A model generated the notes under the pieces. That model ran no database searches and was not told the DNA's origin. It worked only from the letters and a program-made list of their open reading frames with translations. From Agrobacterium tumefaciens (GTDB lineage Bacteria; Pseudomonadota; Alphaproteobacteria; Rhizobiales; Rhizobiaceae): a stretch of DNA of 64,000 bases. Within the stretch, counting starts at the first letter, position 1. Each line of letters begins with the position of its first letter. Shown here in pieces: positions 1 through 64,000 of the stretch. The position numbers and the translations under genes were made by a program. Location of the stretch: contig CP048469.1 in the NCBI GenBank assembly GCA_025559845.1, positions 1,488,001 through 1,552,000 on the forward strand. The letters are read 5' to 3'.

Positions 1-448
1 GAGTGAGCGATCGAAAGCCGATTGTCTTGAGGCCATCTTCCACCTCGCCTTTCACCCGGTTGTAGAAAATCGATGAACGGCGGTCCGCGCCGATAGCCGA
101 ATTGAGAACATAGGTCTGCGTGCCGTAGGCATGGGCAAGACGCGCCACCGCCAGCGGATAGTCATGATCCACCCGCCGGAACGCGTCCTGCGAACCCGCC
201 GTCCTGATGGTCGTTCCCAGCGTGCAGATGACCGCATTTGCCCGCCACCAGTCGGCCGTCTCGGGCAACTGATCGAAATCCACCTGCGGCGAAATGAGTT
301 TCGGGTGCGGCGGCAAAGGGCGGCGCGTGGGCGCGACAACGCGGGCAACAGCCGGATCTGCCAAAGCCAGCCTGAGAACATGACCTCCGACCATCCCCGA
401 AGCCCCGACAAGCAGAAGCGTCGCACCCTCACCCGCCATATCCGCCAT
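1..448 (-). CDS. NAD(P)H-binding oxidoreductase, partial
   Basis: Reads from an ATG at 448 without a stop to the window edge, so the C-terminus is missing. The visible 149 residues begin MADMAGEGATLLLVGASGMVGG, a Rossmann fold with a GxSGxxG dinucleotide loop. They continue with the NmrA/HTATIP2-like pattern of small atypical SDRs, including a segment on transfer of lineage-typical motifs such as VLNSAIGADRRSSIFYNRVK. Such proteins bind NAD(P) and act as redox sensors or reductases; the substrate cannot be told. It is transcribed away from the aldo/keto reductase gene in the same direction, about 120 bases downstream of that stop, so the two could share a transcript. Confidence 0.75.
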   Translation of the reverse strand, partial: MADMAGEGATLLLVGASGMVGGHVLRLALADPAVARVVAPTRRPLPPHPKLISPQVDFDQLPETADWWRANAVICTLGTTIRTAGSQDAFRRVDHDYPLAVARLAHAYGTQTYVLNSAIGADRRSSIFYNRVKGEVEDGLKTIGFRSLT

Positions 449-568
449 GCCGCCTCTCCCCGTCAACTGCCTTCAGATACGAGACAGGCTACCCGGTACG
501 CGCTGCGGCGTCGATCCCTTGGCGGTGATCAGATGGAAGCGCGGCCATGAGACCGCGCATCCGAGGCA

Positions 569-1552
569 TCAGACCGCGACACCCTGCACCGCAGCCGCCA
601 ATGGTTCCAGCCGATCCATTTCTTTATCGGTCAGGTGAATGGTGGCGGCGGCGACGTTTTCCACCAGCCGTTCGGGCTTGCGTGTGCCGGGAATGGGAAC
701 GGTTTTCGCTTTCAATCTGTCGGACTGGGCATAGAGCCAGGCGAGCGCCAGTTGCGCAGGCGTGACGCCCTTGGAAGAAGCGATGTCTTCGATACCGGCG
801 ACCAGCTTCATATTGGCTTCCAGGTTTTCAGCCGAGAAACGCGGGAAGTTCTGGCGCGCATCATCACCACTTAGTGACGCGGAAAACCCCTGCCCCGTCA
901 GCAGGCCGCGCCCCAAGGGGGAATAAGGCACGATGGTCACCCCAAGCTCTGCCGCCGCCGGCACGATTTCCCGCTCGATATCGCGGGTGAAGATCGACCA
1001 TTCCGATTGCAGGGCGGCGATGGGATGAATGGCATGGGCGACGCGCAGCTCAGCGGCGCTGACGGCCGACAGACCAAGCCACTTCACCTTGCCCGCCTTG
1101 ACCAGATCGGCCATCGCGCCGATCGACTCTTCCAGTGGCACGGTCTCGATGCGCCGGTGCATGTAATAGAGGTCGATCACCTCCACACCCAGTCGCTTCA
1201 GGGAGCGATCCACCGCCGCCCTGATGAATTCAGGGCGGTTATCGATGCTCCAGTCATCAGGGTTATCGGGCGTGCGCGTGTAACCGAACTTGGTGGCGAT
1301 GATGACTTTGTCGCGGTTGGCCGTAACGAAAGGCGCCAGAAACTCCTCATTGGTGCCGACACCATACATGTCTGCCGTGTCGAACATGGTTACGCCGAGG
1401 TCCAGCGCCCGTTCCAGCGTTGCACGCGACTGGGCCACATCGGTAGCGCCATAAAATTCGCTCATGCCCATGCAGCCCAGTCCCTGAACGCCGATCATCG
1501 GGCCATTTGGACCAAGCTGAAGCTGAGGCATGGGGGTATTTTCGCTTGTCAT
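569..1552 (-). CDS. Aldo/keto reductase
   Basis: A 327-residue NAD(P)H-dependent carbonyl reductase of the AKR superfamily. The catalytic tetrad is readable: Asp and Tyr in FDTADMYG, Lys in IATKFGY and His in DLYYMHR; VPIPGTRKPERL is the phosphate-binding region. The frame could be extended to a TTG at 1576, but the ATG at 1552 is preferred because GTGGAG lies eight bases upstream. It is divergent from a MerR-type regulator, and the shared region carries a promoter with a 19-bp spacer, so MerR-type activation by an electrophile or aldehyde stress is likely. The physiological substrate is unknown. Confidence 0.9.
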   Translation of the reverse strand: MTSENTPMPQLQLGPNGPMIGVQGLGCMGMSEFYGATDVAQSRATLERALDLGVTMFDTADMYGVGTNEEFLAPFVTANRDKVIIATKFGYTRTPDNPDDWSIDNRPEFIRAAVDRSLKRLGVEVIDLYYMHRRIETVPLEESIGAMADLVKAGKVKWLGLSAVSAAELRVAHAIHPIAALQSEWSIFTRDIEREIVPAAAELGVTIVPYSPLGRGLLTGQGFSASLSGDDARQNFPRFSAENLEANMKLVAGIEDIASSKGVTPAQLALAWLYAQSDRLKAKTVPIPGTRKPERLVENVAAATIHLTDKEMDRLEPLAAAVQGVAV

Positions 1553-1582
1553 TTTTGGGTCTCCACTTTCTGACAAGCACCT

Positions 1583-1613
1583 CTTATAAGTATGGAGTAT
1601 AGTCTATAGTCAA
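1583..1613 (-). promoter_or_regulatory. MerR-type promoter of the aldo/keto reductase gene
   Basis: On the minus strand TTGACT (1613-1608) and TATAAG (1588-1583) are separated by 19 bases, the overlong spacer typical of promoters activated by MerR regulators through DNA untwisting. The spacer contains the dyad TATAGA-N6-TCCATA (5 of 6 bases symmetric). It lies immediately before the divergent MerR gene, so one site can control both directions. Assignment rests on spacing and position only. Confidence 0.6.
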
Positions 1614-1622
1614 GGGTTTATG

Positions 1623-2018
1623 ATGCTGATTTCGGAATTTTCCAGAGCCACCGATCTGCCGGTCGATACGATCCGTTTCTACATCGCCAAGGGACTGTTG
1701 AAACCGGAGCGCAGCGCCAAGGGCGGCTCCAATCCTTACCAGATGTTCCGCGCGGAAGACGTGACGGCGGCACGCATGATCCGCCTGCAGCAGACGCTGG
1801 GTTATTCTCTCGGTGAAATCCTGGCGCTGAACGAGGAATATCGCGCCGGCGAAAATTCGTCAGAACGCACGATCGAGGTGCTGCAATCGCAGATAGCCAG
1901 GCTGGAAGAGCGCAAGGCCGCGCTGGATGCGGCCCTGTCGTTTCTGCGTGGCAAGGTGGACTGGATCAAGGCCGGCAAGCCCGATGACGCGCCGCGCCTT
2001 GAAGACTATCAGTGTTGA
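1623..2018 (+). CDS. MerR family transcriptional regulator
   Basis: A 131-residue MerR protein: an N-terminal winged helix (MLISEFSRATDLPVDTIRFY, residues 1-20, then the wing around KGLLKPER) followed by a long dimerisation helix rich in Glu, Arg and Leu. The C-terminal effector part lacks the cysteine pairs of metal sensors, so an organic ligand is more likely. Two ATGs are adjacent (1620 and 1623); the second has better spacing from AAGGG. The gene diverges from the aldo/keto reductase gene, its probable target. Its 3' end overlaps the convergent SDR gene by 10 bases. Confidence 0.88.
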   Translation: MLISEFSRATDLPVDTIRFYIAKGLLKPERSAKGGSNPYQMFRAEDVTAARMIRLQQTLGYSLGEILALNEEYRAGENSSERTIEVLQSQIARLEERKAALDAALSFLRGKVDWIKAGKPDDAPRLEDYQC

Positions 2019-3034
2019 GCGGCGCTGAGTTCCGCCAGCCCTTCTTCCCGTGAGATCACCGGCTCGTATCCAAGTTCCCGCCGCGCCTTGCCGATATCGA
2101 ACGAGACCTCCACAGCCGAGGTTGCATAAGCCTGCCTTGTCAGCGGCGGAACAATCCTGCCGCCAGATATGCCCGCCAGAATATCGCCAATGGTCGCCAC
2201 GGTGCGAACGACGGCACGCGGCACCACCTTTTCAGGAACCGCAAGCCCCTGTGTTTCCACCAGCGCTGAAACGATGCTGCGGAACGGCACGGGCGCGCCG
2301 TCCGAAATGAAATAGACCTGGCCACCGCGACCACGGCCAAGCGCCAGTTCCACGGCGGTGCAAAGATTGGCGATGTGGGTGGTCGAGGTCAGATAGGTTC
2401 CGCCGCTGATCCAGGCGAACTTGCCGGATTTTACCGCCTGCGTCAGCGCTGGAAGGGCAGTCGTATCGTCCCTGCCCCAGACAAAACGCGGGCGCAGCAC
2501 CACGACAGAAAAGTCCGGCCCGTCAGCAGCGAGAGCGAGGCGCTCTGCCGCCGCCTTCGTACGGGAGTAACCGCCTGCCGGTCTTTGCGGCAATGGCATC
2601 GTCTCATCCACATTGACGAGCGGCTTGCCGGTGGCGAGCACGGATTCCGTGCTGAGATGAATAACCTTGCGAATGCCGGCGGCACGGGCCGCATCGAGAA
2701 CCGCACGCGTGCCGTCCTCATTCACACGTCGCTGTTTTTCGCTGGCAGGCCCATGGTCGGTATCGGCGGCGGCGTGGATCAGCGCATCGCAGCCCGCCAT
2801 GCCGGCAGACAAAGCGGGATCGAAAAGTTCGCCGATGACCGGTTTCGCTCCCAGCGATCGAACCAGTTCTGCCGCGCCTTCACTGCGCACCAGCGCGGAG
2901 ATTTCCACACCGCGCGCAACAAAATGGCGGATCAGGTTACGGCCGACATAGCCGCTAGCGCCCGTTACAAAGATCCGTTGAAACGGAACGAGTTTATCCG
3001 TGGCCGCGTCCTGTGCGGCAATGCTGTCAATCAT
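2009..3034 (-). CDS. NAD-dependent epimerase/dehydratase family protein (extended SDR)
   Basis: A 341-residue extended short-chain dehydrogenase. The N-terminus has the GASGYVGRNL dinucleotide loop (TGxxGxxG type) near residues 23-34; the active site is Ser/Thr in HLSTESV and YSRTK, the YxxxK pair. The family acts on nucleotide sugars, steroids or flavonoid-like alcohols; the substrate is not evident. The ATG at 3034 follows AGGTGA and starts 25 bases after the stop of the TetR gene, so the two are probably one operon and the TetR protein the regulator. A longer frame up to 3094 would overlap tetR and is not favoured. Confidence 0.85.
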   Translation of the reverse strand: MIDSIAAQDAATDKLVPFQRIFVTGASGYVGRNLIRHFVARGVEISALVRSEGAAELVRSLGAKPVIGELFDPALSAGMAGCDALIHAAADTDHGPASEKQRRVNEDGTRAVLDAARAAGIRKVIHLSTESVLATGKPLVNVDETMPLPQRPAGGYSRTKAAAERLALAADGPDFSVVVLRPRFVWGRDDTTALPALTQAVKSGKFAWISGGTYLTSTTHIANLCTAVELALGRGRGGQVYFISDGAPVPFRSIVSALVETQGLAVPEKVVPRAVVRTVATIGDILAGISGGRIVPPLTRQAYATSAVEVSFDIGKARRELGYEPVISREEGLAELSAAQH

Positions 3035-3059
3035 GTCATTCACCTGTGTCCTGGGAGGG

Positions 3060-3647
3060 TCAGCTCGTGGCGATTTCGGGAAGATCGCTCTCACCCGGTT
3101 GCGCTGTTACAAGCCAGTTGATCTCGCGAAGAAGCCTGTCGCGCTCTTCACGCGGGAAATGGTGGAAATCGAGATGTTCGAGGAATTTCAGCCCCTCCAG
3201 CGCCAGATAGGCAAGAAGCGCACCACGCGGCGATGGTGATGTGGCCTCAATGCGGGAAATGGTGCGGGCCTGATTATCCTGCATCTTGGTACGCAGCCCG
3301 GCATCCAGCGCAAGCGCGGCACTGAGGTTCAGCGCAACCGCCCTGAACTCCTCCGGCGGCGGGGCAGCAGCGGCAAGAATACGCCCACGGATGGCCTTGT
3401 CCTCGACTGCAGCGATCTGCGCTTCAATCCCGGCATGATGGTCATTGTCGCGTTCAAACGCGCGGTCCACCACGGCTTCGACCAGGGCCTGCTTGGACTT
3501 GTGGTCGTAAAGCACGCTCGCCTTGTTGATACCCGCCTCCCTGGCGACAGCATCAACCGTCAGATTCGCCGCCCCGTCCCGACCGACAACCCTTTCCGCC
3601 GCATCAAGAACCGCCTGCTGATCGATAACCCGCTTCCTGCCCATCAT
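3060..3647 (-). CDS. TetR/AcrR family transcriptional regulator
   Basis: About 195 residues, normal for the family. The N-terminal HTH is clear: GRKRVIDQQAVLDAAERVVG, then LTVDAVAREAGINKASVLYDHKSKQALVEAVVDR. The C-terminal half is alpha-helical and would form the ligand pocket and dimer. Two adjacent ATGs (3647, 3644) follow GGATGA; a longer frame to 3704 lacks a ribosome site. It is the first gene of a likely two-gene operon with the SDR at 2009-3034, and an inverted repeat directly upstream suggests autorepression. The ligand is unknown. Confidence 0.88.
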   Translation of the reverse strand: MMGRKRVIDQQAVLDAAERVVGRDGAANLTVDAVAREAGINKASVLYDHKSKQALVEAVVDRAFERDNDHHAGIEAQIAAVEDKAIRGRILAAAAPPPEEFRAVALNLSAALALDAGLRTKMQDNQARTISRIEATSPSPRGALLAYLALEGLKFLEHLDFHHFPREERDRLLREINWLVTAQPGESDLPEIATS

Positions 3648-3652
3648 CTCAT

Positions 3653-3689
3653 CCAATTTATTTCCAGCCAGATGGTTATAAATAATTGG
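3653..3689. promoter_or_regulatory. Candidate TetR operator
   Basis: CCAATTTATTT (3653-3663) and AAATAATTGG (3680-3689) form an inverted repeat with one inserted base, just upstream of the TetR start. The right arm overlaps an A+T-rich TATAAAT stretch that could be a promoter -10 region. Position and symmetry fit an autoregulatory operator; binding is inferred. Confidence 0.45.
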
Positions 3690-3767
3690 CGATGACCATG
3701 TCAAGCGTAGGAAGGGATATGGCGCAGCCCCTGCCCGCCACGGAACAGGAGCCGCTTTTGCCTGATG

Positions 3768-4472
3768 TCAGACCGAACGGGTCAGACCGCCATCGACCTT
3801 GAGGTTCTGGCCGGTGATGTAGCCGGCGCCATCCGACACGAGGAATGAGATGGTAGCGGCGATTTCGTCGCTGGTGCCGTAACGCTTCATCGGCACCATG
3901 TCGCGGCGCTCTTCGGTGGCCGGCAGGCTGTCGATCCAGCCGGGCAGCACGTTGTTGATGCGGATATTGTCGGCCGCGTAGGTGTCGGCATAGATCTTGG
4001 TGTAGGACGCGAGACCGGAGCGGAACACCGCAGAGGTCGGGAACATTGCAGCCGGTTCAAACGCCCAGGCAGTCGAAATGTTGACGATGGCGCCGGATTT
4101 CTGCGCCTGCATGATCGGCGTGACCAGCCTGACCGGGCGAATGACGTTCATCAGATAGACGTCCAGACCGGTGTGCCATTGCTCATCGGTGATCTCGGTA
4201 ATAGCGGCGCGCGGACCGTGACCGGCGCTGTTGACCAGCGCGTCGATACGTCCCCATTTGTCCACCGCAGCATCGACCAGACGCTTCAGATCATCATTGG
4301 ACTGGTTCGAACCGGTAATGCCGATGCCGCCGAGGTCTGCGGCCAGCGCCTCGCCCTTGCCGGAGGAAGACAGGATCGCAACCTTGAAGCCATCGGCCGC
4401 CAGGCGCCTGGCTGCCGCTGCCCCCATGCCGCTTCCGCCCGCGGTGACAATTGCTACTTTTTCTACTGCCAT
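3768..4472 (-). CDS. SDR family protein with altered catalytic residues
   Basis: A 234-residue classical-length SDR. The cofactor loop is TAGGSGMG (residues 10-17), NSAG matches the NNAG motif, NIST carries the catalytic Ser region and the C-terminal GQNLKVDGG is typical. The usual YxxxK is not present: the aligned stretch PTSAVFRSGLASYTK has Ser and Arg where Tyr and Lys are expected. It may therefore use another acid/base, bind without classical catalysis, or have changed activity. It diverges from the LysR gene at 4591, a likely regulator. Confidence 0.85.
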   Translation of the reverse strand: MAVEKVAIVTAGGSGMGAAAARRLAADGFKVAILSSSGKGEALAADLGGIGITGSNQSNDDLKRLVDAAVDKWGRIDALVNSAGHGPRAAITEITDEQWHTGLDVYLMNVIRPVRLVTPIMQAQKSGAIVNISTAWAFEPAAMFPTSAVFRSGLASYTKIYADTYAADNIRINNVLPGWIDSLPATEERRDMVPMKRYGTSDEIAATISFLVSDGAGYITGQNLKVDGGLTRSV

Positions 4473-4590
4473 ATCCTCATCCTTTTCACATCGACGCGCA
4501 CATTGATTATGCCTGAAACCATGATTATCATCTTACATGCCCGGTCAGCCAATCAGTTCTCCTGAATTTTGACTGTAGAAAATCTATCGT

Positions 4591-5496
4591 ATGAGCGACA
4601 CACTCGGAAAAATTCCCTCCCTCAATGGGCTGAAAGCCTTTGAGGCAGCCGCACGCCACCTGAACTTTCGCCTGGCGGCGGAAGAGCTTGGCGTGACACA
4701 GGGTGCGGTGGCACAACAGGTGCGCGGACTGGAGGCCGAACTGGGTCTGCAGCTCTTCGAGCGCCTGCCCAGAACGCTGGCGCTGACAGGCGAAGGCCGC
4801 GCCTATATTGCCGATGTCAGGCGTGCCTTCGAAATCATTGCCCGCGCAACCGGCGACCTGCGGCCGCAGCCCGTGCGGCTCGCCATCAGCACCACGCCGA
4901 CCTTCGCATCCAAATGGCTTATTCCGAGATTGCCGGATTTGACCGCCCGCCACCCCGATCTCGATATCCATATCGTTGCGACCGATCGCATCTCGCATTT
5001 TCAGGCGGATGGCGTCGACCTTGCCGTGCGTTATGGTCGAGCGCCGTTCGGACCGGGCTTGTCCTGGCAATTGCTGTTCGAACAGGAAATTGTCGCCGCC
5101 TGCAGTCCCATGCTGCTGAGGGACCGAGAACCGCCGAAAACCATGGCAGAACTGGCGGGTTTTCCGCTTCTGCTGGACGCCCACAATTTCTGGCCGGAAT
5201 ATATCGAACAGCAATTCGGCGTGCCGGATGCACCACAGGAAGCGCCGGCCTTTCGCCGCATCAGCTTCAACCAGACCTCACACGCCATCGACGCGGCCAT
5301 TGCCGGCCAGGGCATCGTACTCGCCACCCGCAACTTCATTGCCAGCGATCTGGCTGAACAGCGGCTCGTACAGATCGGCCAGCACACGCTGCGCGGCCCC
5401 TCCGATTTCTACCTCGTCTGGCCCCGCCACAGAAAATCGGCAGCTCTGGAGGCGATCAAAAGCTGGATGGTGTCAGCGACGACAGGGGCCGATTGA
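4591..5496 (+). CDS. LysR family regulator (GcvA-like)
   Basis: A 301-residue LysR protein with the N-terminal winged HTH (LNGLKAFEAAARHLNFRLAA, then ELGVTQGAVAQQVRGLEAEL) and a substrate-binding domain from about residue 90. The opening SLNGLKAFEAAARHLNF and the VDLAVRYGRA segment are characteristic of the GcvA/AmpR branch. It is divergent from the SDR gene at 3768-4472 with 118 bases between them, including the dyad ATGATTATCAT at 4521-4531. Its TGA abuts the stop codon of the convergent racemase gene. The inducer is unknown. Confidence 0.9.
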   Translation: MSDTLGKIPSLNGLKAFEAAARHLNFRLAAEELGVTQGAVAQQVRGLEAELGLQLFERLPRTLALTGEGRAYIADVRRAFEIIARATGDLRPQPVRLAISTTPTFASKWLIPRLPDLTARHPDLDIHIVATDRISHFQADGVDLAVRYGRAPFGPGLSWQLLFEQEIVAACSPMLLRDREPPKTMAELAGFPLLLDAHNFWPEYIEQQFGVPDAPQEAPAFRRISFNQTSHAIDAAIAGQGIVLATRNFIASDLAEQRLVQIGQHTLRGPSDFYLVWPRHRKSAALEAIKSWMVSATTGAD

Positions 5497-6219
5497 TCAG
5501 CGAGCCGTTCCGTTACCGCCAGCTGATGTTTCAAGCGCCGCCGCGAGCAGCGCTTCCACATGAATTTCCATGGTGTCCAGCGTCGTTACCGGTAAGTCGG
5601 CATCGCTGAACAACAATGGCAGTTCCGTGCAGCCCAACACCAGCGTGTCGATAGCGTGATCGCGCTGCATGCGCCGAACGATGGCGAGAAAACCTTCACG
5701 CGTCTCGTGACGGACAATTCCCCGTTCGAGTTCGTCCGCGATCTTTGCCGCTATGTAGTCGATTTCCGGCACGGACGGTGCGATCACCTCAATGCCGCTT
5801 TCGCGAAACGGCGCCTTGAAGAAATCGGCTTCCATCGTGAACCGTGTCCCGAACAGGCCAAGACGACGAAGCTTTCTCCTGGCAGCCTCCTCGCGGGTCG
5901 CCTCGACGATGCTGATGAGCGGTACTCTCGACCGTGCCTGTAGCGCATCGAAAACGATGTGCGGTGTGTTGCCTGTGAGCGCAACGATTTCCGCCCCGGC
6001 CGCGATCAGCCTGTCGATGCCCGCCATCAGATAGGTCGTCAGCCCGTCATAATCCCGCGCCTGACAAAACCGGAAGACATCAAAGACATTCAGGCTTTCA
6101 ATCGTCATGTTTGGAAAGAAATGCTCTCCAACCCGCGCATGCGCCGCATAGACCAGCCTGCGATAATAGAGCAGCGTCGATTCCGGCCCGATACCGCCGA
6201 TAAGGCCCAGCTTTCTCAT
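5497..6219 (-). CDS. Aspartate/glutamate racemase family protein
   Basis: A 240-residue Asp/Glu racemase-fold protein. It starts MRKLGLIGGIGPESTLLYYR after AGAGGGACAAGC. The second catalytic cysteine is in LVLGCTELPLL. The first catalytic position, normally CNT, reads TGNTPH, so that Cys is missing, as in the broad-specificity YgeA branch that has Thr there. It could racemise amino acids or belong to a one-cysteine isomerase subgroup. It is the last gene of a probable operon with the tautomerase (29 bases upstream) and the amidotransferase-like gene. Confidence 0.85.
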   Translation of the reverse strand: MRKLGLIGGIGPESTLLYYRRLVYAAHARVGEHFFPNMTIESLNVFDVFRFCQARDYDGLTTYLMAGIDRLIAAGAEIVALTGNTPHIVFDALQARSRVPLISIVEATREEAARRKLRRLGLFGTRFTMEADFFKAPFRESGIEVIAPSVPEIDYIAAKIADELERGIVRHETREGFLAIVRRMQRDHAIDTLVLGCTELPLLFSDADLPVTTLDTMEIHVEALLAAALETSAGGNGTAR

Positions 6220-6248
6220 GCTTGTCCCTCTTGAGCGCCGTGCTGGTG

Positions 6249-6473
6249 TTAAGCCGACTTTTGCGATTTGCTTTTCTGCCGGCGAACGGTCGTGCTTTCG
6301 CCACCGACACCCCAATTGTCCAGGGAGACCTCATCGATGATGACCACGGTTGTTTCCGGGTTCTTGTTCAGGACGCGGGCCAAAAGCTGCGTAACCTCAC
6401 GGATGAGTTCCGCTTTCTGCTCAGCGGTTGGTGCCTCCGAGCCGCCGGTAACCTTGATGTTGACGTAGGGCAT
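6249..6473 (-). CDS. 4-oxalocrotonate tautomerase family protein
   Basis: A 74-residue tautomerase monomer. After removal of Met the N-terminal Pro would be the catalytic base (MPYVNIKVTGG), followed by the family pattern AEQKAELIREVTQLLARVL and VVIIDEVSLDNWGVGG. Members interconvert enol and keto acids and assemble as hexamers or trimers. The C-terminus carries an extra basic tail (RRQKSKSQKS) that is not required by the fold. It lies between the amidotransferase and racemase genes with 28 to 29 base gaps, which implies a shared transcript. Confidence 0.88.
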   Translation of the reverse strand: MPYVNIKVTGGSEAPTAEQKAELIREVTQLLARVLNKNPETTVVIIDEVSLDNWGVGGESTTVRRQKSKSQKSA

Positions 6474-6501
6474 ATGATCTCCTCCATGTTGTTACGTGAA
6501 A

Positions 6502-7245
6502 CTAGGCAGTGGTCTCGAGCTGCTGACGGCTCAGCGCCTGCACCGCAAAGCGGCGAAGCAGTCCAACCGGCTCTGGTGCATCAGTAACCCCCGCAAGCAG
6601 GCTGTCCGGGTCTCGTCCCTCATTGCGCAATGCATCGGCGCGCAGGTGAATGATTGCTGCACCGATCTCCGGCGTGAACTCGGGGTGAAACTGTGTGGAT
6701 ATGGCATTGCGTCCATAACGGACGATCTGATGAGGATCGTGACTGGACGCGGCAAGTGCCTTGGCGCCAGGTGGAAGCCTTATGATGGTCTGCATGTGGG
6801 TCAGATGCGCAGGAAATAGCGGCGGCATGGCCTGAAGCAGTGGATCATGCTCTGCACCCTCCAGAAGGCGGATCGTCTGCGTTCCGATCTCGCGCCCATC
6901 TGGATGATAGTCAACGTGACCGCCCAGAGCATGCGCCATGAGCTGGTGACCGTAACAAACGCCGAACAGCGGCAGGTCGATTGCCATCGCCTGACCGATC
7001 CATTGCGCTGTCGCTTCGCTCCACGGCAAACGTTCCGTCACCATGTCCCACGAACCGGTGATGATTGCGCCGCAAATGCTTTCCGGCGCGGGCAACACCT
7101 CTCCATCGAAAACACGGACCACTTGCAGCGTTTCAGCCAACGGCCCCAGCGCATGCCGGAACCACTGCGGCAGATCGCCATGCCGGGTGCGAATGGCTTC
7201 AGGCGGCGTACCGACCTGTATGAGCAGCAAGGGAGAAAAATCCAA
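6502..7245 (-). CDS. Class I glutamine amidotransferase-like protein
   Basis: About 247 residues of a stand-alone GATase1 domain. The catalytic Cys is in FGVCYGHQLMAHALGG, and His and Glu in TQFHPEFTPE, so the triad is complete. Stand-alone members resemble GMP-synthase amidotransferase subunits and gamma-glutamyl peptidases such as PuuD. The frame extends to a TTG at 7296, but the TTG at 7245, following AGGACC, gives the usual start just before LLLIQVGTPPE. First gene of a three-gene operon with a tautomerase and a racemase, divergent from a LysR gene. Confidence 0.82.
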   Translation of the reverse strand: MDFSPLLLIQVGTPPEAIRTRHGDLPQWFRHALGPLAETLQVVRVFDGEVLPAPESICGAIITGSWDMVTERLPWSEATAQWIGQAMAIDLPLFGVCYGHQLMAHALGGHVDYHPDGREIGTQTIRLLEGAEHDPLLQAMPPLFPAHLTHMQTIIRLPPGAKALAASSHDPHQIVRYGRNAISTQFHPEFTPEIGAAIIHLRADALRNEGRDPDSLLAGVTDAPEPVGLLRRFAVQALSRQQLETTA

Positions 7246-7376
7246 GGTGGTCCTCGCGATAATGGGTTGGAGTTGGCAAGGCGCTGCGAGCAGCAACAGC
7301 TCCGATCCGTCCGCGACATTTCTAGCTTGCCTTCCCCATCTTGAAAAATGAATAATAGAGATAGGGAGTTCTTGAA

Positions 7377-8252
7377 TTGAGAAACATAGACATAGACTCG
7401 CTTGAAATCTTCAAGGCTGTCGTGGACTGCGGCGGCATAACGAAAGCAGCGATGCGGCTGAACAGGGTCCAGTCGAACATCACAACACGGGTCAAAAACC
7501 TCGAAGAGCGGTTACAGGTCTCGCTGTTTCACCGCGAAGGCGGCAAGCTGGTTCTCACCGCCGAGGGACAACTGCTTCTGACCTATGCAGAAAGGTTGTT
7601 GCGCCTGTCCAACGAGGCGGAAGCGGCGCTGCGCTCGCGTGCTCCAAGCGGAACACTGAGAATTGGCACACTGGAAAGCACGGCAGCCGCCCGCCTGCCG
7701 CCCCTGCTGGCATCTTACCATCAACGTTATCCGGACGTTCGCCTGGAACTGGTGACAGGCGACACAACCTCGATGATCGAGCGTGTCCGCAACTACGATG
7801 TGGAAGCCGCCTTTGTGTCGGAGCCATTTCAGGCCGACGATCTGGACACCTGCCCGGCCTTTACGGAGGAACTGGTGCTGATCGGCGCCAAAGAGGTGGC
7901 GTCTATTGAGGCCGCACGGCAACTGGCAAAACGCACCGTCATTGCCTTTGCCACCGGCTGCTCCTATCGGCGCATTTTCGAGGACTGGCTCTCCAGCTCA
8001 AACATCATGCCGGAAAGGGTTCTCGAACTCGGTTCCTACCATGCGATCACCGCCTGCGTGGCGGCCGGTTCAGGCATCGGCATCATGCCGCGTTCCGTGC
8101 TTCGCGCCGTCCACACCGAGGCTGAGGTACAGGCCATTCCCCTTCCGCCACGGTTTGGAAAGACCCGCACACACCTCATAACCCGCCGCGGCTATTCCTC
8201 AGTGGCACTGGAGGCACTGCGTGCCGAACTGAAGCGCAGCCAGGATAAATAA
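7377..8252 (+). CDS. LysR family transcriptional regulator
   Basis: A 291-residue LysR regulator: N-terminal HTH (SLEIFKAVVDCGGITKAAMR, then VQSNITTRVKNLEERL) and a two-lobed effector domain. It starts with TTG at 7377, with GGGAG nine bases upstream. It is divergent from the amidotransferase-tautomerase-racemase operon, with about 130 bases between the starts, and most likely controls it. Sequence features resemble CbbR/CysB-like proteins only in general; no ligand can be assigned. Confidence 0.9.
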   Translation: MRNIDIDSLEIFKAVVDCGGITKAAMRLNRVQSNITTRVKNLEERLQVSLFHREGGKLVLTAEGQLLLTYAERLLRLSNEAEAALRSRAPSGTLRIGTLESTAAARLPPLLASYHQRYPDVRLELVTGDTTSMIERVRNYDVEAAFVSEPFQADDLDTCPAFTEELVLIGAKEVASIEAARQLAKRTVIAFATGCSYRRIFEDWLSSSNIMPERVLELGSYHAITACVAAGSGIGIMPRSVLRAVHTEAEVQAIPLPPRFGKTRTHLITRRGYSSVALEALRAELKRSQDK

Positions 8253-8343
8253 CATGGGTGCCATAGGCGACCCGATTGTGGCATCCGGCCTGCCGGTGTC
8301 CAGACGCCGCAGAATTGCCGCCACGCGGACACCCCTCACCACA

Positions 8344-8733
8344 TCAGTTCAAATTGGCTGAGGAGTCTGCGCCGGCAACACTCTGCTCAGGCGAAGCTGC
8401 TTTGGGCCGGAAGAACAGAAAAAAGATGATGCTGAGAGGGGAGCCCACGCTGATCGGAAATCCCGTCTCCAGAAAATAGGCGAGTGAGCCGAGCGGGTTA
8501 CTCGTCACCGTCGCAAGTGTGGATGGCAAATAGTTGAAAAGCGCCAGAACGAAAACCGTGACCGTGCCGACCAACAAACCCAGAACCGGCCCCATCAGGC
8601 ATATTAGCAGCGTCGTGGCGATGCTGCGCTTGAACCATCTGGAGATTTTCAGCATGCAGCCAAATGTGACAAAGGCAACAAGGAGAATGAGCAGGAAAAA
8701 GTTTCCCCCGATCATCATGTCAAATTCATTCAT
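8344..8733 (-). CDS. Small membrane protein of unknown function
   Basis: A 129-residue protein not recognised as a known family. Hydrophobic segments lie at about residues 11-28 (FFLLILLVAFVTFGCML), 38-68 (a long stretch covering one or two helices) and 85-108, so it should have three to four membrane helices. The C-terminus is short and polar. The ATG at 8733 has little upstream Shine-Dalgarno sequence. It stands alone between the LysR gene and a 300-base region without clear genes. Confidence 0.55.
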   Translation of the reverse strand: MNEFDMMIGGNFFLLILLVAFVTFGCMLKISRWFKRSIATTLLICLMGPVLGLLVGTVTVFVLALFNYLPSTLATVTSNPLGSLAYFLETGFPISVGSPLSIIFFLFFRPKAASPEQSVAGADSSANLN

Positions 8734-9042
8734 CGCATAATCCTTATCCTAAAAATTTCTAGTTATTCATCTGTAGCGTTCGTCGAAGCTCAACCGCCTT
8801 ACGGCTTCGTCGAGAACCTGCAATTGTCCGCAGACCATTCGGAAACATCGTTCTGTCGCCCAGAGAGAGAACCGATCAACCTCAAAAAACAGGTCACAAC
8901 GTATCGACGCAATCATTGCCCAACGCACCCGCAACAGGAAGCAAGAACGACACATTACAATACAATTTAAAGATGAAAATCCACGCACAATGAAAAAAAT
9001 TCGGAATGCGGTAGACCCTCGCTCGTTTCGAACGCGAATGCC
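8734..9042. other. Intergenic stretch, no supported gene
   Basis: Lower in G+C than its neighbours, with an A+T-rich patch around 8955-9000. A 73-codon frame on the minus strand (8767-8988) has no ribosome site and an unlikely Cys/Arg/Phe-rich composition, so it is not called. No repeats or terminator hairpins were recognised. Confidence 0.4.
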
Positions 9043-9762
9043 TCAGTTTCCCTCGGGCATTCTCCATGACTTGCATTGATCGACGCAATACTCGGGAAAC
9101 ACAATCTTTTTGTCGGCCAGGTTCAATTCGAACATGATGACTGCAATATTGACCTCGCGCAGCGGATTTCTCTGAGCCGTCAAAACAAGTGCACCGGGAG
9201 GCAAGGCCTCCAAATACTCATCAGCATTCCGATAGTGAGCGCCCTCTTCCAAACGGCGTGGAACGAATTGAAGTTCTAAAAGTGCCTCTACGTTTTTCGG
9301 ATCGATGAGCGGCAAGGCTTTCAAAACCGCGTTCTTGACCCCCAGCTCATGCATATCCTTGAAAAGATCGACATCGACAAATAACGTTTTGATCCGAATG
9401 GTTGTCGTGTTTCCCGACCCGGAAAGCTGAAAACGCCTGTAGAGCGGCAGGAAATTCTCGGCACCTGCCATGCCGAACGTACCCGAAAACGCCCTTTCAC
9501 CCAAGAACTTCAGTACGAATGCCTCTGTATCGCCCTTCGGCCCTGGATCGTGGTGGCACAACCGTGTTCGAGGCGCACCGCCGCATTCAGTCCAGCCGGG
9601 CTGCGCTTTCACCCGGTCGTAACTGTCTCCCGCCCTGACGCCCTGCCAGAATTCCGGCGGCGCGTAATTTCCGGGCGGTGCTGCATGAGCGGGCATGACC
9701 AGCCCACACAACAACAAGCCCACCCAGCCGACAAGACGGCTTACGGCTTCTGCGCGCATCAT
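9043..9762 (-). CDS. Secreted protein of unknown function
   Basis: A 239-residue protein with a clear signal peptide: basic start, hydrophobic WVGLLLCGLVMPAHA and likely cleavage after AHA-A. The mature part has four cysteines in two close pairs (CGGAPRTRLC and CVDQC), compatible with periplasmic disulfides, and mixed alpha/beta content. No family was recognised. GGGGGTGA precedes two consecutive ATGs at 9762 and 9759. It is divergent from the phage-like ORF at 9821. Confidence 0.7.
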   Translation of the reverse strand: MMRAEAVSRLVGWVGLLLCGLVMPAHAAPPGNYAPPEFWQGVRAGDSYDRVKAQPGWTECGGAPRTRLCHHDPGPKGDTEAFVLKFLGERAFSGTFGMAGAENFLPLYRRFQLSGSGNTTTIRIKTLFVDVDLFKDMHELGVKNAVLKALPLIDPKNVEALLELQFVPRRLEEGAHYRNADEYLEALPPGALVLTAQRNPLREVNIAVIMFELNLADKKIVFPEYCVDQCKSWRMPEGN

Positions 9763-9820
9763 TCACCCCCACAACCATTGCCCCCGTAACCATGCCTCAA
9801 TCAAACAGGAGAGGCATGCC

Positions 9821-10954
9821 TTGGACACTCAACCCGACCGCGAAACTCAAGGAAAAGAGAACCACCGTCGGGATGCTGTCTCACCCGATATCGATATGCA
9901 ATCTGGGGATGAAAAACCAGACGTTTTTTCGAAAACAGCCGGGCTTGGCCAGGCATATTCAGAGGCGACCGGCCACCCTGCCCCACCGCATTCCATCATC
10001 ATGGGGAACGAGGCTGAGTTTCAGAGAACGATTGACAAAATCCGTCGGGCAAAACTGCTCAAAGAACACCCACGCCTCGCCGCCTGGCTGGCGGAAAACC
10101 GGACCAATGGCGACATCGCCGAACGTGACCTCGAAAATCTCGCAACATTTGACCGGATCGCCAAAGATGCAACGGAGCGTGAGAAAGACCGGCGCAACAG
10201 CGTGTTTTACCAGCCGGCTGCAGCGAGCAAAACGGACGACGAACGCGCGACAGGCCAGCCCAACAGCCTGATGTACCAAACGGCTGGTCCGACTTCCCTT
10301 CAATCCGGGTCACCCTTCACTCCGGTCACGACGCCGGTAGCCGGAAGCAATACGGACGGTGACGTTGGACGCACTACAAACCCCGCCGTCTCTGCTACTC
10401 CCCCAGACCCGGCACCGTCGGATTCAATTACGCCGATGGCCACGGCCCCCGAGACCGCAAGCGAGGCTGGTAAGAGGGCTGACACTGCGGCAATCCAACC
10501 TGTGGGACCTTCAGTCTCAGAGCAAAAAGTCGATCTGATTCTAAGGATCGCTGACTCAGGAAGCCTCGACGAAGCCGGAGTTCACCAGCTTCGTACGGAC
10601 ATTCAGGCTCAGAGCGACATCAACTCCTACTTTGCATTAGGGCTTGCGACTGAGCAACTCGCCGGAATGCCGCGCGAGAAGGTCCTCTTTCAGATAAAGC
10701 CGTACTTGACGCCTGAAGACAGGCGACACTTTGCGAGCGAAGACTTGGAACTCGTAAAGCGTCATGATGTGCAACTCATGACGGTTGAGGATCTGGAGTG
10801 GTCTGGACAAAGCATCGTAGAAACTGGGAAGGGGATCACCCGCGGTTTAGTTAAGGTCGGAGGCAGCCTTGTGGAACTCGCCAGCTCAGTTTTGGAGGCT
10901 TGTCACGCTGGAAGCCCAGCAACCCCATATCAACGCCGCACTGATGCGCATTGA
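9821..10954 (+). CDS. Phage virion-associated-like protein, possibly truncated
   Basis: About 377 residues, starting at TTG 9821 after AGGAGAGG. Residues around 60-125 (FQRTIDKIRRAKLLKEHPRL, then AAWLAENRTN and DLENLATFDRI) resemble the repeated helical pattern 'P-x-L-x-x-W-L ... DDLENL' near the start of very large internal virion proteins of alphaproteobacterial phages. The middle is Pro/Thr/Ala-rich and looks disordered; the end is helical. The length is far below that of the virion proteins, so it may be a remnant or a shorter relative. It begins a run of short membrane-protein genes resembling a lysis cassette. Confidence 0.5.
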   Translation: MDTQPDRETQGKENHRRDAVSPDIDMQSGDEKPDVFSKTAGLGQAYSEATGHPAPPHSIIMGNEAEFQRTIDKIRRAKLLKEHPRLAAWLAENRTNGDIAERDLENLATFDRIAKDATEREKDRRNSVFYQPAAASKTDDERATGQPNSLMYQTAGPTSLQSGSPFTPVTTPVAGSNTDGDVGRTTNPAVSATPPDPAPSDSITPMATAPETASEAGKRADTAAIQPVGPSVSEQKVDLILRIADSGSLDEAGVHQLRTDIQAQSDINSYFALGLATEQLAGMPREKVLFQIKPYLTPEDRRHFASEDLELVKRHDVQLMTVEDLEWSGQSIVETGKGITRGLVKVGGSLVELASSVLEACHAGSPATPYQRRTDAH

Positions 10955-11084
10955 AGGCAGTGTCGGCAAGATCGCCGACAGGATACGCAATGCGCTTTGG
11001 GCCCTGTTGCTGCTCGTTCTGGGGCCAATGATCGCCCTGTTGTTCAAGGCCTTTGCCGCCGGCGCGCTCTCCACCCATCTCTAG
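10869..11084 (+). CDS. Small single-span membrane protein, possible holin/XhlA-like
   Basis: A 71-codon frame overlapping the end of the previous gene by 86 bases in the +1 frame. TTG at 10869 follows GGAGG; an internal ATG at 10944 is another option. After a helical region (LEAQQPHINAALMRIEGSVG), a hydrophobic span follows (ALWALLLLVLGPMIALLFKAF). A helical prefix plus one C-terminal span resembles XhlA-type accessory lysis proteins. Position before two further small membrane proteins supports the reading, but the start is uncertain. Confidence 0.42.
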   Translation: MWNSPAQFWRLVTLEAQQPHINAALMRIEGSVGKIADRIRNALWALLLLVLGPMIALLFKAFAAGALSTHL

Positions 11085-11145
11085 ATTTGCGCGAACAACC
11101 TTTCCCCAACAATCCTGCCTCCGTCATCAAAGGAGGGCACCACAC

Positions 11146-11349
11146 ATGACGCTCGTCTTCATTCGCATTCTGTTGCGGTATATCGCGGCGGTCCTTGTTA
11201 CCCAGGGGTTTATCGCGCCTGAACTCGGAGACCTGATGTCCGCAGATCCCGATATTGCCATGGCGCTGCAGATCCTCATCGGTGCGCTCATCGCCGCCCT
11301 GGCGGAAGGCTGGTATATGCTTGCCCATAGATACGGTTGGGCAAGATGA
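11146..11349 (+). CDS. Putative phage holin-like membrane protein
   Basis: A 67-residue protein behind an excellent ribosome site (AAAGGAGG, nine bases before the ATG). It has two hydrophobic segments, FIRILLRYIAAVLVTQGFI near residues 5-23 and IAMALQILIGALIAALAEGW near 37-56. Size and two-span hairpin topology fit small holins of the kind found beside phage endolysins. Its stop overlaps the next start (ATGA), which implies translational coupling. Family membership is inferred from topology and context. Confidence 0.55.
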   Translation: MTLVFIRILLRYIAAVLVTQGFIAPELGDLMSADPDIAMALQILIGALIAALAEGWYMLAHRYGWAR

Positions 11350-11741
11350 CGTGGCTCACCAATCTCCTGCTTGGCGGACTGGTCGAAAAATTCACCGCGC
11401 CATTGCTTGCCGCCTATCAGGCGAAACTGGCTGCAGAAACGGACAGGGATCGTCTCGCCGCCGACCAAACGATCAAGCGCCTTGAGGCAGCCCGCGATAT
11501 TGCCATAGCCGAAACCGCCGATCGCTGGAGCGCCACCCGCGTCGGACGCTGGCTGATCGTCGTTCCCTTTGGCCTCTGGTGGGCGGCAATCTACCTGGTG
11601 CAGATCGTCAACCCGTGGTTTGGGCTAAATCTCGTTGTTGTGGATGTACCCAAGCACATCAACGAGATGGCGCTGATCCTGATACCGGCAATCGTCATCG
11701 GGGACGCCGGAGCGCTGCTGGCTCGCCGCATCCGCCGGTAG
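11346..11741 (+). CDS. Phage-type lysis-associated membrane protein (holin-like)
   Basis: A 131-residue protein starting in the ATGA overlap with the previous gene. The N-terminal amphipathic helix (MTWLTNLLLGGLVEKFTAPL) is followed by a charged coiled-coil-like stretch (KLAAETDRDRLAADQTIKRL) and two hydrophobic segments (WLIVVPFGLWWAAIYLVQIV and MALILIPAIVIGDAGALLA). This arrangement recurs in holin-type proteins of Rhizobiales prophages. No endolysin gene follows; the only endolysin in the window is near 36 kb. The convergent HxlR gene begins 42 bases beyond the stop. Confidence 0.55.
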   Translation: MTWLTNLLLGGLVEKFTAPLLAAYQAKLAAETDRDRLAADQTIKRLEAARDIAIAETADRWSATRVGRWLIVVPFGLWWAAIYLVQIVNPWFGLNLVVVDVPKHINEMALILIPAIVIGDAGALLARRIRR

Positions 11742-11782
11742 CGAACGCCACTTTAATTCGCGCAACGGCCAAAGAGCCGCAC

Positions 11783-12115
11783 TCATCCACTTTGAACGTC
11801 GTCGCGCGCCTTCAGCCAAAGGCCGAATTCCTTTACCACCGCAACGAGCTTCTCCAGACGCTGACCATCGCTGGTCAGCGAATACTCCACCTTGACGGGA
11901 ATGGTGGGATAGACGGTGCGCATCACCAGTCCCGCCTCTTCCAGGGCACGAAGATCAAGCGTCAACATCCGCTGCGAAATACTCGGCACAAGCCTGCGCA
12001 ATTCATTGAACCGCTTCGGACCATCCACCAGATAGGAAGCAATCAGCAATCGCCATCGCCCGCCCAGCAAACGCATTGTTTCCTCAACCGAACAGCCGGT
12101 CACGCTATCCTTCAT
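11783..12115 (-). CDS. HxlR family transcriptional regulator
   Basis: A 110-residue winged-helix regulator. The N-terminal Cys near residue 8 (TGCSVEETMRLLGGRWRLLI) and the segment FNELRRLVPSISQRMLTLDL are signatures of the HxlR/MarR-like group, which often senses electrophiles through a single Cys. It is divergent from the glutathione S-transferase gene, and a 19-bp palindrome lies right at its start, so it most likely controls that gene and itself. Confidence 0.9.
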   Translation of the reverse strand: MKDSVTGCSVEETMRLLGGRWRLLIASYLVDGPKRFNELRRLVPSISQRMLTLDLRALEEAGLVMRTVYPTIPVKVEYSLTSDGQRLEKLVAVVKEFGLWLKARDDVQSG

Positions 12116-12137
12116 AACGGGCGCCTTTCGCGAAGAC

Positions 12138-12156
12138 AGGTATAATTTATGTACCT
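12138..12156. promoter_or_regulatory. Candidate HxlR operator
   Basis: AGGTA-N9-TACCT is a 19-bp palindrome between the divergent HxlR and GST genes, with an A+T-rich centre that contains TATAAT. Overlap with a potential -10 element fits repression or activation from this site. The spacing resembles GTAC-containing operators of the family. Confidence 0.5.
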
Positions 12157-12265
12157 AGATGACAATATTTTGCGTTCTTACGTTTTTATACCGCCTCCAT
12201 TAAGTGGGTTTCCTGCCGCGAGCAATACGACACGGGTTCGCGCAGAGACACATTCGGAGACAGCA

Positions 12266-12901
12266 ATGAAACTCTATTATATGCCGGCGGCATGCTCGCT
12301 CGCATCGCATATCGTCGCCAACGAACTTGAACTGGCGGTCGAGTTTATCAAGGTCAACGTCAGCGATCGAAAAGACGAAACAGGTGAGGATTTTTACCGG
12401 ATCAACCCCAATGGTTACATTCCGGCCCTGCAGTTGAATGATGGCCGCGTACTGTTCGAAGGCGCCGCCATTCTGCAGTATCTGGCCGATCTGAAACCGG
12501 AACGCTGCCTGGCGCCAGCCAACGGAACATTCGAGCGCTACAAGCTGCAGGAAATGCTGGGCTTCCTGGCGACGGAAATCCACAAGGGGTTCATCCCGCT
12601 GCTCTACGCGGACCTCGCCGGTCGTTATCTGGAGACGGCACGGCCGAAACTGCTAAAACGCTTCGCCTGGATTGATGAGCAACTGGTTAAAGCCCCCTAT
12701 CTGATGGGAGACCGCTTCACCGTTGCCGATGCCTATCTGTTCGCGCTGACCGGCTGGGGTCAGGCATCCTGGCTGAAATCCTACTATAACGCCGATATTC
12801 GTTTCGATGCCTTCCTCAACCTGCAGGCATGGTACATACGCATGCGGCAAAGAGAGGCAGTGAAACAGTCACTCCAGGAAGAAGGTCTGGCCTTTCATTG
12901 A
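12266..12901 (+). CDS. Glutathione S-transferase, beta-like
   Basis: A 211-residue cytosolic GST. The N-terminal thioredoxin-like domain starts MKLYYMPAACSLASHI; Tyr5 and Cys10 match the beta-class active-site pattern, and GYIPALQL contains the cis-Pro. The helical C-terminal domain follows, with LMGDRFTVADAYLFALTGW as its conserved N-capping region. The ATG at 12266 matches the family start; upstream codons in the frame to 12149 are leader sequence. Divergent from an HxlR regulator, which suggests induction by electrophiles. Confidence 0.92.
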   Translation: MKLYYMPAACSLASHIVANELELAVEFIKVNVSDRKDETGEDFYRINPNGYIPALQLNDGRVLFEGAAILQYLADLKPERCLAPANGTFERYKLQEMLGFLATEIHKGFIPLLYADLAGRYLETARPKLLKRFAWIDEQLVKAPYLMGDRFTVADAYLFALTGWGQASWLKSYYNADIRFDAFLNLQAWYIRMRQREAVKQSLQEEGLAFH

Positions 12902-12945
12902 CCTCTCACCTCCCGGCGACATCATGCGGCATGGCGCCGGGAATT

Positions 12946-13836
12946 TCATTCGCCGAACTCCTCCAAGACCGCCTGCACGAAGCTTTGCACCTTCACGGTC
13001 GGTCGGCGCCCCGCCGGATAGATCACATGCATCGGCCGAACCGGTCCTTCATAATCCGGCAATACCCGCACAAGCCGACCGGCGGCGATTTCGGCGTCTA
13101 ATACGCTCTCAGGCCCCAGGGTAACACCGAAACCCTCTTTAGCGGCATGCAACAGTGCTTTCCAGTCGTTGCTGCGGATGCGTCCCGTCGCCTGCACCTC
13201 TTCGGTCCTGCCGTTGCGGCTGAACTGCCATCGGCAGGGAACGGAGGGGGACCAGTAGGCATAGGCCAGGCAATCATGTTTTGCGAGTTCGGCTGGCGTC
13301 CTGGGCACGCCGCGTCGCGCCAGATAATCCGGAGACGCGCAGGCAATCAGCCGATATGGCGCAAGAGGATGGGCAACAAGGGCCGCATCATTGACCTCGC
13401 CGACACGCACCATCACCTCGAACCCCTCTTCCAGCGGGTCGACAAAACGGTCGTTCAGCGTCAGGTCGATCTGCATATCCGGGTAGCGGCTGAGATAGCG
13501 GGTGACAAATGGCGCGAGGCTGAAGGCGCCAAAGGTCATGGGTGCGTTGACGCGCAGCACGCCTTTCGGACGCGAGCGCATCTCCTTCGCCACGGATTCC
13601 GCCGCCTCGACCTCCGAAAGCAGTTGCTTGCAGCGATCATAATAGGCGCGGCCCACATCCGTCAGGCTCTGGCGCCGCGTTGTCCGGTGCAGCAGCGCAG
13701 TGCCCAGCCGGTCTTCCAGAAACACGACGTGCTTGGCGACCATCTGCGGCGAGATGCCCATGGCCTCGGCGGCACCGGCAAAAGAACCCAGATCCGCGGA
13801 TTTGACGAAAACCGCCATGCTGGTAAGCCTGTCCAC
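12946..13836 (-). CDS. LysR family transcriptional regulator (DsdC/AaeR-like branch)
   Basis: A 296-residue LysR protein. The GTG at 13836 gives the standard opening VDRLTSMAVFVKSADLGSFA and follows CAGGGG at good spacing; the frame upstream has no such support. The HTH (AEAMGISPQMVAKHVVFLED) and the RLIACASPDYLARRGVPRTP segment place it in the large group that regulates adjacent reductases or exporters. It is divergent from the F420-type NADP reductase gene at 13938, with a T-N11-A box between them. Confidence 0.9.
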   Translation of the reverse strand: MDRLTSMAVFVKSADLGSFAGAAEAMGISPQMVAKHVVFLEDRLGTALLHRTTRRQSLTDVGRAYYDRCKQLLSEVEAAESVAKEMRSRPKGVLRVNAPMTFGAFSLAPFVTRYLSRYPDMQIDLTLNDRFVDPLEEGFEVMVRVGEVNDAALVAHPLAPYRLIACASPDYLARRGVPRTPAELAKHDCLAYAYWSPSVPCRWQFSRNGRTEEVQATGRIRSNDWKALLHAAKEGFGVTLGPESVLDAEIAAGRLVRVLPDYEGPVRPMHVIYPAGRRPTVKVQSFVQAVLEEFGE

Positions 13837-13854
13837 GATTAACCCCTGACAGTG

Positions 13855-13869
13855 TTGAATGTCGTTCAA
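13855..13869. promoter_or_regulatory. LysR-type binding site (T-N11-A)
   Basis: TTGAATGTCGTTCAA is an inverted repeat with arms TTGAA/TTCAA; the inner part is a T-N11-A box. It lies between the divergent LysR (start 13836) and reductase (start 13938) genes, as expected for an LTTR activation site. Confidence 0.55.
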
Positions 13870-13937
13870 TATGGAGAATTTATCCGGTTTTGGCATCAAA
13901 TTAAACCTCCGTCATCCCATCAACACGGAGATACGAC

Positions 13938-14564
13938 ATGAACATCGGAATTATCGGCGCAGGTTTTGTCGGCCGCGCCATCGGCAAGCTTGCCGTCGCT
14001 GCGGGCCATAAGGTCATGCTCAGCAATTCACGCGGACCGCAAACCCTGTTCAGCCTCAGATACGGCGTTGGCTGCGAGGTCGGCACGGTGGAAGAAGCCG
14101 CCGCCTTTGGCGATATCGTGGTCGTTGCCATTCCGCTTGCCGCCTATCGTTCCATTCCGGTGGCGCCTCTAGCGGGCAAGGTGGTGATCGACACCAACAA
14201 CTACTACCGGGAACGCGATGGTGGCATAGCCGAACTGGATGCCGGCACGACCACGACAAGCGAACTTCTGGCAAAACACCTTCCGCAATCGCGTATCGTC
14301 AAAGCCTTCAACGCCGTTACCATGAATGATCTCGAAACGGATGGCCGCCCCGCAGGCTCGACTGAGCGCCGCGCCTTGCCTCTTGCCGGTGACAGCAAGG
14401 AAGACAAGGCCATAGCCATCAGGCTCTATGATGAATTCGGCTTTGACGCGGTGGATGTCGGCCCTCTGTCTGAAGGCTGGCGTTTCGAGCGTGACCGGCC
14501 AGTCTATTGCGTACCGATGAACACCGACCGCCTCAGACAGACGCTGGCAGAAACCCAACGCTGA
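13938..14564 (+). CDS. NADPH-dependent F420 reductase-like NAD(P)-binding protein
   Basis: A 208-residue Rossmann-fold protein starting MNIGIIGAGFVGRAIGKLA with the GxGxxG loop, followed by SNSRGPQTL, whose Arg and Ser suggest NADP preference. The pattern DTNNYYRERDGG, VKAFNAVT and LPLAGD is typical of the F420-dependent NADP oxidoreductase-like family in bacteria without F420, where it probably acts as a ferric or flavin reductase or another NADPH enzyme. It is single, divergent from a LysR gene and closed by a terminator-like hairpin at 14594. Confidence 0.82.
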   Translation: MNIGIIGAGFVGRAIGKLAVAAGHKVMLSNSRGPQTLFSLRYGVGCEVGTVEEAAAFGDIVVVAIPLAAYRSIPVAPLAGKVVIDTNNYYRERDGGIAELDAGTTTTSELLAKHLPQSRIVKAFNAVTMNDLETDGRPAGSTERRALPLAGDSKEDKAIAIRLYDEFGFDAVDVGPLSEGWRFERDRPVYCVPMNTDRLRQTLAETQR

Positions 14565-14593
14565 AGACGAGAGAACAGCGATCGTGTAAAATC

Positions 14594-14620
14594 GAAGGGG
14601 CATCCCACCCCTTCCTTTCA
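14594..14620. terminator. Intrinsic terminator-like hairpin
   Basis: GAAGGGG (14594-14600) pairs with CCCCTTC (14608-14614) around a seven-base loop, followed by CTTTCA. It sits between the convergent reductase gene and the LysR gene and may serve either. The trailing T tract is short. Confidence 0.55.
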
Positions 14621-14652
14621 GTCAACCGGAATATCGCGACGTAAATCCAGCG

Positions 14653-15546
14653 TCATCCGTGATAGCGCAGCGCCTCAAGCACAACCTTCATCGCCGGCGA
14701 CATCTGCCGTCTGCTGGCATAATAGAGATGATAGCCCGTAAACGGTTCACACCAGTCGTCGAGTACGCCCTGCAATCTGCCGGAGGCAATGTGCTCCTCG
14801 ACGAGATCCTCGGGTATATAGGCAATTCCATATCCTTTCATGGCGGCGTCGATCTGCGCGATCGATGAGTTGAAACTCAGTTGCCCATCCACCCTGACCC
14901 GAAGCTCGCGGCCGTCCTTTTCAAATTCCCAGGCATAAAATCCGCCCCAGGTAGCCTGGCGCGTGTTGATGCAGACATGCCCGACCAGATCCTGCGGCAC
15001 CCGTGGAATGCCGTGGCTGGCAAAATAGTCGGGTGAACCCACCGCCCGCAAACGCCAGTCCGGACCGATACGCACGGCAATCATGTCCTTGTCGACGCTC
15101 TCACCGAGCCGCACACCCGCATCGAAACGTTCCTCGACAATATTGCGCATGCCGTTGTCGCTATAGAGTTCGACGCGGATGTCGGGATAACCCGAAAGCA
15201 CCCGGCTCAATTTTGGCCAGACGGTCATCTGCAAGGCGTGATCGGAGAGCGTCAGACGCACGGTGCCCGAGGGCTTTTCACGAAAGGCAACGAGGTCGGC
15301 GAGATCAGCCTCAATTCCCTCAAAACGCGGCGAAAGCGACTGGAACAGGCGCTCACCAGCCTCGGTCGTCGCAACGCTGCGCGTGGTCCTCGTCAGCAGA
15401 CGCACGCCAAGCCGTGCCTCCAACTGTTTGATCGTATAGCTGAGCGTCGATTGCGACGTACCAAGTGTCGCTGCCGCCTTCGTGAAGCTCTGCGCCTTCG
15501 CAACCTCGAGAAACCACAGCAGATCCTTCATGTCCTCACGCTGCAT
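14653..15546 (-). CDS. LysR family transcriptional regulator
   Basis: A 297-residue LysR protein beginning MQREDMKDLLWFLEVAKAQS, with the HTH GTSQSTLSYTIKQLEARLGV and a ligand domain that ends LYYASRRQMSPAMKVVLEAL. It belongs to the branch whose members commonly sit beside aldo/keto reductases or MFS exporters. It is divergent from the MFS-cyclophilin-hydrolase-CMD/cupin cluster and is its likely regulator. The intergenic region at 15547-15668 contains A+T-rich candidate LTTR sequence but no clean palindrome. Confidence 0.9.
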   Translation of the reverse strand: MQREDMKDLLWFLEVAKAQSFTKAAATLGTSQSTLSYTIKQLEARLGVRLLTRTTRSVATTEAGERLFQSLSPRFEGIEADLADLVAFREKPSGTVRLTLSDHALQMTVWPKLSRVLSGYPDIRVELYSDNGMRNIVEERFDAGVRLGESVDKDMIAVRIGPDWRLRAVGSPDYFASHGIPRVPQDLVGHVCINTRQATWGGFYAWEFEKDGRELRVRVDGQLSFNSSIAQIDAAMKGYGIAYIPEDLVEEHIASGRLQGVLDDWCEPFTGYHLYYASRRQMSPAMKVVLEALRYHG

Positions 15547-15668
15547 GGCTGCTCCTATTAATATTGGATTTCGATAAGTCCATGCGGATTAGCACGGATT
15601 GTCCGCAAAGTAGAGCGACAATATCCTGGCGCCACAGAGAGAAACCCGGTTTCGACAGGCGGCGCCAT

Positions 15669-16865
15669 ATGACACTCACCTACAACGAAAACGTTCAAGC
15701 GAAGGAGACGGTGCCTGCTGCCTGGAGCGCGGTGCTATCCATGACACTGTGCGTTTTCGTTCTGATCGCCTCGGAATTCATGCCGGTCAGCCTGCTCACG
15801 CCCATTGCCACTGATCTCGGTGTTTCCGAAGGAAATACCGGTCAGGCCATATCGGTTTCCGGCATCTTTGCCGTGCTGACCAGTCTGTGCATTGCCTCCG
15901 TCATCCGCAGGCTGGACCGCCGAACCGTCGTTCTCGGCCTGACGGCGCTGCTGATGGTATCGGGCGCCATTGTCACCTTCGCCCCCTCCTACTCCGTTCT
16001 GATGCTGGGACGCGCCCTGCTGGGCGTATCGATCGGCGGTTTCTGGTCGATGTCGACATCCATCGTCATGCGGCTTGTCCCCAATGAAGAGATACCGAAA
16101 GCGCTCGCTCTGCTGAATGCCGGCAATGCCATCGCGGCAACCGTCTCAGCCCCGCTTGGCAGTCTTCTCGGTGCCTATATCGGCTGGCGTGGCGCCTTCT
16201 TTCTGGTTGTACCGGTGGATCTGCTTGCGCTTGTCTGGCAATGGGTCAGCCTGCCATCCCTTCCCCCTCGTCGGGAACGCGCATCGCTCAACGTATTCAG
16301 GCTTCTGGCGCGGTTGCCGGTGGCAATGGGCATGGCGGCGATCCTGACGCTGTTCATGGGGCAGTTTGCGCTTTTCACCTATCTCCGCCCGTTTCTGGAA
16401 CAGGTCACACGGGTCCACATCGAAACGCTGTCGGTGTTCCTGCTTGTCATGGGTCTGGCGGGAGCGGTCGGAACCTGGGTCGTCGGAAGACTGCTGCAAC
16501 ACCGCCTGTTCGGCATTCTGGTCACCATCCCGCTGCTGATGGCCGTTGTCGCCCTGTTCATGATCGCCTTCGGGGGTATGAAAATCCCGGTCTTCGTCGC
16601 CTTGATCGGCTGGGGCTTCCTCGGCACGGCAGCACCGGTCGGTTGGGGCACGTGGCTGAGCCGCACGCTTCCCGATGATGCCGAGGCCGGCGGCGGGCTT
16701 CAGGTCGCCGTCATTCAGCTCGCCATCACGGCGGGGGCATCGGCCGGCGGGCTGGTCTTCGATGCGTTGGGCTGGCAGTCGACATTCTCGATGAGCGCGC
16801 TTCTCCTGTTCTGCTCCTCGCTTCTTTCCGTCGCCGCATGGCGGGCAGCACGGGACCGGCCATGA
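15669..16865 (+). CDS. MFS transporter (DHA1 drug/sugar efflux type)
   Basis: A 398-residue major facilitator with about twelve hydrophobic segments. The loop 2-3 motif appears as SVIRRLDRRTVVL, followed by RALLGVSIGGFWSMS (motif B-like) and APLGSLLGAYIGWRGAFF (motif C, antiporter signature). The ATG at 15669 is chosen because the frame upstream to 15564 is hydrophilic and lacks a ribosome site. Its stop overlaps the start of the next gene (ATGA at 16862), so the two are coupled. Probably exports a small organic compound in the LysR-controlled cluster. Confidence 0.9.
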   Translation: MTLTYNENVQAKETVPAAWSAVLSMTLCVFVLIASEFMPVSLLTPIATDLGVSEGNTGQAISVSGIFAVLTSLCIASVIRRLDRRTVVLGLTALLMVSGAIVTFAPSYSVLMLGRALLGVSIGGFWSMSTSIVMRLVPNEEIPKALALLNAGNAIAATVSAPLGSLLGAYIGWRGAFFLVVPVDLLALVWQWVSLPSLPPRRERASLNVFRLLARLPVAMGMAAILTLFMGQFALFTYLRPFLEQVTRVHIETLSVFLLVMGLAGAVGTWVVGRLLQHRLFGILVTIPLLMAVVALFMIAFGGMKIPVFVALIGWGFLGTAAPVGWGTWLSRTLPDDAEAGGGLQVAVIQLAITAGASAGGLVFDALGWQSTFSMSALLLFCSSLLSVAAWRAARDRP

Positions 16866-17332
16866 AGAGATCAAATGCGCCGGAACCGCAGCGGAGAACA
16901 CTTCTGGCAACGGCGCTGACAGCCTTCGTCCTGCCTGCACACGTCTTCGGAAAAAGCGCCCCCAACAATCAGGACATGACCGACATGAAGATCAGGCTGA
17001 CATTCGCCGGCAGAAGCATGAGCGCATCGCTCTACGACAATGCATCCGCCCGCGACTTTTTCACGATGCTTCCGCTCGACCTGACAATCGATGACTTCAG
17101 CTCCAACGAGAAGATCGCCTATCTGCCGCGCAAGCTCACGACGGAAGGCCACGGTCAATTCGACAATGAGAGCCCATACGACCTCTGCTACTACATGCCC
17201 TGGGGCAATCTGGCGATGTTTTACGCCGATTACAAACACCCCGGCCTGATCCGGCTTGGGCGTTTTGATGAAGGCCAGGATGCCCTTCATCTCGCCGGGA
17301 AATTTCCACTTCGCATCGAACCCCTCCCATGA
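16862..17332 (+). CDS. Exported cyclophilin-like fold protein
   Basis: A 156-residue protein starting in a four-base overlap with the MFS gene. The N-terminus has consecutive arginines and a hydrophobic stretch (QRRTLLATALTAFVLPAHVF), so it is exported, possibly by Tat. The mature domain (MKIRLTFAGRSMSASLYDNA, then LPRKL, YYMPWGNLAMFYADY and LIRLGRFDEG) matches the cyclophilin-like DUF369 family of short beta-barrel proteins. The function of this family is not known. It lies between an exporter gene and an exported hydrolase. Confidence 0.8.
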   Translation: MKRSNAPEPQRRTLLATALTAFVLPAHVFGKSAPNNQDMTDMKIRLTFAGRSMSASLYDNASARDFFTMLPLDLTIDDFSSNEKIAYLPRKLTTEGHGQFDNESPYDLCYYMPWGNLAMFYADYKHPGLIRLGRFDEGQDALHLAGKFPLRIEPLP

Positions 17333-17363
17333 CCGAAACCTCAAACACGCAGGAGATGTCTCC

Positions 17364-18443
17364 ATGACCAGACACGTCGAAACAATTGAAACCCTCAACA
17401 CCAGCAGACGAAATCTGATGAAGACAACCGGCCTGACGGTCGCCGCATTGAGCATGGTAACCGTGGGTGGTCAGTCGGCGGCGGTGGCGCAGGACGCCAC
17501 ATGGGACAAGGTCTTTGCCAAGAGCGACCGTGTCGACCATCAGAAGGTTTCGTTCAGGAACCGCTACGGCATCACGCTCGCCGGTGACCTCTATTTGCCG
17601 AAAGACCGCGGCAGCGCACCGCTCGCAGGTCTCGTCATCAGTGGTCCGTTCGGCGCGGTCAAGGAACAGTCGTCCGGGCTCTATGCCCAGACAATGGCCG
17701 AGCGTGGCTTTGCGGCACTGGCCTTCGATCCGTCCTATACGGGCGAAAGCGGTGGTGAACCCCGCAACGTTGCCTCACCCGATATCAACACCGAGGATTT
17801 CAGTGCTGCGGTCGATTATCTTGGACTGCAGTCTTTCGTTGACCGCGAGCGTCTCGGTGTCATCGGCATCTGCGGCTGGGGCGGCATGGCGCTGAATGCG
17901 GTGGCCGTGGACAAGCGCGTCAAGGCCGTGGTGGCCAGCACGATGTACGACATGACCCGCGTCATGTCGAAAGGCTACAATGACAGCGTTACCCTTGAGC
18001 AGCGCACTCAGGCGCTTGAACAGATGAGCCGGCAGCGCTGGCAGGATGCGCAAAATGGCACGCCCGCCTACCAGCCACCCTATAACGAGCTGAAGGGTGG
18101 CGAGGCTCAGTTTCTCGTCGACTACCACGATTATTACATGACGCCGCGCGGCTACCATGCCCGAGCCGTCAACTCCGGAAACGCCTGGAGCCAGACGACG
18201 CCGCTGTCATTCATGAACATGCCGATCCTGACCTATATCGCCGAGATTTCACCGCGCCCGGTTCTCTTCGTCCACGGCGAAAAGGCGCATTCCCGCTATT
18301 TCAGCGAAACGGCCTTTGCCGCAGCGGCAGAACCGAAAGAGTTGCTGATCGTTCCCGGCGCCAATCACACCGATCTTTATGACCGGATGGACAAGATCCC
18401 GTTCGACCGGATCGCCGATTTCTTCGGCCAGCATCTGGCTTGA
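17364..18443 (+). CDS. Exported alpha/beta hydrolase with Cys nucleophile
   Basis: A 359-residue alpha/beta hydrolase starting at ATG 17364 after AGGAGA. The N-terminus carries a Tat-type signal, SRRNLMKTTGLTVAALSMV, with cleavage near AVAQ. The nucleophile elbow reads GICGWGG, with Cys in place of Ser, as in dienelactone hydrolases; Asp and His are probably in the C-terminal region near VPGANHTDL. The oxyanion region is ISGPFGAVKEQ. Related proteins are annotated as exported dienelactone hydrolase or peptidase. It shares an operon-like strip with the cyclophilin-like and CMD/cupin genes. Confidence 0.85.
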   Translation: MTRHVETIETLNTSRRNLMKTTGLTVAALSMVTVGGQSAAVAQDATWDKVFAKSDRVDHQKVSFRNRYGITLAGDLYLPKDRGSAPLAGLVISGPFGAVKEQSSGLYAQTMAERGFAALAFDPSYTGESGGEPRNVASPDINTEDFSAAVDYLGLQSFVDRERLGVIGICGWGGMALNAVAVDKRVKAVVASTMYDMTRVMSKGYNDSVTLEQRTQALEQMSRQRWQDAQNGTPAYQPPYNELKGGEAQFLVDYHDYYMTPRGYHARAVNSGNAWSQTTPLSFMNMPILTYIAEISPRPVLFVHGEKAHSRYFSETAFAAAAEPKELLIVPGANHTDLYDRMDKIPFDRIADFFGQHLA

Positions 18444-18574
18444 GACGGACAAAACAAATCACCGCTGAAACTCTGCGTCGCCGATGAACGGCGACGTCAA
18501 TCCACACGTCACAGGCCCCGTTCGGCAGACGTTTCCTGCCGACCGCGCCTGTCTGCACGACAAAGGATACCGAC

Positions 18575-19768
18575 ATGAAAAACATTGCTGCAAGTTTCGC
18601 CATCTCCGCCCTCGCCGCCACTGGCGCCGAAGCACAGGAAGAACGCCGGCGGATTGCCCCACCGGCCGTCTATGACGTCGCACCCGGTCTCGGGCATTTC
18701 ACCGACAACGTTCTCTTCGGTGAGGTCTGGGAACGGGCCGACCTCTCGCCGCGCGACCGCAGCCTGGTCACCGTTTCAGCACTGGTTTCGACAGGCAAGA
18801 CCGCGCAGATTGCCGCCCATGTTGGCCGCGCGCTGGACAATGGCGTGAAGCCGGAAGAAATCGGCGAGATCATCACCCATCTCGGATTTTATTCCGGTTG
18901 GCCGAACGCCATCTCCGCAGTCACGGAAACCAAGAAGGTGTTCGATGAGCGCAGCATCGCGCCGGTGGAAAACAGCACCGGTCCGCGCATCGCACTGGAA
19001 GCCGCCGCAGAGGCAGCCCGCGCAAACACCGTCAACACCGCTGTGGCGCCGACAGCCGCAACGCTCGCAGACCTCACCAACCGCGTCCTCTTCGGCGATC
19101 TCTGGCAACGGCCCGATCTCTCCGCCCGCGACCGCAGTCTCATCACGGTTGCCGCGCTGATTGCACTCGGTCAGCCCGAACAATTGCCGTTCCACGCCAA
19201 CCGGGCCATGGATAATGGCCTGTCACAGGCCGAAGCCTCGGAAGTGTTGAGCCATGTGGCTTTCTACGCCGGCTGGCCTCGCGCCATGTCGGCTGTGCCA
19301 GTGCTGAAGCAGGTGCTGGAAGGCAGGAACGCTACCCCGGCAAACGCTGAGAATGCCGATATCGAGATCACCCGCGCAGGAACCGGCATGATTGCGGCAC
19401 CGGAGCAGTATTTCACCGGCAAGGTGGAAATCTCGAGCTTCTATCAGGCCGCGCAGCCGGCGCGTGTCGGCGGCGCAACCGTTTCCTTCACAGCGGGCGC
19501 ACGCACCGCATGGCACACGCACCCTCTCGGTCAGACACTTTACATCCTGAGCGGCCGGGGCTGGGTGCAGAAGGAAGGTGAAGACGTCCAGGAAGTCACC
19601 ACCGGTGACATTGTCTGGATACCGCCACTTGTCCGGCATTGGCACGGTGCCTCGGCAGGCGAAGCCATGAGCCATTTCGCCGTGGCGGAAGCACTGAACG
19701 GAAGCTCGGTAACCTGGATGGAGAAGGTGACGGACAGCGACTATGCATCCGGTGCGGCAACGGAGTGA
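18575..19768 (+). CDS. Exported protein with two carboxymuconolactone decarboxylase domains and a cupin
   Basis: A 397-residue fusion. After a short signal peptide (MKNIAASFAISALAATGAEA) come two AhpD/CMD-like domains, near residues 35-125 and 165-260. Both contain the pattern RDRSLVTVSAL / RDRSLITVAAL and a conserved GFYSGWPNA / AFYAGWPRA, but the CxxC of AhpD peroxidases is missing. The C-terminal cupin (residues 285-385) has HTHPLGQTLYILSG and the second motif RHWHGAS, giving a metal site. Probably handles a ring-cleavage or lactone product in the periplasm. It is preceded by 130 bases without a promoter-like break. Confidence 0.85.
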   Translation: MKNIAASFAISALAATGAEAQEERRRIAPPAVYDVAPGLGHFTDNVLFGEVWERADLSPRDRSLVTVSALVSTGKTAQIAAHVGRALDNGVKPEEIGEIITHLGFYSGWPNAISAVTETKKVFDERSIAPVENSTGPRIALEAAAEAARANTVNTAVAPTAATLADLTNRVLFGDLWQRPDLSARDRSLITVAALIALGQPEQLPFHANRAMDNGLSQAEASEVLSHVAFYAGWPRAMSAVPVLKQVLEGRNATPANAENADIEITRAGTGMIAAPEQYFTGKVEISSFYQAAQPARVGGATVSFTAGARTAWHTHPLGQTLYILSGRGWVQKEGEDVQEVTTGDIVWIPPLVRHWHGASAGEAMSHFAVAEALNGSSVTWMEKVTDSDYASGAATE

Positions 19769-19779
19769 ACGTGCCCGCG

Positions 19780-19807
19780 GCGGTCGGACAAGGCATTGTC
19801 TGACCGC
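19780..19807. terminator. Terminator-like hairpin
   Basis: GCGGTCGGACAA pairs with TTGTCTGACCGC (one G-T pair) around GGCA. It follows the CMD/cupin stop by 12 bases. There is no T tract, so it may be a 3' stabilising structure instead. Confidence 0.45.
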
Positions 19808-19969
19808 AGCACACGGCAGCATTCGCAGAACCGGAAAAGAGAAGGGGTAGCTCCCTGCCCTTTCTTCTCGACACGACCAATCCGTATCGTAGAAGTTTGT
19901 CGATGACATTGCGTCTCGCCGTCTGATTGTGGCACTCTCCACGCCATGGCGGCCTGGGAGATCGTGCGG

Positions 19970-20746
19970 ATGCGGTTTGGTGACAGATTTCGAGCCCTTG
20001 TTGCTGCCGTGGCCTTTGCCGCGTTTTGCGCTCCATCGGCCAAGGCCGCCGAGCGAACCATCTATCTGACCTTCGATGACGGCCCGCTTCCCGGCACGGA
20101 AAATGTTCTGCAGGTGCTGTTCGAAGAAAACGTGCCGGCAACGATGTTCATGGTCGGCCTTCACGTTGAAACGCAAGACGGCGGCCGCGCTGTTCTGAAG
20201 GAAGCAAAATCGCTGGATGCCGTCGTCGTCGGCAATCACAGCTACAGCCACGCCCATAACCGTTACAGACAGTTCTATTCGAACAGCGATGGCGTCATTG
20301 CCGATTTCGAGAAGGCCAACGGCGTTCTCGGTCTGGCAAAGCCCACGCCTGCGAGATTACCGGGACGAAACGTGTTTCGGTTGCAGAACATCCATTCCGA
20401 AGACCTTTCGCTCGATGTGCGCGAATGGGGACAGGAATGGCTGGACTTCGAGCTGGTCAGCGAGGCCGGTTTCCGCCTGTTTGGCTGGGATCATGAATGG
20501 GTCCACTACAACGACGGCAAGCCTGTTCAATCCGCGAAGACACTGGTGAACGAGATCGACGCGCTCTTCGCGCATAACCGCTTCGTCACGCGCGGAAAGA
20601 TGATCCTGCTGATGCACGACCAGATGTTTCAGGACAAGTTCGACGGAGAAAACAATCTTCGCACGGTGATCCGCGAATTGAAGAAACGCGGCTACAAGTT
20701 CGAAGATCTGACGACCTACGAACCGCAGGTCGTCGCAAGCGACTGA
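19970..20746 (+). CDS. Secreted polysaccharide deacetylase (NodB-like)
   Basis: A 258-residue carbohydrate esterase 4 protein. The signal peptide is FRALVAAVAFAAFCAPSAKA. The motif TFDDGPLPGT gives the catalytic Asp and metal Asp, and NHSYSHAH the metal His pair; ARLPGRN is the later conserved R-P-x-G motif. Members remove N-acetyl or O-acetyl groups from peptidoglycan, chitooligosaccharide or exopolysaccharide; NodB itself is shorter and unsecreted, so a cell-wall or matrix substrate is more likely. ATG 19970 has GGGAG upstream, unlike the ATG at 19946. It is monocistronic. Confidence 0.85.
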   Translation: MRFGDRFRALVAAVAFAAFCAPSAKAAERTIYLTFDDGPLPGTENVLQVLFEENVPATMFMVGLHVETQDGGRAVLKEAKSLDAVVVGNHSYSHAHNRYRQFYSNSDGVIADFEKANGVLGLAKPTPARLPGRNVFRLQNIHSEDLSLDVREWGQEWLDFELVSEAGFRLFGWDHEWVHYNDGKPVQSAKTLVNEIDALFAHNRFVTRGKMILLMHDQMFQDKFDGENNLRTVIRELKKRGYKFEDLTTYEPQVVASD

Positions 20747-20778
20747 AAGGCCGGCATCACCACCCCCACAAAGCTTCG

Positions 20779-20807
20779 TTGACTTGCAGAATGCGGCTTG
20801 CTATTCG
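20779..20807 (+). promoter_or_regulatory. Promoter of the prephenate dehydrogenase leader
   Basis: TTGACT (20779-20784) and TATTCG (20802-20807) are 17 bases apart, a good sigma70 match. Transcription would start about 20813-20815, which coincides with the ATG of the leader peptide at 20814, giving a leaderless mRNA. Confidence 0.65.
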
Positions 20808-20813
20808 GCTCTC

Positions 20814-20864
20814 ATGATGACCGTTACGACCTTTGCCGGCCTGTATTATGCGATGCTGAAATAG
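20814..20864 (+). CDS. Putative leader peptide for attenuation (Phe/Tyr)
   Basis: A 16-codon reading frame, MMTVTTFAGLYYAMLK, with one Phe and two adjacent Tyr codons (TAT TAT) in the second half. Two ATGs (20814, 20817) lie where the promoter predicts the mRNA 5' end. The trpL leader of Sinorhizobium meliloti is known to be leaderless in the same way. The peptide is followed by a 3:4-type hairpin before the gene for prephenate dehydrogenase, an enzyme of tyrosine synthesis. Translation is inferred, not shown. Confidence 0.55.
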   Translation: MMTVTTFAGLYYAMLK

Positions 20865-20914
20865 CGGCGGGTTCATCATATTGTTCAACCGCTGCCTGGC
20901 CAGCGGTTTGATTT
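20863..20914 (+). promoter_or_regulatory. Attenuator of the prephenate dehydrogenase gene
   Basis: The terminator-like hairpin is AACCGCTG (20887-20894) with CAGCGGTT (20901-20908) around a six-base loop, followed by TGATTT. Upstream AGCGGCGGGTT (20863-20873) can pair with AACCGCT as an antiterminator, and CGGC within it with GCCG of the leader coding region. These are the mutually exclusive structures of a transcription attenuator. The T tract after the hairpin is weak. Confidence 0.55.
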
Positions 20915-20954
20915 AGACGGACGCCTCTGGCCGTGTGGCCTTTTCGAGGATGTC

Positions 20955-21713
20955 ATGTCTGACGTTTCCCAAGAACTGCCCCTGATATCGCTGGGGATCA
21001 TTGGCTTCGGTGCCTTCGGTCAACTGATTGCCGAACACCTTGGCCCGCATTTCGATATCCGCGTCTTTGACATCGCGCCGGATATCGCCCGCGCCGAAAG
21101 GCTCGGCGTATCGGTTGTTTCGCTTGAGGCAGCGGCGCAATGCGCCATCGTGGTGCTGGCCATGCCGGTCAGCAGAATGCGCGATGTGCTGATCGAAATT
21201 GCCCCGCATCTGAAGCCCGCAACGCTCGTGCTCGATGTCGGCAGTGTCAAGACCGGGCCCGCCGCCATGATGAAGGAACTGCTTCCCGACACCGTGGAGA
21301 TTGTCGCGACGCATCCGCTGTTTGGACCGCAGAGTGCGAGAGGCGGCATTCGCGGGCTGCGGATCGCTGTCTGCCTGGTGCGTGGGCCTCACCTGCGCGT
21401 TGCCGCCTTCTTCCGCAGGCTTGGCCTTGATGTCATCATCACCACACCTGACGATCATGACCGCGATGCCGCGCAGGTTCAGGGGCTGACCCACCTTGTT
21501 GCCAACCTGCTTCTGCAGATGGACCTGAGACAGACACGCCTAACGACAAAAAGCTTCGATGCGCTGATGTCCGCTGTGGACATGGTTCGCCACGATGCAC
21601 CGGAAGTGTTTCAGGCGATCCTCGGCGCAAATCCCTATGCCGGTGACATGATCAGGCAGTTCAAATCGGTCACCTCTGCTCTGGACATGCCATCGGCCCT
21701 GTCGCGACCGTGA
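20955..21713 (+). CDS. Prephenate/arogenate dehydrogenase
   Basis: A 252-residue TyrA-type dehydrogenase. It oxidatively decarboxylates prephenate or arogenate in tyrosine synthesis. The Rossmann loop is LGIIGFGAFGQLIAEHLG; the conserved LDVGSVK and ATHPLFGPQSA contain the substrate and catalytic His residues, and DDHDRDAAQVQGLTHLVA is the helical dimer region. Length is on the short side, without chorismate mutase or ACT domain. It stands alone behind a leader with Tyr codons and an attenuator, so its expression should follow charged Tyr-tRNA levels. GAGGAT precedes the ATG. Confidence 0.9.
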   Translation: MSDVSQELPLISLGIIGFGAFGQLIAEHLGPHFDIRVFDIAPDIARAERLGVSVVSLEAAAQCAIVVLAMPVSRMRDVLIEIAPHLKPATLVLDVGSVKTGPAAMMKELLPDTVEIVATHPLFGPQSARGGIRGLRIAVCLVRGPHLRVAAFFRRLGLDVIITTPDDHDRDAAQVQGLTHLVANLLLQMDLRQTRLTTKSFDALMSAVDMVRHDAPEVFQAILGANPYAGDMIRQFKSVTSALDMPSALSRP

Positions 21714-21726
21714 TGCGTACGCAATG

Positions 21727-22281
21727 CTACCGGCTGGTCGGGGTCGGACGGAAATCGACGGGAACCGTCCAGACCAGACCGTGCCACGGCTTTGACAGGT
21801 GCGTGATGGTGAAATCACGCGCTGCGTCGCGAACAAGGCCAAGCTTTCGCATCACGCTCTGCGAGCGCAGATTGGCTGCGCCGGTATAGGAGACAATGCC
21901 GGTCAGGCCGAGATCGGTGACGGCATGTGTCAGCGCCGCACCCGCACTTTCCGCCGCATACCCATTGCCCCATGCCGCGCGGTTGAACCGCCAGCCGACT
22001 TCGAAATGCGGACCGAGGGGATGCTCCCTCGCCATGCGCGGCATCACGCCACAATATCCGAGGAAATCGCCTTTACTGTCTTCGACCGCCCAGCGGGCAA
22101 CGCCATGTTCAGCCAGTGCGGCCAGATAGCGGTCGAACTTGGCCTCGCTTTCCGCGTGATCGGCAGGCCCACCAAGGTCCTCCATCACCTCCCGGTCGGC
22201 ATGCATCATCGCGAATGCGTGACGATGGCGATCTTCCAAACGGCATAATTGAAGGCGTTTCGTCACGATCATGTCTGCCAT
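21727..22281 (-). CDS. GNAT family N-acetyltransferase (RimJ-like)
   Basis: About 184 residues. The opening MIVTKRLQLCRLEDRHRHAF and the motif FEVGWRFNRAAWGNGYAAES (acetyl-CoA binding, Arg/Gln-x-x-Gly-x-Gly variant WGNGYA) identify the RimJ/RimL branch, which acetylates protein N-termini or small amines. SQSVMRKLGLV is the usual end of the fold. The start is ATG 22281 or 22272; a longer frame to 22320 is not supported. It is convergent with the dehydrogenase gene, only 13 bases from its stop. Confidence 0.85.
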   Translation of the reverse strand: MADMIVTKRLQLCRLEDRHRHAFAMMHADREVMEDLGGPADHAESEAKFDRYLAALAEHGVARWAVEDSKGDFLGYCGVMPRMAREHPLGPHFEVGWRFNRAAWGNGYAAESAGAALTHAVTDLGLTGIVSYTGAANLRSQSVMRKLGLVRDAARDFTITHLSKPWHGLVWTVPVDFRPTPTSR

Positions 22282-22524
22282 TCCCAGTTTATTCCTGCCT
22301 GAACCATCGCCCCTAACCAAGTTTCAAGACAGAGACATGAACAGGTCAGCCCGATATCAAGCAAAACAGCATTTCCTGGCAGTCAAAGACACGTTCTGTT
22401 GAGTACATCTTATGCCCGTCGCCAAGCCAAAACTGGCGGAGCACGGCCAATGCTGCGACCTCTTTAAATTCGCCACCAGAAGTGCCATTGTCCCATTTTC
22501 GCGACGTCCGACAATAGGCTTACA

Positions 22525-24057
22525 GTGTCGATTCCAGAATATGTTCAGAACAAAACGCGACTTGCTGCTCTCGACGACTTCGCCGTTCTCGACTCCCCGC
22601 CAGAACAGGGCTTTGACGACATCGTATCGCTTGCCTGTCTGATCTGCGAAACACCGGTTGCCCTAGTCAGTCTGGTTAGCGGCACACGGCAATGGTTCAA
22701 GGCCAAGGTCGGCTTCGAACCCTGCGAGACGGATCTGGACAGTTCAGTCTGCGCTTATGCCCTGGTCGAGAACGACTTGCTGGTCATTCCCGATCTCACG
22801 CAAGACCCGCGCACGAATAAAAACCCGCTAGTCACCGGTTCGCCGCATATTCGTTTCTACGCCGGCGCGCCGCTTCGCGACGAAGCGGGCAACGCGCTTG
22901 GCAGCCTTTGTGTCATCGACAACAAGCCGCGCCCGGAAGGGCTGAATGAGCAACAGGCCGAAGGTCTGCGCAATCTTGCCCGCCAGGTCATGACGCAACT
23001 GGAACTGAAACGTGCGATCAATGCCCGCAACGAGGCAATCACGCGGCAAAACGATCTCGATATTCAGAAGCGACTGACTGAAAACCAGTACAGAACGCTC
23101 TTCGACGCCATCGAGGACGGCTTCTGCATCGTCGAAATGAAATTCGATGGCGAACGGGCCGTGGATTATCGTTTTATCGAAATCAATCCCGCTTTTGCAG
23201 ACCAGACGGGACTGGTGGACGCCCATGGCAAATGGATGCGCGATCTGGCACCCAACCACGAGGAACACTGGTTCGAGATTTACGGCCGCGTTGCGCTCAC
23301 GGGTGAAACTGCACGCTTCGAACATTTCGCCAACGAACTTGAGGAACGCTGGTTCGACGTGCACGCCTTTCGCGTTGGCGATCCTTCGGAACTGCGCGTC
23401 GGCATTCTTTTTACCGACAACAGTGAGCGCAAGGCCGTAGCGCAGCTCAAGGCCAATGCCGACGAAGCCCAGAAGGTTCTCAACCACGAACTCAGCCATC
23501 GCATGAAAAATACCTTTGCGATGATACAGGCGATCGCAGCACAGACGCTTCGGCCCATTCCAGATCGTGAACCTGTCGATGCCTTCATGCAGAGACTGCA
23601 CGCGCTGTCGACTGCCCACGACGTTCTCCTGCAACAGAATTGGGCCGAAGCCAAAATCGGCGATGTGGTTTCTGCCGTCCTCGGCGCGCTGGTCGATCCA
23701 AGCCGTTTTCGCCTTGATGGGCCAAGCGTCGACCTTGGAGCCCGCGCCACACTCTCCATCTCGCTGCTGTTGCACGAACTTGCCACCAATGCCCTGAAAT
23801 ATGGTGCTCTTTCCGTTGTGGAAGGCAGCGTATGCGTTCGCTGGGGTGTAGAGCGGCAGGAAGACGGCGCAGACGAGCTCGTTCTGTCATGGGACGAAGA
23901 AAACGGCCCTCCCGCCGTGGAACCGACCAGAAAGGGTTTTGGCTCGAAACTGATAAAAATGGGCCTCGTGGGAACCGGACAGGTTCGGCTGAGTTACGCT
24001 CCATCAGGCTTCAGTGCCGAATTCAAGGCACCGCTTGTTCAGGTACAGGCGGCGTAA
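22525..24057 (+). CDS. GAF-PAS HWE-type sensor histidine kinase
   Basis: A 510-residue soluble sensor kinase starting with GTG 22525. The N-terminal GAF domain covers about residues 20-165 (SVCAYALVENDLLVIPDLTQ, HIRFYAGAPLRDEAG). A PAS domain spans 185-305. The phosphoacceptor His is in NHELSHRMKNTFAMIQAIAA, the HWE/HisKA_2 dimerisation motif, and the ATPase has LHELATNALKYGAL as its N box and GFGSKLIKMGL as a G box. No membrane helices, so it senses a cytoplasmic signal such as light, redox or a cofactor. The lone receiver follows three bases later. Confidence 0.92.
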   Translation: MSIPEYVQNKTRLAALDDFAVLDSPPEQGFDDIVSLACLICETPVALVSLVSGTRQWFKAKVGFEPCETDLDSSVCAYALVENDLLVIPDLTQDPRTNKNPLVTGSPHIRFYAGAPLRDEAGNALGSLCVIDNKPRPEGLNEQQAEGLRNLARQVMTQLELKRAINARNEAITRQNDLDIQKRLTENQYRTLFDAIEDGFCIVEMKFDGERAVDYRFIEINPAFADQTGLVDAHGKWMRDLAPNHEEHWFEIYGRVALTGETARFEHFANELEERWFDVHAFRVGDPSELRVGILFTDNSERKAVAQLKANADEAQKVLNHELSHRMKNTFAMIQAIAAQTLRPIPDREPVDAFMQRLHALSTAHDVLLQQNWAEAKIGDVVSAVLGALVDPSRFRLDGPSVDLGARATLSISLLLHELATNALKYGALSVVEGSVCVRWGVERQEDGADELVLSWDEENGPPAVEPTRKGFGSKLIKMGLVGTGQVRLSYAPSGFSAEFKAPLVQVQAA

Positions 24058-24060
24058 GGT

Positions 24061-24426
24061 ATGCCAATGTCAGCGCCCAAGATACTCGTCGTCGAGGACG
24101 AACCGCTGTTGCGAATGGCGGCCGTCGACATGATCGAGGCCGAGGGTTTCGAAGCGATCGAGGCTGCCGACGCGACGGAAGCGATTGCTATTCTCGAAAC
24201 GCGACCGGATATCACCATCGTCTTTACCGATATCGACATGCCGCGTGGCATGGACGGCATGAAACTGGCGGCCCTTATCCGTGACCGCTGGCCGCCAATT
24301 CACCTGATTATCACCTCCGGTCACATGACCCCGGCACGGACAAGCCTGCCGGAAAACAGTGTCTTCTTTTCAAAGCCCTACAGGGAAAGAGACGTGATCG
24401 CCCAGATGCGGCGAATGGCGGCCTAG
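24061..24426 (+). CDS. Single-domain response regulator
   Basis: A 121-residue receiver without output domain. The acidic pocket is VVEDEP, the phosphorylated Asp in VFTDIDMP, and the switch residues Thr/Ser in IITSGH and Lys in FFSKPY. It starts three bases after the kinase stop, so the two are co-transcribed and probably act as a pair. Such lone receivers may pass phosphate on, act as a sink, or bind a target protein. In alphaproteobacteria HWE kinases often link to the general stress response; whether this pair does is unknown. Confidence 0.92.
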   Translation: MPMSAPKILVVEDEPLLRMAAVDMIEAEGFEAIEAADATEAIAILETRPDITIVFTDIDMPRGMDGMKLAALIRDRWPPIHLIITSGHMTPARTSLPENSVFFSKPYRERDVIAQMRRMAA

Positions 24427-24540
24427 CGCTCCCAACCAGAAGTCCCCTTAGTCGATGATGGTTTCGGCCGATGCCTGGGAGGCAACGGACAGGCTCGTTG
24501 CGGCCTGCGACAAACAGCCATCTCGATCTAATGCAATTAA

Positions 24541-24590
24541 ATTCGCATTAACGAGTGACTCGCATTATTAATGCTAATTGATTCGCATTA
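24541..24590. repeat. Cluster of TCGCATTA repeats forming a palindrome
   Basis: Three copies of TCGCATTA occur at 24543-24550, 24560-24567 and 24583-24590. The last is part of an inverted repeat: TAATGCTAAT (24569-24578) and ATTCGCATTA (24581-24590) match in 9 of 10 positions. The block lies about 65 to 110 bases upstream of the FtsI-like gene in an A+T-rich stretch, so it is likely an operator array. It has some similarity to Fur-type boxes, but the regulator is not identified. Confidence 0.5.
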
Positions 24591-24653
24591 ATAATGCCGG
24601 TGGTACCGAGTGATCGGATTTTGACTGCCCCGGAACACGGTCTCTGGAACTCA

Positions 24654-26408
24654 ATGTCCCTGTCATCTCGCATCCTCTCCGCCCGCAGCCGATTTCATTT
24701 TGCCCAGCACAAACGCGGCGGCAGTTTTCGCCTTCCCGGCGCGGCGGTTTCAAGACGTAAGGAAACGCGCAAACGTCTTCTGGTGCTCATCAGCAGTTTC
24801 ATCGCCATGTATGGCGTCATTGGGGCGCGGCTGGCGCAGTACGGTTTTGCGTCGTCGCAGACCACGGTGTCCATCGGCGGCCGGGGCACCTCCATGGCCT
24901 CCCGCCCCGACATTGTCGACCGCAACGGCGAACTGCTGGCGACCGACCTGAACATGGTATCGCTTTACGCCGAACCGCGACGGATCGTCGATGCCGACGA
25001 AGCCGTGGAAAAGCTTGCCTCAGTGCTGCCGGATATCGACTGGAGCGACATCCATAGACGGCTGCAATCGAAAACTGCTTTCCAGTGGCTGAAGCGCCAG
25101 CTCACGCCACGCCAGCAGGCCGACATTCTGGCGCTCGGCATTCCCGGCATCGGATTTCGCCCGGAAAAGCGCCGTTTTTACCCTGGCGGGCGCACGGCTG
25201 CGCACATTCTCGGCCACGTCAACGTGGACAATCAGGGGCTGGCAGGCATGGAGCGTTACATCGACCGCCAGGGATGGGCAGATCTGCGCGCGCTTGGAAT
25301 GACATCAGACACCCCGCTAGCGCCGGTCAGGCTCTCCATAGACCTGCGCGTCCAGAACATCGTTCATGAGGTCGTGACCCGCTCGATGAGCGCCTATCAG
25401 GCGCAGGCCGCAGGCGCCATCGTTCTCGACGTCAACACGGGCGAAGTGCTGGCGATGGCATCCGTTCCCGATTACGACCCGAACGAACCCTCGCGCACCC
25501 TGGCGGATGGCACAATCGACAAGGAATACGAAAACGGCTGGCTGAACCGCATGAGCAATGCGACCTACGAGATGGGATCGACCTTCAAGAGCTTCACGCT
25601 GGCGATGGGACTGGATATGGGCAAGATCACCCTCAATTCCGTGCTCGATGCGACGAAACCACTGCGCATTGCCGGTTTCACCATTCATGATGACCATGGC
25701 CAGGGCAGACCTTTGACCGTGCCGGAAGTGTTTCAGTATTCATCGAACATCGGCACGGCAGCCATCGCCGCGATGGTCGACATGGACGATCACCGCGCAT
25801 TTCTGACCCGCCTCGGCCTCCTGTCGAAAATGGACACGGAACTGCCCGAGGTTGCCACACCAAGCCAGCCGCGTGTCTGGAGAAAGGTCAATCAGGCGAC
25901 AATTTCCTTCGGCCACGGCGTTGCGACAACGCCGATGCAGACAGCCATTGCCGGAGCGGCGCTGATCAACGGCGGCAAGCTCATTTCACCGACCTTCCTT
26001 GTTCGCCCACCGGCGGATATCGCCTCGAAGACGACTCAGGTGATCTCGCCGAAAACCAGCGCCGACATGCGTTTCCTGTTTCACTGGAACGGCGTGAAAG
26101 GCTCTGGCCGCAGCGCTCAGGTGCCGGGCTTCAATGTTGGAGGCAAGACCGGAACCGCCGACAAGGTCATCAACGGGCGTTATGCCGCCCACCTGAACTT
26201 CAACGCCTTTCTGGCCGGTTTCCCGATGGACAAGCCGCAATATGTCGTTCTGACCACGATTGACGCGCCGCTGACTGGCGAGAAAGGCGGCCGTCTCGCC
26301 GCTTATACCGCAGCTCCCATGGCCAAGGAGATCATCACCAGATCGGCAGCGCTTCTGGGCGTCAAACCTTCGTTCGGCGACGGCGACACCGCACTACTCA
26401 ATTACTGA
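24654..26408 (+). CDS. FtsI-like penicillin-binding protein (monofunctional transpeptidase)
   Basis: A 584-residue class B PBP. A basic cytoplasmic N-terminus is followed by one membrane anchor (LLVLISSFIAMYGVIGARL, residues 41-59), a pedestal region with ASRPDIVDRNGELLATDL, and the transpeptidase domain. Its active-site motifs are GSTFKSF (SxxK), YSSNIG (SxN) and GGKTGTAD (KTG). It crosslinks septal peptidoglycan. It is outside any division/cell-wall cluster, so it should be the second FtsI paralogue known in agrobacteria. Its 3' end overlaps the convergent TetR gene by seven bases. Confidence 0.9.
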   Translation: MSLSSRILSARSRFHFAQHKRGGSFRLPGAAVSRRKETRKRLLVLISSFIAMYGVIGARLAQYGFASSQTTVSIGGRGTSMASRPDIVDRNGELLATDLNMVSLYAEPRRIVDADEAVEKLASVLPDIDWSDIHRRLQSKTAFQWLKRQLTPRQQADILALGIPGIGFRPEKRRFYPGGRTAAHILGHVNVDNQGLAGMERYIDRQGWADLRALGMTSDTPLAPVRLSIDLRVQNIVHEVVTRSMSAYQAQAAGAIVLDVNTGEVLAMASVPDYDPNEPSRTLADGTIDKEYENGWLNRMSNATYEMGSTFKSFTLAMGLDMGKITLNSVLDATKPLRIAGFTIHDDHGQGRPLTVPEVFQYSSNIGTAAIAAMVDMDDHRAFLTRLGLLSKMDTELPEVATPSQPRVWRKVNQATISFGHGVATTPMQTAIAGAALINGGKLISPTFLVRPPADIASKTTQVISPKTSADMRFLFHWNGVKGSGRSAQVPGFNVGGKTGTADKVINGRYAAHLNFNAFLAGFPMDKPQYVVLTTIDAPLTGEKGGRLAAYTAAPMAKEIITRSAALLGVKPSFGDGDTALLNY

Positions 26409-27019
26409 GGATCGTTCTCATAGAGGACGTAATCGCGGATCGACGGCTGGTTGGTGAAAGGATGCGTCATGGCCTGCGATGACAGGGCATTGCTGACCAG
26501 TTCGACCTGATAGGCCTTCGAGATCTGCTGGCCGGTAAAGAAGATTCGGTAGATGATCGGCGCCACGATCATGTCCATCAGGCGATCTGGGTCAGGCATC
26601 ACCTCGCCGCGTCCCGCGCATCGATCGCAAAGGCAGACGAGGTTTTGAAAGGCATAACCGGCCGCCGTCTGCGCCACGCGCACATTGGTCAGCCGCTCCC
26701 GCAGGAGAACATGCCCCGGGCCGGAAGAAATATCGTCGACCAGTTGCTCCAGCCACAGCTCCAGATCGCTGCGGAAAGCCCCGGTGTCGCGCGGCACGCT
26801 ATCCGGCAGGAAACGTTCGCTCGCCACGTCCTCAAGCAGCTTGGGCAGACTTTCCCATCTGCGATAGATCGTCGATGGCGGAACTTCGGCGCGCTCGGCG
26901 ACAAGCGGTATCGTCAGCTCACGCTCCGGATTTTCAGCCATCAAGGCTCTCACAGCCTGATGGACAGCAATCTGTATACGTTCGCTGCGCCCGCCGGGCC
27001 GGATGAGTGTGCGCGCCAT
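26402..27019 (-). CDS. TetR family transcriptional regulator
   Basis: A 205-residue regulator. After an N-terminal basic stretch comes the HTH: IQIAVHQAVRALMAENPERE, then LTIPLVAERAEVPPSTIYRRWESLPKLL. The C-terminal domain has a Cys-rich bit, LVCLCDRCAGRGEV, in the helix around residues 140-155; three cysteines this close could bind metal or sense redox. The start is ATG 27019; upstream codons in the frame to 27160 have no ribosome site. It is divergent from the exported cytochrome c gene and likely controls it. Confidence 0.87.
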   Translation of the reverse strand: MARTLIRPGGRSERIQIAVHQAVRALMAENPERELTIPLVAERAEVPPSTIYRRWESLPKLLEDVASERFLPDSVPRDTGAFRSDLELWLEQLVDDISSGPGHVLLRERLTNVRVAQTAAGYAFQNLVCLCDRCAGRGEVMPDPDRLMDMIVAPIIYRIFFTGQQISKAYQVELVSNALSSQAMTHPFTNQPSIRDYVLYENDPQ

Positions 27020-27193
27020 GTTCCAATTCCAGTGTCTGAACCGAAGTACCATAGGGTGCCGGAGCCGGAAACCCCTGCGCTGCAAAACCGCCGGGAGCTT
27101 CGGCCCGTGCTTTTCCTCCGCCACGTCACGGGCCAGAATGCCGGTCTTTCGGAACAGCATCGATATTGGCTACACCCTCCACAATCAGAAAAT

Positions 27194-27209
27194 ACACGTA
27201 AAACACGTA
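27194..27209. repeat. Direct repeat ACACGTA upstream of the cytochrome gene
   Basis: ACACGTA occurs at 27194-27200 and 27203-27209, a nine-base period, between the TetR and cytochrome genes. A further dyad TTGTA-N4-TACAA lies at 27215-27228. These are the best candidates for the TetR binding site. Confidence 0.35.
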
Positions 27210-27280
27210 TCAAGTTGTATATTTACAAGTCTTGGTGCTTGGCCTTAGATCGGATTCTCATCATCGCGCTGGGGAGCCAG

Positions 27281-28657
27281 ATGAAATTTTCGATTCTTTT
27301 TGCAGCCTTTTTTTTCTCGTCCATCTCTGCGGCTCTGGCGGACTGTCCCGCCCCCGTCGACAGCAGCTTCGCGGCTGCAGCCCAGGCGAAGTTCGACTGT
27401 TCCAGTTCTCTGCCGCTGAAGGGGCATGAGACGGATCGGAAATTTCAGGTCCATTACGACTTCCCCAAGACCCTGCCAGATAATACCAAGCTGCCGTGGC
27501 TGAGCATCGATCCGCAGAAGGAACCGGCCGCCTATATGAAGGCGATCCTTGGTTATGTGACCAAGGTGAATGCCCGCCCGGATATCGACTGGCGCATCGA
27601 GGACAACAAGGAAGAGCAATGGTGCGATGCGCCGTGGTTCTTCATGTTGCGTGAACCGCTGCGCGGCATGACGACCGAGCGCTGGTCGCGTCCCAAAGAA
27701 CTGCACGCACTACAGAAAGGCTGGGAGCGCAATTTCGCCGTCGGCATCTATAACGATGTCGCCTGTTACGGTTTCGGCCAGATCTGGGGCGATCCGGCCT
27801 TCCCGAAGACACGCGGTTTTGCCTTCGCGGAAGGTGCCGTTGCCGCCAAGATGCTGTTCACTACGGCCACGCCGCAGGACGTGCCCTATCTGGCAAATTC
27901 GAAGGAGTGGGAGGTTGCCGGCAAGAAGGACGGCGGTACCATGACGATGCGTCTTCTGCAACTCGACCTTTCGGTGAAAGACAAGCGCTCGCCGAACGGC
28001 TGGTTTTTCGGCACCTTCGTCTACAACGCCCTGCAACCCGGTGCGACGCCCTATGACCGGCTGGTGCCGGTGGGTCTGATCTGGGGCAGCGACCCAGCCC
28101 TGACTGCCAACGCCTATATGACCAAGGGTGCAACACCGACCGAAAGCTGGGTTAACCCGTTGATTGCGGAGCAATTTTACGCCCTTCCCCGCCAGCATCT
28201 CGGCCTTTTCGGCCGCGCCAACGGCCCGGTCGACAACCCCAAATCCGCCTGCATTACCTGCCATCAGGGCTCGCTGGATTGGGGTACGGCCGTTTTGCCA
28301 AAAAGCTGGCAGGCGAGCGAAGCGGCAAAACTGATGCCGGGCGCACCTTACGACCCTTATGATGATGCGGCTGTCACGGCCTATTTCCGCAATATCGGCA
28401 CGAATTCGGCGGTGGCCGACACACAGGCCCTGGACTACGTGCTGCAGGTTTCAAAGGGCATTGCCGCGTTCCGCAACTGGGTTGCAACCGACTTTCCGGA
28501 CCAGGCGGCAGCCACCACCGACGTACCACCCTACCCGTTCAAACCCCAGCCACCCGGCGCTTTTGTGCCGACAGACGAAATTTCGCCTGACCTGGCAGGG
28601 CCTGAAGGATGGGAAGAAAATGAACATGACACAACCGGTAAGCTTTTCCTTCGTTGA
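27281..28657 (+). CDS. Exported c-type cytochrome family protein
   Basis: A 458-residue protein with signal peptide KFSILFAAFFFSSISAALA. A single haem attachment motif, CITCHQG, lies near residue 325, and Met/His candidates for the distal ligand follow. The first 300 residues are not a standard cytochrome c domain and contain conserved aromatic segments such as WCDAPWFFMLREPLRGM and GWFFGTFVYNA. Such proteins are usually labelled cytochrome c family without known function. ATG 27281 follows GGGGAG. It is followed by a SARP-type regulator 45 bases on, probably in one transcript. Confidence 0.8.
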   Translation: MKFSILFAAFFFSSISAALADCPAPVDSSFAAAAQAKFDCSSSLPLKGHETDRKFQVHYDFPKTLPDNTKLPWLSIDPQKEPAAYMKAILGYVTKVNARPDIDWRIEDNKEEQWCDAPWFFMLREPLRGMTTERWSRPKELHALQKGWERNFAVGIYNDVACYGFGQIWGDPAFPKTRGFAFAEGAVAAKMLFTTATPQDVPYLANSKEWEVAGKKDGGTMTMRLLQLDLSVKDKRSPNGWFFGTFVYNALQPGATPYDRLVPVGLIWGSDPALTANAYMTKGATPTESWVNPLIAEQFYALPRQHLGLFGRANGPVDNPKSACITCHQGSLDWGTAVLPKSWQASEAAKLMPGAPYDPYDDAAVTAYFRNIGTNSAVADTQALDYVLQVSKGIAAFRNWVATDFPDQAAATTDVPPYPFKPQPPGAFVPTDEISPDLAGPEGWEENEHDTTGKLFLR

Positions 28658-28702
28658 AGAAAGCTGATAGACAGGAATCTCATCTGTTTTCAGGCGCGAC
28701 TT

Positions 28703-30298
28703 ATGCTGTCCTTAAACGTCTTTGGCCGCTTTCAGATCGTTGATCAGTTTGGCACCGACTACAGCCCGAAAGGGCTGAAGGCGCGCGGCGTTTTCGCACT
28801 CCTGGCCATGTCGCAGGGCTATTCCCGCAACCGCGTCTGGTTGCAGGACAAGTTGTGGAGCGACCGCGATTCCAAGAAGGGATCGGACAGCCTGCGCCAG
28901 ACGCTGGTGGAAATCCGCCGCACGCTCGGTCCCTACGAGGCCGCCCTCAAGACCGACCGTGAAAAGATCGCGCTCGACCCCGCGCAGTTTACCGTCACCT
29001 ACAACCGGCCGGTCAGCGGTGAAGACTGGAACGACGAGCACAGCGCCTTTGCCGATCTCGATATTGCCGATGGCGAATTCGAGGACTGGATCAGAAATCT
29101 GCGCATGTCCTTTGCGGCGGAAACGACACCGCAAAATATACAACCTGTCAGGGCCGTGCACACGCCAACGCCGCCCAAACCGGCGATCTTTTTCCAGTGC
29201 CAGTCCGACAATCAGCCGGTGAGCGAACTGGTCATCACGCGGCTGATGACGCTGGCAACGACGTCGCTGCTCGACCGCGACGATTTCCAGATCTTCCCAC
29301 AGACAACGCTGTTCGAAACCGGTGGCCGTGCCCCCGTCTCCGGCCTTTCCATTTCTGTGCGCGCCGTGACGATGGGCCTTGTCACCCACGTGGCCTTCGC
29401 CATCAATCATGCAGAAACGGGCCAGCTCTACTGGTCACGCACCGTTCCCATTCTCCTCGCCTCGGAAGAAGCCTTCGTTCAGGAGTGCGGCACGCTGGTG
29501 CAGGCCGTTCTTTCGACGTTCCGTGAGCGGAAGGACCAGCTTTCGATTTCCAACTCGGCCGCCATGCTGGCCGGTCATGCCCGCGATCTGATTTTCCGCT
29601 TCGACCGCACCAGCCTCAAGGATGCCGACACGCATCTGCGTTACGCCTATGATCGCGAACCGCGCCCGCAATATCTGGCCTGGCGCGCATTCCTGCGCAA
29701 CATGGCGCAGTTCCAGCACCGCACCAGCGCCTTTCTGGAGGACAGCATCAGCTCGTCAGAACTGGTGCAGGAAGCACTGCGTCAGGAAGGCGGCAGCGCC
29801 AGCATTCTGGGCATCGGCGCTCACCTCGAATATCTGGGTGGCGGTTCGAGCCGTGGATCACTCAGAATGGCCGAACGCGCCGTCAGCCTCGATCCGCTCA
29901 ACGCCGTCAACATCGCCATCCTCTCCAACACCGAACTGGTGCTCGACAAGCTGGAAGACAGCCGCCGCTCGGCCACGACGGCCCTGTCACTGACCGGCGG
30001 CGGTGAACATCGCGCTCTGGTGGAATTTTTCTGCTGCATGTCGGCCTCGGCACTCGGCGATTATCCGACCGCCATCGGCCATGCCGAGGTGGCGTTGATG
30101 CTGCGCCCGGCTTTCCGTGCGCCGCTTCGTTATCTCGTGGCGCTTTACAAGCAGATGGGCATGATTCCCGAGATGGAAAACGCCATTTTGCAACTGCGCC
30201 AGCTCGAGCCCGACTTCACGCCACAGCGCTTCCTTGACGACGATTACCCCGTCACGACCATGCGACGCATCCGACTTATCGAAACTATCGCAAGTTAA
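28703..30298 (+). CDS. SARP/BTAD-type transcriptional regulator
   Basis: A 531-residue regulator. Residues 1-95 form an OmpR-like winged helix of the AfsR/DnrI type (MLSLNVFGRFQIVDQFGTDY, SPKGLKARGVFALLAM, NRVWLQDKLWSDRDSKKGSD, SLRQTLVEIRRTLG). The middle is variable, and the C-terminal half (about 300-520) is helical with TPR-like repeats. This architecture lacks the ATPase of large AfsR proteins. It is an activator by family; its target is perhaps the cytochrome gene immediately upstream. DNA-binding by a one-component regulator with TPR ligand site is inferred. Confidence 0.82.
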   Translation: MLSLNVFGRFQIVDQFGTDYSPKGLKARGVFALLAMSQGYSRNRVWLQDKLWSDRDSKKGSDSLRQTLVEIRRTLGPYEAALKTDREKIALDPAQFTVTYNRPVSGEDWNDEHSAFADLDIADGEFEDWIRNLRMSFAAETTPQNIQPVRAVHTPTPPKPAIFFQCQSDNQPVSELVITRLMTLATTSLLDRDDFQIFPQTTLFETGGRAPVSGLSISVRAVTMGLVTHVAFAINHAETGQLYWSRTVPILLASEEAFVQECGTLVQAVLSTFRERKDQLSISNSAAMLAGHARDLIFRFDRTSLKDADTHLRYAYDREPRPQYLAWRAFLRNMAQFQHRTSAFLEDSISSSELVQEALRQEGGSASILGIGAHLEYLGGGSSRGSLRMAERAVSLDPLNAVNIAILSNTELVLDKLEDSRRSATTALSLTGGGEHRALVEFFCCMSASALGDYPTAIGHAEVALMLRPAFRAPLRYLVALYKQMGMIPEMENAILQLRQLEPDFTPQRFLDDDYPVTTMRRIRLIETIAS

Positions 30299-30391
30299 GT
30301 GCTTCAATTCACACGCAGCTCACGGTCGATTCACGCTGGAATCACGATAGCGGTCTAGTTGTACCTAATTGCAAAAAATCAGGGGCCGATC

Positions 30392-30640
30392 ATGAGTGAT
30401 ACCAAAATTGTTTCAGATCATCTGAATGCCGCTTTGCTTGCCACCAAATCCGACAGGCCGTTTCTGGCCTATCTGATCCAGATGGCGCTGATTGAAGCCA
30501 AAACCGTACCCGAACAGGTGCACCAGAAGAACGAAGTCAACGAACTGAAAGACTACCTGTTCCCCTATGGCAGCACCGAGGAATTCCTGTCCAAGCCGCT
30601 GCAGTTCCGTGCACGCAGCCGCGTCGCTGGCTTCCTTTGA
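30392..30640 (+). CDS. Small protein of unknown function
   Basis: An 82-residue protein starting MSDTKIVSDHLNAALLATKS after CAGGGGC. Mostly helical with a hydrophobic centre (PFLAYLIQMALIEA) but not membrane-like, followed by a charged stretch and a C-terminal Arg-rich end. No known family was recognised. It follows the SARP gene by 94 bases and is closed by hairpins at 30674 and 30695; the short upstream gap has an A+T-rich possible promoter. Confidence 0.55.
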   Translation: MSDTKIVSDHLNAALLATKSDRPFLAYLIQMALIEAKTVPEQVHQKNEVNELKDYLFPYGSTEEFLSKPLQFRARSRVAGFL

Positions 30641-30883
30641 GACCATCACTACCCGCGGATCATGAGATTTTGTCCTGACTGCTCACGCAGTCAGGCCGCA
30701 TTGCGTTTCGCTGCGGATTTTCCTTCGCAGGCCATGGCACTGCCCGCACTGGCACAATCCCACCGACCATAGCGACACTATGAATTCCGGGCCGCGCCAG
30801 CATTGTGCCGCCAGCATCACGCGCCTGTTCAGCGCTGAGGGCGAAAGCCCGTCATTCCCTCATGCCGAAACGAACGACGTGAT
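30641..30883. terminator. Hairpin-containing gap before the repressor gene
   Basis: A perfect nine-base stem CCTGACTGC/GCAGTCAGG with loop TCAC lies at 30674-30695. It is followed by CCGC ... GCGG (30695-30714), then ATTTTCC. These are probable termination or processing structures after the small gene at 30392, and may also receive transcripts from the convergent repressor gene. The remainder holds no supported gene. Confidence 0.45.
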
Positions 30884-31504
30884 TTACGGGATCACCGCAA
30901 TGATGGGCGATGCCGCCAGAAGAACGACCTCTTCCGACTTGCCGGCCGGTGAGACAAGACTTGCCTCTCCCGTTTTGCGGGCCCGCTCCACCTTTGCCAG
31001 AACCTGCCTGCCATCCCTCAGACGGCAGATCGACAGCGCGCCGATTGCGGACGCATCGACCATGTCAGTCTGGCTGAACAACAGCACCGCATCGTCCCAG
31101 ATCGCCAGCGCACCTGATGACGCGCGGATCTGCGCCGCGACGACCTGCCTGTTGTAATGACCGCCAACGGCAAGCTGCGCCTTCTCAACGACGGAGGCCG
31201 GCAAAGGTTTGGGCTCCGGCAACATCTCGATCACGCCACTTTCGTCGATCGTCGCAGCCAGAACGATGCGCGCCTGCGGCCCATCCGCCTCGGTCGTGAT
31301 ACCGGCATGTTTCATCACATCCGCCAGCGAAACACCCAGAAAACCGGCAATCTGCGTGGCCTCGTCCATCCGCATCCTGCGATGGCCGGAAAATGTACGG
31401 GAAACGGCGGAGGGATCGGAATCCATGTGTCGGGCCAGTGCACGAAGCGATTTGCCCGTATCTTTCAACCGGGCATGAAACCAGTCACCATCAATAGCCG
31501 CCAT
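30884..31504 (-). CDS. Phage CI-like repressor with degenerate S24 domain
   Basis: A 206-residue protein starting MAAIDGDWFHARLKDTGKSL at ATG 31504 after AGGGGA. The N-terminal HTH_XRE is LRALARHMDSDPSAVSRTFS, with recognition helix DPSAVSRTF. The C-terminal half keeps the S24/LexA topology (VLAKVER, in the position of the catalytic Lys, and an SPIIAVIP end), but the GDSM serine motif is missing: the region reads SSGALAIWDDAVLLFSQ. RecA-triggered self-cleavage is therefore unlikely. The gene's own upstream region carries a 17-bp palindrome that recurs before two other genes of the element. Confidence 0.75.
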   Translation of the reverse strand: MAAIDGDWFHARLKDTGKSLRALARHMDSDPSAVSRTFSGHRRMRMDEATQIAGFLGVSLADVMKHAGITTEADGPQARIVLAATIDESGVIEMLPEPKPLPASVVEKAQLAVGGHYNRQVVAAQIRASSGALAIWDDAVLLFSQTDMVDASAIGALSICRLRDGRQVLAKVERARKTGEASLVSPAGKSEEVVLLAASPIIAVIP

Positions 31505-31540
31505 AAAAATCCCCTGGCACATCCGTATTGTTGTATATTT

Positions 31541-31557
31541 GTTGCAAAATTCACAAC
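31541..31557. promoter_or_regulatory. Operator 1 of the repressor regulon
   Basis: GTTGCAAAATTCACAAC is a 17-bp palindrome (arms GTTG/CAAC, also Y-R matches inside) 37 bases upstream of the repressor start. It has the same arms and spacing as 32221-32237 and 33507-33523, so the repressor probably controls its own gene. A further TTGTTG element adjoins it at 31528-31533. Confidence 0.65.
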
Positions 31558-31674
31558 GATATGCAAGCGCCGCGCAAAATTGAATGAATTAGCAGCACGA
31601 GGTCTCGGGTTGAGTTGGTGCGAATTTTCCAACAATATTGAGACTCAGAGTTGGAAATATGAGGATCGCCCGCA

Positions 31675-32091
31675 ATGCCGGTAAAGTACCTTCTATTTTC
31701 GATGGCCATTTTGTTTTTCGCATGTCTGGCCATCAAGACCGGGCTTGCAAATGATGAGACCGAGACGCTGCGCGTCCGGCTTGCGGTGATATTCGATAAC
31801 GCCGACCCGGTTGCGGGAGACATGACGTGCAGCCCTAACAAGACCTGTCTTCTGCTGACGCACGAAAAGCCCGAACTTAAGCTGGAAATGACGGCCAGCC
31901 GGAAGCAAGGTCATCCGGTTGAATTGCATGTAATCTGCGAAGGCAAGTGTTCATTTGCCAACGAACGGTCACAGACCATACTCGGAAATGCTCGCAAATT
32001 TGAAGTCTTCAAAGGCGAGGCTGGCGTCGAAATCCCGCTGGTTCATAAACCGCGCGAGAGAATTGCCACCGTGTTGCTGGCCTTTGAGTAG
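31675..32091 (+). CDS. Secreted protein of unknown function
   Basis: A 138-residue protein with an N-terminal hydrophobic stretch (YLLFSMAILFFACLAIKTGL) and probable cleavage near LANDE. The mature part has four cysteines (TCSPNKTC and VICEGKC), likely two disulfides, and beta-rich sequence. No family was recognised. It diverges from the repressor gene and shares the region with operator 1. GAGGA lies upstream of the ATG. It might be a lysogenic-conversion or accessory gene of the element. Confidence 0.6.
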   Translation: MPVKYLLFSMAILFFACLAIKTGLANDETETLRVRLAVIFDNADPVAGDMTCSPNKTCLLLTHEKPELKLEMTASRKQGHPVELHVICEGKCSFANERSQTILGNARKFEVFKGEAGVEIPLVHKPRERIATVLLAFE

Positions 32092-32215
32092 CTCCGGTCA
32101 TCGCAGCATCGGGGACACATTCGCCAGATAGCAGTCCTTCGACCTCTGTATCGGCAGTGCGCACCCGCGCTGCAGCCGTCCGCACGCATTTTCTTTGATC
32201 TCATGTTGCGCACTG

Positions 32216-32244
32216 TTGACGTTGCGATTATCACAACATATTGT
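32216..32244 (+). promoter_or_regulatory. Promoter with operator 2 in its spacer
   Basis: TTGACG (32216-32221) and TATTGT (32239-32244) are 17 bases apart. The palindrome GTTGCGATTATCACAAC (32221-32237) fills the spacer, so bound repressor would block RNA polymerase. More GTTG elements at 32205 and 32215 and a second partial palindrome at 32243-32257 may be auxiliary sites. Confidence 0.65.
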
Positions 32245-32312
32245 TGACACACACAACGAATGGTTCGACCGTCCCTGTAATGATGAACCTGAACATGCGC
32301 CGGAGGGCTGAC

Positions 32313-32522
32313 ATGCGCGACAAGCCGCTTTCCATGCTGGAGCAGTCGGAACTGATCGAAGAGCTGATTGCTCGCTGCACGATGCGCAACGGCGCGTTTT
32401 CGCAGGAAACCGTTCTCGTCATCAACGGGCATACCGTGGATGACCTGGCGCATCTGGCAAGCCGGCTTCGGCGCATGTCGCATCATCAGACCAGGATCGA
32501 GAAAATGGTGATGGGCAAATGA
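32313..32522 (+). CDS. Small helical protein, first gene after the repressed promoter
   Basis: A 69-residue protein, MRDKPLSMLEQSELIEELIA to the end RIEKMVMGK, with GGAGGG six bases before the ATG at 32313. It is predicted to be helical and basic; the short form and the lack of cysteines suggest a DNA-binding or protein-binding accessory. No family was recognised. It is directly downstream of operator 2, in the position of an early phage gene. Upstream ATGs in frame have poor ribosome sites. Confidence 0.55.
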   Translation: MRDKPLSMLEQSELIEELIARCTMRNGAFSQETVLVINGHTVDDLAHLASRLRRMSHHQTRIEKMVMGK

Positions 32523-32628
32523 GACATGCCCATTTCCACTCCGCGCCCCGGTCACAAGCAATCGCGCCTTACGCTGCCATTGGCTGAGCGAAGGCGTCCC
32601 CGCAGCAACAGATTATGGAAGGCAAGCC

Positions 32629-33390
32629 ATGACCATCAGAGCACAACACCCCTCGCATGCCGCCCTCTCAGCACCGGAAACCACGATCCCGAACTGCAAC
32701 TTTCCGTTTTTCGGCGACCAGTTGAGCCGGGAGCAGGCCCGCGACCTGTTTTTCTATGACAACGGCCGCCTGCTGTGGCGCGAAGGCTTACGCCGCCGGC
32801 GCCCCGATGCAGGGTCGGAATATTATCGCAAGAGCACCAGACAGGACCCGATCTGGGTCATTCTGCTCGGCGCGCGTGGTGAGCAGCGTTTCTACATGCG
32901 TCGCTATCTGGTCTGGAACTGGCATTTCGGTGAAACGGATCAGATTCTCGTCCCGCGTGATGGCGACCACCTGAATGACCGGATCGGCAATATCGGTTTT
33001 GCCGGGCGCCTGGCGAAACCGGAAATAAAGTCGACAGTGCCTGAAAGACCGCTGTTTGAAAGCCGCTACGGCGTCAACTGCCCGTGCTGCGACGCGCCGG
33101 TGCAAACCATGTCGGCCGATATTGCCACGCAGGTCTATGGCATTACCGAACAGCAATCGCGTATCCTGCGGGCCATCTGGAGCGGCAAGGGAAAACCCGT
33201 CCAGATGGAGCGCGTCTTCACCGAAATGTATCACGACGACCCCGAAGGCGGCCCCACGCAGGTCAAGATGTATGCGGCCTTCAAGGTGGCCCTGTCGCAT
33301 CTGCGCAGCAAACTGAAAGGCTCCGGAATTTCGATTGTGACGGTTGGCTACCGTCAGGGCTACCGGCTGATCCTGCAGGACAAGGTGTGA
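32629..33390 (+). CDS. HNH-like/winged-helix fusion protein
   Basis: A 253-residue protein. Residues 30-120 (DLFFYDNGRLLWREG, then YYRKSTRQDPIWVIL, YMRRYLVWNWHFGE and DHLNDRIGNIGFAG) resemble the NG-x-L-x-W...H...D-x-x-N-x-R-x-x-N pattern of HNH homing-type nucleases or AP2-like DNA-binding proteins; the catalytic HNH His pair is not clearly complete. Then a CPCC pair near residue 149 and a C-terminal OmpR-type winged helix (ILRAIWSGKGKPVQMERVFT, ALSHLRSKLK, VGYRQGYRLI). This combination suggests a DNA-binding regulator. The ATG at 32629 follows GGAAGG. Confidence 0.55.
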   Translation: MTIRAQHPSHAALSAPETTIPNCNFPFFGDQLSREQARDLFFYDNGRLLWREGLRRRRPDAGSEYYRKSTRQDPIWVILLGARGEQRFYMRRYLVWNWHFGETDQILVPRDGDHLNDRIGNIGFAGRLAKPEIKSTVPERPLFESRYGVNCPCCDAPVQTMSADIATQVYGITEQQSRILRAIWSGKGKPVQMERVFTEMYHDDPEGGPTQVKMYAAFKVALSHLRSKLKGSGISIVTVGYRQGYRLILQDKV

Positions 33391-33506
33391 TTACCGACCG
33401 GGATCAACGGGCAACAGACCTTGCCGTCAGCAAGGAGAACGTGGAGGGAAATCCCGTCGCAAGCCCCTGAGAGTTTCAAAGACGACGCTCGTTTTGCGTC
33501 ACCAAT

Positions 33507-33523
33507 GTTGCGTTAATCACAAC
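33507..33523. promoter_or_regulatory. Operator 3 before the primase gene
   Basis: GTTGCGTTAATCACAAC, third copy of the 17-bp palindrome, 24 bases upstream of the primase ATG. Compared with operator 2 the arms are identical and three centre bases differ. It should link replication-gene expression to the repressor. Confidence 0.6.
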
Positions 33524-33546
33524 AATCAAGCAAGAGCAGCAACGTA

Positions 33547-36033
33547 ATGTCCTCTGATGTCGAACGGTTACGCCGTGATGTTTCCTTATCCGCGACGGCA
33601 GAGAGCTACGGTTTCAGGCTGGAGCGCAACGGTCACGAGTTCCAGACCTGCTGCCCGTTCCATGCCGAAAACACGCCCTCCTTCACCATTTTCATGGGCC
33701 AGGATGGCGTGCAGCGTTTCCACTGCTTCGGCTGCGGCGAAAAGGGGGATGTCCTCGATTTCGTCCAGAAGATCAAAGGCGTCGCCCTACCCGAAGCGGT
33801 TCGTATCCTCGGCGGTGCGGATACCACCCGTGCCAATGCCAGGCTGCAAAAGCGCGATGCACCCGACCGCTATGACGGCATCACCCCGATAGACCCGCCG
33901 TTGCAGGCGCTGCATGCCGGACGCCGCGTGCAGCTTTATAACCCCAAGAGAAAGGGCCAGCGCAGCGAATGGGGCACCTTCGCGCCCGCAATGGTATTTC
34001 CCTATCGCCGCACCGATGGCTCCCTGCTGGGTTACGTGCTGCGCCATGATCTGCCCGGAGGCGCCAAGGAAACGCCGATGGTGATGTTTGTGCGGTTGCC
34101 GGATGGCAGGCAGACATGGTGCCGTTTCCCCTTCCCCAAGCCCCGGCCGCTCTACGGCCTGCATGAACTCGGCGATGCCCGTGAGGTCTATGTCGTCGAA
34201 GGTGAAAAATGCCGCGACAGGCTGCACAGGGCGACCGGCCTCACCGTCGTCTCATGGGCAGGCGGCACCCAGGGCGTCAAACACACCGACTGGTCGCCAC
34301 TGGCCGGTCGCAAAGTCACCATCTGGCCGGATTTCGATGCGCCGGGCATGGCAACAGCCACGGAAATTACAACCGCTCTGACCGGGCTTGGCGTAGAAGC
34401 GCGCCATGTCGGACTGACCGAGATTGACGCAGCCTCCGAGATCGAAAGCTACGGTTTCGAAAACTGGCAGACAGGCGATTTTCCGAAAAAGGGTTGGGAC
34501 TGTGCCGATGCGGTGGAGGCGGGCTGGGACCGCGATCAGCTCATCCGCTTCCTCAACACCACCATGCGGCCCATGACCCCGCTTGCCTCCCAACCTCAGG
34601 AAAAATCACCCTCCAGAACGGTGCCTCTCGGTGCTGATGGTATCGAGGCCATGCCCGACATGTTTCCAGGCCAGATGTATGGATCGGAAGTCTGGCTGGC
34701 GCGGGAATTTCACCACGAGATGAAGAAGGCCTGTGGCGGCCAGATCGTGCGCGCCGAGGGAAAATTCTGGGCTTTTGGCCCAACCGCCTGGCGGCCGATT
34801 TCCGACCAGAAGATCAGGCTTGCCATGCACGCGCTGGACGCCATCGGCATTGGCGCGAAAGAAACGCCGCTCAAGCTCGGCAAACGCATGATTGATGGCA
34901 TCATCAACGAGCTGGGAACACGCGTCTCGGACGACGACTTCTTCAAAAGCCCTGTCGTTGGCATGAATGTGAAGAACTGCACCATCACCATCGACGACAA
35001 GGGAAAGGTGGATTGCCGTGCCCATGATCCGCAGGATCGCTTTCGCTTCACCATCAACGCCGAATATCACCTGCACACCGATAGCCATCCACCCGAGGGT
35101 TCTTTGCTGCACAGACTGCTTTACGGTGCCTTTCGCCATGATGCCGATGCCGCCGACAAGATCCACCTGATCTCCGAAATGCTGGGGGCAGCCGCCTTCG
35201 GCCTGGCGACGCGTGTAAAGCAGCCGAAGGCCTTCATCCTGCTCGGCGAAACCGCCAATAACGGCAAATCGACCATTGCCGCGCTGTTTCGCGCACTTTT
35301 GCCTGAAGGCGCCGTATCCTCGATCTCCCCGGCTTTCTTCAACGATGAAAAGCGCATCATCAACCTCGCAGGCAAGGCCGCCAACGTCGCAGACGAGCTG
35401 AGCGCTGCGGCTATTGCCGGAGAAGAATTCAAGGCGGCAGTGACCGGAAACCCGATTGAAGGCCGCAGTCTCTACAAGGATGTGGTCAGTTTTTCGCCAC
35501 GCGCCCTGCACTGCTTCACCACCAACACCCTGCCGCGCTTCAACGGCGGTATCGATCGCGGTCTGCGGCGACGGCTTGTGGTCATGCAGTTCAACCGGTC
35601 GATCCCTGACAGTGAGGTCATCACCGATATTGCCGAACGCATTCAGGCAGAAGAGCTTGATCTGCTGCTCGGCTTTGCCGTTGCCGGTGCAATCCGCCTG
35701 AAAAAGAAGGGCAGCTACACCATTCCGGAAAGCTCGAAGGAAGCACTCAATGCCTGGCTGCTGCTCGACCCGCTCAATGAGTGGTTCGACATCCGCGTCG
35801 TGCCCGTCACGCACGAACCGCGTGGCGGCTGGCTGCGCACCAGCAAGCTTTTCGAAAACTTCAGGAACTGGGCCGTGGAACAGGGTTACAAGGAAAGCTT
35901 CCTGCCCCCGGTCAACACCTTCTCCCAGCGGCTGAAATCCATGCCGAATGTGCAGTTGAAACGTCTGAGTTCAGGCATGGTCGCGCAAGGCGTCACCATT
36001 GAAGACGTCACCCAATATGGTGATGTGTTCTGA
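33547..36033 (+). CDS. Phage/plasmid-type primase-helicase
   Basis: An 828-residue multidomain protein. Residues 1-75 hold a DnaG-like zinc finger (CCPFHAENTPSFTI, HCFGCGEKGDVLDF). A Toprim-like part follows near residues 210-290 (VYVVEGEKCRDRL, then WPDFDAPGMA). The C-terminal D5/SF3-type helicase has Walker A GETANNGKST near residue 560, Walker B ANVADELS, a conserved TTNTLPRF sensor and the GLRRRL arginine finger. Such proteins prime and unwind phage, satellite or plasmid DNA. Complete by length, in contrast to the lack of integrase and capsid genes nearby. Confidence 0.88.
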   Translation: MSSDVERLRRDVSLSATAESYGFRLERNGHEFQTCCPFHAENTPSFTIFMGQDGVQRFHCFGCGEKGDVLDFVQKIKGVALPEAVRILGGADTTRANARLQKRDAPDRYDGITPIDPPLQALHAGRRVQLYNPKRKGQRSEWGTFAPAMVFPYRRTDGSLLGYVLRHDLPGGAKETPMVMFVRLPDGRQTWCRFPFPKPRPLYGLHELGDAREVYVVEGEKCRDRLHRATGLTVVSWAGGTQGVKHTDWSPLAGRKVTIWPDFDAPGMATATEITTALTGLGVEARHVGLTEIDAASEIESYGFENWQTGDFPKKGWDCADAVEAGWDRDQLIRFLNTTMRPMTPLASQPQEKSPSRTVPLGADGIEAMPDMFPGQMYGSEVWLAREFHHEMKKACGGQIVRAEGKFWAFGPTAWRPISDQKIRLAMHALDAIGIGAKETPLKLGKRMIDGIINELGTRVSDDDFFKSPVVGMNVKNCTITIDDKGKVDCRAHDPQDRFRFTINAEYHLHTDSHPPEGSLLHRLLYGAFRHDADAADKIHLISEMLGAAAFGLATRVKQPKAFILLGETANNGKSTIAALFRALLPEGAVSSISPAFFNDEKRIINLAGKAANVADELSAAAIAGEEFKAAVTGNPIEGRSLYKDVVSFSPRALHCFTTNTLPRFNGGIDRGLRRRLVVMQFNRSIPDSEVITDIAERIQAEELDLLLGFAVAGAIRLKKKGSYTIPESSKEALNAWLLLDPLNEWFDIRVVPVTHEPRGGWLRTSKLFENFRNWAVEQGYKESFLPPVNTFSQRLKSMPNVQLKRLSSGMVAQGVTIEDVTQYGDVF

Positions 36034-36127
36034 AGCTTCACCCCGCCGGGATCGCGCCCCCGTGCCATGCGGATAACCATTGGCGAGGGAAACTTGCCGC
36101 CTCATCATCCATTGAGGACATCGCGAC

Positions 36128-36928
36128 ATGGCAAAACAGAATTTCGAGGCATGCCTCGCCTTCACGCTTGCGGCCGAGGGCGGGCTTTCGAAGGACCGCA
36201 GGGACCCCGGCAACTGGACGGGCGGCAAGGTCGGCCTTGGTGAGTTCAAGGGCACGAAACACGGCATTTCCGCCGCAGCCTTTCCCACGCTGGATATCGC
36301 CAATCTGACCGTCAAGGATGTCGCCCCGATCTACAGGACACGGTACTGGGATGCGGTGCGTGGTGACGAACTGCCGCCAGGCTTCGATCTCGCCACCTGG
36401 GATTACGGCGTCAATTCCGGGCCGGCACGCGCCATCCGCGAGGCGCAGGCGGTGATCGGCGCCCCCGTCGACGGCAAGGCCGGTCCCGTCACCCTGCGCA
36501 AGGCCTCCTCGGCAGGCGTCAAGGAAATTCAGGCGCTCTGCGCCCGTCGCCTCAGCTTCATGCGCGGCCTGAAAATCTGGAGCATCAACAAAAATGGCTG
36601 GACGGCCCGTGTCGCAAAGGTCGAGGCAAAGGGTGTCGCCATGTATCTCGCCGCAACGGGATCGGCATCCTCAGCCAGAAAGGCGCTTGCCGAAGAAAGC
36701 CAGAAGGCAGCCCACAGTGCAGAGAAGAACGGCAATCAGGCGGCCCTCGTCGGCACGGGTGGCACGGTGTCCGTCTCGACGGGTATTTCTTCCTGGACGG
36801 GCTTTTGTCTCGGAATGCTGGTCGTGCTGGCAGCAATGTCCGTCATTTTCGCACTCTACAGGAAGAACAGGCAGCGCGCCGAAGCCTATCGCGCCGAAGT
36901 GACCGCGCTTGCCGACGCGGGCGCCTGA
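36128..36928 (+). CDS. GH108 endolysin with C-terminal membrane segment
   Basis: A 266-residue muramidase. Residues 1-90 match glycosyl hydrolase 108 (LAFTLAAEGGLSKDRRDPGN, with the catalytic Glu in AEGG), and 95-170 the peptidoglycan-binding type 3 domain (DYGVNSGPARAIREAQAVIG). There is no signal peptide. A C-terminal hydrophobic span (GFCLGMLVVLAAMSVIFALY, about 222-241) is followed by a charged tail, so the enzyme is likely membrane-tethered. It lies after the primase gene and is closed by a strong terminator. Release may depend on a holin. Confidence 0.88.
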   Translation: MAKQNFEACLAFTLAAEGGLSKDRRDPGNWTGGKVGLGEFKGTKHGISAAAFPTLDIANLTVKDVAPIYRTRYWDAVRGDELPPGFDLATWDYGVNSGPARAIREAQAVIGAPVDGKAGPVTLRKASSAGVKEIQALCARRLSFMRGLKIWSINKNGWTARVAKVEAKGVAMYLAATGSASSARKALAEESQKAAHSAEKNGNQAALVGTGGTVSVSTGISSWTGFCLGMLVVLAAMSVIFALYRKNRQRAEAYRAEVTALADAGA

Positions 36929-36955
36929 CAGGGGTTGAGAGGTTGCCAAACGCAG

Positions 36956-36979
36956 GCCCGCAGGACTGCGGGCTTTTTT
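36956..36979 (+). terminator. Rho-independent terminator of the phage-like element
   Basis: GCCCGCA (36956-36962) pairs with TGCGGGC (36967-36973) around GGAC, followed by TTTTTT. It lies 28 bases after the endolysin stop and marks the right end of the element before the conserved FAH gene. Confidence 0.9.
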
Positions 36980-37085
36980 CGTTTCCGGAAGCGCAAGAGG
37001 ACCGCCAGCGCGGTTTTTGAACTGGTAATTGCCCCGGAATTGCGGGAAAAGACTGGCACCTGAAGTCGATGCAAGGAAGCTTTTC

Positions 37086-37775
37086 ATGGCCGCAACTGTC
37101 ATTCCCACACCGCAACCGGTTCTTCTCCCCGTCGAAGGCACCAGCGAGACGTTTCCGGTACGGCGCGTTTATTGTGTTGGCCGCAATTACGCCGACCACG
37201 CCATTGAAATGGGACATGATCCGTCGCGCGAGCCGCCCTTCTACTTCCAGAAAAATCCGGACAACCTGCTGCCATCAGGTCGCGATTTCCCCTACCCGTC
37301 GCTGTCGTCCAACGTGCATTACGAAGTCGAATGCGTGGTCGTTCTGAAAAGCGGCGGTTCGGATATTCCGGCCAGTGAAGCACTGGATCACGTCTGGGGT
37401 TATGCCGTCGGCATCGACATGACGCGCCGCGACCTGCAGGACGGCCTGAAGAAGATGGGCCGTTCCTGGGAAGGCGCCAAGGCATTCGAATTTTCCGCGC
37501 CGGTCTCGCCCGTCGTGCCCGCGTCGAAAATCGGCCATCCCTCCACCGGCGCCATCTGGCTTGATGTCAACGGCACGCGCAAGCAGACCGGCGATCTCTC
37601 GCAGATGATCTGGAAAGTACCGGAAGTGATTGCCGAACTGTCCAAGCTGTTCACGCTTGCCGCCGGCGACGTCATCATGACCGGCACACCCGCAGGCGTT
37701 GGCCCCATCGTACGCGGCGATCTGATCGAATGCGGCGTCGACGGTGTCGGCACGCTGTCCGTCAAGGTCGCGTAA
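37086..37775 (+). CDS. Fumarylacetoacetate hydrolase family protein
   Basis: A 229-residue FAH-type hydrolase. The metal and active-site motifs are YCVGRNYADHAIEMG, YEVECVVVLKSG (metal Glu residues) and GTPAGVGPI. Members hydrolyse fumarylpyruvate or acylpyruvates, or decarboxylate oxaloacetate (FAHD1/YcgM group). The start is ATG 37086 after AAGGAAGC; the upstream frame is leader. It is 21 bases before the gamma-carbonic anhydrase gene, and the pair is transcribed together. Confidence 0.9.
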   Translation: MAATVIPTPQPVLLPVEGTSETFPVRRVYCVGRNYADHAIEMGHDPSREPPFYFQKNPDNLLPSGRDFPYPSLSSNVHYEVECVVVLKSGGSDIPASEALDHVWGYAVGIDMTRRDLQDGLKKMGRSWEGAKAFEFSAPVSPVVPASKIGHPSTGAIWLDVNGTRKQTGDLSQMIWKVPEVIAELSKLFTLAAGDVIMTGTPAGVGPIVRGDLIECGVDGVGTLSVKVA

Positions 37776-37796
37776 CGCAAACCGGGAGGAGAACCG

Positions 37797-38330
37797 ATGC
37801 CGCTTTACCGTCTGGAAGACAGAACGCCCCAAACCCCTGCCCCTGACCGTTACTGGGTTGCCCCCGATGCGAATGTCATCGGGTCGGTCACGCTTGGAGA
37901 GGATGTCGGCATCTGGTTTGGTGCAACGCTGCGCGGCGATAATGAGCCGATCAGCGTTGGCCGCGGCACGAACATTCAGGAAGGCGTGATGGTGCACAGC
38001 GATCCCGGCTATGCCGCGACGATCGGTGAGATGTGCACCATCGGCCACCATGCCATCGTTCACGGCTGCACCATTGGCGACAACTCGCTGGTCGGCATGG
38101 GCGCAACCATCCTGAACGGCGCGAAGATCGGCAGTAATTGCCTGATCGGCGCCAATGCGCTGATTACCGAAGGCAAGGAGTTTCCCGACAATTCTCTCAT
38201 CGTCGGGTCGCCGGCACGGGTGATCCGCACGCTGGACGACGATGCGGTCGCAGCGCTGCGCCGTTCGGCCGAGAAATACATCGAAAACTGGAAACGGTTT
38301 TCGAACGACCTGCAACTCGTGCAGGAATAG
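37797..38330 (+). CDS. Gamma carbonic anhydrase family protein
   Basis: A 177-residue left-handed beta-helix hexapeptide protein. The zinc ligands are His in VMVHSD and the two in TIGHHAIVHG. Hexapeptide repeats run from residue 24 to 130 (VIGSVTLGEDVGIWFGATLR, IGDNSLVGMG), followed by a C-terminal helix. Function is carbonic anhydrase-like (YrdA/CaiE/PaaY group) though many members are inactive as enzymes. GGGAGGAG precedes the ATG. It is convergent with zur. Confidence 0.92.
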   Translation: MPLYRLEDRTPQTPAPDRYWVAPDANVIGSVTLGEDVGIWFGATLRGDNEPISVGRGTNIQEGVMVHSDPGYAATIGEMCTIGHHAIVHGCTIGDNSLVGMGATILNGAKIGSNCLIGANALITEGKEFPDNSLIVGSPARVIRTLDDDAVAALRRSAEKYIENWKRFSNDLQLVQE

Positions 38331-38352
38331 AACCGGTCCAGTCAGACCGGTT
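38331..38352. terminator. Hairpin between convergent genes
   Basis: AACCGGTC and GACCGGTT form a perfect eight-base stem around CAGTCA. It follows the carbonic anhydrase stop directly and overlaps the last bases before the zur stop. No T tract, so it may be a structural 3' end. Confidence 0.5.
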
Positions 38353-38357
38353 GCAAA

Positions 38358-38762
38358 TCAGGATGCACAGGCAGCGCAGAGGCCACGAATTTCAATTGTG
38401 GTCTTTTCCGCCTTGAACTTGTGGTCTTTGACCCAGCGTTCCAGACGATGATCGATGTCGTGATCGTGAAACTCGGTCACCTGCCCGCACGCCTCGCAGA
38501 TGGCAAAGGCGACAGTGCCGTGGTGATGCGTGCAGCACTCCGCCTGGGTATGGGTGCAGGCAACGAAGGCATTCAGGCTTTCCAGCCGATGCACCAGCCC
38601 GAACTCGATGAGTTTTTCCAGCGCACGATACACCTGCAGCGGAGCTCGGAAGCCGTCATCGCGCAGCTTGTCGAGGATCATGTAGGCGCTGAGCGGGCCT
38701 TGCGAGTTCGACAGCGCGTTCATCACCAGAGACTGGTTCTTGGTCAGATTTTGCGCATTCAT
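38358..38762 (-). CDS. zur: Zinc uptake regulator Zur (Fur family)
   Basis: A 134-residue Fur-family protein beginning MNAQNLTKNQSLVMNALSNS. HTH region VYRALEKLIEFGLVHRLESL; the structural zinc site is CEACG ... CAAC, and the regulatory site includes His residues in THHHG and the Cys in AECC. With zinc bound it represses uptake genes. It is the third gene of znuC-znuB-zur, with a four-base ATGA overlap with znuB, so the regulator is made with the transporter. Zur-box-like sequence lies between znuC and znuA. Confidence 0.95.
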   Translation of the reverse strand: MNAQNLTKNQSLVMNALSNSQGPLSAYMILDKLRDDGFRAPLQVYRALEKLIEFGLVHRLESLNAFVACTHTQAECCTHHHGTVAFAICEACGQVTEFHDHDIDHRLERWVKDHKFKAEKTTIEIRGLCAACAS

Positions 38763-39577
38763 GACTTGCCTCCCTCATCGGCCGCACGGGAAGCCCCCGG
38801 TAACGGCAGCAGGCTTACAACGAACAGAACGACTGCGGCAACCACGATCGACGGTCCGGACGGCGTATCGTAGGTCAAAGACCCCATCAGCCCACCGAAA
38901 ACCGCGATGGCTCCGATCAGCGATGCGATCACAGCCATGACCTCAGGTGTGGACGAAAAGCGTCTGGCCGTCGCAGCCGGAATGATCAGCAGCGACGTAA
39001 TCAGCATGATGCCGACGACCTTCATGGCGATGGCAATGACGAGCGCCATCAGCAGCGTAAACAGGAGCTTGGCAAGTTCCGGGTTCAACCCCTCCGCCTC
39101 TGCCAGTTCGGCATTGACGGTGGATGCCAGAAGCGGCCGCCACAGCTTGACCATGACGCCAATCACAACAAGACCGCCGCCCCAGATCAGCGCAATGTCC
39201 GTGGTCGTGACAGCCAGGATATCGCCGAACAGGAAGGAAATGAGGTCGATCCGCACCCAGGTCATGAAGGCGACGATCACCAGACCGATGGCCAGCGCCG
39301 AATGCGAGAGAATGCCGAGAAGCGCATCCGCAGACAGAGCTTGCCGGCGCTGCAGGAACAGCAGCAGCACAGATACCAGCGAGGCGACCAGAAACACGCT
39401 GACCGTCAGATTGATCTGGAAGAGAAGCGACAGCGCCACGCCCAGCAGCGCCGAGTGCGCCATCGTATCGCCGAAATAAGCCATGCGCCGCCACACGACG
39501 AAACAGCCAAGCGGCCCGACGGTCAGTGCAACGCCGATACCGGCGATCATGGCGCGAATGAAGAAATCGTCAAACAT
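38759..39577 (-). CDS. znuB: Zinc ABC transporter permease ZnuB
   Basis: A 272-residue ABC-3 family permease with seven to eight hydrophobic spans. It opens MFDDFFIRAMIAGIGVALTV and has the conserved GDTMAHSALLGVAL loop, the EAA-like ATPase contact region and LLITSLLIIPAATARRF. It forms the membrane channel for Zn(II) from ZnuA. It overlaps znuC by eight bases and zur by four. Confidence 0.95.
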   Translation of the reverse strand: MFDDFFIRAMIAGIGVALTVGPLGCFVVWRRMAYFGDTMAHSALLGVALSLLFQINLTVSVFLVASLVSVLLLFLQRRQALSADALLGILSHSALAIGLVIVAFMTWVRIDLISFLFGDILAVTTTDIALIWGGGLVVIGVMVKLWRPLLASTVNAELAEAEGLNPELAKLLFTLLMALVIAIAMKVVGIMLITSLLIIPAATARRFSSTPEVMAVIASLIGAIAVFGGLMGSLTYDTPSGPSIVVAAVVLFVVSLLPLPGASRAADEGGKS

Positions 39578-40526
39578 GCCGCTCTCCGTGTTTTGTATCG
39601 GAGGTCACAGCATCCGCCGAATGATCGTGTCCGCAGCCGCAGCCATCATGGTCGTGATCGTGGTCGTGATCATGGTCATGGTGATCGTGATGATGGACAT
39701 GCGTTGAATGGTCGTGGTCATGATGGTGGCCGTCATCGGGATGGCAATGGTCCGTGACCGAGCCATCAGCGTGCAGGACACGGCCGTCGGGCAGATGGGT
39801 ATGATCGTGATGATGGCTGTAGACGGCCAGTGCCTTGGCAGCCGTTCCACCGAAAAGCTGCATATATTCGGCGCTCTGGCTGACCGCCTGCGGCGTACCA
39901 CGGCAGCAGACATGGCCGTTCAGGCAGATCACCGTATCGGTTTCCGCCATCACCACATGCAGGTCATGCGAGATTAACAAAACTCCGCAATTTGTTGAAT
40001 TTCTGATATTTTTAATCAGTTCGTAGAGTGCGATCTCGCCGGAGAAGTCGACCCCCTGCACCGGTTCATCCAGAACCAGAAGATCCGGCTTGCGCGCAAT
40101 GGCCCGCGCCAGAAGCGCACGCTGAAACTCGCCGCCGGACAGGTGCTGAACCTCGGCATTGGCAAGATGGGCAATGCCCGTGGCATTCAGGGCCGCATCG
40201 ATTTCCCGGGCCGGGAGCGGCCCGGTCAACGTCATCAGACGCCGCACCGACAGCGGCATTGTCCAGTCGACGGAAAGCTTCTGCGGCACATATCCCACCC
40301 GCAACCCATCGATGCGCGAGACAGCGCCCTCGCTCGGCTTCAACACGCCGATCGCCATTTTGGCGCTGGTCGATTTGCCAGATCCGTTCGGACCGATCAG
40401 GGTGACGATCTCGCCCTTGCTGACGGAAAAATCTACGCCGCGCACCAGCCAGCGACCGCCGCGCTGAATACCGGCATTGGAAAGAGACACGAGTGTATCA
40501 CCACCCTTGGGGGCAGAATGAAGCAT
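39570..40526 (-). CDS. znuC: Zinc ABC transporter ATPase ZnuC with His-rich tail
   Basis: A 318-residue ATPase. Walker A is GPNGSGKST, the signature HLSGGEFQRALLARA and Walker B DLLVLDEPVQG, with switch His in LLISHD. The C-terminal 80 residues are unusual: a region extremely rich in His and Asp (pairs such as HHDHDH and HDHDHDHDHDG) ending CGCGHDH. This part is likely cytoplasmic, so it may store or hand over zinc. First gene of znuCB-zur, divergent from znuA, weak ribosome site before ATG 40526. Confidence 0.95.
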   Translation of the reverse strand: MLHSAPKGGDTLVSLSNAGIQRGGRWLVRGVDFSVSKGEIVTLIGPNGSGKSTSAKMAIGVLKPSEGAVSRIDGLRVGYVPQKLSVDWTMPLSVRRLMTLTGPLPAREIDAALNATGIAHLANAEVQHLSGGEFQRALLARAIARKPDLLVLDEPVQGVDFSGEIALYELIKNIRNSTNCGVLLISHDLHVVMAETDTVICLNGHVCCRGTPQAVSQSAEYMQLFGGTAAKALAVYSHHHDHTHLPDGRVLHADGSVTDHCHPDDGHHHDHDHSTHVHHHDHHDHDHDHDHDHDGCGCGHDHSADAVTSDTKHGERHV

Positions 40527-40566
40527 GGGATTATCCGATTGGCGATGTTGCGTACCGCTATCGCAT

Positions 40567-40603
40567 ACGTTATAGCGTTACGCAATAAATGTAATAACAT
40601 AAC
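40567..40603. promoter_or_regulatory. Zur box region between znuC and znuA
   Basis: ATGTAATAACAT (40589-40600) is a palindrome with arms ATGT/ACAT inside the A+T-rich divergent region, extended by AACC. ACGTTATAGCGTTACG (40567-40582) is a second imperfect repeat. Sequences with GTTAT/ATAAC arms are typical Zur boxes; zinc repression of both operons is inferred from position. Confidence 0.6.
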
Positions 40604-40630
40604 CGTCTTCTTCAAGTGGAGTGACTTTTC

Positions 40631-41656
40631 ATGAGACCAATCCTGATCGCGCTGGCGGCGTCCGCCTCGATAGCAGCCATGGCGTCGACCGCGATGGCCG
40701 CCGCCCCCAATGTCGTGGTCTCGATCAAGCCTGTCCACTCCCTCGTCGCCGCCATCATGAAAGGCGTGGGCGAACCGCAACTGATCGTCGATGGCGCGGC
40801 CTCCCCGCACATCTACAGCCTGAAACCGTCCAACGCCCGTACGCTGGAAAAAGCCGACATGGTGTTCTGGGTCGGCCCCGGCCTCGAAGCCTATCTGGAA
40901 AAGCCGCTGCAGGCGCTGGCCAGCAAGGCAAAGGTCGTGGAACTGGAAGATGCCGAGGGTCTGGAAAAACTGCCATTCCGCGAAGGCGGTCCTTTTGAAG
41001 CCCACGATCACGGCGACCATGAAGGACACGATCATGAGGCCGAAGAAGCCCACGAACACAAGCATGATGGCGAAGAGCATGCCGACGACCACAAGGATGG
41101 CCATGATCACGATCATGGGCATGGGCATGACCATGCACATGGCGAATACGACATGCACCTCTGGCTCGACCCGGCAAATGCGAAGGCGATGGCACGCTCG
41201 ATCGAGGCAGCTCTTATCAAGGCCGACGCGGACAATGCCGCCACCTATCAGGAAAACGCCCGCAAGCTGCTGACCGATATCGACGCTCTCGATGCAGAGC
41301 TGGCGGAAACCGTAAAGCCGATCAAGGACAAGCCCTTCATCGTCTTCCACGATGCCTACCAGTATTTCGAACACCGCTATGGCGTGAAGACGGCAGGCTC
41401 CATCACCGTCAGCCCCGAGACCATGCCGGGTGCGGACCGCGTCAAACAGGTGCAGCAGAAAATCCGCGAACTCGGCGCCACCTGCGTGTTTGCCGAACCG
41501 CAATTCGAGCCGAAGCTCGTCTCAGTCGTCATGGAAGGTACAGATGCCAGGTCCGGCACGCTGGACCCCGAAGCAGCAACCCAGACACCCGGCCCCGATC
41601 TCTATTTCGAGATGATGCGTGGCATCGCCAAGTCGCTAAAGGACTGCCTGTCCTGA
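40631..41656 (+). CDS. znuA: Zinc ABC transporter substrate-binding protein ZnuA
   Basis: A 341-residue periplasmic zinc-binding protein. The signal peptide is LIALAASASIAAMASTAMAA. Zinc ligands include His in KPVHSLV, the later His of MHLWLDP and VFHDAYQYF. A charged His-rich loop at about 120-175 (HDHGDHEGHDHE, GHDHDHGHGHDHAHGEY) is the hallmark of ZnuA over MntC. It delivers Zn(II) to ZnuBC. A cysteine pair is possible near the end (TCVF, KDCLS). It is divergent from znuCB-zur. Confidence 0.95.
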   Translation: MRPILIALAASASIAAMASTAMAAAPNVVVSIKPVHSLVAAIMKGVGEPQLIVDGAASPHIYSLKPSNARTLEKADMVFWVGPGLEAYLEKPLQALASKAKVVELEDAEGLEKLPFREGGPFEAHDHGDHEGHDHEAEEAHEHKHDGEEHADDHKDGHDHDHGHGHDHAHGEYDMHLWLDPANAKAMARSIEAALIKADADNAATYQENARKLLTDIDALDAELAETVKPIKDKPFIVFHDAYQYFEHRYGVKTAGSITVSPETMPGADRVKQVQQKIRELGATCVFAEPQFEPKLVSVVMEGTDARSGTLDPEAATQTPGPDLYFEMMRGIAKSLKDCLS

Positions 41657-41685
41657 CAGGTCTCTGCTGACCGCACAGATGGCGC

Positions 41686-42738
41686 TCAGGGCTTGGGCGC
41701 CATCGACGACCATACAGGCTTGCTGACACTCTGCAGCGTCTCCGCCGGCTCGCCATTGATGCGGGCCAAAAGCGCCGCCGCAAGCTCCCTGCCCGCCAGC
41801 TTGATGTCCTCGTTCACAGTGTGAACCTGCGGCTTGATCCAGTTCAGGAATTCGGCCGACTGCTTGGACACGACGTCGATATCCTCACCGATCTTCACAC
41901 CGGCCGCCTCGAACCCGGCCATCAGCGCAATGGTGCTGCTGCCGCTGATCGACACGATACCGTCGGGCCGGTCCTTCCCGGACATCAACTGTTCGCCAAA
42001 ATCGCGCAGCTTGTCGAGCGGGGTTTCAATGGTGACGGAATCCAGCGGAAACTCCGATACGCCGAAATGCCGGATGGCCCGGTTGAAACCTTTTCTGGCG
42101 TGGTCGTGGAAGGAAAACCGTGACGGCGGCACGATGATGGCGATCTTCTTGCGCCCGCACTGCACCAGCCGCTCCACAGCCTCGTAGGCATAGGCCTCGT
42201 TGTCGAAGTCGTGATAGGCGTGTTCGATGCCCATGTCGCTGCGACCATGCGTGACAAACGGCATGTTGCGCTCGGTCATGAAGCGAACGCGCGGATCATC
42301 CGGCTGGATCTTGGAAATGATGACACCATCGGCCGACCCGGTGTCGAGAATGTAGCGGATCGGCACCATCGAATCCTTGGCATGCGTGTGCGGTGTCACG
42401 ACAAGATGATATTGGGTCGCGGCCAGAACCTCGGTGATACCGAACACCATCTGGCTGGTAAAACCCATCAGCTCTTCATCGACGCTCAGCACCAGTGCAA
42501 TGACATTGGTCTTGCCGGTGCGCAGACGAACGCCGGCGCGGTTCGGCTGGTAACCGATCTGCCTGGCAATCAGCCGCACACGTTCCTTGGTATCGGCGCC
42601 AATGTCGGGAGCATCCTTCAATGCGCGTGAAACGGTGGTGATGCCGAGGCCTGTCATAAACGCGATGGTCTTCAACGTTGGGCGCTCACCCGCACCTATC
42701 GAAACGTTGTCACTGTCGGTTTTCCCAGTATCGTTCAT
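41686..42738 (-). CDS. LacI family transcriptional regulator
   Basis: A 350-residue LacI-type repressor. The HTH is [20 protein letters not shown], with hinge region [20 protein letters not shown] and a periplasmic-binding-protein-like ligand domain. The start at ATG 42738 is used; the first eleven codons of the longer frame (to 42771) lack support. It is divergent from the beta-mannosidase gene, with a LacI-type palindrome at 43088, so a manno-oligosaccharide or mannoside is the probable inducer. Confidence 0.9.
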
Positions 42739-43243
42739 GTCATTTCGCCATGCTTTATCAGTAATGATCATAGATAGCTTTTGCCATCTTGCAAAGGCGC
42801 CAGGCAGTCTCCGTCATCAACTATGCTGCCTTTCCTCCCGACACCTACTGTAACGATATAGGAGACAAAAATCGACAGCCGAACGAAGAAGAAAATTCTC
42901 TAATTCTTGGCGTCAATACAGCACCCCGGCGCCTTCTTGCCTCATTAAAGACTTTAGAAATATCATACAACCTATTGATTTATAATTTTCATGATCAAAA
43001 CAGGTGGATGACATGTCCCGATCTGGAACATCAACATCGACAATAACGGCGATCGTCGTCTGAGGGCATGACGGCGCGGAAATTTTACGGTAACGTTGCC
43101 GCTGGGAGGACTGTTGGAAGAGTGCCGGAACCGGTTTTGCCGGGCGGCGTTTCCACGATATCGTCTCCCGAAATTCAGATGCCAGCTTGCATGACGATGC
43201 CGTGCGACATTGCCAATGCCCGCACGAAAAAGAGGGTCCAAAA
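42739..43243. other. Divergent regulatory gap between lacI-type gene and beta-mannosidase
   Basis: About 505 bases, A+T-rich around 42770-43020, containing no supported gene. A LacI-type palindrome lies at 43088-43101. Frames on both strands here have no ribosome site and run into the mannosidase gene in the wrong phase. Confidence 0.5.
43088..43101. promoter_or_regulatory. LacI-type operator
   Basis: CGGTAACGTTGCCG is a 14-bp near-perfect palindrome (one symmetric pair differs) with the central ACGT of LacI-family sites. It lies about 145 bases upstream of the beta-mannosidase start and on the side of the lacI-type gene, so repression of the mannosidase is likely. Confidence 0.55.
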
Positions 43244-45691
43244 ATGGTTTCTTCTTCCTCGCCCGACACGCTTATCGATCTTTCCGGGCACTGGTCCCTG
43301 TCGTCTGCGGAAGGAGATCATCGCACCGAAATCCCGATCCCCGGCGACGTTCATACGGCGCTGAAAAATGCCGGCATCATCCCCGACCCCTATCACGGCC
43401 GCAACGAGAATGACGTGCAATGGGTCGCGCACCGCGACTGGCTGATCGAGCGCACCTTCGTGGTCGAAGACGTCGACGCAAGCTGGTATCTCGATATCGA
43501 TTATCTCGACACCGTCGCCATCGTCTACATCAACGACGCGCCGGTGCTGACCAGCGACAATTGCTTCCGGCGGTATCGCCCCGATGTTTCGAATGCGCTG
43601 CGTCCCGGTGAAAACACCATCCGCATCCGCTTTCACTCCAACATTACCGCCGGTGCGGAACGGCAGGCACGGCAACCCTTTTACATTCCCTACCACGAAG
43701 GCAACTCGCCGATTGCCAACGGCAACATGCTGAGAAAGCCGCAATGCCACTTCGGCTGGGACTGGAACATCGCCATCGCCCCGCTTGGCCTTTACGGCAC
43801 GATTGCCCTGAAGCGGCTGGACACAGCCCGCATCGAACATGTCGTCACCTCGCAGCACCATGTCGAAGGTGGCGTCGAACTGCATGTGGCCGTGACGCTT
43901 TTTGCCGAACATGCCGCAAGCGTTACCCTGCACCTGTCGCTGGATGATGAAAGACTGCGTCTCGATTGCGGTGTCGGCGCTGGCGAGACGACGATCCAGC
44001 ACGTCTTCTTCGTCGAGAACCCCAGGCTCTGGTGGCCGGCGGGCAGCGGTGAACAGGCGCTCTACTCGCTGACTGTCGATTTGCCGGATGAGACCGTGAC
44101 GCGCCAGATCGGTCTGCGAACCGTCGAGCTTCTGACGGACAAGGATGAAGCGGGTAGCCGTTTTGCGTTCCGCATCAACGGGCGCGAGATCTTCTGCCGT
44201 GGCGCCAACTGGATTCCGGCCGATGCCCTGCACTCCCTGACGAGCCGCGAAAAGACCGAAGATCTCCTCTGCTCCGCTGCGGAAGCCAACATGAACATGA
44301 TCCGGGTCTGGGGCGGCGGCTTCTATGAACAGGACTGGTTCTACGATCTCTGCGACCGGCTTGGCCTGATGGTCTGGCAGGACTTCATGTTCGCCTGCAA
44401 CCTTTATCCCTGCAGCGAGGATTTTCTGGAAAATGTGGAGCACGAGGTCACCTACCAGGTGCAGCGGCTGTCCTCCCATCCCTCGCTCGTGCTGTGGTGC
44501 GGTGACAACGAACTCGTCGGCGCGCTGACGTGGTTCGACGAATCCCGCAATAACCGCGACCGTTATCTGGTTGCTTATGACCGCCTGAACCGCACCATCG
44601 AACGCGCCCTCAAAAAGGCGGCGCCCGAAGCGCTCTGGTGGCCCTCCAGCCCCGCCTCCGGTTATCTCGATTATGGCGACGCGTGGCATGCGGATGGATC
44701 GGGTGACATGCACTACTGGTCGGTCTGGCACGAGAACAAGTCGTTCGACAATTACCGCTCCATCAAGCCACGCTTCTGCTCGGAATTCGGCTTCCAGTCC
44801 TACACCTCCATGCCCGTCATCCGCACCTATGCGGAGGAAAAGGACATGAACATCTCCTCCCCGGTGATTGAGCTTCACCAGAAGAACGCCGGTGGCAACG
44901 AGCGCATCGCCGGCACGATGTTCCGCTACTTCCGCTTCCCGAAAGACTTTGCAAGTTTCGTTTATCTGAGCCAGGTGCAGCAGGCGGTGGCAATCCGTAC
45001 GGCGGTCGACTACTGGCGCTCGCTGAAACCGCATTGCATGGGAACGCTCTACTGGCAGCTCAACGACACATGGCCGGTCGCGTCATGGTCGAGCCTGGAT
45101 TACGGCGGTAGCTGGAAGGCCCTGCACTACGCCGCCCGCCGTTTCTTCCAGCCGGTCACGGTGGTGGCGATCCCGTCAGAGGATGGCAGCAGGCTCAGCT
45201 TTTCGATGGTCAACGACAATGGCGAAGACGTCGAGATCGACATCAACATCCTGGCATTGACGATGGATGGAAACCGCATCCCGCTGAAATCCGCCAATGG
45301 CACATGCGGGCCGGATGCTGCGGCCGTTCTGACCGAAATCGATCTTGCCAGCCTGCCGGATGGCGCGTTGCTGTCGTGGAACTTCATCGCCTCCAACGGC
45401 ATGACGGGTGAAGGCCACCATGTCCGTGACACCTACAAGGCGCTGGAAATGCAGCCTTCCGGGCTCACATTCATCACCAGGGCACTGCCGAACGGAGAGT
45501 TCGAGATCGACGTGACGGCAAAGGGGCTTGCACTCTTCGTTATGCTCGAGGCCGATCTGCCCGGTCGTTACTCCGACAACCTGTTCGATCTGGCAGCGGG
45601 CGAAACACGCCGCGTACTGTTCACGCCGAAAGACGAAAACAGACACGGCAGGCAGCCGCATTTCACCATTCTCGACCTTCAATCCTGCTAG
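43244..45691 (+). CDS. Beta-mannosidase (glycoside hydrolase family 2)
   Basis: An 815-residue GH2 enzyme. The start ATG 43244 has AGAGGG upstream; no signal peptide, so it acts inside the cell. The sugar-binding domain covers residues 1-180, an immunoglobulin-like domain follows, and the TIM barrel has the acid/base Glu in LWCGDNEL and the nucleophile Glu in FCSEFGFQS. GANWIPADAL and IRVWGGGFYE are strong mannosidase signatures. It cleaves terminal beta-mannose from manno-oligosaccharides. LacI-type control is inferred; an AKR gene follows 145 bases later. Confidence 0.95.
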   Translation: MVSSSSPDTLIDLSGHWSLSSAEGDHRTEIPIPGDVHTALKNAGIIPDPYHGRNENDVQWVAHRDWLIERTFVVEDVDASWYLDIDYLDTVAIVYINDAPVLTSDNCFRRYRPDVSNALRPGENTIRIRFHSNITAGAERQARQPFYIPYHEGNSPIANGNMLRKPQCHFGWDWNIAIAPLGLYGTIALKRLDTARIEHVVTSQHHVEGGVELHVAVTLFAEHAASVTLHLSLDDERLRLDCGVGAGETTIQHVFFVENPRLWWPAGSGEQALYSLTVDLPDETVTRQIGLRTVELLTDKDEAGSRFAFRINGREIFCRGANWIPADALHSLTSREKTEDLLCSAAEANMNMIRVWGGGFYEQDWFYDLCDRLGLMVWQDFMFACNLYPCSEDFLENVEHEVTYQVQRLSSHPSLVLWCGDNELVGALTWFDESRNNRDRYLVAYDRLNRTIERALKKAAPEALWWPSSPASGYLDYGDAWHADGSGDMHYWSVWHENKSFDNYRSIKPRFCSEFGFQSYTSMPVIRTYAEEKDMNISSPVIELHQKNAGGNERIAGTMFRYFRFPKDFASFVYLSQVQQAVAIRTAVDYWRSLKPHCMGTLYWQLNDTWPVASWSSLDYGGSWKALHYAARRFFQPVTVVAIPSEDGSRLSFSMVNDNGEDVEIDINILALTMDGNRIPLKSANGTCGPDAAAVLTEIDLASLPDGALLSWNFIASNGMTGEGHHVRDTYKALEMQPSGLTFITRALPNGEFEIDVTAKGLALFVMLEADLPGRYSDNLFDLAAGETRRVLFTPKDENRHGRQPHFTILDLQSC

Positions 45692-45835
45692 GTCGTCGAC
45701 ACCGTATTGAAGGTGACAGGCAAACACTCTAACCATTTCAATGACGAACAATCCCGCTCCACGGCGGGCTTGTCTCATCCAGTTCAAAGGTTGCCGGTGT
45801 CTTCGGCAACTCTCATCAGCAAGTGGAGGAAAGAC

Positions 45836-46867
45836 ATGGCTTGGCAACCGGCCGAAAACCGTTATGCGTCCATGAAGTACAATCATTGCGGCCGTTCGGG
45901 CCTCAAGCTTCCGGCGATCTCGCTGGGGCTCTGGCACAATTTCGGCAATGACACCCCGCACCAGACCAAACAGGCAATCTGCCGCCGTGCGTTCGACCTC
46001 GGCATCACCCACTTCGATCTCGCCAACAACTACGGCCCGCCACCCGGCAGCGCCGAAATCGCCTTCGGTGAAATTCTGAAGACCGATTTTGCCGGCTACC
46101 GCGATGAGCTCGTCATCTCCTCCAAGGCCGGATACAACATGTGGCCGGGTCCTTATGGCGAATGGGGCAGCCGCAAATACCTCATCTCATCCTGTGATCA
46201 GAGCCTGAAGCGCATGGGCCTCGACTATGTCGATATCTTCTATTCGCATCGCTTCGACCCGAACACGCCGCTTGAAGAAACCTGCGGCGCGCTCGATCAG
46301 ATCGTCCGCTCCGGCAAGGCGCTCTATGTCGGCATTTCCTCCTACAACTCCAAGCGTACCCGCGAGGCTGCGGCGATCCTCAAGGATCTCGGCACGCCCT
46401 GCATCATCCACCAGCCGAGCTATTCGATGATCAACCGCTGGATCGAGGAAGACGGCCTGGTCGATACGCTCGAGGAACTGGGCGTCGGCTCCATCGTCTT
46501 TTCGCCGCTGGCACAGGGCATGCTGACGACGAAATATCTGGGTGGTGTGCCGGATGGCAGCCGCGCGACACAGGGCAAGTCGCTCAATCCCGCTTTCCTG
46601 AACGATCAGAACGTCGAAAACATCCGCGCTCTTAACCGTATCGCCGAAAAGCGCGGCCAGACACTGGCGCAGATGGCAATTGCCTGGGTTCTGCGCGGTG
46701 GCCGCATCACGTCGGCGCTGATCGGCGCCAGCCGGGTCGAGCAGGTCGAGGATTGCGTGAAGGCTCTCGACAATCCCGACTTCACCGCCGAGGAACTGGC
46801 TGACATCGATCGTTACGCACGCGATGCTGACATCAATCTGTGGGCGAAATCCGCAGAACGCAAATAA
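45836..46867 (+). CDS. Aldo/keto reductase (L-glyceraldehyde 3-phosphate reductase-like)
   Basis: A 343-residue AKR of the YghZ/Gpr group. Catalytic residues: Asp and Tyr in FDLANNYG, Lys in ISSKAGYNMWPGPYG, His in IFYSHRFDP. The start MAWQPAENRYASMKYNHCGR, MWPGPYGEWGSRK and SALIGASRVEQVEDCV match that subgroup strongly. It reduces L-glyceraldehyde 3-phosphate or other aldehydes with NADPH. ATG 45836 follows GTGGAGGA. It lies behind beta-mannosidase in the same direction and may be co-regulated. Confidence 0.9.
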   Translation: MAWQPAENRYASMKYNHCGRSGLKLPAISLGLWHNFGNDTPHQTKQAICRRAFDLGITHFDLANNYGPPPGSAEIAFGEILKTDFAGYRDELVISSKAGYNMWPGPYGEWGSRKYLISSCDQSLKRMGLDYVDIFYSHRFDPNTPLEETCGALDQIVRSGKALYVGISSYNSKRTREAAAILKDLGTPCIIHQPSYSMINRWIEEDGLVDTLEELGVGSIVFSPLAQGMLTTKYLGGVPDGSRATQGKSLNPAFLNDQNVENIRALNRIAEKRGQTLAQMAIAWVLRGGRITSALIGASRVEQVEDCVKALDNPDFTAEELADIDRYARDADINLWAKSAERK

Positions 46868-46878
46868 CGAAAAGAGAC

Positions 46879-46903
46879 GGCCGTCCGGTTTTTCCGGGCG
46901 GCC
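46879..46903. terminator. Terminator-like hairpin
   Basis: GGCCGTCCGG pairs with CCGGGCGGCC (one G-T pair) around TTTTT, 12 bases after the AKR stop. No T run follows. A separate perfect palindrome ACCCAAGCTTGGGT lies at 46983-46996 without a clear role. Confidence 0.5.
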
Positions 46904-47009
46904 CGATCACCCGATGAAGCAGGGAAAGTCGCTTCCGGCCATCTTCGAATGGCCCCGAAGCCCCCGCGCGCTCACATGGGTTACCCAAGCTTGGGTCAAG
47001 GCTCCTTTA

Positions 47010-47321
47010 TTAGCCGCAGAACACGCGAATGACGGTCGACTTCGGATTAGTCACAGATTCTGTGGCAGTGCCGCTATGAACAAAGTTCAATCTTGAAGGT
47101 GTGTCGTTAGCAACGTGCTCTTGTCGCCCGTAATGCCGCGAGTCTCCGGGAATATTCAGACCAACAGTCGCGGATGAAGGCCCTCCAACATATTTCTGAT
47201 AGCGCGACGCACCACAAGCGTCAGAAGACGATCCGGAAGTCTTAAGCGTTGTCGGCGCAGTTGTGCAGCCACTAAGGGTGATCAATATGAGCGACGCTGA
47301 CGTAATCAATCTTGACTTCAT
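47010..47321 (-). CDS. I78 family peptidase inhibitor, lipoprotein
   Basis: A 103-residue protein with lipoprotein signal peptide and lipobox LITLSGC (Cys19). The mature part fits the I78 inhibitor pattern: DACGASRYQKYVGGPSS (Cys-Gly-Ala and the YQ-x-x-VG motif), RLNFVHSGTA (RLN with following residues) and the C-terminal VIRVFCG. The two Cys probably form a disulfide. Family members inhibit serine peptidases such as subtilisin or alpha-lytic protease. The ATG at 47321 follows AGAAGAGATAAGC. No enzyme gene is nearby. Confidence 0.75.
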   Translation of the reverse strand: MKSRLITSASLILITLSGCTTAPTTLKTSGSSSDACGASRYQKYVGGPSSATVGLNIPGDSRHYGRQEHVANDTPSRLNFVHSGTATESVTNPKSTVIRVFCG

Positions 47322-47798
47322 GCTTATCTCTTCTACTCGCCTTGGTCGTGGTCAGATATTTATTTCTCACTAAAGTGGCATGTATCTAATTGCAAACGTT
47401 TCAGAATTTGAACGTTTTTCGAGGTGAATAAAACCATAATTGGCACAACGGATCGACGATGAACGCCATCGCAGCGCGCGGTCGGCTCAGGCTTCTGTGG
47501 TGTGTTTCGTGCACAGGAACCTGCCGTCAGCGTCGACGCGATGGTACTTGCACTTGCGCAGGAAAGGCGGATTTTTTTTGGGGGGGGTAATTAACAGCAG
47601 CATTCGCACATGACGGCATAGTGGACAAAAACGACGGCCTGGCGGCCCGATCACTTTGGCAGCAAGAAAAATCTCAAAACAGAAGATTAACTCCCTCCCC
47701 TAACCGTTAACAACCATTACATAAATGTAATTTTAAATTCAGTTTCCGTTCATTCGTTTATTCGTAAATTCCTCTCATCGAAACAAGAGGAAACACTC
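47322..47798. other. Intergenic region with T8G8 tract and small reading frame
   Basis: About 477 bases between the inhibitor and the RcnB-like gene. It holds a LacI-type sequence TGCAAACGTTTCA at 47391-47403 without an identified target, a 38-codon minus-strand frame (see next entry), and a TTTTTTTTGGGGGGGG tract at 47572-47587. The last 100 bases are A+T-rich and should contain the promoter of the RcnB-like gene. Confidence 0.5.
47487..47603 (-). CDS. Possible small Cys/His-motif protein
   Basis: A 38-residue frame ending in CKYHRVDADGRFLCTKHTTEA-type sequence, with the paired motif CKYH-x9-CTKH (CxxH twice), compatible with a metal-binding knuckle. The N-terminal part MLLLITPPKKNPP crosses the T8G8 homopolymer tract, so the true start or phase is uncertain. 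There is no good ribosome site before ATG 47603. The conserved look of the second half is the only support. Confidence 0.3.
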   Translation of the reverse strand: MLLLITPPKKNPPFLRKCKYHRVDADGRFLCTKHTTEA

Positions 47799-48125
47799 AT
47801 GAAAAAGTTCATCACCGTTCTTCTGGCCGCAACCGTTCTCGCTGCTCCGATGGCACAGGCACAGAGCCGTCACGACGACCGTCACCGCAGCGTTCGCATC
47901 GAACGCGAAGTCACCACCAAGAAGGTCATCGTCAAAAAGCATCGCTGGGATCGCGGTCAGCGCCTCTCCGCTGGTGAACGTCGCAACTACATCGACCGCC
48001 GCGACTACCGCCGTTACCGCCTGTCCGAACCGCGCCGTGACCAGCGCTGGGTTCGCGTCGACAACCAGTTCCTGCTCATCAACGCCGTCAGCGGCCTGAT
48101 CGTTGGCCTGGCTGCAGCACGCTAA
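47799..48125 (+). CDS. RcnB-like periplasmic protein
   Basis: A 108-residue protein with signal peptide KFITVLLAATVLAAPMAQAQ. The mature part is highly basic with Arg, His and Tyr, containing KKHRWDRGQRLSAGERRNYI, a stretch matching the RcnB family (periplasmic nickel/cobalt homeostasis) and its typical C-terminal pattern WVRVDNQFLLINAVSGLIVG. AAGAGGAAACACTC precedes the ATG. It stands alone with its own terminator. Metal specificity is not known. Confidence 0.85.
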   Translation: MKKFITVLLAATVLAAPMAQAQSRHDDRHRSVRIEREVTTKKVIVKKHRWDRGQRLSAGERRNYIDRRDYRRYRLSEPRRDQRWVRVDNQFLLINAVSGLIVGLAAAR

Positions 48126-48146
48126 GGCAAGCACCGGCATCAAAAG

Positions 48147-48175
48147 AAAAGGCCCGCTTTCGCGGGCCTTTTTTA
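48147..48175. terminator. Rho-independent terminator
   Basis: GGCCCGC (48151-48157) pairs with GCGGGCC (48162-48168) around TTTC, followed by a T run; an A tract on the other side makes it bidirectional. It separates the RcnB-like gene from the convergent gnd gene. Confidence 0.9.
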
Positions 48176-48192
48176 TTGGTCATTTTCTGCAA

Positions 48193-49623
48193 TCAGAAAA
48201 TGTCAGCACCGCTGCCCCACGGGCCATGCGGCTTGTCCACACCGTCGGTGCGCTCAAAGCCGTGTGCGCCGAAGAAGTCGCGCTGTGCCTGGATGAGGTT
48301 CGCGCTGCCCCGGCCACGACGGTAAGCGTCGAAGTAACCGAGAGCCGACGCCAGAGCAGGAACCGGCAGACCGGACAGAACGGCGTAGGAAACGACGCGA
48401 CGCAGCGGCGCATCGGTGTCCTTCACCATGGTCGAGAAGGCCGGAGTCACGATGAGGTTGGCCACATGCGGGTCCTTCGTGAAGGCCGAGGTGATCTCAT
48501 CGAGGAACTGCGAGCGGATGATGCAACCAGCGCGCCAGATGCGGGCGATCGTCGGCATCGGCAGGTTCCAGTTGAACTCGTTCGAGGCTGCCGACATGAT
48601 GGCGAAGCCCTGCGCGTAAGCACCGATCTTGGCGGCCAGAAGCGCGCTTTCCAGATCGGCGATGAAGGCTTTCTTGTCAGCCGGGGAATCGACGAGGCCC
48701 GGCAGACCGAAGATCTTTTCGGCAGCTTCGCGCTCATCCTTCTGCGAAGACAGGATACGGGCTGCAACGGCCGCTTCGATGGCGGTGGCAGCAACGCCCA
48801 TGTTCTGTGCTTCGATGACCGACCACTTGCCGGTGCCCTTCTGGCCGGCCTTGTCGAGGATCAGGTCGACCATCGGCTTGCCAGTGATCGGGTCTGCGGC
48901 GCGCAGAACCTTTTCGGTGATCTCGATCAGGTAGGAGTTGAGGCGACCCTTGTTCCACTCGCCGAACACGTCAGCGATTTCAACGGCGCTCATCTTCAGG
49001 CCGTCGCGCAGGATGCCGTAGATTTCGGCGATCATCTGCATGTCGGCATATTCGATGCCGTTGTGAATGGTCTTGACGAAGTGACCGGCGCCATCGTTGC
49101 CGAGCCATGCAACGCACGGGTCTTCGTTGTACTTGGCGGAGATGGAGGTCAGAACCTTCTCGACGCGCTTCCAGCTGTCTTCCGTGCCACCGACCATGAT
49201 CGACGGTCCGTGACGGGCACCTTCTTCACCACCGGAAACACCCATGCCGATGAAGGTCAGGCCGCTGTCCTTGAGGTTGTCGAAACGGCGGATGGTATCG
49301 CGGAAGTTCGCATTGCCGGCGTCGATCATGATGTCGCCGTTGGCCAGGTGCGGCTTGAGAATTTCCATCTGCTGATCGACCGGATCGCCGGCCTTGATCA
49401 TGATGATGATCGGGCGTGGAGGACGAATGGCGGCGACGAATTCCTCAATGGTTTCGCAGGGGATCAACTGACCCTGCAATTCGCCAGCCTCGGCGTAGAA
49501 TTTTCTCGTAGCTTCCGGGGTCCGGTTGAAAACGGCAATCTTGTTGCCCTTTTCCGCGATGTTCAATGCCAGGTTCGAGCCCATGACACCGAGACCGATC
49601 AAACCGATTTCTGCCTGTTCCAC
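48193..49623 (-). CDS. gnd: 6-phosphogluconate dehydrogenase, decarboxylating
   Basis: A 476-residue enzyme of the pentose phosphate pathway; it oxidises 6-phosphogluconate to ribulose 5-phosphate with NADP+. The Rossmann loop is IGLIGLGVMGSNLALNIAEK, the substrate motif FIGMGVSGGEEGARHGPSIM, and the signature HNGIEYADMQMIAEIY carries the catalytic Lys/His region. The C-terminal end GFERTDG...HGPWGSG is normal. GTG 49623, following GGAGG, is preferred to the ATG of the longer frame at 49686. Monocistronic. Confidence 0.95.
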   Translation of the reverse strand: MEQAEIGLIGLGVMGSNLALNIAEKGNKIAVFNRTPEATRKFYAEAGELQGQLIPCETIEEFVAAIRPPRPIIIMIKAGDPVDQQMEILKPHLANGDIMIDAGNANFRDTIRRFDNLKDSGLTFIGMGVSGGEEGARHGPSIMVGGTEDSWKRVEKVLTSISAKYNEDPCVAWLGNDGAGHFVKTIHNGIEYADMQMIAEIYGILRDGLKMSAVEIADVFGEWNKGRLNSYLIEITEKVLRAADPITGKPMVDLILDKAGQKGTGKWSVIEAQNMGVAATAIEAAVAARILSSQKDEREAAEKIFGLPGLVDSPADKKAFIADLESALLAAKIGAYAQGFAIMSAASNEFNWNLPMPTIARIWRAGCIIRSQFLDEITSAFTKDPHVANLIVTPAFSTMVKDTDAPLRRVVSYAVLSGLPVPALASALGYFDAYRRGRGSANLIQAQRDFFGAHGFERTDGVDKPHGPWGSGADIF

Positions 49624-49789
49624 GGATGTGCCTCCATCTTGCTTTTTGAGTGGTCGTGTTGTGGCACTGTAATGAACAAACAGCAAGGCTGAGGCTGGCT
49701 TAAACGATTAAATTTTGATGACGCAAGTCAGCTTTGCATATTTGCTTGAGGTCCATAAGCTGGAGTTATGGCGGATCGGCGACCTCCTC

Positions 49790-49948
49790 TCAGGACGGTT
49801 TTGGCCTGTCGTCACCGTCATCGAGCACGCGCCACGCCGCCCCATCCATATCGTCATACTGGCCCGCTTTCAGCGACCAGAGAAAGGCGAAAAGACCGAG
49901 ACCGCCGAGAAACAACGCCACCGGTATCAGGTAGATCAGCATGTTCAT
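49790..49948 (-). CDS. ccoS: Cytochrome oxidase maturation protein CcoS (FixS)
   Basis: A 52-residue membrane protein, MNMLIYLIPVALFLGGLGLF, then AFLWSLKAGQYDDMDGAAWR and a short acidic tail. The single hydrophobic segment followed by FLWSLKSGQYDDLDG-type sequence is diagnostic. It is needed for haem/copper insertion in cbb3 oxidase. It starts in a four-base overlap with ccoI and is the last gene of ccoGHIS. Confidence 0.93.
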   Translation of the reverse strand: MNMLIYLIPVALFLGGLGLFAFLWSLKAGQYDDMDGAAWRVLDDGDDRPKPS

Positions 49949-52230
49949 GCCGCCTGCACTCCCTGCCCCAGACGCACGGCCGGCATGTCGATTTCGGTTC
50001 CGGCCCTGTCGGCGCCAGCAAGACGCAGGGCATTGGCGACGACGATCAAGGACGACGTCGACATGGCAATCGCCGCGATCATCGGTGTGGCATAACCGGC
50101 AATGGCAACGGGCACGGCGATCACGTTGTAGCCAATCGCCAGGGCAAAGTTCTGGCGGATCAGTTGCCCTGCCCGCCGCGCCGTATCGATGGCGAACGGC
50201 ACGGCCTCCAGGCTTTCATGCATGAAGACGAAATCAGCCGCCTGGCGGCCGATGTCAGCGGCGGTCGCCGGTGCCATCGACACATGCGCCGCAGCAAGCG
50301 CCGGCGCATCGTTTATGCCATCGCCCACCATCAGCACACGCTTTCCCTCGCCCGCAAGCATCACGCAGCGCGCCGCCTTGTCCCTGGGCGAAAGCTCCGC
50401 GCCCCACCTGTCGATGCCAAGCCGCTCTGCCAGCAGCCCCACCGCCGCCTTGCGGTCGCCGGACACGACTTCGCTGCTGATGTGCCATGCGCCGAGCCGG
50501 TTCAGCACATCAGCCCCACCGGGTCGCAGACTGTCCTCGAATGCGAAAGCGGCCAGCAATTTTCCATCCTGCGACAGCACCACCTCGGAGAGCGTGCCCG
50601 CATCGCCGCCCCCGATGTCGGAGGGGCATGCGAAACGGCGATTGCCGAGCCTGTAGATGCCGGATGCGGTGACAGCCTCCACCCCCGAACCCGGAATTTC
50701 GCTGACCGTATCATATGAGGAAATGGAGCCCTGACGTGCATCGTAAAGCGCCCTGGACAACGGATGGTTCGAATGGGCGGCAAGCCCCGCAGCAATCGCC
50801 ATGGTCGTGTCAGGTATATCGGCGGAACCCACGAGACGTGGCCTTCCTGATGTCAACGTTCCGGTCTTGTCGAACAGCACCGTGTCGATGTCCGCCAGCC
50901 GTTCCATCGCAGACCCGTCCTTGACCATCACGCCGCGCCGGAAGAGCCGTCCTGCGGCCACCACCTGCACCACGGGTACGGCAAGGCCAAGCGCACATGG
51001 GCAGGTGATGATGAGCACGGCAATGGCAATCAGCATGGCCTGTTTCCAGTCACCACCGAAAATGCCCCAGCCAAGGAATGTCAGCAGGGCGAGCAGATGC
51101 ACGACGGGCGAATAATAGCTGGCGGCGCGGTCGGCGATGCGGCGATAACGCGCCCTGCCTCCTTCGGCCGCTTCCATCAGTGCAATCACTTCCGAAAGGA
51201 ACGATTCCCTCGCTGTGGCCGTGACGCACGCCGTAAGCGAACCGGTGAGGTTCAGCGTACCGGCCTGCAGATGGTCGCCGCTCTCCACGCGGCGCGGCGC
51301 GCTTTCGCCATTGACGATGGACATGTCGAGATCGCTGCTGCCGCTTGTAACCGTCGCATCGACAGGCACCCGCTCTCCCGCCACGATCGCAATCGTGTCG
51401 CCCGGTTTGATCTCATCGAGTGGCCGGTAATCGCGCGAGCCGCTGGCATTGACCAGCATTGCCCCACGCGGCAAAAGCCTTGCCAGACCGGCAATGGCCG
51501 AACGCGCCCTGTCGCGCATGATGTGATCCAGCGTGCGGCCGATCAGCAGGAAGAACAACAGTGACACGGTGGCATCAAACCAGGCATGTGCGCCGTGATG
51601 GATCGTTTCCCACAGCGAGACGGCATAGGAGAGCGTGATAGCAAGCGCAATCGGCACGTCCATGTTGGTCCGGCCGTGTTTCAGCGCATTCCAGGCCGAG
51701 ATGTAGAAGAAGCGACCGCCATAGATCAGCGCCGGTGCGGCAATCATCGCCGAGATCCAGTGGAACATGTCGCGGGTCGCCGCATCCGCACCCGACCAGA
51801 CCGATACGGACAAAAGCATGATGTTGGCAGAGGCAAAACCGCAGAGTGCCACAGCGCGGATGAGCTGCTTGCGCAGTTCATCCGAGGCATCCTGACTGGC
51901 CGAAAAAAGATGCGCCTGATAACCGGTTGACTGGATAGCGCCGACAAGCTCGGCCGGATCGGTCTTGATCCCCGCAACCGCGTCTCTCCAGACGATGGCC
52001 ACGCGCCGCGAGGAGAGATTGACGCGTGCCCGCTCGACGGCTGGATGCCCCCGCAACGCGCCTTCAATGGTGGAGATGCAGGTGCCGCAATAAACACCCG
52101 GCACGCTCAGATCCGTCTGGCGAAGGCCCTGACCCAGATCGCGGCTTGCCAGCAACAGCTCTTCGGCAGATGGCGGATTGCCGCCATTTAACGCAAGCGA
52201 GCCCTCCGTTCCCGGTGCACAGCAGCTCAT
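49945..52230 (-). CDS. ccoI: Copper-transporting P-type ATPase CcoI (FixI)
   Basis: A 761-residue P1B ATPase. An N-terminal heavy-metal-associated domain has the CxxC in PGVYCGTCIS; the transmembrane metal site is TCPCALGLAV, the phosphorylation motif DKTGTLTSG and the hinge MVGDGINDAPAL. It supplies copper for cbb3 oxidase assembly by moving it to the periplasm. It is translationally coupled to ccoH and ccoS by four-base overlaps. An N-terminal Cys pair (MSCCAPG) is also present. Confidence 0.95.
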   Translation of the reverse strand: MSCCAPGTEGSLALNGGNPPSAEELLLASRDLGQGLRQTDLSVPGVYCGTCISTIEGALRGHPAVERARVNLSSRRVAIVWRDAVAGIKTDPAELVGAIQSTGYQAHLFSASQDASDELRKQLIRAVALCGFASANIMLLSVSVWSGADAATRDMFHWISAMIAAPALIYGGRFFYISAWNALKHGRTNMDVPIALAITLSYAVSLWETIHHGAHAWFDATVSLLFFLLIGRTLDHIMRDRARSAIAGLARLLPRGAMLVNASGSRDYRPLDEIKPGDTIAIVAGERVPVDATVTSGSSDLDMSIVNGESAPRRVESGDHLQAGTLNLTGSLTACVTATARESFLSEVIALMEAAEGGRARYRRIADRAASYYSPVVHLLALLTFLGWGIFGGDWKQAMLIAIAVLIITCPCALGLAVPVVQVVAAGRLFRRGVMVKDGSAMERLADIDTVLFDKTGTLTSGRPRLVGSADIPDTTMAIAAGLAAHSNHPLSRALYDARQGSISSYDTVSEIPGSGVEAVTASGIYRLGNRRFACPSDIGGGDAGTLSEVVLSQDGKLLAAFAFEDSLRPGGADVLNRLGAWHISSEVVSGDRKAAVGLLAERLGIDRWGAELSPRDKAARCVMLAGEGKRVLMVGDGINDAPALAAAHVSMAPATAADIGRQAADFVFMHESLEAVPFAIDTARRAGQLIRQNFALAIGYNVIAVPVAIAGYATPMIAAIAMSTSSLIVVANALRLAGADRAGTEIDMPAVRLGQGVQAA

Positions 52231-52727
52231 GGACGTCCCCTGATAATGGCGATGCGTGTGCCCTCATGCACGATCACCCGGCCATCCTTGACGGCGATCA
52301 CCTCGACGATCCATTGGCCCGGCAGCACGTCATGAGAACCGGTAAACACGCCTGTCGAAACCGGAGTAAGTTCCATATCGAAGTTCTGATGCTCCCCCAC
52401 CGGACGGCGGAAATGCGCCGTGACCGTGTCGGTCGCGACCGGTCCGGTCTGAGGATGAAATATCTCGTAGCGCATGCCGTTCCTGTCTACGGAAAGCCTG
52501 CCTTCGATACCGCTCGCCGCTCGCGCCTTGGCGGCTTCCGCCTTGCCGTTGAACTGCTGGCTGGCGACATAGGTGTTCTGAACCACCAGCCCGCTCCAGC
52601 TTGAGACAGCATTCCAGGCCATGATCATGTTGACGGTGATGATCGTACCGAAGAACAGCACCATCACACCCAGCATGTGCCAGCCGGTAAAGGTAAAACC
52701 CGGCGCTTGAGATTTCTGGACAGTCAT
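52227..52727 (-). CDS. ccoH: Cytochrome oxidase assembly protein CcoH (FixH)
   Basis: A 166-residue protein with one N-terminal membrane span (WHMLGVMVLFFGTIITVNMI) and a periplasmic beta domain. The motif NTYVASQQFNGKAEAAKARA and the end GQWIVEVIAV identify FixH. It is required for cbb3 assembly. The gene overlaps ccoG and ccoI by four bases each. Confidence 0.93.
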   Translation of the reverse strand: MTVQKSQAPGFTFTGWHMLGVMVLFFGTIITVNMIMAWNAVSSWSGLVVQNTYVASQQFNGKAEAAKARAASGIEGRLSVDRNGMRYEIFHPQTGPVATDTVTAHFRRPVGEHQNFDMELTPVSTGVFTGSHDVLPGQWIVEVIAVKDGRVIVHEGTRIAIIRGRP

Positions 52728-54307
52728 TTTTTTACTCCCGGGCCATTGAAGACGGCGTCGTAACGCGCCGTTTCATGGCCCTGCACATCGCTGACAATGA
52801 ATTCGAAATTTTCCGACGCAGAGGAGACGTCCTCTCCCGGCAAGGTGACGAACACCTTCAATGTCGTTGCCTCATCCGGCTCCACCAGCACATCGAAGCT
52901 GCGCGACGGATCGGCCTGCACGCCGTTGATCTTCATCACCGCATTCGCAATGCCGTCGATGGTCAGGCTGACGGTACGCGGCTCCGGCACCATGTTGAGA
53001 ATACGCACCGTATAGCCGTTGCGGATCGAGCCATTCGATTCCAGCACATATTGCGGATTTCGGTCATGCAGCACGTTGACCGCCAGACGGTCGCGGGTTG
53101 CAAGCGCCACCAGCAGCCCGACACCGATTGCCGCCCATGCAACGGTGTAGATGATCGTCCGTGGACGGAAAATGATGAGCCAGTCGAACTGGCGGACGGC
53201 GGCTGCGAAATTGCCATCCGCATTGCGGACATTGCCGGGGCGTATCTCATGACGTCCGCCACCGGTCGCGAGCGCCATGTTCGACTGGTATTCGGCAAGC
53301 GTGGCATAGGCGATCAGCCCCTGCGGCTTTCCGGTCTTGGCCATCACGCCGTCGCAGGCATCAATGCACAGCGCGCAGGTGATGCATTCGAGCTGCTGCC
53401 CGTCGCGAATATCGATCCCCATGGGACAGACCGCGACGCAGGCGTTGCAATCGACGCAATCCCCCACCGGTTCACCGGCAGCAACCGCCCTTTTTGCATG
53501 GCGCGAACGCGGCTCGCCACGCCAGTCATTATAGGTCACGACCAGCGAGTTCTCATCCAGCATCGCCGCCTGGATGCGCGGCCAGGGACACATGTAGGTG
53601 CAGACCTGCTCGCGCATCAGCCCGCCGAACACATAGGTCGTCGCCGTCAGGATCGCGACGGTCATATAGGCGACCATCGCCGCCTGCCCCGTCATGAACT
53701 GCCAGGCGAGTGTCGGCGCATCGGCGAAATAGAAGATCCAGGCACCACCCGTCGCAACACCGATCAGCAGCCATATGCCGTGCTTGAGAACCCGCTTGCG
53801 CACCTTGTCGAAGGTCCAAGGCCCGGCATCGAGTTTCATCCGGGCGTTTCTGTCACCCTCGATGGCGCGCTCGACGACCAGAAACAGATCGACCCACACC
53901 GTCTGCGGACAGGCATAACCGCACCACGCGCGCCCGACCGCAGAGGTGATGAGGAAAAGTCCAAGCCCTGCCATCACCAGAAGCCCGGCAATGAAGAAGA
54001 ATTCCTGCGGCCAGATCTCGATGAACAGGAAGTAGAATCGGCGATTGGCAATATCGATCAGCACCGCCTGATCCGGCGCAAAGGGCCCACGATCCCATCT
54101 GAGCCACGGTGTCAGATAATAGATGCCGAGCGTGACCAGCATGACCAGCCATTTGAAGCGACGGAAACGACCCTCGGCGCGTTTGGGAAAGATTTTCCGG
54201 CGTGCCTCATAGAGCGGCTTGCGCAATTTGGCGGAGTTCACCGCCTCCGCCTCAAGCCGTTCAGGGGATGGTCCGGCGCTTTGCTGATCGGCGCGGTAAA
54301 TATTCAT
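52724..54307 (-). CDS. ccoG: Cytochrome c oxidase accessory protein CcoG (FixG)
   Basis: A 527-residue membrane protein with about five spans and two 4Fe-4S ferredoxin clusters (CVDCNACVAVCPMGIDIRDG and CITCALCIDACDGVM); CGYACPQTVWVDLFLVVERAI is the FixG signature. It is thought to reduce Cu(II) for cbb3 assembly. The start is ATG 54307. A longer frame upstream is unsupported. First gene of ccoGHIS, with a FixK/FNR box 55 bases upstream. Confidence 0.95.
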   Translation of the reverse strand: MNIYRADQQSAGPSPERLEAEAVNSAKLRKPLYEARRKIFPKRAEGRFRRFKWLVMLVTLGIYYLTPWLRWDRGPFAPDQAVLIDIANRRFYFLFIEIWPQEFFFIAGLLVMAGLGLFLITSAVGRAWCGYACPQTVWVDLFLVVERAIEGDRNARMKLDAGPWTFDKVRKRVLKHGIWLLIGVATGGAWIFYFADAPTLAWQFMTGQAAMVAYMTVAILTATTYVFGGLMREQVCTYMCPWPRIQAAMLDENSLVVTYNDWRGEPRSRHAKRAVAAGEPVGDCVDCNACVAVCPMGIDIRDGQQLECITCALCIDACDGVMAKTGKPQGLIAYATLAEYQSNMALATGGGRHEIRPGNVRNADGNFAAAVRQFDWLIIFRPRTIIYTVAWAAIGVGLLVALATRDRLAVNVLHDRNPQYVLESNGSIRNGYTVRILNMVPEPRTVSLTIDGIANAVMKINGVQADPSRSFDVLVEPDEATTLKVFVTLPGEDVSSASENFEFIVSDVQGHETARYDAVFNGPGVKK

Positions 54308-54362
54308 GATGCAAGGTCCGTTGCTACTGCTTGCGTTTTCCCATCTGGCCGGGGAAATATCC

Positions 54363-54376
54363 TTGACTTGCATCAA
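54363..54376. promoter_or_regulatory. FixK/FNR box before ccoG
   Basis: TTGACTTGCATCAA matches TTGAT-N4-ATCAA in nine of ten fixed positions. It lies 56 bases from the ccoG start and 52 from the divergent SRPBCC start, so low-oxygen control of ccoGHIS and possibly the other operon is likely. Confidence 0.75.
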
Positions 54377-54427
54377 GTGAGGACAAAGTGGCGCAGGCAG
54401 ACCACGCGCACCAAATGGGAGGTCCAC

Positions 54428-54832
54428 ATGCCCGTCATGCCATCGAAGATCGTCCACCTGTCGATCGACAGACCCTGGAAAGAGGTTTGTGACTTTGCAT
54501 CCAAACCGGAAAACATGCCGCTCTGGGCGGCCGGACTTGCCAGCGGCCTGACCCGCAACGGTGATGAATGGATTGCCGATGGCGGCGCGGTCGGATCGGT
54601 GCATGTGCGCTTTGCCGCAACGAACGATCTCGGCGTCATCGACCATGTCGTGACCATGCCCGACGGCCTGAAGGTCTATAACGCCTTGCGGGTTACGCCG
54701 AATGGCGATGGTGCAGAAATTGCCTTTACCCTGCTGCAACTTCCCGGCATGACAGACGATGATTTTGCACGCGATGCGGGTCTGGTGAAAGCCGATCTCG
54801 AGACGCTGAAATCAATCGTCGAACGGAGCTGA
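54428..54832 (+). CDS. SRPBCC family protein (polyketide cyclase-like)
   Basis: A 134-residue START-fold protein, VMPSKIVHLSIDRPWKEVCD, SKPENMPLWAAGLASGLTRN and LLQLPGMTDDDFARDAGLVK. Members form a hydrophobic pocket and bind aromatic or lipid ligands or act as cyclases. ATG 54428 follows GGGAGG. It begins a tight operon with two VOC genes (11 and 12 base gaps) inserted between ccoG and ccoP. The FixK box upstream could also activate it. Confidence 0.85.
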   Translation: MPVMPSKIVHLSIDRPWKEVCDFASKPENMPLWAAGLASGLTRNGDEWIADGGAVGSVHVRFAATNDLGVIDHVVTMPDGLKVYNALRVTPNGDGAEIAFTLLQLPGMTDDDFARDAGLVKADLETLKSIVERS

Positions 54833-54843
54833 AGGAGGAGCAC

Positions 54844-55200
54844 ATGAGTGAAACTGAAAACGACAGAAGGATCGACTATGTCGAATTCAATGTGTCAGAC
54901 ATTGAAGCGAGCAAAGCCTTTTATGGCGGCGCCTTCGGCTGGACCTTCAAGGACTACGGTCCGCAATATTGCGAATTCTCCGATGGACGGTTGACCGGCG
55001 GTTTTACGACGACAGCACCAGTCACCGCCAAGGGCGGAGCGCTGGTCATTCTCTACGCATCGGACATCGAGGCGGCACAAAACCGCGTCGAATCGGCCGG
55101 AGGAAAGATCAGCCTGCCGATTTTCGAGTTTCCCGGCGGTCGCCGTTTTCACTTCACCGATCCTGATGGCTATGAACTGGCCGTATGGTCGAAAGCCTGA
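54844..55200 (+). CDS. VOC family protein (glyoxalase/bleomycin-resistance fold)
   Basis: A 118-residue single VOC-fold protein. It starts RIDYVEFNVSDIEASKAFYG, with the metal-ligand-like Glu in YVEF, and ends HFTDPDGYELAVWSK, the usual second Glu position. Related proteins act as glyoxalase I, dioxygenase or isomerase, or simply bind ligands. GAAGGAGGAG precedes the ATG. Second gene of the three-gene operon. Confidence 0.9.
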   Translation: MSETENDRRIDYVEFNVSDIEASKAFYGGAFGWTFKDYGPQYCEFSDGRLTGGFTTTAPVTAKGGALVILYASDIEAAQNRVESAGGKISLPIFEFPGGRRFHFTDPDGYELAVWSKA

Positions 55201-55212
55201 TCGGGAGATGCA

Positions 55213-55659
55213 TTGAACATGACTGCGACAACACCGCCCTTTTCGCTCGTCGGCCTCGACCATGTCGTCTTCATCGTTGACGACATGGCGCGCGCCCTCG
55301 ATTTTTACCGGAACGTTCTTGGATGCACGAACGGCTACACTTATCCGGCACTTGGCATGGAACAGGTCTGGTGCGGAAACTCCCTGATCGTTCTCTGGGA
55401 TGTGACCCATCCCGGCGGCACGAAGGCGGCACCGCCCGTCGCCGGTGGCCGCAATGTCGATCACATCTGCATTGCGACCGGACCGCTGAACCATGAGACG
55501 CTTCGCGCTCATCTGGCGAAATTCGACGTAACCATAGAACAGGAAGCCTTCCACGGTGGCGCACGGGGAATGGGGCATTCCTTCTATTTCCGCGATCCCT
55601 TCGGCAACAAGATCGAACTGAAAGGTCCGGCCGAATATCCCGATGGCCGCGCCGCCTGA
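55213..55659 (+). CDS. VOC family protein
   Basis: A 148-residue VOC protein with LVGLDHVVFIVDDMARALDF (His in LDHVVF as first metal ligand) and later VDHICIATG and FYFRDPFGNKIELKG (Glu). The two-module fold and length match glyoxalase-like fosfomycin-resistance or dioxygenase relatives. TTG 55213 or ATG 55219 could be the start; GGGAG is placed for the TTG. Last gene of the operon, followed by a bidirectional terminator. Confidence 0.88.
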   Translation: MNMTATTPPFSLVGLDHVVFIVDDMARALDFYRNVLGCTNGYTYPALGMEQVWCGNSLIVLWDVTHPGGTKAAPPVAGGRNVDHICIATGPLNHETLRAHLAKFDVTIEQEAFHGGARGMGHSFYFRDPFGNKIELKGPAEYPDGRAA

Positions 55660-55675
55660 CCGTATCGACCAGACG

Positions 55676-55710
55676 AAAAAGGGGCGCTTCGAGCGCCCCT
55701 TCTTTATTTG
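55676..55710. terminator. Bidirectional terminator
   Basis: An A run, the stem GGGGCGCT (55681-55688) with AGCGCCCC (55692-55699) and a T-rich run TTCTTTATTTG. It separates the SRPBCC-VOC operon from the convergent ccoP gene. Confidence 0.9.
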
Positions 55711-55739
55711 ATGATCTGGATTCGACGATCTGGCGTCCC

Positions 55740-56603
55740 TTATTCGCCGCCCCCCAGCGAATGCACGAAGATGGCAAGCTGCTTGACCGTGGCGTCACCA
55801 AGACGTCCACCCCAGGCGGGCATGACGCCGTGCTTGGGCGAACGGATCTGTGAGACGATGCCCTGCTCGCCATGCGCTTTCAGCCAGATGGCATCGGCAA
55901 GATCGGGCGCGCCGAACTCGCGGTTGCCCTTGGCATCCTCTCCATGGCACGAGGCGCAATTGTCGGCGAAGACCTGCTTGCCGGGCTCCACCAGCGCCGG
56001 ATCGGAAGGCGTTCCGGTCAGGCTGACGACGTAGGCCGCCACCTCGCGGATTTCCGATGTCTCGAGAATATCGCCGAACGCCGGCATTTCCGAAATACGG
56101 GTATCCGCGTCCTCGGCAAAGCGAATGCCGTGGTTGATGGTGGTATAGATATCCTCGACGCTACCGCCCCAAAGCCATTCGTCATCATTGAGGTTGGGGT
56201 AACCCTGGCTCCCCTCGGCACCGGAGCCATGACATTGAATGCAATTGACCTTGAAGGCGGCGGCACCGCCCGATAGCGCGAACTGCATCAATGTGCTGTC
56301 GGCCTGGATATCTTCGAGCGAGGCGCTGGCGATCCTGTCGAGTGAGACGCTCTGCGCATCCTTGGCGGTGGCGATTTCGGCGGTGATGTCAGCGCGGCTG
56401 CTCCAACCGAGCACGCCTTGTGTCGCGCCGTTGATCAGCGGCCATGCCGGAAAGGCAATGGTGTAACCGATGGCCCAGAGAATGGTGGCGTAGAAGGTCC
56501 ACACCCACCATCTCGGCATCGGGTTGTTCAGTTCACGAATGCCGTCCCATTCATGGCCGGTTGTTTCGACGCCGCTCAGCTTGTCTATATGTTTGTCGGC
56601 CAT
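55740..56603 (-). CDS. ccoP: cbb3 oxidase subunit CcoP (FixP), dihaem cytochrome c
   Basis: A 287-residue membrane-anchored cytochrome. After an N-terminal span (WWVWTFYATILWAIGYTIAF) come two haem motifs, CIQCH and CASCH, in two cytochrome c domains. It passes electrons from the bc1 complex or cytochrome c to CcoO/CcoN. Length and order fit the family. It is the last gene of ccoNOQP, with GGAGG upstream of the ATG, three bases after ccoQ. Confidence 0.96.
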   Translation of the reverse strand: MADKHIDKLSGVETTGHEWDGIRELNNPMPRWWVWTFYATILWAIGYTIAFPAWPLINGATQGVLGWSSRADITAEIATAKDAQSVSLDRIASASLEDIQADSTLMQFALSGGAAAFKVNCIQCHGSGAEGSQGYPNLNDDEWLWGGSVEDIYTTINHGIRFAEDADTRISEMPAFGDILETSEIREVAAYVVSLTGTPSDPALVEPGKQVFADNCASCHGEDAKGNREFGAPDLADAIWLKAHGEQGIVSQIRSPKHGVMPAWGGRLGDATVKQLAIFVHSLGGGE

Positions 56604-56606
56604 ATC

Positions 56607-56759
56607 CTAGTCCTCCTTCAGAGGGATGCTGGCGGCATCGTTGGCCGCCTTCTTGCCGCCGGGACGCAGGGTGAACACCACGACGCCGACGAAAAACAGC
56701 GCCATGGCAAGCAGGCCCCAGCTATCGGCGAAGTGACGCATGGCTGTGTAGGTTTCCAT
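56607..56759 (-). CDS. ccoQ: cbb3 oxidase subunit CcoQ (FixQ)
   Basis: A 50-residue protein, METYTAMRHFADSWGLLAMA, with one membrane span (LLAMALFFVGVVVFTLRPGG) and a polar tail. Position between ccoO and ccoP and the RPGGKKAA pattern confirm CcoQ, which stabilises the oxidase. It is short enough to be missed by length filters. Confidence 0.92.
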   Translation of the reverse strand: METYTAMRHFADSWGLLAMALFFVGVVVFTLRPGGKKAANDAASIPLKED

Positions 56760-56768
56760 GGTCTCTCC

Positions 56769-57500
56769 TCACCGGTATCCGGCCGCATCGTCATAGGTCG
56801 AGAAATCGACCAGCGTGCCGAGCATCTGCAGATAAGCGACCAGCGCATCCATCTCGGTCAGCCTGGCCGGATCGCCGTCGAAATCGCCGATCTTGGCCTT
56901 GGGGTAGCGCTGCAATACACCGCTGGTATCGGCATTCGGGTCGGCCTGCGCCGCAAGGTCGGCGGCCGCACTGTCGATCATCTCGTCGCTATAGGGCACG
57001 CCAACAGCGCGATTTGCCTTCAGCTCCATCGAAACGTCGGTCACCTTGAGAGGTGTCGTCTTGAGGAAGGCGTAGGACGGCATGATCGATTCCGGCACCA
57101 CCGAACGCGGGTCGGCCAGATGCTGTACGTGCCATTCGTTCGAATAACGGTCGCCGACACGGGCAAGATCGGGCCCGGTTCGCTTCGAACCCCACTGGAA
57201 CGGGTGGTCGTACATGGATTCGGCCGCCAGGCTGTAATGGCCATAACGTTCCACCTCATCGCGGAACGGGCGGATCATCTGGCTGTGGCAGACGTAGCAG
57301 CCCTCGCGGATGTAGATGTTGCGCCCGGCCAGTTCGAGCGGTGAATAAGGCCGCATGCCCTCCACCTTCTCGATGGTGTTTTCAAGGTAGAACAGCGGCG
57401 CGATTTCCACGATACCGCCAATCGAAACGACGAGAAGCGAACCGACGAGAAGCAGGGTGGCGTTGCGTTCTATGAGCTGGTGTTTGTCAAGAAGCGACAT
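56769..57500 (-). CDS. ccoO: cbb3 oxidase subunit CcoO (FixO), monohaem cytochrome c
   Basis: A 243-residue protein with an N-terminal anchor ([20 protein letters not shown]) and a haem motif in [20 protein letters not shown]. The conserved [20 protein letters not shown] and SIMPSYAFL (distal Met) are typical. It accepts electrons from CcoP. It lies 12 bases after ccoN. Confidence 0.96.
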
Positions 57501-57512
57501 GGTTGCTCCTCC

Positions 57513-59138
57513 TTATTCGGCCGGCTGGGCAACGACGGGATAGCTTCCGGCAATCGGAGCCTCCTCCCGCTCGTAACCGCGCGCGGTCATGTAGACGTTG
57601 TAGGCCATGACGAGACCGCCGCAGAGGTAGAGCCCCCCGCCGACCGCACGCAGGACGTAATACGGGAACAGCGCCGCGACCGATTCCGCGAAGGAATAGA
57701 CGAGGAAGCCCTGCTGGTCGTATTCGCGCCACATCAGCGCCTGCTGGATACCGGCAACCCACAGCACGGCGGCGTAGATGACGATGCCGAGCGTTGCGAG
57801 CCAGAAGTGCCAGTTGACCATGCGCAGGCTGTAAAGCCGGTCGCGGTTCCACAGCTTCGGTGTCAGGTAATAGATGGCGCCGAAGGTAATCATGCCGACC
57901 CAGCCGAGCGCGCCCGAATGCACGTGGCCGATCGTCCAGTCCGTATAATGGCTGAGCGAATTGACGGCCTTGATCGACATCATCGGTCCCTCGAAGGTCG
58001 ACATGCCGTAGAAGGCGATGGCAATCACCATCATGCGGATGATCGGATCGGTGCGGATCTTGTCCCATGCGCCCGAAAGCGTCATCAGGCCGTTGATCAT
58101 GCCACCCCACGACGGCATCCACAGCATGATCGAAAACACCATGCCGAGCGTCTGCGCCCAGTCGGGCAGCGCCGTATAATGCAGGTGGTGCGGACCTGCC
58201 CAGATATACATGAAGATCAGCGCCCAGAAGTGGATGATTGACAGGCGATAGGAATAAACCGGGCGACCGGCCTGCTTCGGCACGAAGTAATACATCATGC
58301 CCAGGAAGCCTGCGGTCAGGAAGAAACCGACGGCGTTATGGCCGTACCACCATTGCGTCAGCGCATCCTGCACGCCCGCGAAGGCCGAATAGCTTTTGAC
58401 ACCGAGGAAGGAAACCGGGATCGCCAGATTGTTGACGATGTGCAGCATGGCAATCGTCACGATGAAGGCGAGATAGAACCAGTTCGCCACATAGATATGC
58501 GGCTCCTTGCGCATCAGGATCGTACCGAGAAACGCGATGAGATAGGCAACCCAGACAATCGTCAGCCAGATGTCGACATACCATTCCGGTTCGGCATATT
58601 CGCGTCCCTGGGTAATCCCGAGCAGATAGCCGGTGGCCGCCATGACGATGAAGAGATTGTAACCCCAGAACACGAACCAGCCGAGGTTGCCGCCAAAAAG
58701 GCGGGCGCGACAGGTTCTCTGAACCACGTAGAAGGACGTGGCAATCAGCGCATTTCCCCCGAAAGCGAAGATCACCGCCGACGTGTGCAGAGGCCGCGTG
58801 CGGCCGAAATTGAACCAGGGCGCGACATTGAGATCGGGATAGGCAAGCTGCAGCGCCACGACCACGCCGACCAGAAAGCCGACGACACCCCAGAACACGG
58901 TCGCGACCACGCCGTATTTTACCACCTCGTCAAAATACTCGGACTGGCGCTGCGTCTTCGCAGCCTGACCAACCGGCGCAAAGGACACACGGCGCAGCAA
59001 CAGAACGGTGCCGACAAGCAGCGTGAAGAACAGAACCCACATATGGGCTTCAAAAAGACTGTCGTGAGCGAAGGCCGCTCCGAGCAGCGCGAAAAAGGCC
59101 CCGAGGGCCACCATCGCAATTTCCAAGGTATAGTTCAT
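57513..59138 (-). CDS. ccoN: cbb3 oxidase catalytic subunit CcoN (FixN)
   Basis: A 541-residue haem-copper oxidase subunit I with twelve membrane spans. Ligands: His in RPLHTSAV, CuB His with the crosslinked Tyr region [16 protein letters not shown], the pair in [13 protein letters not shown], and the haem ligands in [14 protein letters not shown]. It reduces oxygen at low concentration and pumps protons. GGGGGAAACC precedes the ATG. It leads ccoNOQP, with an FNR/FixK box 113 bases upstream. Confidence 0.97.
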
Positions 59139-59250
59139 TGTTGGTTTCCCCCAACGTCAAGCGGATCGACGCCAGGCGCGAGCAGCTTTCGAAAGCGGAA
59201 ACCGGCCTTTGCGTCAGGGGGAGCATTGCCACCGACCGCGGGAAACAGCC

Positions 59251-59264
59251 TTGATTCAGATCAA
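59251..59264. promoter_or_regulatory. FixK/FNR box before ccoN
   Basis: TTGATTCAGATCAA matches the consensus TTGAT-N4-ATCAA perfectly. It lies upstream of ccoN, so induction of the oxidase operon at low oxygen is expected. It also lies just after the cobU gene end. Confidence 0.88.
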
Positions 59265-59289
59265 CGGAAAAAGAGCTGCTGGAAGCGGC

Positions 59290-59811
59290 CTAGCCCTTCA
59301 TTTTCAGAGGCAGGCCGGCGGCGATGAAATAGACCTCGCCTGCGATGGCGGCAACGCGCTGGTGCAGGCGGCCCGCATGATCGCGAAACTCCCGTGCCAT
59401 GCGGTTTTCCGGCACGATGCCGAGGCCAACCTCGTTGGACACGAAGATCAACCTCGCCCTTGCCTTGCCGATATGCTGTTCAAGCAATGAGAAGGCAGCC
59501 TCGATATCGGCCTCTTCCATCATCAGGTTGGTGAGCCACAACGTCAGGCAGTCGATCAGGACGACATTATCGGGCGCGTCGATCTCACGCAGCACGGACA
59601 CGATATCGACAGGCGCCTCATGGGTGATCCACTCTTCACCGCGTCGGTCCCGATGGTGGGTAATGCGTTCGCGCATCTCGTCATCCCACGCCCGGCCGGT
59701 GGCGATGTAATGCGCCTGGCCGCCTGCCGCCTTGACAAGATCTTCGGCGAAACGGGATTTTCCGGAGCGAGCGCCGCCGAGAACGAGAACAGAGCGTGAA
59801 GTATCAGTCAT
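59290..59811 (-). CDS. cobU: Adenosylcobinamide kinase / cobinamide-phosphate guanylyltransferase
   Basis: A 173-residue bifunctional enzyme of cobalamin synthesis. Walker A is [34 protein letters not shown] contains the guanylylated His region, and [15 protein letters not shown] is the Walker [20 protein letters not shown] is the usual end. It phosphorylates and guanylates the cobinamide side chain. The start ATG 59811 is chosen by family length; its ribosome site is weak. A long untranslated leader precedes it. Confidence 0.92.
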
Positions 59812-60067
59812 GCGAACCAGAAGAGAAATCTGAAGGAGAGCCGGTGTCATTGCGGCGATACCACAAGCCGCAAGCCGCCGCGTCATGAAAAGAGAACGAT
59901 TCGTAGATCAAGAGGCGTTCTCCCGGTCGATCATGCCGGACTGCTGCGATACCGTTTCAAAGGGCCGAACCCGTCCGCACCATGCGGACATCAAAGCGCA
60001 GCTTTCGATAAAACGGAAACACCGGACTCTCTGGAAAAAGGCTAGGTCCGAACGCGCTTTCTGTCAA
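59812..60067 (-). promoter_or_regulatory. Long structured leader of cobU
   Basis: On the minus strand a promoter TTGACA (60067-60062) - N17 - TAGCCT (60044-60039) would make a 5' leader of about 220 nt. It contains a perfect hairpin GTCCGCA/TGCGGAC around a three-base loop (59973-59989) and GAGAACG/CGTTCTC (59892-59922) followed by TTTTC, a terminator-like structure. The conserved GCCACTG and other cores of cobalamin riboswitches were looked for and not found. Confidence 0.5.
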
Positions 60068-60360
60068 TCGAGCGTGACGCGCGAAAACATCGGATCTGGG
60101 TCGGCAACCGGGACGCAAAACCTTTTCCGGTGCCGACAGGCAGCGTTCGTTGCCTGTGCGTCATTGATAGCCGCAACATGGTTACCGGAACGTTAGCGCC
60201 GGACGCGATCTCATGCCATCGATGCAAGACAGGGCCATTTTAAGCTGTTTACTCGCCCTGCCATTGCATCAAAAGCGATTCCGGTTCGCGCGCCTATGCG
60301 CTAACCTTCGCGCGACATCCGGTTCGCAAGATTCGCAAACAGCAAAGGTTCTCGCCCACG
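60068..60360. other. Intergenic region before the DUF599 gene
   Basis: Contains the divergent upstream regions of cobU and the DUF599 gene. No supported gene. A GGTGCCGACAGGCAGCG-type G+C-rich stretch around 60131-60160 shows local inverted repeats, but no clear promoter was recognised for the plus strand. Confidence 0.35.
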
Positions 60361-61053
60361 ATGACCACCATGGACTATGTGGCATTCGCTCTCTTCATCC
60401 TGCTGTGGATGAGCTATACGCACCTCACCACGAAGTCGACCTGGTTTTCGAGAACGAGCCTGAACCGGGCGATGGCCGAACGTCGCCGTGAATGGATTTA
60501 CAATTCCCTGAAACGCGACCTGAAAATGATCGATACGCAGATCATGGCGGGCCTGCAGAACGGCACGGCGTTTTTCGCCTCCACCTCGATCTTCGCCATC
60601 GGTGGCTGTTTTGCGCTGCTGGGTGCCACAGACCAGGTCGAATCGGTGTTTCGCGACATGCCCTTCGTACATTACGGCGGCCGGACCGCCTTCGAATTGA
60701 AGGTTATCGGCCTCACCTGTCTTTTCGGTTATTCCTTCTTCAAGTTCGGCTGGTCCTACCGCCTGTTCAACTATTGCACCATTCTGTTCGGCGCCATTCC
60801 GATGGTGCACGACGCCAATGCCGATCAGGCCGCCGCCGAACGCGCCGCCGAAAACGTCATTCGCATGAACATCATCGCCGCGAAGAATTTCAACGACGGC
60901 CTGAGAACCATCTTCCTGTCGATCGGTTATCTGGGATGGTTCATCAGCTCCTATGTTTTCATCGCCACCACCACCATCATCATCGTTGCCCTGCTGCGCC
61001 GCCAGTTCTTTTCGGAGGCACGACTGGCGATCATGGATGAATCGAAGCCTTGA
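60361..61053 (+). CDS. DUF599 family membrane protein
   Basis: A 230-residue protein with four membrane segments: FALFILLWMSY near residue 10-20, FFASTSIFAIGGCFALLG, LKVIGLTCLFGYSFFKFGWS and IFLSIGYLGWFISSYVFIAT. Conserved elements are NRAMAERRREWIYNSLKRD and NYCTILFGAIPMV with a charged central loop. The function of DUF599 is unknown. ATG 60361, with a second Met at 60370, starts it. It is followed by an acyltransferase-like membrane gene 63 bases on. Confidence 0.85.
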   Translation: MTTMDYVAFALFILLWMSYTHLTTKSTWFSRTSLNRAMAERRREWIYNSLKRDLKMIDTQIMAGLQNGTAFFASTSIFAIGGCFALLGATDQVESVFRDMPFVHYGGRTAFELKVIGLTCLFGYSFFKFGWSYRLFNYCTILFGAIPMVHDANADQAAAERAAENVIRMNIIAAKNFNDGLRTIFLSIGYLGWFISSYVFIATTTIIIVALLRRQFFSEARLAIMDESKP

Positions 61054-61116
61054 AATCGCCTTACTTCGAAGGCCAAGCCCGAAGCAACGAAACCTCAGCG
61101 TGAAGCAGCTCCCGAC

Positions 61117-62082
61117 ATGGAAACAGATAGTGTGGCGCAACCGCCTCGTCCCAAAGGCCGCATAGGCGGGCTCGATACCCTGCGCGGCATTGCGCTGCTG
61201 GCCATGGCCTCCTACCATTTCACCTGGGATCTGGAGCTGTTCGGCTATCTGGAGCCCGGCACGGCAACCGAGGGCCTGTGGAAGCTTTATGCCCGTGGCA
61301 TCGCCACGTCCTTCCTGTTTCTGGCGGGTTTCAGCCTGTATCTGGCGCATGGCAAGGGCATAAACTGGGCCTCGTTCAACAAGCGCTTTGCCATGGTCGC
61401 AGGTTCGGCCCTGCTGATCACCGTTGCGACCATCTTCGCCTTCCCCGACAGCTTCATCTTCTTCGGCATCCTGCACACCATTGCCGCGACAAGCGTGATC
61501 GGTCTCCTCTTCCTGCGTGTGCCGGCGTTGCTGACGCTCGTGGCTGCCGTCGTCGCGTTTGCCCTGCCGCATTATATTCAGTCGGACCTGTTCAACAGTC
61601 GCTGGCTGGCCTGGATCGGCTTTGCGACGCTGCCGCCACGCTCCAACGACTATGTGCCGCTTCTGCCCTGGCTTGCCCCTGTGCTGGTAGGTATCGCGGC
61701 CTCGAAATTCGTGGTGCCGCGCGGATGGCTGGACCGTTTCCGCACGCCAAGCGCGCCGCGCAACATCATTGCGCTCGCCGGTCGCCACAGCCTGATGTTT
61801 TATCTGGTGCATCAGCCGCTGCTGCTCGGCATCGTCTACGTTGCCTCGCAGATCGCCCCGCCGCCGCCGGTCGATCAGGTCGAACTCTACAAGTCGAGCT
61901 GTGAGAAAAGCTGCATGCAGCAGGAAAACAGCGTGGACCTATGCCAGCGCTTCTGCGGCTGCACGCTGGAGAAGCTGCATGCGGAAAATCTGTTCGATCA
62001 GATGATGGAAGGCAGCCTGTCGGTAGAACAGCAGTCAAAGATCACCGACGTTGCATCGCAGTGCACGGTGGAAGCGCAATAG
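61117..62082 (+). CDS. DUF1624/HGSNAT-like acyltransferase family membrane protein with Cys-rich tail
   Basis: A 321-residue membrane protein. The opening GRIGGLDTLRGIALLAMASY and HFTWDLELFGYL resemble the heparan-alpha-glucosaminide acetyltransferase-like (DUF1624/YeiB) family, with about seven spans and the conserved HSLMFYLVHQPLL near residue 225. The C-terminal tail from about 260 has CEKSC-x9-CQRFC followed by GC, a twin CX3C arrangement. Members probably transfer acyl groups from cytoplasmic acyl-CoA to an external acceptor. Function of the tail is unknown. Confidence 0.82.
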   Translation: METDSVAQPPRPKGRIGGLDTLRGIALLAMASYHFTWDLELFGYLEPGTATEGLWKLYARGIATSFLFLAGFSLYLAHGKGINWASFNKRFAMVAGSALLITVATIFAFPDSFIFFGILHTIAATSVIGLLFLRVPALLTLVAAVVAFALPHYIQSDLFNSRWLAWIGFATLPPRSNDYVPLLPWLAPVLVGIAASKFVVPRGWLDRFRTPSAPRNIIALAGRHSLMFYLVHQPLLLGIVYVASQIAPPPPVDQVELYKSSCEKSCMQQENSVDLCQRFCGCTLEKLHAENLFDQMMEGSLSVEQQSKITDVASQCTVEAQ

Positions 62083-62114
62083 CGCTTCCCGCCAACAGGT
62101 AAATCGTCAGAAAA

Positions 62115-62501
62115 TCAGGTGCCGACGCCGATTTCGGCCAGGCGCGTAAGGCAGGCTTCCTCGACATTGTCGAGCTCCGCCAAGGTTTCCTCGATGTCCT
62201 TGCGCTTCTGGCGAAGGTCGGCACGCTTTTCGTCGACCTTCTTCATCAGAAGCTCAAGCTGACCCGATTCGCCCGGCGGCTCCTTGTAGACATGAATGAT
62301 CTCACGGATTTCGGCGATCGTGAAACCGATACGGCGACCACGCAGGATTTCCTGAATGAGATGGCGATCTGCCGACCGGAACAGCCGGGTCCGACCACGG
62401 CGCTCAGGATGAATGAGCCCCTCGTCCTCGTAAAATCTCAAGGTGCGAGTGGAAACGCCGAATTCGCGTGTCAGTTCGGTTATGCTATAATACTTGTTCA
62501 C
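62115..62501 (-). CDS. MerR family regulator (LiuR-like)
   Basis: A 128-residue MerR protein beginning (M)NKYYSITELTREFGVSTRTL, with a winged helix LRFYEDEGLIHPERRGRTRL and a long coiled helix to residue 120 (KVDEKRADLRQKRKDIEETL). No Cys ligand pattern for metals. Similar proteins (LiuR) regulate branched-chain amino acid or fatty acid breakdown. GTG 62501 is the start. A TTGAC palindrome lies directly upstream, suggesting autoregulation. The gene may be convergent with the acyltransferase gene end. Confidence 0.88.
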   Translation of the reverse strand: MNKYYSITELTREFGVSTRTLRFYEDEGLIHPERRGRTRLFRSADRHLIQEILRGRRIGFTIAEIREIIHVYKEPPGESGQLELLMKKVDEKRADLRQKRKDIEETLAELDNVEEACLTRLAEIGVGT

Positions 62502-62535
62502 GGGCCTATCCGATTCATAACCCGAGAATTATTAT

Positions 62536-62557
62536 TTGACCTTAACGTAAAAGTCAA
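62536..62557. promoter_or_regulatory. MerR/LiuR-type operator and promoter
   Basis: On the minus strand TTGAC and GTCAA arms flank TTTTACGTTAAG, with an inner near-symmetric TTACGTTAA. LiuR sites reported from proteobacteria have a similar TTTACGTNNACGTAAA look. The arm TTGACT could be a -35, with A+T-rich TAATAAT 17 to 19 bases later, upstream of the MerR gene start. Confidence 0.55.
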
Positions 62558-62577
62558 TTTTTTGCTTGCCCGGCACC

Positions 62578-64000
62578 CTACCCCGAAATGCCATACCACC
62601 ATGTCGCGATGCCAAGGAAGGCAAAGAAGCCGACGATATCGGTAATCGCCGTCACGAACACGGCAGATGATACCGCGGGATCGGCCCCGAACTTGTCGAG
62701 AACAAGCGGAATGAGAATGCCCGCCAGCGCCGCCGCCAGCATGTTGAGACACATGGCCGTGGCAATGATGCCGCCGATGTGGATATCCTGAAACCATATT
62801 CCCGCCACCACGCCAATCGCAGTACCGAACAACATGCCGTTCAGGATGCCGACGCCCGCCTCACGGCGGATGATGCGCGCCGCATTGTGGATGTCGAGGC
62901 TCTTGGTCGCCAGCGCCCGCACCGAAACCGTCATGGTCTGCGACCCGGCATTGCCGCCCATGCCGGCGACCGCAGGCATCAGGATGGCCAGCGCCACGAT
63001 CTGCTGGATTGTCGCATCGAACAGGCTGATCACCGATGCCGACAGGAAAGCGGTCACCAGATTGACGGCAAGCCACGGCACGCGTGACCGCGATGTGCTG
63101 GCAACGGAGTCGGAAAGTTCTTCGTCACCCACGCCGCCGAGGCGCAAAAGATCCTCCTCCGCCTCTTCCTGAATAACGTCGACCACGTCATCGATGGTCA
63201 GGACACCGACCAGCCTGCCGTTGTTATCCACGACAGCGGCTGAGAGAAGGTCGTACTGCTCGAAAAGCTGCGCGGCCTCTTCCTGGTCCATCTCGGCCGG
63301 AATCGAATGGTTCGTCTCGTGCATGATCGTTTCGACCTTCACCTGACGCTTGGCGCGCAGCACCCGGTCGAGGTCGAGAGCGCCAACCAGCTTGAAGGTC
63401 GGATCGATGACGAAAATCTGCGAAAAGGAATCCGGCAATTCCTCCTCTTCCCGCAAATAATCGATGGTCTGGCCGACGGTCCAGAACGGTGGCACAGCCA
63501 CGAATTCCGTCTGCATACGGCGACCGGCCGAGCTTTCCGGATAATCGAGCGCCCGCATGAGGCGAACACGCTCGGTAAAGGGAAGCTGCGAAAGAATATC
63601 CTCGCGGTCCTCGTCGTCGAGGTCCTCGAGAATGTAGACGGCGTCGTCCGAATCCAGTTCGCCGATACCGGCGGCAATCTGCTCGTTCGACATCTGGTCG
63701 ACGATATCGAGACGGATGCCCTCATCCACCTCCGTCAGCGCCGTCATGTCGAAGTCGGAACCAAGCAGGCGTACGAGCGCGTGGCGCTGTTCCGGCTGAA
63801 TGGATTCGATCAGGTCACCGAGTTCGGATTCATGCAGCTTGGCGACGTTGCGACGCAGGAAAAGCAGGTCGCGGTCGGCAATCGCCGCCCCCACCATGGC
63901 CAGAAAATCGGAACGGATAGACCCGTCTTCGGCATAGATATCGGAAGGCACGTCCACGGACTTGTCGTCTTCGGGCGCGAGAAGATCGTCGTCACGGTCT
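62578..64000 (-). CDS. mgtE: Magnesium transporter MgtE, 5' end outside window
   Basis: A large MgtE protein running off the right edge. The GTG at 63955-63957 is one possible start, but the frame remains open upstream, so the true start is probably beyond 64000. Visible are the N-terminal MgtE domain (helical, acidic, ALVRLLGSDFDMTAL), two CBS domains around VKVETIMHETNHSI and LLSAAVVDNNGRLVGVLTID, and five membrane spans with the conserved MPAVAGMGGNAGSQT. It imports Mg2+ gated by intracellular Mg2+. Next to a MerR gene. Confidence 0.93.
   Translation of the reverse strand, partial: DRDDDLLAPEDDKSVDVPSDIYAEDGSIRSDFLAMVGAAIADRDLLFLRRNVAKLHESELGDLIESIQPEQRHALVRLLGSDFDMTALTEVDEGIRLDIVDQMSNEQIAAGIGELDSDDAVYILEDLDDEDREDILSQLPFTERVRLMRALDYPESSAGRRMQTEFVAVPPFWTVGQTIDYLREEEELPDSFSQIFVIDPTFKLVGALDLDRVLRAKRQVKVETIMHETNHSIPAEMDQEEAAQLFEQYDLLSAAVVDNNGRLVGVLTIDDVVDVIQEEAEEDLLRLGGVGDEELSDSVASTSRSRVPWLAVNLVTAFLSASVISLFDATIQQIVALAILMPAVAGMGGNAGSQTMTVSVRALATKSLDIHNAARIIRREAGVGILNGMLFGTAIGVVAGIWFQDIHIGGIIATAMCLNMLAAALAGILIPLVLDKFGADPAVSSAVFVTAITDIVGFFAFLGIATWWYGISG

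Follow-up and report, generated by a model that had tools for sequence, protein, structure and literature searches.

A candidate virion-less prophage module with a conserved repressor–operator switch in Agrobacterium tumefaciens

The 64,000-nucleotide stretch of Agrobacterium tumefaciens contig CP048469.1 analyzed here (the window) carries a compact cassette of repressor, small early gene, winged-helix gene, primase and lysozyme (Table I). The sequence evidence gives good support for reading this element as a virion-less prophage module whose switch is intact, since no homologue of the integrase of related phages was found in 13 chromosomal loci, the operators are kept, the cassettes form one clade and dN/dS is low. 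Its origin from a dusA-type temperate phage, together with the repressor–operator circuit, is very probable. For the full reading, in which a remnant of a dusA-type phage has kept its switch and confers a phage-related benefit, we estimate a probability of about 0.6. Intact genes and sites in the examined copies suggest that hosts still use the element.

Gene content

Table I. Features of the element and its right-hand flank, in window positions
Feature	Position	Strand	Remarks
CI-like repressor, 206 aa from conserved start	30884..31504	-	N-terminal XRE/HTH, C-terminal LexA/186-CI-like domain
Operator 1, GTTGCAAAATTCACAAC	31541..31557	.	Upstream of repressor; exact site in 10/11 loci
Insert, approximate ends	31556..32180	+	Between operators 1 and 2; aligned against L004
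Early promoter-like TTGACG-N17-TATTGT	32216..32244	+	TTGACG kept in 11/11 loci
Operator 2, GTTGCGATTATCACAAC	32221..32237	.	Spacer of early promoter; exact in 9/11 loci
Small early protein, 69 aa	32313..32522	+	Homologues in 9/13 clustered loci, also by tblastn
253-aa fusion: HNH-like domain, CPCC motif, OmpR-like winged helix	32629..33390	+	Weak library matches
Operator 3, GTTGCGTTAATCACAAC	33507..33523	.	23 bp before primase ATG; exact in 10/11 loci
DnaG-type primase fused to DUF5906 helicase-like part	33547..36033	+	CHC2 zinc ribbon, weak Toprim match
GH108 lysozyme	36128..36928	+	C-terminal hydrophobic stretch, transmembrane-like by eye
Intrinsic terminator, 9-pair stem and T run	36954..36975	+
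Right junction	37010..37015	.	Homology with cassette-free genus mates starts here in 12/18 FAA loci
FAA-hydrolase gene	37086-37775		Downstream of right junction

A first-pass annotation of this DNA had listed repressor, replication, HNH-like/winged-helix and endolysin genes and a strong terminator. The replication gene is a primase (CHC2 2.5e-20, DUF5906 2.1e-11), the endolysin belongs to the GH108 lysozymes (2.7e-17), and the terminator was found as described. Both parts of the HNH-like/winged-helix assignment drew matches, each of them weak (PHROG 0.0098; Pfam 0.0035); the HNH-like domain looks degenerate by eye, and the C-terminal part of the protein is conserved in cassettes and phages. 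Conserved start codons moved the starts of the repressor and the small gene to 31504 and 32313, respectively. Invariant across loci are the CHC2 Cys/His residues and GKST of the primase and Glu17 of the lysozyme, which we take to have functional roles.

Alignment with the same-species locus L004 places an insert between operators 1 and 2. It carries a 138-aa gene (31675-32091) that the first-pass annotation omitted, with a signal-peptide-like start as judged by eye. None of the other 12 cassette loci (L004-L015) showed this gene, L004 being without the insert, and distant homologues of its product (24–36% identity) occur in 14 of 38 other genus genomes. Operators 1 and 2 are accordingly spaced 680 bp apart in the window, compared with 134 in L004, 210 in L005 and 166–169 in those five Rhizobium-type loci whose copies of both operators are exact. 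Neither the small protein nor the 138-aa protein has a significant family match in Pfam or PHROG, nor the latter in NCBIfam.

Repressor

Identity as a repressor is borne out by an HTH match of 1.3e-4, just under the Pfam cut-off, and by matches to phage-repressor PHROGs. A first structural model from 12 alignment rows was poor (pLDDT 68) and was replaced by a later one, which predicts an HTH plus a LexA-like C-terminal fold. Structure matches were 7jvt, 2fjr/2fkd, 3k2z and 1jhe, at 11–16% identity; superposition is poor over the whole chain (7jvt RMSD 14–15) and about 3 per domain. The predicted likeness to phage 186 CI, lambda CI and LexA thus lies in the combination of HTH and C-terminal domain, whereas identity is low and the Ser/Lys positions vary. 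In an alignment of 60 rows, position 135 is Ser in 21 and position 136 in 26, and position 177 is Lys in 42 and Arg in 18. These positions, which we take to correspond to the LexA Ser and Lys, were matched by eye, and no conserved Ser–Lys self-cleavage dyad was found in this alignment. Because the positions vary, self-cleavage is unlikely; the 186 CI repressor is not known to be cleaved. Induction through RecA-driven repressor cleavage therefore seems unlikely, and other stress routes may operate.

Among named phages, the nearest repressors include the cI-like proteins of Bcep22-like podoviruses, Burkholderia phages of 61–63 kb (26.7–28.6% identity over 95–96%), with that of Pseudomonas phage Itty13 slightly nearer at 31.2%. 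Apart from JC1, the Burkholderia phages with near repressors are presumably Bcep22-like. JC1 itself is called Bcep22-like in the literature.

Operators and early promoter

Three copies of a 17-bp palindrome, GTTG-N9-CAAC, had been reported upstream of the repressor, the small gene and the primase. All three are present at those positions and are the sole exact matches in the 64 kb. Their number inside the window is merely mildly surprising, since 0.97 are expected and 6 of 100 shuffles reach three. A genome-wide search returned 90 sites, below the 147 of the reversed control, so the rarity of the bare pattern is no argument.

Conservation in related loci is a different matter. A comparison with relatives, set beforehand, found the palindromes present and conserved: between repressor start and primase ATG, 11 loci (the window, L004-L010 and L013-L015; L011 and L012, truncated at contig ends, were left out) contain 29 exact operator sites against 0.24 expected. 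Among all 256 possible 4-mer arms, GTTG gives these 29 and the runner-up eight; among gaps of 5–13, any gap besides nine yields 0–4. Eight of the 11 loci have all three operators exact. The four missing sites (operator 1 in L009, operator 2 in L015, operators 2 and 3 in L007) comprise three with one mismatch each and one, in L009, with a spacer one base longer. Operator 3, where exact, lies 21–25 bp before the primase ATG. On the strength of this conservation, the palindrome observation counts as real. Elsewhere in the genome the near-consensus GTTGYR-N6-RCAAC shows no excess (18/17 against 27/27 for the reversed control), and among the 35 places listed no three but those in the element fall inside a span of 2 kb.

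The early promoter described in the first-pass annotation, with the middle palindrome within its spacer, was also found. Operator 2 begins at the final base of the −35 and stops one base short of the −10. Promoter-like sites show no excess in the region (2 against 2.4 expected), and it is the retention of TTGACG in every locus that supports the promoter. The −10 following operator 2 reads TATTGT in the window, L004 and L005, CATAAT in seven loci and CATAAC in L013. Operator 1 would be suited to autoregulation of the repressor.

In L005 (Agrobacterium sp. AGB01), two further operators in a TTGACA-N17-TATTAT context lie beyond the repressor end, within L005:1772-2622. The same interval holds two small membrane-protein genes, one of which has a weak phage-holin match.

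Distribution of the cassette

A primase search returned 25 loci in genome contigs. Twelve (L004-L015) match all or nearly all of the primase, and in these the cassette is present as far as the contig reaches; L004 and L005 are, from contig coordinates, the loci of genomes G023 (same species) and G024. Long primase matches occur in 3 of 39 genus genomes, namely the own genome, G023 (97%) and G024 (78%), the others having short stretches only; of 394 genomes drawn evenly from the family, one, again the own, matches at E 1e-100. The cassette is therefore rare.

The other 13 loci (L016-L028) match the primase only up to residue 344–377, and no repressor, winged-helix or lysozyme homologue was found beside it. 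They were considered as members of the system and rejected: cassette neighbors are lacking, the 13 loci contain one operator-like site (L027), and the 12 orphan primases in the primase tree form two clades of their own. Such single phage-type primase genes, 673–969 aa for the 12 in the tree, occur once or twice in addition to the cassette in several Rhizobium-type genomes.

All ten Rhizobium-type cassettes (L006-L015) carry a 113-aa lipoprotein-like gene after the lysozyme (L006:9837-10178 and equivalents), duplicated in L011 and L012. It has no PHROG or NCBIfam match, and no copy was detected in the window, L004 or L005.

In comparisons with phage records, DNA similarity was confined to short segments, each some 1% of the query length and mostly falling on lysozyme or endolysin genes; of 258 phage records with a primase match, two cover 80%, at 23% identity. 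Plasmid records gave 150 primase matches, none covering 80%, and no repressor match. In the literature on dusA integrases, on rhizobial prophages and their operators, on domesticated prophages, on Bcep22-like repressors and stoperators, and on immunity from cryptic prophages, judged mostly by titles, no title describing the module or its operator was found; PMC6630229 and PMC10783043 were among the works compared.

Chromosomal location

In most genus mates examined, dusA adjoins the FAA-hydrolase gene. A long dusA match is present in 13 of 18 FAA loci; of the rest, L069 has a 23-aa piece of dusA and four have no match. Where homology does not begin at the junction given in Table I, it begins at 37081-37086, the start of the FAA-hydrolase gene (6 of 18). 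In the genome studied here, dusA (C1:1317090-1318079) and FAA (C1:1525086) are 207 kb apart, separated by C1:1318080-1525085, of which window positions 1-37085 form the right end. This stretch is probably a large dusA island, which fits the finding that the 20 kb left of the element have only scattered matches in four genus mates. A search of the dusA–FAA stretch for cassette genes, integrase, exonuclease and DEAD helicase found none outside the cassette. Immediately left of the element, 28703-30298 encodes a 531-aa protein without a Pfam match and with no match in 12 of 13 genus mates searched.

Integration at dusA is a recognized habit of prophages and islands, as Farrugia et al. 2015 (PMC4482086) describe, and PMC5537653 tabulates Sinorhizobium prophages that target DusA. 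Of the 10 Rhizobium-type cassette loci, 7 include dusA, and protein-level matches confirmed the DusA identity. Unlike dusA-integrated prophages, the cassettes show no homologue of such an integrase, and the cassette in the window borders FAA, at a distance from dusA; that of L005 is near rpe. G023 has a broken dusA-type integrase fragment (two stops) beside dusA. At dusA in G024 there is another prophage, with integrase, endolysin and tail-fiber matches; the 18 kb examined hold neither GTTG-N9-CAAC nor cassette or phage early genes. Inspection of window 30200-37200 for attachment repeats gave no convincing direct repeat around the element, and the window contains no tRNA target. A RecE-like exonuclease, sought as a sign of a resident helper in a search that had no positive control, was not found in G000 (the own genome), G023 or G024.

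The related phage group

Profiles of the repressor and the winged-helix protein led to a group of uncultivated IMG/VR phages (L101-L146) that have the gene order and operator motif of the cassettes. The repressor profile gave 21 viral-contig loci, 18 on contigs of 40–49 kb and three on shorter ones; the winged-helix profile gave 25, on contigs partly shared with the repressor set. As in the cassette, the order is repressor, small gene, winged helix, primase and lysozyme. The difference lies in what the phages add: 18 of 19 contigs (L101-L119) encode homologues of an exonuclease and a DEAD helicase, placed among these genes or next to them, L103 having neither. Among sampled proteins, L029 has a RecE-like exonuclease (exonuclease VIII), a DEAD helicase and an integrase (PHROGs, Pfam, NCBIfam), L137 has RecT, an endonuclease and SSB, and L142 one tail fiber; RecT, SSB and tail fiber set these phage contigs apart from the cassettes. 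In L102, L110 and L111 the integrase adjoins dusA. L103 encodes its primase in two separate reading frames, an arrangement shared by several other phage contigs.

The phages also share the operator, with 69 sites in 19 loci against 4.0 expected and base preferences at each position like those of the cassettes, for which 18 of the 29 sites were compared. GC-rich arms occur even more often in these loci (CGGC 90), with GTTG fourth among the 256; the evidence here is therefore the excess over expectation and not the rank.

Homologues of the group's integrase (at E 0.01), exonuclease and DEAD helicase were not found in 13 cassette loci, searched over about 6 kb to the left and right of the primase (a shorter stretch in L011 and L012) and over the whole window here. 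No virion genes were present among the window ORFs scanned, and six ORFs scanned gave no match to packaging or capsid-remodeling genes. The first-pass annotation had left the origin open between a satellite, a stripped prophage and a domesticated lysis module, and the finding of a parent phage group that matches the cassette in gene order and operator supports the second of these.

Single origin and selection

In the repressor tree, 11 cassettes form one clade (99/92, and 98% of bootstrap trees), with L101 as the nearest phage, followed by L137 and L117. Thirteen cassettes likewise form one clade in the lysozyme tree (99/94). The primase tree does not separate the cassettes from phages L117/L137, all of which meet in one unresolved fork. 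Members of the cassette clade are named Agrobacterium and Rhizobium. The cassettes were collected with the primase of the window, a sampling that favors close relatives and one clade. L103/L128 also shows no exonuclease or DEAD helicase homologue but falls outside the cassette clade. Reduction may therefore have occurred repeatedly, and L103 may represent a second, separate instance.

Reading frames are open in all loci for primase and lysozyme (13/13) and repressor (11/11). From six pairs per gene (NG86), dN/dS is 0.04–0.30 for the repressor, 0.125–0.226 for the primase and 0.12–0.36 for the lysozyme; the wide pairs, with dS of 1 or more, are near saturation. These three genes are under purifying selection. 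The case is less clear for the winged helix (0.09–0.57, the upper value from the window/L010 pair) and the small gene (0.23–0.90, with 0.90 from the closest pair, 69 codons at dS 0.02, and 0.43 from window/L005).

Proposed mechanism

The CI-like repressor would bind the conserved 17-bp operators (consensus GTTGYGATWATCRCAAC), which overlap the presumed promoter regions of repressor, early genes and primase, and would thereby shut off both itself and the phage genes. Should repression fail, the small protein, the winged-helix protein and the primase-helicase would be made, and then the membrane-anchored lysozyme. Because no integrase or virion genes are seen nearby, one would expect the locus to replicate and the cell to lyse, with no phage produced. 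The likeliest benefit to the host is phage-related and could take either of two forms. The repressor could recognize the operators of related phages and so confer homoimmunity, or an invading relative could titrate or antagonize the repressor and release the lysozyme, killing the infected cell. This proposal is tentative and somewhat doubtful, and homoimmunity alone needs neither primase nor lysozyme. The more specific form, a phage-sensing lysis circuit in which many operator copies or an antirepressor, brought in by related phages, free the three sites, turn on the primase-helicase and the membrane-anchored lysozyme, and so kill the cell before phage mature, is distinctly unlikely. The suggestion of a domesticated lysis module is plausible in view of low dN/dS and because two of the three trees unite the cassettes in a single clade, the lysis function being predicted from sequence.

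Alternative explanations

It is rather unlikely that the element is a cryptic prophage in decay, whose gene losses were accidental and which brings its host no benefit. The missing phage-integrase homologue, the rarity in the genus, the broken integrase fragment by dusA in same-species G023 and the higher dN/dS of the small gene and one winged-helix pair would all suit decay; against it stand the open frames of primase, lysozyme and repressor, their dN/dS of 0.04–0.36, the kept operators and a single clade that spans members named Agrobacterium and Rhizobium. A phage satellite with its own primase, borrowing capsids from helper phages, would account for a repressor and primase without virion genes, which is a satellite-like set, for three chromosomal contexts (dusA in 7/10 Rhizobium-type loci, FAA here, rpe nearby in L005), for an operator common to related phages and for another dusA prophage in G024, the genome of L005. 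However, the group integrase, the only integrase sought, has no homologue in 13 loci, the six ORFs gave no packaging or capsid-remodeling match, the G024 prophage lacks the operator and early genes in the 18 kb examined, and a lysozyme is unusual in a satellite. This makes a satellite improbable, and that option of the first-pass annotation lacks support.

Replication and lysis loci may sit apart from gene transfer agent genes, and lysozyme and primase without nearby virion genes could accordingly be a lysis or DNA-amplification accessory of a gene transfer agent, tailocin or similar system. The chance of this is slim, given that near-consensus operators show no excess elsewhere in the genome and that only 3 of 39 genus genomes have a long primase match. 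That the palindromes are sites of a host regulator, near phage genes by chance, is scarcely credible: the bare pattern does occur 90 times in the genome, but the sites accompany the repressor gene across chromosomal contexts and in phages.

Relation to known prophages and significance

As a virion-less remnant under purifying selection, the module resembles the grounded or domesticated prophages treated in PMC6379469 and PMC8987985. It differs from those described there in that the retained part would be an operator-controlled replication and lysis switch, present in several species. The findings suggest that a phage repressor–operator switch, with replication and lysis genes, can outlive its virus in several species of soil bacteria. 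A defined operator is now available for uncultivated phages of rhizobia and their relatives and, with one repressor and three sites, the element offers a clean case for asking what cryptic prophages do for their hosts.
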